From positions 1 through 20,826 of the IMG/VR virus record IMGVR_UViG_3300023179_000605: a DNA stretch of 20,826 nucleotides; one strand, written 5' to 3'. Below, one piece after another: positions 1 through 20,826 of this stretch. Both the position numbers and the translations under genes were made by a program. The notes under the pieces are model-generated. The model was not told the DNA's origin, did no database searches, and was given only the letters and a program-made list of their open reading frames with translations. Numbering within the stretch: position 1 is the first letter of the stretch; each line of letters starts with the position of its first letter. This DNA comes from a virus.

Positions 1-1356
1 AAAAAAGCTACTCTTAGCGTAGTTACTGATTATGAGCATTATAAATCATATTTCAAATGCTTTGTTATAAATTTTGAGCAGTTGCATAATATTACCGAGC
101 AGTATTTTGACTTGGTGATCATCGATGAGGCCCACAGCACTGGTGCCTATGCTACACCATCAAAACGAACAAAAGAATTAAAACGGTTATGCCATAACTT
201 ACCAATTATCTATCTTAGTGGTACACCATCACCCGAAAGCTACAGTCAATTATACCATCAATTTTGGATAAGCTCATTTAACCCATTTACGCAAAAAAAC
301 TTTTATACTTGGGCTAGAGAAGGCTTTGTTACCATTGGCACAAAATATGTTTTCAATCGACAAATCCACGATTACGATAATGCTAATAAAGAAGCCATTG
401 ACAAAGTAGTTGGTCATTTATTTTTGCCTTATACACAACAAGAGGCTGGCTTTGAACAATTGGTTGATGAGCATATTCATCAGGTTGAAATGTCCGACCG
501 CACGTATCAGGTTTGCAATAAACTACGTATTAACAAAGTAATTACAGGCAAGAATGGTGATGTAATTGAAGCAGATACGGAAGTTAAACTACTATCCAAG
601 CTTCACCAGCTTTATTCAGGTACAATTATATTTGATGTTGCAGTTGATAATAGCAAAGAATATGCAGTTACTGATGATAGCAAAGTAAATTATATCTTTC
701 ACACGTTTAAAGGCTTGAAATTTGCCGTATTTTACAAATTTAAAGCAGAACGTTTAGCAATAATAGAAGGTGCTGAAAAAAGGGGCTTAAAATGGACCGA
801 ATCACCTGAGGAATTTCAATCTACTGATGACATAATATTTTTATCTCAGTTTGTGAGTGGTAGGGAAGGTGTTAACCTATCTACTGCAGATTGCTTAGTG
901 TGTTATAATATAGATTTTTCTGCAGTTACTTATTTTCAAGTTAGAGCAAGGCTCCAGTCCAAAGACAGAGTTGATCCTGCCAAAGTACATTGGATTTTTG
1001 CCAAAGATGGGATTGAAGAACGAATTTATAAAGCCGTTTGCAACAAGAAAAACTACACTACATCTTACTTTATTGAGGAAGAGAAAGCAAGACCAGTGCA
1101 GGTGGTAGAACAGGTAAAACAAGTTACTAACGTTGCACGTAATGAGGTGCAGATACAAGTGTATAAAAAAATGGCTTTGCAAAGTTTGAAAAAATATCCT
1201 AAGTTTGATGCCCGACAAATTGAAAACTACTTATGGTGCTGGTGCAATGATATGAAAGATAATCTAATTAACGCTGGCATTGATACACAATCATTTTATA
1301 AACTACTTTTAATTGAAAGAATCACAAATACAACATCAGATAATAAAATGGCTTGA
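1..1356 (+). CDS. Superfamily 2 DNA/RNA helicase, C-terminal fragment (5' end outside window)
   Basis: The frame is open from base 1, so the gene starts upstream; the first possible in-window start, a TTG at 82, lies inside the ATPase core and is not the true start. Visible SF2 motifs are a DEAH box (bases 124-135), a motif III-like SGTP (217-228), and in the second RecA-like lobe the block SGREGVN followed by a motif VI-like QVRAR (937-951). Motif I (Walker A) must lie upstream. Proteins of this type use ATP to unwind or remodel nucleic acid. Its position before a VRR-NUC nuclease and a primase-helicase suggests a role in phage replication or recombination; that role is inference. The last 44 bases overlap the nuclease gene, which suggests co-translation. 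The exact subfamily (for example restriction-type or Snf2-like) cannot be settled from the fragment. Confidence 0.85.
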   Translation, partial: KKATLSVVTDYEHYKSYFKCFVINFEQLHNITEQYFDLVIIDEAHSTGAYATPSKRTKELKRLCHNLPIIYLSGTPSPESYSQLYHQFWISSFNPFTQKNFYTWAREGFVTIGTKYVFNRQIHDYDNANKEAIDKVVGHLFLPYTQQEAGFEQLVDEHIHQVEMSDRTYQVCNKLRINKVITGKNGDVIEADTEVKLLSKLHQLYSGTIIFDVAVDNSKEYAVTDDSKVNYIFHTFKGLKFAVFYKFKAERLAIIEGAEKRGLKWTESPEEFQSTDDIIFLSQFVSGREGVNLSTADCLVCYNIDFSAVTYFQVRARLQSKDRVDPAKVHWIFAKDGIEERIYKAVCNKKNYTTSYFIEEEKARPVQVVEQVKQVTNVARNEVQIQVYKKMALQSLKKYPKFDARQIENYLWCWCNDMKDNLINAGIDTQSFYKLLLIERITNTTSDNKMA

Positions 1357-1624
1357 ATCTGAAGGGTGGCTAGTAGTTAAGATAATTCAAACTAATAAGA
1401 ATGGTTGGCCCGATTTACAATTACATGCTTTCGGGTTGACCATTTTTATTGAAGTGAAATCTGAGAAAGGAAAACTATCTGAGCTGCAAAAATATCGACA
1501 CAAACAACTACAAGACAAAGGCTTTTTTGTAATTACATCATCATCATTAAATCATCTACAAAATGAATTTATTAAAATCAGCGAAGGACTACGTGTCAAT
1601 CGGATTATCAGTAATCTCAACTGA
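1313..1624 (+). CDS. VRR-NUC domain nuclease (Holliday-junction-resolvase-like)
   Basis: This 103-residue protein is essentially one VRR-NUC domain. It has an N-terminal glutamate-bearing helix (ESQIQHQIIKWLESEGW), then GWPDL, then the IEVKSEKGKLSELQ block holding the E-x-K of the PD-(D/E)xK fold, and a Q-x3-R/K-x2-L helix. Known members are metal-dependent nucleases, often in phage replication modules, and some cut branched DNA. The start is a TTG at 1313, directly preceded in frame by TAA (1310-1312); it gives the domain its full N-terminus and no ATG would. The gene overlaps the helicase by 44 bases and the primase by 62, so the three are probably translated from one message. The substrate is not evident from sequence. 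Confidence 0.85.
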   Translation: MKESQIQHQIIKWLESEGWLVVKIIQTNKNGWPDLQLHAFGLTIFIEVKSEKGKLSELQKYRHKQLQDKGFFVITSSSLNHLQNEFIKISEGLRVNRIISNLN

Positions 1625-3923
1625 TAACACTAAGCGTTCTATTGGTTCATGGAAACAATATCAATACAACTTACCAACTGAACAGCAACTTAATACAATG
1701 TTTGCACATCCTAAAGTGCAAGGACTTGCAGTTATTTGTGGGGCTGTATCAGGCAATCTAGAAGTAATTGATGTTGATTGCAAATATGGGGTTGATTTTA
1801 CGAAATATTGTGACAAAATACTAGATGCAGATCCAGTGTTATTTAGCAAATTATTTATCGTTAAAACCAAATCTAATGGCTATCATATTTACTTTAGATG
1901 TGAGCATATTGAAGGCAATCAAAAGCTAGCAGAACGGCCACCAAATGATGCAGAATTAAAAGCCAATCCAATGGCTAAATCTTATGTATTAATTGAGACA
2001 AGAGGTGAAGGTGGTTATGTTTGTGCGCCTCCAACTGCAGGATACAATCCAATTGAAGGCAACGCTAAAACAATACCAGTTATAAGCATTGATGAGCGTG
2101 ATGTATTGATGTCATGTGCTAGAGAATTTAATAAAATAATTGAGCCAATTGAACAGCCTAAAATTGCACATAATAACGATAAGCTTACAATTTGGGATGA
2201 TTACAATAAAAGAGGTGATGTATTAGCATTACTTGAAAAGCATGGTTGGACAGTTTTAAATAATGACGGCAAAAAAACTTATTTACTTAGACCAGGTTCT
2301 ACCACATCAGCAACATCTGCAGTATTATTTAATGATACAAGAATATTTTACCCACATACTACATCAACTAACTTTCAAAACAAAGGATATAATCCATTTG
2401 GTGTTTATTGTATGCTAGAAGCTAACAACGATGCAAAAAGAGCATGTAAGCAATTAGCTGACATTTACGGCGAAAAAAACACTAATGGTTGGTTTTGGTA
2501 CCATAATAAAAATGGGGCCGTAATTATTGAGCGTTATGCACTGCAGAAATGGTTGCACTATAATAACTATCAGCTATATTTTCAAAATGCTAAAAATAAA
2601 GTATATCGGCTTATACATGAAGAAAATAGGCAAGTAAGGGAAGTATACCCTGAATCAATAAAAAAGTTTATAAAAAAGAAGCTAGTAGATGCTGGGCATA
2701 TTGATGTAATGGAGCAAATAATAAAAAATACAAACAGCATTTTTACTGATGCATTCTTTGAATACATTGATAAATCTGAGATTGAGATTTTAAGAGATGA
2801 AGCAAACAAATGCTACTTTCCATTCAAAAATGGTATCGTAACCATAGATAAAAATAATATCACCAGGATAGATTATGGCACCATTAACCAATCTATTTGG
2901 GATAGCCAAATTAATGATTTTGACATCTATGTCAATAAAGAAGCTGATATAACTGAGTGCCAGTACTATAAATTTATAGAAAAAATTAGTAACGATGAGC
3001 CGGAGCGTATTAATTATGCTATGTCTATCATTGGATACATCCTGCATTCATATAAAGATTCATCAAGGCCATTTGCAGTAATATTAGCTGAGGAAACTGA
3101 TGACGAATCCAAAGGTGGTGGAACAGGTAAAGGTATTTTCTTTAAAGCCATTAGCAAACTCATTCCAACAGTTACAATGGATGGTAAAAACTTCAAGCCT
3201 GATAAGACGTTTGCATTTAGCCGGGTAGAGCTTGGAACAAAGCTTGTAATCATTGAGGATTGTCCTAAAAATGTAGAATTTGAACGGTATTACCCGACCA
3301 TTACCGAAGGTATGACGATAGAAAAAAAGAATAAGGATGAAATATTCCTATCTTTTGATGATAGCCCTAAAATAGCATTTACTACCAATTATAGCATAGC
3401 AAGTAATGCAGAGCATGCTAAACGTAGACAGCGTGTGCTTGAGTTTGCTCCATTTTTCTCATCATCAAAAACTCCACAGGATTATTTTGGTAATAAGCTA
3501 TTTTATGACTGGGATAACGATGAGTGGCAACGATTCTACAACTTTCTATTTAGATGTGTGCAGTATTATTTTCAAAATGGCATAAAACCAATTATGAATA
3601 GTGAAAAGTTAAATAGAAAGCAAATTAAAATGCAATTTGGAGAGGATTTTCTTGATTATTTTGATACTTTAATTCAAGATCATTTCGGGCAACTTTTACC
3701 ATTATCTGATGAGTGGAAAAACTTTTTAAATAGGTATGAATTACAGCCAAGAGAATACAGTCTAAAAAGATTTGTGAAAGGATTAAAAATCGGTTCCCAA
3801 ATTTTACAAATCGATTACAACGATATAAAATTGAGAGAAGATAATAACAAAAAGTACTTTAAAATAGGAAAAAATAATAATAACTATCAAGAAATTGTAA
3901 CCAATGTTACTGATTTATTTTGA
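1563..3923 (+). CDS. Primase-polymerase / SF3-type helicase fusion protein
   Basis: This 786-residue protein combines primer synthesis and replicative helicase functions. The N-terminus fits the bifunctional primase-polymerase (Prim-Pol) family: the block KDYVSIGLSVI, a conserved tryptophan followed by a tyrosine-rich stretch, and the metal-binding aspartates D70 and D72 in EVIDVD. The C-terminal half is a D5/SF3-like ATPase with Walker A GGGTGKG (518-524), Walker B LVIIED (E565, D566), a sensor asparagine in TTNYS (N609) and an arginine-rich KRRQR segment (620-624). The ATG start reproduces the usual family N-terminus. The gene overlaps the nuclease by 62 bases and ends next to a repeat-rich A+T block that could be its origin. 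The C-terminal coding end itself carries one of those repeats (3896-3905). I am confident of the family but not of details such as template preference. Confidence 0.88.
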   Translation: MNLLKSAKDYVSIGLSVISTDNTKRSIGSWKQYQYNLPTEQQLNTMFAHPKVQGLAVICGAVSGNLEVIDVDCKYGVDFTKYCDKILDADPVLFSKLFIVKTKSNGYHIYFRCEHIEGNQKLAERPPNDAELKANPMAKSYVLIETRGEGGYVCAPPTAGYNPIEGNAKTIPVISIDERDVLMSCAREFNKIIEPIEQPKIAHNNDKLTIWDDYNKRGDVLALLEKHGWTVLNNDGKKTYLLRPGSTTSATSAVLFNDTRIFYPHTTSTNFQNKGYNPFGVYCMLEANNDAKRACKQLADIYGEKNTNGWFWYHNKNGAVIIERYALQKWLHYNNYQLYFQNAKNKVYRLIHEENRQVREVYPESIKKFIKKKLVDAGHIDVMEQIIKNTNSIFTDAFFEYIDKSEIEILRDEANKCYFPFKNGIVTIDKNNITRIDYGTINQSIWDSQINDFDIYVNKEADITECQYYKFIEKISNDEPERINYAMSIIGYILHSYKDSSRPFAVILAEETDDESKGGGTGKGIFFKAISKLIPTVTMDGKNFKPDKTFAFSRVELGTKLVIIEDCPKNVEFERYYPTITEGMTIEKKNKDEIFLSFDDSPKIAFTTNYSIASNAEHAKRRQRVLEFAPFFSSSKTPQDYFGNKLFYDWDNDEWQRFYNFLFRCVQYYFQNGIKPIMNSEKLNRKQIKMQFGEDFLDYFDTLIQDHFGQLLPLSDEWKNFLNRYELQPREYSLKRFVKGLKIGSQILQIDYNDIKLREDNNKKYFKIGKNNNNYQEIVTNVTDLF

Positions 3924-4094
3924 TGTGTAATCAATTATTATTAATATCGGTTACATCGTAACTTATTAAAAATCAATTAAAACCAAATGTTTGTAATCAA
4001 TGTAATCAATATTTATACTTAATTTACTAAAGTATATATATATATATATATATAGAAAGTAGGAATTTTGGTAAAAAACGATTACACGATTACA
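3896..4094 (+). repeat. Iteron-like TGTAAYC repeats flanking an A+T-rich core
   Basis: Four forward copies of TGTAAYCAAT start at 3896, 3926, 3992 and 4001; the first reads C at the variable base and the last two overlap by one base. A reverse copy, ATCGGTTACA, lies at 3946-3955. Two overlapping reverse copies of the shorter core, ACGATTACA, lie at 4078-4086 and 4086-4094. The forward copies lie left of a (TA)11 run and the last two reverse copies right of it. Two perfect 5-bp inverted repeats of GTTAC/GTAAC type also occur (3897-3910 and 3950-3962). Clustered repeats beside an easily melted core, next to a primase-helicase gene, resemble an iteron origin, but an operator array for a repressor would look similar. 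Confidence 0.55.
4033..4054. repeat. (TA)11 dinucleotide tract
   Basis: This is a perfect alternating TA run of 22 bases inside the 186-base gap between the primase and the next ATG start. It is the most easily melted sequence in the window and can extrude as a cruciform. It may be the unwinding element of an origin. Its length may vary between copies or assemblies. Confidence 0.9.
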
Positions 4095-4436
4095 AACGAT
4101 AAAAAAGCTATGGAAAAAACGACTATTTACAGGGTGTACAATTCAAATAAAAATTTAGCTTATAAAGTAGCAACTTCTACCAGATCAGATGATGAAATAT
4201 TAGACATAATTTGGTCAATGTTTGAAGGTATGAAAACAATATTTCGTGTTTATAAAAATGATGAGCTTGTTTTAACTTTAAATACAAAAAAAAGGTTTCG
4301 TATAAATAAAAAGATATTAGAGGTAAATACAGGCACGATATTTAAAGACCTTACCGAAATGAAGGATGTGTTGCTAATAGACCGTAAAAAAGCCTTAGAA
4401 TTAGTTAAGCGGTCATTTAATTATCGTTATGTCTAA
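4068..4436 (+). CDS. Hypothetical protein, possible DNA-binding C-terminus
   Basis: I do not recognise this 122-residue, lysine-rich protein. The frame opens at a TTG (4068), but an in-frame ATG at 4110 gives a 108-residue product beginning MEKTTIYRVYNS. I prefer the ATG, because the two reverse-strand repeats of the iteron-like block lie between the candidate starts. The N-terminal half looks like alternating strands with one amphipathic helix (DDEILDIIWSMFEGM). The C-terminal 35 residues (GTIFKDLTEM onward) resemble the short helix-turn-helix segments of NUMOD1-type domains; this is a weak visual match. It stands between the replication and packaging modules, where phages often keep regulators or small nuclease-associated proteins. 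It could bind the adjacent repeats, which is inference only. Confidence 0.6.
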   Translation: MVKNDYTITNDKKAMEKTTIYRVYNSNKNLAYKVATSTRSDDEILDIIWSMFEGMKTIFRVYKNDELVLTLNTKKRFRINKKILEVNTGTIFKDLTEMKDVLLIDRKKALELVKRSFNYRYV

Positions 4437-4477
4437 GAAAATGTGTAATTTTATATTGAATAAACGACAAAAAATCT

Positions 4478-4792
4478 ATGGCAGGTAAAGGCGGGGCTAG
4501 ACCTGGAGCAGGAAGGCCTAAAAGAGAATTTGAGATTGATGTAAGGAATATAGCTATAAAAGCTATTGAGGAATACTACGGTAGTATTCACAATGGCTTT
4601 GTGTCATTACTGAATAGCAAAGAACCATCATTGATTAAGTTTTGTTGGGAGCATGGAGTTGGTAAACCTACCGACCAAATACAAATGAGCGTTGAACAAG
4701 ATATAAAAACATTTGAAGTAATACAACTGCCTGATAATGGTCGGGATAATTTCATTGAACCAATAGAGGAAATCATTGAGCCAAACATATAA
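4478..4792 (+). CDS. terS: Probable terminase small subunit
   Basis: This 104-residue protein begins with the glycine/arginine-rich GGARPGAGRPK segment common at the N-terminus of terminase small subunits and related phage DNA-binding proteins. A helical middle follows (NIAIKAIEEYY, then SLIKFCWEHGVGKP), with an acidic tail at the C-terminus. Small terminases recognise the packaging start site on phage DNA and hand it to the large subunit. The gene overlaps the large terminase by 17 bases, the classical arrangement, and this context is the strongest evidence. The ATG start keeps the conserved N-terminal motif. A short 41-base gap separates it from the preceding gene. The protein is slightly shorter than many small terminases. 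A generic DNA-binding protein is the alternative, but position makes that less likely. Confidence 0.7.
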   Translation: MAGKGGARPGAGRPKREFEIDVRNIAIKAIEEYYGSIHNGFVSLLNSKEPSLIKFCWEHGVGKPTDQIQMSVEQDIKTFEVIQLPDNGRDNFIEPIEEIIEPNI

Positions 4793-6293
4793 TATCAACT
4801 ACATAAGACCTCAGCCAGGTTATCAGACAATAGCACTGTCTAGTCCTGCAGACATCGTCATTGGCGGTGCAGCTGCGTTTGTGGGTAAGACCTTTGCTTT
4901 GTTACTTGATCCTATTAGACACATTGGCATTAAAGGTTTTGGCGGTGTGATATTCCGTAGAACCAGTGTGCAGATTAGAAATGAGGGCGGCTTATGGGAC
5001 ACATCAACAAAGCTTTACCCAATTGTTAAGGGTGATGCAAGAGAGTCATCATTAGATTGGAAATTCCCATCCGGAGTAAAGATTTCATTTAGGCATTTGG
5101 AGTACGAGAAAAATAAATATGATTGGCAAGGTGCGCAGATTCCCTTTCTTGGCTTTGATGAATTAACGCACTTTACTGAATCAATGTTTTTTTATTTGCT
5201 ATCACGTAACCGTAGTGCCTGCAGTGTTAAGCCATATGTTAGGGCAACATGCAATCCTGATCCTGAATCGTGGGTTTATAAGCTTATCAGTTGGTGGATT
5301 GATCCTGAGACAGGATTCCCAATATTGGAGCGAAGAGGTAAACTGAGATACTTCATCAAGTATGGTCATGATTATATTTGGGGCGATAATTATGATGAAG
5401 TGTATGAGAAGGCTGAGCATATCATTAAGCCGATGATAGATGCATCAGGATTAACGGCAAGGGATTTTATTAAGTCCATTACGTTTGTGAGTGGTTCAAT
5501 CTACGATAACAAGGAAGGGTTAAAGAATGATCCTTCTTATCCAGGTAATTTGCTTAGTCAAGATGAGGACACCAGGAAGCAATTGTTGGAAGGCAGATGG
5601 AAGGTGAGCAACAGTCCTAATGACATTTACGATTATGATGCATTTGTTGGTATGTTTGACAACATTAAAGGTGTTGACAAGACAGGAAGATACATAACAG
5701 CAGATATTGCAATGAAAGGAAGCAATAAGCTTGTAGTAGGATATTGGGAAGGGATGGAATTAATGGACATTGAGATAATGGATAAGAGTGATGGTAAGCA
5801 AGTGATAGATTTAATTAATAAGATGGCTCAAAAGTATTCCGTAGAAAATCGTTATATTTGTTATGACGCGGATGGTGTAGGTAGTTATGTTGATGGTTTT
5901 ATACGTGGTGCTGTGCCATTCAATGGTGGTGCATCAGCAATGAGTGTTAAAGATGAGGCATCAGGAAGGCTGATAAAAGAAAACTACATGAATCTAAAAA
6001 CGCAGTGCTATTATCGTACAGGTAATGCAGTGAGTATGGGTAGAATGAAGGTTAACAAGCATGTAGCATCTAAGATGTACGATAATACAATGACGGTCAA
6101 ACAACGATTTATGTATGAGCGTAAAGCCATACAACGAGCTAAGAGTGATTATGATGGTAAGCTTAGGATAATAGGCAAAGATGAGATGAAGGTGAAGCTT
6201 AACGGAGATAGTCCGGATTTATTGGATATGTTTATGATGAGAGAGATATTTGAATTTAAACCTAAAATGGTGTTTGCATATGAAATGGATTGA
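4776..6293 (+). CDS. terL: Terminase large subunit (packaging ATPase/nuclease)
   Basis: This 505-residue protein is the motor that pumps DNA into the prohead and cuts it. The ATPase domain shows a Walker A of the form GGAAAFVGKT (30-39), an arginine-bearing FRRTS motif, Walker B LGFDE with D128 and E129, and the coupling-type motif RATCNPD. The C-terminal RNase H-like nuclease domain shows the first acidic strand YITADIA (D310) and a second acidic motif YDADGVG (D364, D366). The start is a TTG; the first in-frame ATG lies well past Walker A, so it would delete the ATP-binding loop. The gene overlaps the small terminase by 17 bases and the portal by 14, fitting translational coupling. The Walker A loop has F-V where many family members have glycines, but it still fits [AG]-x4-GK[ST]. 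Confidence 0.93.
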   Translation: MSQTYNINYIRPQPGYQTIALSSPADIVIGGAAAFVGKTFALLLDPIRHIGIKGFGGVIFRRTSVQIRNEGGLWDTSTKLYPIVKGDARESSLDWKFPSGVKISFRHLEYEKNKYDWQGAQIPFLGFDELTHFTESMFFYLLSRNRSACSVKPYVRATCNPDPESWVYKLISWWIDPETGFPILERRGKLRYFIKYGHDYIWGDNYDEVYEKAEHIIKPMIDASGLTARDFIKSITFVSGSIYDNKEGLKNDPSYPGNLLSQDEDTRKQLLEGRWKVSNSPNDIYDYDAFVGMFDNIKGVDKTGRYITADIAMKGSNKLVVGYWEGMELMDIEIMDKSDGKQVIDLINKMAQKYSVENRYICYDADGVGSYVDGFIRGAVPFNGGASAMSVKDEASGRLIKENYMNLKTQCYYRTGNAVSMGRMKVNKHVASKMYDNTMTVKQRFMYERKAIQRAKSDYDGKLRIIGKDEMKVKLNGDSPDLLDMFMMREIFEFKPKMVFAYEMD

Positions 6294-7596
6294 TAAGATT
6301 TTTGGTAAGAAAGAAACCAAAACAAAGGCAGTAAATAACATGGTTGGTATGACCATAAATGCCAGTAATGCAATATTCCCAAGTTGGCAAACAGTTGAGG
6401 CAATAAATGAATACTGCACGATAGATGACATTTACTCAGTGATCAGTTACTTAGCTGAGACAGCTGCAAGGATTCCTTTTTATGGCTATCAAGTTGTTGA
6501 TGATGAAGCAATGAAAGGTTATAAAAGACATGACTTTGCAAGCATCCAAAAGAAATACTACAAGACAAAAGCTTTACAGGATTTACAGCCTGATGATATC
6601 TTTATGAAGATGTTAGATGGCATAAGCTATGAGGACAAAATTAAATACTACACAATTCTCTACATTACTGGGGAATTGTTTTTGTATAAGGAGGTGTTGG
6701 AATTAGGGCCTAATTCCGGTATGGTTTATTTGCATGCATTGAACAATCAAAATGTAACGGTGTTGGTTAGTGATACGTTTCCACAGCGTGTGGTTGGCTA
6801 TAGATACTTTGATGTAAACTTTGATGGTAAGTTTACTACTGATGATATTATTCATGTAAAGTATTACAATCCAACCATCACCAATGGTCAGCAGTTCAGA
6901 GGCTTGAGTCCATTGCAGGTATTAACTAAAAGGATAACTAGATTAGATGCCGGTATGAATGCATCGGTAGCTCAAATGCAGAATGGTGGCATACCGGGTA
7001 TTGTGTATGAGAAATCAGATTTTGCCATTGAGACATTAGGTCAACGTAAAAATGATTTTGCTAAGTATCTAAAGAATAGCAGTAACAAAGGTGCGCCATA
7101 CTTTGCAGCTGGTGAAATGGGATATTTAGAGTTGGGATTAAAGCTTGCAGATATGGAAGTGAGTGATTTGCAAAAGATTGACTTTACAAAGATTTGCAAT
7201 GCATACAAGTTTCCTGAAGTGTTGTTGAATAATACTGATAGTAGTACATACAACAACATGAATACAGCATTAAAGATGTTGTACACAAACTCAATTTTGC
7301 CAAACATACATTTGCTTAGAGATGCTTTGATTAAGGGCATTTTGCCTATGTATCAGGATGGAATACAAAGAACCATTGAGATTGACATAAGCGACATCCC
7401 GGCAATGCAGGAAGATATGAAAACTCAAGCTGAGGCATTGAGTGCGATGTGGTGGATAACACCAAATGAAAAGCGTGAGATACAAGATTTTGAGATGATA
7501 GATGAGCCAATAATGAATCAGATAATAATTGATTCAGGTAAGCAAGTAATAACTGATTTAGGTATAACTGTTGAAGATGTAACAGTATTTGAATAA
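6280..7596 (+). CDS. Portal protein, HK97 family
   Basis: The portal forms the dodecameric ring at one head vertex through which DNA enters and leaves, and on which the terminase docks. This 438-residue protein has the HK97-type layout: a basic N-terminus (MKWIDKIFGKK), an early helix after ISYLAETAARIPF, a central block with DDIIHVKYYNP and GLSPLQVLTKRI, then NGGIPGIVYE and the late helix region around PEVLLNNTDSSTYNN. A TTG at 6250 would extend the frame, but the ATG at 6280 matches the usual short basic start and leaves a 14-base overlap with the large terminase. The stop shares its last base with the start of the next gene (TAATG), indicating reinitiation. Length is normal for the family. 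Confidence 0.92.
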   Translation: MKWIDKIFGKKETKTKAVNNMVGMTINASNAIFPSWQTVEAINEYCTIDDIYSVISYLAETAARIPFYGYQVVDDEAMKGYKRHDFASIQKKYYKTKALQDLQPDDIFMKMLDGISYEDKIKYYTILYITGELFLYKEVLELGPNSGMVYLHALNNQNVTVLVSDTFPQRVVGYRYFDVNFDGKFTTDDIIHVKYYNPTITNGQQFRGLSPLQVLTKRITRLDAGMNASVAQMQNGGIPGIVYEKSDFAIETLGQRKNDFAKYLKNSSNKGAPYFAAGEMGYLELGLKLADMEVSDLQKIDFTKICNAYKFPEVLLNNTDSSTYNNMNTALKMLYTNSILPNIHLLRDALIKGILPMYQDGIQRTIEIDISDIPAMQEDMKTQAEALSAMWWITPNEKREIQDFEMIDEPIMNQIIIDSGKQVITDLGITVEDVTVFE

Positions 7597-7784
7597 TGGA
7601 AAAAAGTATAGAGCAAATTACACAGATGTTACATAGTAAAATTTCATTGATATTAATCAGTGAGTTACCGGTTCCATCTTGTCCATTAAAGAAACAGCAA
7701 AGGGATTGGAAGGTAGAGCAAATAAAAAAATCATTAGCAAATAAGTTAGGAGTAAATGGGTTAGGTATAACCGTTAGTTTATGA
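7596..7784 (+). CDS. Small protein of unknown function in the head operon
   Basis: I do not recognise this 62-residue protein. It is basic in its second half (KKQQRDWKVEQIKKSLANKLG) and otherwise mildly hydrophobic, with no signal peptide or clear membrane segment. It is probably real: its ATG overlaps the portal stop by one base (TAATG) and its stop overlaps the next ATG by four (ATGA), so both junctions are translationally coupled. Its position between portal and MuF-like genes suggests a head assembly or connector-associated role, but no domain supports a specific function. It could instead act mainly to couple translation of the two flanking genes. Confidence 0.65.
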   Translation: MEKSIEQITQMLHSKISLILISELPVPSCPLKKQQRDWKVEQIKKSLANKLGVNGLGITVSL

Positions 7785-8572
7785 CACAACAAGAGCAACA
7801 AGCATATTGGAATAAGTGGAACAAGTTCCAGCAATACTACGAAAAGAAGTATGAAAGCAAGTTCCATAAAGCGTTAAAAATACAATTGGATGCGTTTGTA
7901 AAGACACAGGATCCAATGACGTTGCCTGTGTTTCCTATTTACGAGGTATTAGTTTCATTGTATAAGACGGTAGGGCCTGCATGGGCAAGAGTAACAAGAA
8001 CCGAATCAATAAAGGCAGATGATGCGTTTGTTACCGGTCAGATGGGATTTAATGAAAGGATAGTTGAGTTGATGAATCAATACTACGGAATTGATTTGTT
8101 GAATGATGCAAGCTTAATGACAAGTTACAGCACATCATTTATACAAAGAGTGTTAAGTGATGCAGCGATAACAGGTGCGTCATTTGATGATATAGTTAGG
8201 CAGTTGTTGGTTAGTCCGGCATTTAATGCAATGAGAGCAAGACGTATAGCAAGGACTGAGACGGTTACAAGTGCAAATGGTGCAGCTATGATTTATGCGA
8301 ATGAAAGTGGCAATGTAATGGAGAAAGTATGGATAGCGGTTAAAGACAATCGTACAAGACATGATCATAGAATGGTTGATGGTACGAGGTTACCAATTGA
8401 GACACCATTTACATTAACAAATGCAAAGCTTGGTGATATTGGGATGATGCAACCTGGAGTAAGACAGCAACCAAATGGGTTGGCGGTTCCAGCTGAGGAA
8501 GTGGTTAATTGCAGGTGTACGGTTGCATTTAAAGCTAAGCGTGATAGGAACGGCAGAATAATTCGTAGATAA
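7781..8572 (+). CDS. MuF-like head morphogenesis protein
   Basis: This 263-residue protein has the Phage Mu gpF-like C-terminal domain. Key features are the RRIARTETVTSANGA segment, then WIAVKDNRTRHDHRMVDG with a cluster of charged and histidine residues near 188-197, then GDIGMMQPG, and the closing VVNCRC pair of cysteines (C244, C246). The histidine/cysteine pattern suggests a metal-stabilised fold, which is inference. Known family members are minor head proteins made next to the portal and needed for head assembly or DNA ejection. Some phages carry toxin domains fused here; none is visible, since the N-terminal half looks like ordinary helices. It overlaps the upstream small gene by four bases, and a 40-base gap separates it from the protease. 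Confidence 0.88.
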   Translation: MTQQEQQAYWNKWNKFQQYYEKKYESKFHKALKIQLDAFVKTQDPMTLPVFPIYEVLVSLYKTVGPAWARVTRTESIKADDAFVTGQMGFNERIVELMNQYYGIDLLNDASLMTSYSTSFIQRVLSDAAITGASFDDIVRQLLVSPAFNAMRARRIARTETVTSANGAAMIYANESGNVMEKVWIAVKDNRTRHDHRMVDGTRLPIETPFTLTNAKLGDIGMMQPGVRQQPNGLAVPAEEVVNCRCTVAFKAKRDRNGRIIRR

Positions 8573-8573
8573 T

Positions 8574-8607
8574 TTTGTTTAAATAATAAAATAAAATAGT
8601 AACTTTA
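8574..8607 (+). promoter_or_regulatory. Weak candidate Bacteroidota-type promoter before the protease gene
   Basis: The 40-base gap before the protease gene is very A+T-rich. A TTTG at 8574-8577 stands 22 bases before TAACTTTA at 8600-8607. This loosely resembles the Bacteroidota pair TTTG and TAnnTTTG, but the second element misses the final G and the spacing is slightly long. It would give an almost leaderless message for the protease and capsid genes. The match is weak. Confidence 0.25.
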
Positions 8608-8612
8608 TACCA

Positions 8613-9356
8613 ATGAACAGCATATACAACATAAAGGATGTATCAATAGCTTCTGAGATAATGGACATTAATCCACTACAGGGCATAGTTACAGGTTATT
8701 TTAGCAAGTTCAACAATGTAGATAGTGATGGCGACATAATGAAGCCTGGAGCATTTACAAAAACAATACAAGAGCAGGGGCCACAATCGGCACAGCCAAG
8801 AATAAAACATTTACTTAATCATGATGTTGCACAACCATTAGGCAAGTTATTGACTTTGAAGGAGGATCAGTACGGATTATATTACGAGAGTCAAGTAGGA
8901 ACGCATGAGGGCGGTGAGGACTTTATAAAGATGGTTGAGAGTGGGTTGATAACTGAGCATTCAATCGGATTTAAAATAATAAAGCGCAATCAAATCCAAT
9001 CCTATGAAAACTATTTGCGCAATCCTCAGTTAGGTCAATATGAAATAACTGAGGTAAAATTATATGAAGGCAGTTCATTAACTGCATGGGGGGCAAATCC
9101 TTTAACACCAATCACATCGTTGAAGGGTGAAAAGAATTTAGATGTAGATATGATAGTTGATAAATCAGCAGCTATTGAGAAATTCTGCAGAAATACAACT
9201 GCGACAGATGATACAATTCAAATGTTGTTGTTGCATAGCAAACAATTAGCTCAATTAATAGTCGATATGAAATCTAAAACTACTGAACCGGATAATACCA
9301 TTCAGCCAGTTGATGAAGTAGCGGATATTATTAGGCAGTTTAGAAATAAAATTTAA
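8613..9356 (+). CDS. Prohead maturation protease, HK97 family (S78-like)
   Basis: This 247-residue protein cleaves scaffold and capsid N-termini during head maturation. The N-terminal half matches the HK97 prohead protease family: GIVTGYFSKFNNVDSDGD, then MKPGAFTKTI, then the catalytic-type histidine in KHLLNHD (H70), and the serine in EHSIGF (S117). SLTAWGANPLTP marks the end of the catalytic domain. The remaining 80 or so residues are charged and helical and may act as an internal scaffold or removable tail, which is inference. It sits directly upstream of the major capsid gene with only 23 bases between, the standard arrangement. The ATG start is unambiguous because the sequence before it is non-coding and has a stop nearby. 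Confidence 0.92.
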   Translation: MNSIYNIKDVSIASEIMDINPLQGIVTGYFSKFNNVDSDGDIMKPGAFTKTIQEQGPQSAQPRIKHLLNHDVAQPLGKLLTLKEDQYGLYYESQVGTHEGGEDFIKMVESGLITEHSIGFKIIKRNQIQSYENYLRNPQLGQYEITEVKLYEGSSLTAWGANPLTPITSLKGEKNLDVDMIVDKSAAIEKFCRNTTATDDTIQMLLLHSKQLAQLIVDMKSKTTEPDNTIQPVDEVADIIRQFRNKI

Positions 9357-9379
9357 TCAATTTACAAAAACCATAAGAC

Positions 9380-10582
9380 ATGGAAAAGAAGGAATTAATG
9401 TCAGAATTGGAAGCGTTAAAGTCAACACTTGAAACTTCAATATCTGAGAAAACTAAATCTGAAATTGCTGATCAATTAAAATCAGTAGTTACAGCGGTTG
9501 ATGAGAAAATCAACGCATTTGCAAACGGCAACGATTCAGCTGAGGCTGTAAAAGCAATGACTGAAGAGTTCAACAAGTTAAAAGCTGAGCAAGCTGCAAT
9601 TTTAAAAGGATTTGATTTGTTACAAACAAGAGTTAAATCTACAGGATCTACAGTTGAAAACAAAAAATCATTTGGACAAATTTTCAGCGAAGGATTAGAA
9701 GAGAATTTCGACCAAATCCAAAACGTAAAGAAAGGTAAGCCATTCAGAATGGAGTTAAAAGCTGTTGGTAACATGACTTTGACTAACAATTTGACTGGTG
9801 ATGGTGTTGCATCTTATGCAGCTACACAAGCTATCTTGCCTAGCCAAAAAATCAATTTCCGTGATTTAATGCCTACTGCAGTAAGTCCAACAGGTTTGTA
9901 TGTACAATATCGTGAAACTGGCTCTGAAGGTTCTATCAGTGTTCAAACTGAAGGAAGTGGTAAAACTCAAATCGATTACGATTTATCAGAAATCAAAATC
10001 GTTGAAGATTACATTGCAGGTTTTGCACGTTTCTCTAAGCAAATGGCTAAGCAATTACCATTTATGCAAACAACTTTACCAAGATTGTTGCTAAGAGATT
10101 TCTACAAAGCTGAGAACGCTGCATTCTTTAGTGCTGTAAGTACAGCTGCTACAGGATCAACTACATCTGCAGAAACTGATGATATCAAGTTTATCGTTGA
10201 TGCGATTGCTGCACAAATGCAAGCTAACTACAATGCATCTTATGCATTAGTAAGCCACACACAGTTAGCACGTTTAAACAAGCTTTTGTATGTTAACGGT
10301 TACTATCAAGGTTCAGGTGGTATTTTGTCAAGTGTTAACGGAAACATTGCAATCAGCGGAACACCAATCTTACCAGCTTCATGGGTAACTGATGATAAAA
10401 TCTTAATCATCGATAGAGATTATCTTGAGCGTGTTGAAACTGAAGCTATCACTGTTGAGTTCTCAATGGAAGATGCTGACAACTTCACTAAAAACTTGAT
10501 TACTGCACGTATCGAGTGTTTAGAAGATGTAAACTTAATGATGCCTGCATCTGCATTATATGCTGATTTAGGAAACGTATAA
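9380..10582 (+). CDS. Major capsid protein, HK97 fold
   Basis: This 400-residue protein builds the icosahedral shell. The first hundred or so residues are a charged coiled coil (ELEALKSTLETSISEK onward), as in the delta/scaffold domain that HK97-type proteases remove. The mature part follows with a glycine-rich E-loop-like stretch (RETGSEGSISVQTEGSGK), the spine-helix region around FMQTTLPRLLLRDF, and the P-domain/A-domain with ALVSHTQLARL and NGNIAISGTPILP near the end. The protease gene lies 23 bases upstream and a strong terminator follows. Codons here are richer in C-ending choices and in CGT for arginine than in neighbouring genes, fitting high expression. The cleavage position cannot be fixed by eye. 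Confidence 0.93.
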   Translation: MEKKELMSELEALKSTLETSISEKTKSEIADQLKSVVTAVDEKINAFANGNDSAEAVKAMTEEFNKLKAEQAAILKGFDLLQTRVKSTGSTVENKKSFGQIFSEGLEENFDQIQNVKKGKPFRMELKAVGNMTLTNNLTGDGVASYAATQAILPSQKINFRDLMPTAVSPTGLYVQYRETGSEGSISVQTEGSGKTQIDYDLSEIKIVEDYIAGFARFSKQMAKQLPFMQTTLPRLLLRDFYKAENAAFFSAVSTAATGSTTSAETDDIKFIVDAIAAQMQANYNASYALVSHTQLARLNKLLYVNGYYQGSGGILSSVNGNIAISGTPILPASWVTDDKILIIDRDYLERVETEAITVEFSMEDADNFTKNLITARIECLEDVNLMMPASALYADLGNV

Positions 10583-10610
10583 TAAGTAGTTTGTTTGTTT
10601 GATGATGAAT

Positions 10611-10643
10611 AAAAAGGCCCTGCCCTACGGGGTGGGGCTTTTT
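10611..10643 (+). terminator. Strong intrinsic terminator after the capsid gene
   Basis: A hairpin of about 14 base pairs lies 29 bases after the capsid stop. The left arm is 10611-10625 and the right arm 10630-10643, with only G-U wobbles as irregularities, and TACG forms a UNCG-type tetraloop closed by C-G. The right arm ends in five T's, and A's on the left make it partly symmetrical, so it could act on both strands. It probably limits read-through from capsid to neck genes. Confidence 0.88.
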
Positions 10644-10657
10644 AAAATAAAATAATC

Positions 10658-11176
10658 ATGGTAGAATATAATAGTGTATTAGATATTCAATTTGATGATG
10701 AAAATATTTTGGAGCCGGTTACATTAACTGAGGCAAAGAATTTTTGTAAGATTGATATCAGCACTGATGATGACTTGATTAATGTATTGATAACTGCTGC
10801 AAGGCAGATGTGTGAAGCTTATACTGGAGTGGGATTTGTTGAGCATAATGCAGTAGCGGTGCTTAATAACTCAAATGGAGATATTTATATCCCATACGGT
10901 CCAATGATAGCCATTAATAGCGTTGTAAATGATCAAGGAACAACTTTAGTTCTAGATACTGATTATACGATTGGTGGCAATGAGTTTAAGCGTTTACGTA
11001 CACCACATGAAAATAATATTACCATTGATTATACAACAGGTTACACAACATTACCTGAAGCATTAAAAACGGCATTACTTAACCAGGTGTATTATTTGTA
11101 CGACAATAGGGCGGTAGGTACTGATGATATCAGTCCAATAGCTAAGATTATATTAAACCTTTACAAGCGTGTATAA
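10658..11176 (+). CDS. Head-tail connector protein (gp6 / phiE125 gp8-like)
   Basis: This 172-residue protein fits the head-tail connector family of HK97 gp6 and phiE125 gp8. The diagnostic N-terminus is PVTLTEAKNFCKIDISTDDDLINVLITAARQMCEAYTG, a pair of helices with the acidic D-rich turn, followed by a strand-rich middle and a C-terminal helix with LLNQVYYLYDNR. The family forms a ring under the portal that joins the head to the tail. The gene is the first after the capsid terminator and has an ATG start preceded by an A-rich leader. It overlaps the next gene by eight bases. Its position matches the family order in siphophages, so the assignment is fairly secure. Confidence 0.85.
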   Translation: MVEYNSVLDIQFDDENILEPVTLTEAKNFCKIDISTDDDLINVLITAARQMCEAYTGVGFVEHNAVAVLNNSNGDIYIPYGPMIAINSVVNDQGTTLVLDTDYTIGGNEFKRLRTPHENNITIDYTTGYTTLPEALKTALLNQVYYLYDNRAVGTDDISPIAKIILNLYKRV

Positions 11177-11750
11177 ATTAAATCGTAGAATTACAATTAA
11201 TAGATACACAACGAGCTTAAATGAGTTCGGTGGGTTGGTTAGTGTACTTACTGGTAGTTGGTCAAAGTGGGCAGATGCTGAGCAGAGAGACGGTTCAACG
11301 GCTAAGAGCTATGATCAGAACCAATGGACATACGACCAAAATTTTGTGTTAAGGTATGAGCGTGAGCGACCAACTAGAAGTAATGATGTGATAGAGTATG
11401 AATCACAATTTTATAAGATTAACTCAATTCAAATAAGAACGGAGGGCGCGAAATCTTTTGAGTATATAAAGGCGACTAAGTTAGATGAATCAATAAATTC
11501 AGATGCACCAATGGACACAGGAAACATAAAAGTATACAACTACATTGCTGAGGGTGGAGAGTATCAATTTACTTATAATGGGTTAGTTGGTAAAAATGTT
11601 TTTGGTGCGTTTAAGGATGGTATTCAATACCTGGTAATCACATCGGGCAGTCCAGTGGGCAAAGATGTATTATATAACAGTGCTACAGGTGAATTTACTT
11701 GGGGTGCTTATTTTGAACAAAACGAGGTTGCAACAATTCTATACTACTAA
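11169..11750 (+). CDS. Head closure / head-tail adaptor protein with extra C-terminal domain
   Basis: Residues 1 to about 110 match small head-tail adaptors of the SPP1 gp16/HK97 gp7-like type: RRITINRYTTSLNEFGG, then WADAEQRDGS, then a strand-rich part ending in YIKATKLDES. That alone is the usual length. A further 80 or so residues follow (YIAEGGEYQFTYNGLVGKNV onward), with regular alternation of strands and glycine turns, suggesting a separate beta-rich domain. Its role is unknown and could be decoration or neck stability. The start is GTG at 11169, overlapping the connector by eight bases; no ATG gives a complete first strand. The stop shares its last A with the next ATG (TAATG). Confidence 0.75.
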   Translation: MYKLNRRITINRYTTSLNEFGGLVSVLTGSWSKWADAEQRDGSTAKSYDQNQWTYDQNFVLRYERERPTRSNDVIEYESQFYKINSIQIRTEGAKSFEYIKATKLDESINSDAPMDTGNIKVYNYIAEGGEYQFTYNGLVGKNVFGAFKDGIQYLVITSGSPVGKDVLYNSATGEFTWGAYFEQNEVATILYY

Positions 11751-12274
11751 TGCAAATAGAAGTAAAGGGTTTAGATACGCTAATTAAGAAGATGGATAAG
11801 TTAGCTAAAGATGTACAAAAGGATGTACAAGCTGAGTTGAATGCGTGGGCAGATGATACGGCAACAATGGCAATAAGTTTGGTAGCGGCAAATAGTAGTG
11901 ATGAGGGTTTATTAAAAAATTCAATTAAGCCAAAATATGGAAACGGCAACGCCAGTGTTGTAGCTGCTACAAAATATGCAGCTTATATTGAGTTTGGTAC
12001 TAGAAAATTTGCATCGGCTTATGTAGGCACGTTGCCTGCAGATTGGGCAACTTATGCAAATACATTTAAAGGCAGTGTTGGAGGAACGTTTGATGATTTA
12101 TTATTGTCTATAATGTTATGGGTTGGTAGAAAAGGTATAGATAAAGATGCGGCTTATCCAATAGCTAGAAAAATTATGATAGATGGTATAAGACCAAAAC
12201 CGTATTTATATCCATCAGTTAACAAAACGTTGCCTGAATTAAAAAAGAATTTAAGAGCAATATTTAAATTATGA
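11750..12274 (+). CDS. HK97 gp10-like neck/tail protein
   Basis: This 174-residue protein matches the HK97 gp10-like family. Recognised features are the opening IEVKGLDTLIKKMDKLAKDVQ, a long amphipathic helix, then the sequence KYAAYIEFGTRKF with the conserved EFGT turn, and the late RPKPYLYPSV segment. Family members act in the neck where the tail joins the head. It is linked by a TAATG junction to the gene before and by an ATGA overlap to the tail completion gene after, so this block is one coupled unit. Length is slightly above typical because of a loop around DWATYANTFKGSVGG. Nothing appears broken. Confidence 0.85.
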   Translation: MQIEVKGLDTLIKKMDKLAKDVQKDVQAELNAWADDTATMAISLVAANSSDEGLLKNSIKPKYGNGNASVVAATKYAAYIEFGTRKFASAYVGTLPADWATYANTFKGSVGGTFDDLLLSIMLWVGRKGIDKDAAYPIARKIMIDGIRPKPYLYPSVNKTLPELKKNLRAIFKL

Positions 12275-12696
12275 GAGACGTAAACAGCGCAATATTACAA
12301 GCTTATTATGAGATAATCTCAGGGTTAGATATTCCTGTATATGAGGGTGAGGAACCGGATGATGTGAAGCATAAAATTTATTGCGTTATCAACGATGCAA
12401 CATCAACTGAGACAAGTACAGCAAATTCATCAGACGTTAATTTGACTATACAGTTGAGCGTTCATAGTTGGGAATACAAATACAATAACAGCAAAACATT
12501 AAATACTGCGTGTGGGGCAATTATAGATGCAATAAAGCCTGATGGAATATCAAACATAGATTTGTCAGCATACGGATTACAAATGTGTAATTTGACGCTA
12601 CAAACGGATAGGACTGAAAGATTTGGTAATTTAGGTGGCAAAGTATTTATTTCAAGAATATTGATTTTTAAACAAGATATTTTCGTAATTTCATAA
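12271..12696 (+). CDS. Tail completion / tail terminator protein (DUF3168-like)
   Basis: This 141-residue protein resembles the tail completion family (DUF3168, HK97 gp17-like). It opens with an amphipathic helix, then DIPVYEGEEPDD, the strand HKIYCVINDATSTETS, then LTIQLSVHSWEY with a following helix, and closes on basic FISRILIFKQD. Proteins of this family cap the tail tube and join it to the neck. Position just before the tail-tube genes is the expected one. It starts with ATGA overlapping the gp10-like gene, and is followed by a 20-base A+T-only gap with no Shine-Dalgarno sequence before the tube gene. The match is structural and contextual more than motif-based. Confidence 0.75.
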   Translation: MRDVNSAILQAYYEIISGLDIPVYEGEEPDDVKHKIYCVINDATSTETSTANSSDVNLTIQLSVHSWEYKYNNSKTLNTACGAIIDAIKPDGISNIDLSAYGLQMCNLTLQTDRTERFGNLGGKVFISRILIFKQDIFVIS

Positions 12697-12716
12697 CAAA
12701 TTAAAATTTAAATAAA

Positions 12717-13148
12717 ATGGCAGAACACAAAGTAGCCGGCGGTACAATGTTATTATTCATTGATCCAACAGGTGGTACTGATTATGATACTGTAGTTTGT
12801 TTGACTTCAGTAAGCAAATCTGATTCAATAACAGTTGTAGATGCATCTAGTGCATGTGGCCCTGATAAGAGTCCTGGTACATTAGAATTGTCTTATGCTT
12901 TTGAAGGACAACATTTGCAAGATCCTACAACAGGTAAAATCAGTGGTACATCATTACGTCAATTGTTACGTAGCAAAACTACAATAGGATGGAAGATTGC
13001 TCCTGAAAGCCCAGTAACTGGAGATGAGATTGAAAGCGGTACAGGATTCTTATCTGAGTTGAGTTCAACCTACGCATTCGATTCAGTAGCGACATTCACT
13101 GGAAGTATAAATCCTTATGGAGAACCTTCATTATCAATACAAGCTTAA
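12717..13148 (+). CDS. Major tail tube protein, copy 1 (minimal form)
   Basis: This 143-residue protein is a compact tail tube subunit. Its closing pattern, TYAFDSVATFTGSINPYGEPS, is the conserved last strands of siphophage tube proteins, preceded by a strand-rich body with CGPDKSPGT and a helix near TSLRQLLRSK. Tube proteins stack as hexamers around the tape measure. It is followed ten bases later by a paralogue that it matches at roughly 124 of 143 residues by my count. Its arginine codons in the RQLLR segment are CGT, the choice dominant in the capsid gene, while the paralogue uses AGA, suggesting this copy is made in larger amount. That expression inference needs testing. The leader is A/T-only. 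Confidence 0.85.
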   Translation: MAEHKVAGGTMLLFIDPTGGTDYDTVVCLTSVSKSDSITVVDASSACGPDKSPGTLELSYAFEGQHLQDPTTGKISGTSLRQLLRSKTTIGWKIAPESPVTGDEIESGTGFLSELSSTYAFDSVATFTGSINPYGEPSLSIQA

Positions 13149-13158
13149 TTTTAAATAA

Positions 13159-13902
13159 ATGGCTGAACATAAAGTAGAAGGTGGCAACATGCTACTCTTC
13201 ATAGATCCTAATGGAGGCACTGACTATGATATAGTTGTGTGCCTTACATCTGTAAGCAAAGCAGACAGCATAACTGTTGTTGATGCTAGTAGTGCATGTG
13301 GCCCGGATAAAAGTCCGGGAACATTAGAATTATCTTATGCGTTCGAAGGTCAACATTTACAAGACCCAGATAGTGGGAAAATTAGTGGTACTGACTTAAG
13401 ATTTTTGTTAAGAGCAGAGCAAACCATTGGATGGAAAATAGCACCTGAGACCCCGGTTAATGGTGATGAGATTGAGGAAGGTACAGGGTTTTTATCAGAA
13501 TTAAGTTCAACATATTCCTTCGATTCGGTCGCTACATTTACTGGAAGTATAAATCCTTATGGACAACCTTCATTGAGCACATTTGCGGGTGCATTAACAA
13601 TAACAGCAAATAATTCTAATCCAATAACATATAATGTTGGAGATATTATATCTACTCCATTAACTATTGGTACTGCAACTGGAGGTACTCCACCATATAC
13701 TTATTATTTTACTGATTTGTTCGATGTTGATTGTACTTCATACATTTCATCATTATTTTCAGGTGGATTTGATACATCAAATGCAACTATATCAGGTACA
13801 GTTATTGGAGGTACATTAGGAGTTGAAAATTATAGATTGCATGTTGTTGATTCGGCATCAAATGACACGTATGTACAAATTGACTTTAATTTAATACCAT
13901 AA
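13159..13902 (+). CDS. Tail tube protein, copy 2, with C-terminal Ig-like domain
   Basis: Residues 1 to about 143 are a paralogue of the preceding tube protein, differing mainly at surface-type positions. Residues from about 148 to 247 add an Ig-like domain of the He_PIG/putative-Ig type: TATGGTPPYTYYF, then NATISGTVIGGTLG, then YRLHVVDSASNDTY. Such domains often decorate virions and bind carbohydrates weakly. At DNA level the shared part differs at many synonymous positions, so the duplication is not recent, or one copy came from a related phage. It may be a minor, decorated tube subunit, or the one forming a special ring. It lies ten bases after copy 1 and 20 before the tail chaperone gene. 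Confidence 0.85.
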   Translation: MAEHKVEGGNMLLFIDPNGGTDYDIVVCLTSVSKADSITVVDASSACGPDKSPGTLELSYAFEGQHLQDPDSGKISGTDLRFLLRAEQTIGWKIAPETPVNGDEIEEGTGFLSELSSTYSFDSVATFTGSINPYGQPSLSTFAGALTITANNSNPITYNVGDIISTPLTIGTATGGTPPYTYYFTDLFDVDCTSYISSLFSGGFDTSNATISGTVIGGTLGVENYRLHVVDSASNDTYVQIDFNLIP

Positions 13903-13922
13903 AATAAAAAACTAAACAAAAA

Positions 13923-14270
13923 ATGAAAATTAAACTAAACGGCAAAGAGTTCGGAATCAAATTTAATCAATTAGCCATTGAAAAGCTTCATGAGTATAAT
14001 GATGGAGAAACTACATCCGGGTTTATGTATGCGATGGTATATGGTGGCATGATTGGTTACAGCAGGTTGAAGCGTGAGGATGTAGATTATACTTGGGAAA
14101 ATGTTTGTGAGTGGGTTGATGAGATGGAAAATAAAAATGAGCAAATCCAAGCTATAACATTGTTATTGAACGAAACAAAAATTTGGAATGACCTTATTAA
14201 GCAAGGTCAAGAGATAAGAGAGAATGAGGAGAAAAAAAAAGCCATCGAGAGCAATGCTACGACAATTTAA
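13923..14270 (+). CDS. Tail assembly chaperone, short form (gpG-like)
   Basis: This 115-residue protein lies between tube and tape measure genes, where gpG-type chaperones sit. It begins with a strand pair (MKIKLNGKEFGIKFNQLA), continues with helices and ends in a highly charged tail (QEIRENEEKKKAIES). Chaperones of this type coat the tape measure and recruit tube subunits; they are not in the finished virion. The coding sequence contains nine A's at 14232-14240. A -1 slip there continues, without any stop, into the next frame and gives a longer fusion of about 211 residues. The ATG start has an A-rich leader. The family call is mostly from context and the frameshift. Confidence 0.8.
   Translation: MKIKLNGKEFGIKFNQLAIEKLHEYNDGETTSGFMYAMVYGGMIGYSRLKREDVDYTWENVCEWVDEMENKNEQIQAITLLLNETKIWNDLIKQGQEIRENEEKKKAIESNATTI
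14234..14240 (+). other. Probable -1 programmed frameshift site (A AAA AAA)
   Basis: Nine A's occupy 14232-14240, with zero-frame codons AAA AAA AAA. The last seven form the classical A AAA AAA heptamer. Slipping one base back reads AGC at 14240-14242 and stays open to the stop at 14557. The zero frame stops at 14268-14270, so both products are possible. Confidence 0.8.
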
Positions 14271-14320
14271 AGTTTGCATTAGGTAAGTTAGGGTGGAGTG
14301 TAGATGAATATTATTGCTCA

Positions 14321-14557
14321 ATGCCTCATGAGTTCTATGCAGCGTGTGAGGGATACCAGGAGAGGCAAAAGGAATCGGCTATGGTCATTCGTTTTGCCTC
14401 TTTTCGCATAGCGGAAGCAATGGCAGGCAGTAAGGCAATAGGTAAAATAAATCGTTTTTGGCCTATGGAAGATGAGCAAGAGAAAAAAGAAGTTGAGCCA
14501 ATGACTGCAGATAGATACAAAGCTATTTTAGAAAGACACAATTTAAAGATTAAATAA
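14321..14557 (+). CDS. Distal frame of the tail assembly chaperone (T part of gpGT-like fusion)
   Basis: This reading frame is best seen as the C-terminal part of a frameshift fusion; the independent ATG at 14321 would give only 78 residues. In this frame the sequence is open back past the A9 run, with no ATG, GTG or TTG between 14240 and 14321. Residues before the ATG (FALGKLGWSVDEYYCSM) flow naturally into PHEFYAACEGYQERQ, a pattern typical of tail chaperone T domains. The fusion would join 13923-14240 to 14240-14557, about 211 residues. The T part normally binds tube protein. The stop shares its last A with the tape measure ATG (TAATG), so the expected gene order G, GT, tape measure is preserved. 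Confidence 0.75.
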   Translation: MPHEFYAACEGYQERQKESAMVIRFASFRIAEAMAGSKAIGKINRFWPMEDEQEKKEVEPMTADRYKAILERHNLKIK

Positions 14558-16437
14558 TGGCAGAAGAGATAGAGATAATAGTTACCGCGACCGGGTTTGA
14601 TAAGGTTAGTTCAGGGTTAAAAAATACTACTGATGCATTAAAGAGTACAGCTACTGAGGCTAAGAAAACTGGAGACGCATTAAAAAGTAGTTTAAATGCT
14701 GGATCTGCTCAAGCCGGACAATCAATACAAAATCTATCTAGAATTGCATCAGATGCTCCTTATGGTTTTATAGGTATTGAAAATAACATCAATCCATTAG
14801 TTGAATCATTTGGCAGATTAAGAGCTGAGACTGGTAGCACTGGTGGAGCATTAAAAGCATTGGTTGGTGGGTTAAGTGGTGCTGGTGGTTTGGGTTTAGC
14901 ATTTAGTGCTGTAACTGCAGCTATTACATTTGCTCAAATAGGTTTTAGTGCTTGGAATAGAACAGCAAAAGCAACAAAAGAGACTGCAGATGAAACAGCT
15001 AAAGCTATGGAATCGATAACAGATTCTTTAGCTAAAGAGGCAACCAAAGTTACTTCATTAATTGCTGTATTAAATAATGAAAGTGAAAGTAGAGAAAGAA
15101 AATTATCAGCATTAAATGAATTAAAGAAAATTAATCCTGAAATATTTGGAGCTTTAGAATTAGAAAAGGGTAAAGTTGAAGGATTAACTACTGCTTATGA
15201 TGCTTATATTGCTTCATTAAAAAATACATTAACAGCTAAGCTTTTACAAGGTAGAATTGAAAAAGAATTAAATGAGTTAATAAAATTACAAGGTGGAACT
15301 TTAACTGAAACTGAAAAAGGTATTTTAAATATAGGCAATGCTATAAATTCAGGAGTTGTTAAAAATTTACAACAATTTGGTAGTGAAGGAGCTAATGCAG
15401 CAATAAAATTACAAGAAATAAATACTGCCTTAGATAAGAAAAAACAAGGTAATATAGATGCTGTAAAGGGTAGAATTGCAGCATTAACAACTGAATTAAG
15501 TAAACTAAGCCAATCTATAGATTTACCTCAAATAAAACCTGATAAAGAGGGTAAAGTAAAAAAGGCAAAAAAAGATGTTGAAACATTAACTGATGCTTAT
15601 AATGCTTTTATTCAAGAGCTTGTAAACAATCAAAAACTAGCTACATTATTCAATGAGCCAGTATTAAAGAAAAACATTGATTCATTTGAGAATTTTATAC
15701 AATTAGCTGTAAAAAAGTTTAATGCTAATGCAACATTTACTTTACCAATAGTTTTTGAGTTAAATACTTTAAGGAAATCATTAGAAAAAGCGAAACCAAA
15801 AGACTTAGTAAAATCATTACAAGATCAAATTAATCTTACACCAATTGAGATACCTTTTACAATACCACAAGGCTCAATAGACAATATAAAAAAACAAGCA
15901 GTAGATATTACAGATGCATTAGGAGCTGCAGTACAATCATCAATAGTAGCTATTGGTATAGGATTAGGTGAAGCTTTAGCAACTGGATTAACTGGCGGAG
16001 ATTTAACAAGCGTATTTCAAGCTTTATTTAATCAATTAGGAGGTATTATATCTACTTTAGGAGAACAAGTAATAGCTATTGGTGTAGCTGGTATTTTAGC
16101 ACAAAAAGCAGTTGCTCAAGCTTTAGCAAATCCATTCTTAGCAATAGCAGCAGGTGTGGCATTAGTAGCATTAGGTTCATTAATAAAAAGTTCTTTATCG
16201 TCTCAAAATAAATTTGCAGTTGGTACAAGAAATGCACCTGGTGGAATGGCTTTAGTCGGTGAGCGTGGTCCGGAATTAGTAAGCTTGCCTAGAGGCAGTC
16301 AAGTTATTCCTGCAGCGCAAACATCTAACATGTTGGGTGGTGTTGGCGGTGGCATTGAGATTTATGGCATTTTAAGAGGTCAAGACATTTACTTTAGTAA
16401 CAAAAAATATAGTGCTACTTATGCACGTACAACATAA
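14557..16437 (+). CDS. Tail tape measure protein
   Basis: This 626-residue protein sets tail length and is stored inside the tube. It has long lysine/glutamate-rich helices with coiled-coil character, a hydrophobic glycine/alanine segment near residues 103-132, and a second hydrophobic region near 465-550, both typical of tape measures that may insert in the host membrane. The C-terminus carries the family's frequent ending, GGMALVGERGPELVSLPRGS, near residues 561-580. At about 0.15 nm per helical residue, the tail would be near 90 nm, rather short; that is a family rule of thumb. No peptidoglycan-cutting domain is visible. The gene joins its neighbours by TAATG junctions on both sides. Confidence 0.92.
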   Translation: MAEEIEIIVTATGFDKVSSGLKNTTDALKSTATEAKKTGDALKSSLNAGSAQAGQSIQNLSRIASDAPYGFIGIENNINPLVESFGRLRAETGSTGGALKALVGGLSGAGGLGLAFSAVTAAITFAQIGFSAWNRTAKATKETADETAKAMESITDSLAKEATKVTSLIAVLNNESESRERKLSALNELKKINPEIFGALELEKGKVEGLTTAYDAYIASLKNTLTAKLLQGRIEKELNELIKLQGGTLTETEKGILNIGNAINSGVVKNLQQFGSEGANAAIKLQEINTALDKKKQGNIDAVKGRIAALTTELSKLSQSIDLPQIKPDKEGKVKKAKKDVETLTDAYNAFIQELVNNQKLATLFNEPVLKKNIDSFENFIQLAVKKFNANATFTLPIVFELNTLRKSLEKAKPKDLVKSLQDQINLTPIEIPFTIPQGSIDNIKKQAVDITDALGAAVQSSIVAIGIGLGEALATGLTGGDLTSVFQALFNQLGGIISTLGEQVIAIGVAGILAQKAVAQALANPFLAIAAGVALVALGSLIKSSLSSQNKFAVGTRNAPGGMALVGERGPELVSLPRGSQVIPAAQTSNMLGGVGGGIEIYGILRGQDIYFSNKKYSATYARTT

Positions 16438-18707
16438 TGGGATTAAAATACACAAGCTCATTTGATTCGATTAGAAATAACAATAGTAGATACATTGTAA
16501 ATATCTACCAAGAAAGTTATACCGGTGATCCCATAAATGTTTTATTGGGTGCTACACCAGTTATACAAGAGTGGCAGGAAGATGATCCATTGGCACCGAT
16601 TAAAGGAAGCACATTAACAATTAATCTTACCACATCAAACGGTTTGTCTTTATTAGATTTTTATTCAGACAATGATAATGAGTTTAGGGTTACATTAACT
16701 GATAATAGTAGCAGTACAATTTTATTTGATGGTTTTATTCAACAAGATGATTGTACCGAGGTGCAAGTAGATTTTATTCATGAGATACAATTAGTAGCAA
16801 CTGATAATTTAGGAACGTTAAAAGATATTACTTTAGATAGGTCTAATTTATTGTTTGGGGATGTGATTACTTTAACTGATATTCCATGTGTATTTATTCC
16901 AGACGGCCCATTTATAATTATTGATGTTCCATCATGGCCAGTGCAACCAGGTCAAACTTTTACCATTGGAGATTATACGTTTACGATGGTAAAAAATTTA
17001 GGGGACATAGATTTAACTTATGATGGCTGGTCAATACAAGTAGTTGAGGAAATCCCATCAATAGCAATTGCAGATTTTACTATTACATATAGGCAAGCTA
17101 TTGACTTAAATACATACATCCCACTACTTACTTTTATTAAATTATGCCTTCGTGCTACTTACGTTGATAATTTATCATTATCAGTTTTTTGTCATATTAC
17201 TCCTACGGATGGTGAAATATTCTTAGATACAGGCGAAACAAGGATGTTTGAAGATGTAACATTACTTGGTAATACATTTTTAAAAGGAAACGAATATATG
17301 AGCTGTTATGATGTCCTAGAGGCAATCATGAAGAGGTTTAACATGACATGCTTTCAAGCTTTAAATAGTTGGTGGATAGTTCGTACCCCTGATTATTTTT
17401 TAGATTATGAATTAGGTGAAACTCAGTTTGATTATTATAAATATGAGGCTACTACATTTGCTTTTGAAGATAAATATACTATCAATAAATCATTTATAAT
17501 AGCTACAAATGGATATGTTGAAACTGGATTATTAAAATCTATTATTAGACCTTATAGAAGGACTTTAGAAACGTTTAATTATATTCAGCCTGAGGATTTA
17601 GTATGTAATAGTAAATTCAATGATTTAGGAGCTTTAATAAGCACGTATAACGTAGGAAGCACAACAATTAGAAATTATACCGTTCCATGTTGGACACCAA
17701 TGCTTGGAGAAAAGATATTTATTAGACAAGAGTTCAATTCATTTGGCGAGGAAATAGATAGATATTGCGGAACAGATACTTATAGTAAAGCCAGATCTAA
17801 TGACATTGCATTGGATGCCAATGATACATTTGAGATTTCATTTCAAATCCGTTCCAATGATAATAGATTTTCGGGTTATTATGAATTGAGATTATCTCAA
17901 ATGTTTAGATTAACTGATGGTACTACAACATATTTTTTAAAAAATGATGGTTCATGGACAACCATTTACGATGATGATAATTTAACTTATGTAATTAATC
18001 CTGGTGATAATGCTGATAGATGGCATACAGTATCATTTCAAGCTCAAAAGGCGCCAATTGATGGCATTTTAAATATTTACTTAGTAAATGCTTGGTTAGG
18101 GACTGAAGCAGGTGTAGAATGGTATTACAAAGACATTACGTTAAGAGTATCTTGGATTGTAGGTGGTCAATTAAATACAATTGGTCATACACATACTGCT
18201 AGTCAATCAAGAGAGTTAAATAATGTAAATGATGTTGAAATAATAATTGATAATACAACTAGAGCATCAATTGCAGGTACTTTATTTTTAACTACACAAA
18301 CAGGATTACTACAAGACAAATGCACTACTTGGAAGTTTGGCTATGGTTATAATACAGGCACACCGGGTACTATTTATCAAAATTTAGGGCAATTAGTTAC
18401 ATCTACATATATGTTTCAGCGTTACAAACCTAGAACAAAGTATAATGGTAATTTATTGAATATACGAAATGCGAATGGAATACTCAGCAATTTAGCCATA
18501 TTTAGTAACGAATTTTTAGGAGATTTATTGCATAATAAAATGTTATTAGGTAGTTTGGCAATAGATTATAAAAATGATTCAGCTGAGTTTACAATGTGGG
18601 AAGTATTTAATAAAGATTTGCCAGCACCAGCTGATAATTTCACTGAATTTGAGAGTTATTTATACAATATTTTGTATCAATTTAATTATCTTTATGAAAA
18701 TAATTAA
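16437..18707 (+). CDS. Large tail-tip / baseplate protein
   Basis: This 756-residue protein follows the tape measure, where distal tail and tail-associated proteins sit. Its N-terminal 135 residues (SRYIVNIYQESY, then APIKGSTLTINL, then LFDGFIQQDDCTE and IQLVATDNLG) match the strand-rich plan of tail-tip proteins I associate with Bacteroidota siphophages. A strand-rich block near residues 143-228 looks like an insertion before the helical TYIPLLTFIKLCLRATY. The middle and C-terminal parts are strand-rich, with a carbohydrate-binding-like region near SNDIALDANDTFEISFQ that I cannot prove. It probably merges functions of separate Dit and Tal proteins, forming the hub of the tail tip. No enzyme motif was found. 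It is linked to the tape measure gene by TAATG and has a three-base gap to the next gene. Confidence 0.75.
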   Translation: MGLKYTSSFDSIRNNNSRYIVNIYQESYTGDPINVLLGATPVIQEWQEDDPLAPIKGSTLTINLTTSNGLSLLDFYSDNDNEFRVTLTDNSSSTILFDGFIQQDDCTEVQVDFIHEIQLVATDNLGTLKDITLDRSNLLFGDVITLTDIPCVFIPDGPFIIIDVPSWPVQPGQTFTIGDYTFTMVKNLGDIDLTYDGWSIQVVEEIPSIAIADFTITYRQAIDLNTYIPLLTFIKLCLRATYVDNLSLSVFCHITPTDGEIFLDTGETRMFEDVTLLGNTFLKGNEYMSCYDVLEAIMKRFNMTCFQALNSWWIVRTPDYFLDYELGETQFDYYKYEATTFAFEDKYTINKSFIIATNGYVETGLLKSIIRPYRRTLETFNYIQPEDLVCNSKFNDLGALISTYNVGSTTIRNYTVPCWTPMLGEKIFIRQEFNSFGEEIDRYCGTDTYSKARSNDIALDANDTFEISFQIRSNDNRFSGYYELRLSQMFRLTDGTTTYFLKNDGSWTTIYDDDNLTYVINPGDNADRWHTVSFQAQKAPIDGILNIYLVNAWLGTEAGVEWYYKDITLRVSWIVGGQLNTIGHTHTASQSRELNNVNDVEIIIDNTTRASIAGTLFLTTQTGLLQDKCTTWKFGYGYNTGTPGTIYQNLGQLVTSTYMFQRYKPRTKYNGNLLNIRNANGILSNLAIFSNEFLGDLLHNKMLLGSLAIDYKNDSAEFTMWEVFNKDLPAPADNFTEFESYLYNILYQFNYLYENN

Positions 18708-18710
18708 CCA

Positions 18711-19529
18711 ATGGGATTAGTAAGAGGCGAAGATGTAATATTAAGCACACAACAATTCAATGGAGTTGAAAATGTGTTTATACCATTTGGTTGCGCTAGA
18801 TCAGTAACATTCGATATATCTACGGATTTTATTGAGACATCAGTTACTGAATCAGGTGCATTTAAAACATTTATTCCATCAGGTAAGCAATTTAGTGGTA
18901 ATATTGAAGGATTAGTTTTTTTAAATAAACCAGCAACCACTGAAACAAAAGCAACAGTTACGATAGATTTTTCATCAATAAGCGGCTTATTTCCATCATT
19001 ATCATCAACAGCTTTGATTAATTTAGTTAATCCTCCGGGAAGTTCACTTACTGTATGCAATTTAGGAGCCGCATCATATTTGACATTGGATGATTATTTA
19101 ACAGCTATTAATAATTATATAAATGCTGGTGGTACAGGTTATACTTCAACAATTGTTGGTAATACAATTGTAATTACAGCCAGACCTGATGTAGGTGCTA
19201 CTATTAATGGCAATGCTTGTTATACAAGTTATGATATTGATGGGAATACACCGCCATCACCAGGATATATTACTGATAATTTTTCTGGTGGTATTAATGG
19301 TTATCATCCTGACAGGTTAGGTCTTGGATGGATGTATGATAAATTGGTTACAGGAGAAAGAATTTATTTACAATATTACGAAACTGATGATGATAATCAT
19401 TATTTACAAAAATTTTGTTATGTATACATTGAATCAATCAATGAAACAGCATCATTTGACAATATGACAACATTTTCAGCATCATTTAAAGGCGATGGCG
19501 CACCAACTATAACTTATGGCGACATTTAA
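18711..19529 (+). CDS. Tail-tube-like protein with inserted domain, tail tip region
   Basis: The two ends of this 272-residue protein look like a tail tube fold of the TP901-1 major tail protein type. The N-terminal part has SVTFDISTDFIETSVTESG and SGKQFSGNIEGLVFL; the C-terminal part has FCYVYIESINETASFDNMTT and SASFKGDGAPT. Residues from about 95 to 200 are an insertion with DYLTAINNYINAGGTGYTS, TIVGNTIVITARP and GATINGNACYT, resembling a small beta-rich unit. The protein is far from the tube genes and follows the tail-tip gene, so it may form a specialised ring at the tip or carry the fibre. It starts three bases after the tip gene and overlaps the fibre gene by 14 bases. Confidence 0.65.
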   Translation: MGLVRGEDVILSTQQFNGVENVFIPFGCARSVTFDISTDFIETSVTESGAFKTFIPSGKQFSGNIEGLVFLNKPATTETKATVTIDFSSISGLFPSLSSTALINLVNPPGSSLTVCNLGAASYLTLDDYLTAINNYINAGGTGYTSTIVGNTIVITARPDVGATINGNACYTSYDIDGNTPPSPGYITDNFSGGINGYHPDRLGLGWMYDKLVTGERIYLQYYETDDDNHYLQKFCYVYIESINETASFDNMTTFSASFKGDGAPTITYGDI

Positions 19530-20826
19530 ATACATACTATTGTGTGCTATTCTTTTATGCACAATTACTACCTATGCACAACCTGCACAGTATACACCAA
19601 TGACGGCAGCGGGCTATCAGATGAAACGTTTAAAGGTGGATTCGACGCTACATTTACCAAGTTTTTGTGGTGTTCCCAATTTAGTTGGTAGTACGGCAAA
19701 AGATGGGGCATTAGCAATAGATACGTGTAATGCTTTACTTTATATGTGGACTAGATCAGGCGGATGGGATACAATAAATGTAAATGGTGGTGGTACTACA
19801 ATTGACACAACAAGCCTTTCTAATCGCATTAATAGTAAGCTTTCTATAAGTGATACTGCATCAATGCTAAGCAGTTATAATAGCAGAATCAATGGTAAAT
19901 TAAATATCAGTGATACTGCATCAATGCTAAGTTCATATAACACTAGAATCAATGGTAAATTAAATATTAATGATACTGCAAATAAATGGGTTAATAGTAT
20001 AACTAGAATAGCTGGTAAAGATTCAATAATTTACTTTATAGGTGGTACAAGATATGCTATTAAAGATAGTGTTGGCACTGGTGGTGGTAGTGGTCAAAAT
20101 GGTAGATTCGGTAATGATACGGCAACTATTGTAATGGCTAAAGTACATAATGACGCTGGAGTAGTTTTGACAAATGGTAAAGTAGTAACATTTTCTACAT
20201 CAGGCACCAACTCTAATGCTCCATCAGTAAAATTAGCCAATAACAAACATGATTCTACATCAGCTAATACTTTGGGATTTGTTACCGGAACAATTGCCAT
20301 AAATGATACTGGTTGGGTTATTTTAAGCGGTCATATTGAGAAGCTTAACACTTCAGCATTTAGCAACGGTGATGTAATTTATTTAGATTCAATTTCAGGG
20401 CAGTGGACAAAATCAAAGCCTAAGGCACCATATCACATGGTTTATCTTGGTGTTGTAGTTAAGTCAAATGCTGGTAACGGTTCAATATATGTAAAATGTC
20501 AAAATGGTTACGAGCTTGATGAGATACATGACACAAAAATCACATCACTAGTAAATAATCAGGTATTAGCCTATTCAGATACACAAAGACTTTGGAAAAA
20601 TCGCAATATTTATTCAATAGTTGATACTGTTAATACAATTGCAACTAAATCAAATGTTGCATTAAAATTAGCAATAACTGATACAATATCAATGCTAACT
20701 AATTATGCCCGTACAAATGTTGTAAATGCATCTTTAGCTACTAAATTAAACATTACTGATACAACATCAATGCTAACTAATTATGCCCGTACAAATGTTG
20801 TAAATGCATCTTTAGCTACTAAATTA
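19516..20826 (+). CDS. Fibre-like tail protein with secretion-type N-terminus (3' end outside window)
   Basis: An ATG at 19516 opens a frame with no stop to the window end (437 codons seen). The N-terminus (MATFKYILLCAILLCT, then TTYAQ) is a basic residue, a hydrophobic core and a TYA-Q cleavage-like site, as in a Sec signal peptide, unusual for a virion protein. Next come 20-residue repeats (DTASML type, 19837-19980) and a domain near residues 190-335 with NDAGVVLTNGKVVTF, FSNGDVIYLDS, and QNGYELDEIHD. I recall that domain from Bacteroidota phage fibre-like proteins. Two further 26-residue repeats close the window. The repeats suggest a trimeric stalk. It likely helps host recognition, but it could instead be an exported surface protein. 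Confidence 0.75.
   Translation, partial: MATFKYILLCAILLCTITTYAQPAQYTPMTAAGYQMKRLKVDSTLHLPSFCGVPNLVGSTAKDGALAIDTCNALLYMWTRSGGWDTINVNGGGTTIDTTSLSNRINSKLSISDTASMLSSYNSRINGKLNISDTASMLSSYNTRINGKLNINDTANKWVNSITRIAGKDSIIYFIGGTRYAIKDSVGTGGGSGQNGRFGNDTATIVMAKVHNDAGVVLTNGKVVTFSTSGTNSNAPSVKLANNKHDSTSANTLGFVTGTIAINDTGWVILSGHIEKLNTSAFSNGDVIYLDSISGQWTKSKPKAPYHMVYLGVVVKSNAGNGSIYVKCQNGYELDEIHDTKITSLVNNQVLAYSDTQRLWKNRNIYSIVDTVNTIATKSNVALKLAITDTISMLTNYARTNVVNASLATKLNITDTTSMLTNYARTNVVNASLATKL
19837..19980 (+). repeat. 60-bp (20-residue) tandem repeats in the fibre gene
   Basis: Two full units of 60 bases (19837-19896 and 19897-19956) and a partial third (19957-19980) encode the pattern K-L-x-I-x-DTASML followed by SSYNxRING. 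Period is exactly 60 in DNA. A degenerate preceding part (SLSNRINS) suggests an older unit. The pattern fits a fibre stalk. Confidence 0.85.
20671..20826 (+). repeat. 78-bp (26-residue) tandem repeats at the window end
   Basis: Two units, 20671-20748 and 20749-20826, share their last 60 bases exactly (20689-20748 and 20767-20826) and differ at about five of the first 18. They encode ITDTxSMLTNYARTNVV and following residues. The window ends at the unit boundary, so more units may follow. Confidence 0.9.

Follow-up and report, generated by a model that had tools for sequence, protein, structure and literature searches.

Why a phage would carry two adjacent genes for the same tail-tube domain, the second lengthened by an additional C-terminal domain, is the question raised by a locus in an uncultivated bacterial virus, record IMGVR_UViG_3300023179_000605. 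The window analysed here is the entire IMG/VR record of 20,826 bases, which is classed as linear and is possibly a genome fragment. Its genes follow the order terminase, portal, protease, capsid (PF05065), head completion, HK97-gp10-like, tail terminator, tube, and tape measure, and no sheath gene was found 5′ of the tube gene in the window. This gene order, together with the absence of a sheath gene before the tube gene, indicates a siphovirus, and by its sequence the virus is of the Cellulophaga/Flavobacterium phage type. Among isolates, the nearest capsid protein is that of Cellulophaga phage phi10:1 (36%), followed by that of Flavobacterium phage 11b (31%), and the identities of the tube protein to these two phages are 26% and 30%, respectively.

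Both of these phages possess a single tube gene at the matching position and lack an extended neighbour, whereas the window possesses a pair. Among known phages, the plain copy has only distant Cellulophaga and Flavobacterium phages as relatives, and the extended copy gave zero matches among 50,697 phage records. A scan of bacterial genome contigs for the host also gave zero relatives. In phage 11b, a 147-aa gene unlike the tube protein follows the tube gene; gene 37 of this phage was considered as a second tube copy and rejected, as by eye it bears no resemblance to the tube protein.

The two tube ORFs of the window are intact, each with its own start and stop, and are separated by a gap of 10 nt (Table 1). 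Both sit between the tail terminator and the tape measure genes, as expected of tube genes. Their tube domains are identical at 124 of 143 positions (E 3e-92), far above chance, and over 142 codons the nucleotide identity is 73.7%, with 62 synonymous and 19 non-synonymous codon differences. A previous sequence-only reading of the locus had described adjacent genes with about 87% identical tube domains, many synonymous differences between them, and an additional Ig-like domain of about 100 residues in the second copy, and each of these descriptions was borne out, the additional domain comprising about 105 residues predicted to form a beta sandwich. By their sequences, the two genes thus encode a plain and a C-terminally extended tube protein within one phage.

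Table 1. Positions in the window of the two tube genes, their parts, and the neighbouring genes referred to in the text.
Feature	Position	Strand	Evidence
Major capsid protein; codon-usage reference	9380..10582	+	Pfam PF05065 1.2e-11
Tail terminator, upstream neighbour of the plain tube gene	12271..12696	+	PHROG 176 tail terminator 9.3e-6
Plain tail-tube (major tail) protein, 143 aa	12717..13148	+	PHROG 1407 3.4e-9; capsid-like codon usage, CAI 0.695
Two CGT arginine codons, R81 and R85, of the plain copy (12957, 12969)	12957..12971	+	Sequence
Presence/absence cassette, missing in single-copy relatives	13149..13907	+	Nucleotide match to L021 breaks off at 13150 and picks up again at 13908
Extended tail-tube paralogue, 247 aa	13159..13902	+	PHROG 1407 1.5e-8; 87% identity to plain copy; Foldseek
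Tube domain of the extended copy, residues 1-142	13159..13584	+	80alpha match Z 10.7; CAI 0.489, equal to genome background
Two AGA arginine codons, R81 and R85, of the extended copy (13399, 13411)	13399..13413	+	Sequence
Predicted Ig-like C-terminal domain, residues 143-247 and stop	13585..13902	+	pLDDT ~85-95; Ig/cadherin-like matches Z 8.0-8.3
Small gene between tube and tape measure; putative tail assembly chaperone by position	13923..14270	+	Position, conservation in relatives; no match in PHROG search
Tape measure protein	14557..16437	+	PHROG 25337 tape measure 1.2e-9
Third, distant tube-fold paralogue with inserted domain, downstream of tape measure	18711..19529	+	PHROG 1407 2.3e-13; model tube matches Z 7-8

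In the predicted model of the extended copy, residues 7-142 adopt the tube fold, matching the 80alpha tube protein, with moderate confidence in this part (means over 10-residue blocks, ~38-81). The best two-domain match obtained with Foldseek was lambda gpV (3.3e-7), and T5 pb6 and SPP1 were also among the matches. The beta sandwich predicted for residues 143-247 has Ig- or cadherin-like proteins as its best folds, including SraP (4m00; Z 8.0, rmsd 2.6, 88 residues), and the N-domain of the B. fragilis alpha-galactosidase was matched with Z 8.3. None of the Pfam Ig models matched the window extension above its cut-off (SprB scored 14.7 bits, its cut-off being 28), and therefore the label "Ig-like" rests on the fold. 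The predicted structure identifies the window extension as an Ig-like domain and agrees with a tube protein that bears such a domain on its outside, lambda gpV being the parallel.

Relatives of the locus were gathered by two scans of viral contigs and the sorting of all ORFs with a tube domain, which yielded at least 85 contigs including the window. Among the matches listed, 51 of the 85, a few of them with a divergent or truncated second copy, carry the plain copy together with one or two extended copies, 34 carry the plain copy alone, and none carries the extended copy alone. The plain copy comes first in all of the paired contigs listed except L104, in which the order of the tube genes is long-short-long. 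Three contigs each combine a single plain tube gene with two extended ones that differ from each other (L066:326-2737, L074:4657-7065, and L104:2330-4693). In another contig, a plain-length, very divergent second tube copy (L064:6443-6874) lies between the plain copy and a copy bearing a BspA-LRR extension. Three further contigs (L043, L072, and L076) have short-tailed second copies of 156-169 aa, each followed by a separate gene of 150-159 aa, and in these the decoration may be carried by a separate protein.

Placing the extended copies on the tree of tube domains takes 5 label changes, compared with 31 in shuffles, and 32 of these copies form a group, with support of 92, that includes one plain copy (that of L065). 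The long copy of the window lies inside a starred all-long group of 12. Within a genome, the plain and extended copies differ from each other by dS values of 0.9-2.3, near saturation, which exceed the typical dS between orthologues (median ~0.73), and the dN/dS values of the tube domains are 0.135 for the plain and 0.139 for the long copies. These comparisons indicate that the duplication is old and that both copies are maintained under purifying selection. The plain and extended copies of one contig (L065:390-1713) group together on the tree, unlike most pairs, which probably reflects gene conversion or a renewed duplication.

A Ka/Ks comparison and a gene tree had been named by the sequence-only reading as a means of dating the duplication. 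With largely separate clades of long and short copies and a dN/dS of ~0.14 in both, a recent or pseudogenising duplicate restricted to this genome is ruled out. The proposal that gene duplication supplies the plain and decorated forms stands insofar as neither gene of this old pair has been given up, but it was too narrow, since the extension is not always an Ig domain, the extended gene comes and goes as a gain/loss cassette, and each tube domain carries class-specific residues, as described below.

Several types of C-terminal module occur on the extended copies. On a shared tube clade, Ig-like extensions are found in the window, L002, L003, and L004, with identities of the window domain to the other three of 74%, 56%, and 45%, respectively. 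Fib_succ_major extensions are present in L005, L008, and L012, Lcl_C-like extensions in many copies, every one of them below the Pfam cut-off, and He_PIG together with Lcl_C in L030 and L040, He_PIG being above the Pfam cut-off in L030, L040, and L104. A BspA-type LRR_5 extension is carried by a more divergent copy (L064). The tree of the long tube domains requires 7 changes of module type, the minimum possible being 4; the Ig module is scattered on this tree (3 changes), with a single clade still allowed (AU p 0.146). In addition, the third copies of L066 and L074 share 97% identity in the tube domain and 36% in the extension. These sequence comparisons indicate that the C-terminal module is exchanged between extended copies.

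Fib_succ_major and DUF1566 (equivalent to Lcl_C) are presumed host-adhesion modules of Bacteroides phages (PMC8143477). The targets of the diversity-generating retroelements of the Bacuni phages resemble the present family in carrying these two modules, presumably for host adhesion, in phages of Bacteroidota; there, however, the modules are diversified by a retroelement (PMC8143477), whereas here they sit on a tube protein. For a diversity-generating retroelement acting on the lectin-like modules of the present family, no reverse transcriptase was found in 25 contigs, which are fragments.

The extended gene as a whole is also variable in its presence. When close relatives that differ in the presence of the long copy are aligned as nucleotides, the match breaks at the stop of the plain gene and resumes at the stop of the long gene; for the window and L021 these points are 13150 and 13908, and the L030/L025, L012/L034, L008/L027, and L006/L037 alignments break likewise. 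On the capsid-protein tree, the paired or single state changes at least 11 times, and at least five of these changes are forced by well-supported branches. These results indicate that the extended gene is a precisely bounded cassette that has been gained or lost at least five times.

In 27 of the 34 single-copy contigs listed, a strong hairpin fills the slot after the tube gene (for example, L021:6433-6506), whereas in the paired genomes an intergenic hairpin was found neither between the copies nor after the long copy; a formal test of this association is inflated by relatedness. The slot hairpins comprise about four unrelated sequences, in different lineages. The hairpin is a candidate terminator or mRNA stabiliser and may boost the output of the plain tube protein relative to the downstream genes.

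The tube domains of the two classes differ at a small number of nearly fixed positions, which were counted after setting aside the pairs of L065 and L077 and the rows that diverge most. Position 87 is K in 62 of 62 plain copies, including those of single-copy genomes, and E in 29 of 30 extended copies. Position 10 (T in plain copies, N, D, or S in long copies) and position 79 (S and D, respectively) are near-clean class sites, as are position 7 (A in plain copies, Q or E in long copies) and position 82 (Q in plain copies, I, F, or L in long copies). The tube domain of the long copy keeps the fold and nearly all conserved residues. The nearly fixed class-specific residues indicate that the long copy has a conserved tube surface of its own, which would not be expected if it were just the plain subunit with an Ig domain added. 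They are the strongest reason to consider that the extended protein has a dedicated position or a heterotypic contact, and the nearly fixed K87E difference with the neighbouring changes could mean that it occupies a dedicated position rather than mixing freely.

The codon usage of the two classes differs as well. The contrast of CGT and AGA arginine codons that had been pointed out in the matching segment of the window is real but tiny, at two codons per gene, and a family-wide test was used in its place. The contrast extends across the family: in 25 of 35 pairs the plain copy uses CGN for arginine more often than the long copy does, and in no pair less often; the CAI of the plain copy is higher than that of the long copy in 23 of 23 genomes; and in 32 of 35 pairs the long copy has the more stably folded start region, although these codon and start-region comparisons are not fully independent trials, because all of the pairs stem from one old duplication. 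Relative to the capsid gene of the same genome, the CAI is 0.616 for the plain copies, 0.502 for the long copies, and 0.513 for other genes, and at identical residues the averages are 0.631 for the plain and 0.494 for the long copies. Capsid-like codon usage is thus a property of the plain copy, and the long copy lies at the background of the genome. The CAI of the plain copy also exceeds that of its upstream neighbour in 17 of 20 cases, whereas that of the long copy does not. Since synonymous sites have turned over heavily, the persistence of the contrast points to maintained selection on it. Codon usage and start folding are marks of lower expression of the extended copy; codon choice, which the sequence-only reading proposed to set a major and a minor subunit, may set the ratio of plain to extended protein or may reflect it.

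These observations are probably best explained if the plain protein is the main tube subunit and the extended protein an optional, probably minor, paralogous subunit that displays an exchangeable surface domain. The plain 143-aa gene would encode the obligatory, highly expressed subunit that builds the tube, and the 247-aa paralogue would combine a tube domain with an outward-facing adhesive module, its gene being an optional cassette inserted after the tube gene and before the small chaperone-like gene. The extended product would most likely co-assemble with the plain subunit at a minority of tube positions, so that the module would stud the tail and aid attachment to host surfaces. We infer the incorporation of the extended protein into the virion, its minority dose, its outward display, and its adhesive role from the features described above.

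In the main alternative arrangement, the extended paralogue is confined to a dedicated ring, or a few such rings, at the head end or the tip of the tail and is not mixed along the tube. Paralogous tube proteins form dedicated rings in some contractile injection systems, and the nearly fixed differences between the classes (the K87E charge reversal, the N-terminal changes, and the changes around the helix) would fit such a ring, as would the low codon adaptation of the extended copy, which suits a low-copy part. A dedicated ring should, however, resist loss, whereas the gene is missing in 34 of the 85 contigs listed, with at least five supported switches and exact borders; moreover, some genomes carry two extended copies, and a third tube-fold protein is already present downstream of the tape measure. 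We consider this arrangement unlikely.

Uniform, high-density decoration, with the extended copy replacing the plain one in some virions or being co-dominant with it, appears less probable still: it would be compatible with the 10-nt distance and probable co-transcription of the two genes and with an extended copy that is intact and constrained, but none of the 85 contigs listed has the extended copy alone, and both codon usage and start folding suggest that the extended copy is translated less. Cassette-like gain and loss would also suit a soluble or selfish product outside the tail, such as a decoy or a superinfection factor, but this has very little probability, because a soluble function would call neither for a tube domain constrained as strongly as in the plain copy nor for the retention of its fold and of nearly all conserved residues.

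A family-wide docking rule can be put forward tentatively, although we rather doubt it. An old, separately evolving "adaptor" subunit, marked by E87 and linked residues, would fit only K87 tubes and bear whatever module recombination supplies, its dose being kept low by codons and start structure, and the hairpin in most cassette-free genomes would keep the output of the plain protein high.

Dual tube proteins with an accessory domain are known from other phages. In SPP1, plain and extended tube proteins co-assemble at 3:1, and the extension is dispensable (PMC8718954). The pair described here resembles SPP1 gp17.1/gp17.1* in the shared tube domain and in the C-terminal Ig-fold (FN3) of one form, which is the dispensable part in SPP1 (PMC8718954, PMC9022992), and by analogy the window system probably works like the dual tube proteins of SPP1. 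In SPP1, however, both forms arise from one gene by a +1 frameshift and have identical tube domains (PMC8718954, PMC9022992), whereas here there are two genes with diverged class-specific sites. No frameshift origin of the extended form was found in the window, which holds two complete genes, and with the defining frameshift absent, this is not an SPP1-type system.

Similarly, in the lactococcal 936-group, a fraction of the MTP carries the TpeX extension, with carbohydrate-binding modules that bind host cells, and some phages lack it (PMC6669499). That extension arises by a programmed frameshift and without a separate paralogous gene (PMC6669499), whereas here the gene is separate. Lambda gpV and T5 pb6, which are among the best folds of the extended copy, likewise have an outer Ig-like domain after the tube domain, but each is encoded by a single gene, so that every subunit is decorated and a plain partner is absent (PMC8718954), whereas here a plain partner is present. 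No description of duplicated plain and decorated tube genes was found in the searchable open-access literature. Dual tube proteins with an accessory domain are known, and the paralogous arrangement that makes them here, by gene duplication, is one for which no description was found in that literature.

Frameshifting ties the ratio of the two forms to one slippery site and forces them to share a tube domain, and a paralogous pair lifts both constraints. The decorated subunit is then able to evolve contacts of its own, its module can be swapped while the main tube stays unchanged, and its gene can be lost or regained whole. With close relatives that have and lack the cassette, and with several modules, the purpose of tail-tube decorations, a long-open question, becomes directly testable.

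The third tube-fold paralogue of the window carries its insert at about residues 75-200, and relatives without the insert are present in L043 and L055. In phage phi10:1, a tube-family gene (gp089) occupies a similar place, downstream of the tape-measure region, and the third paralogue is found in single-copy genomes too.
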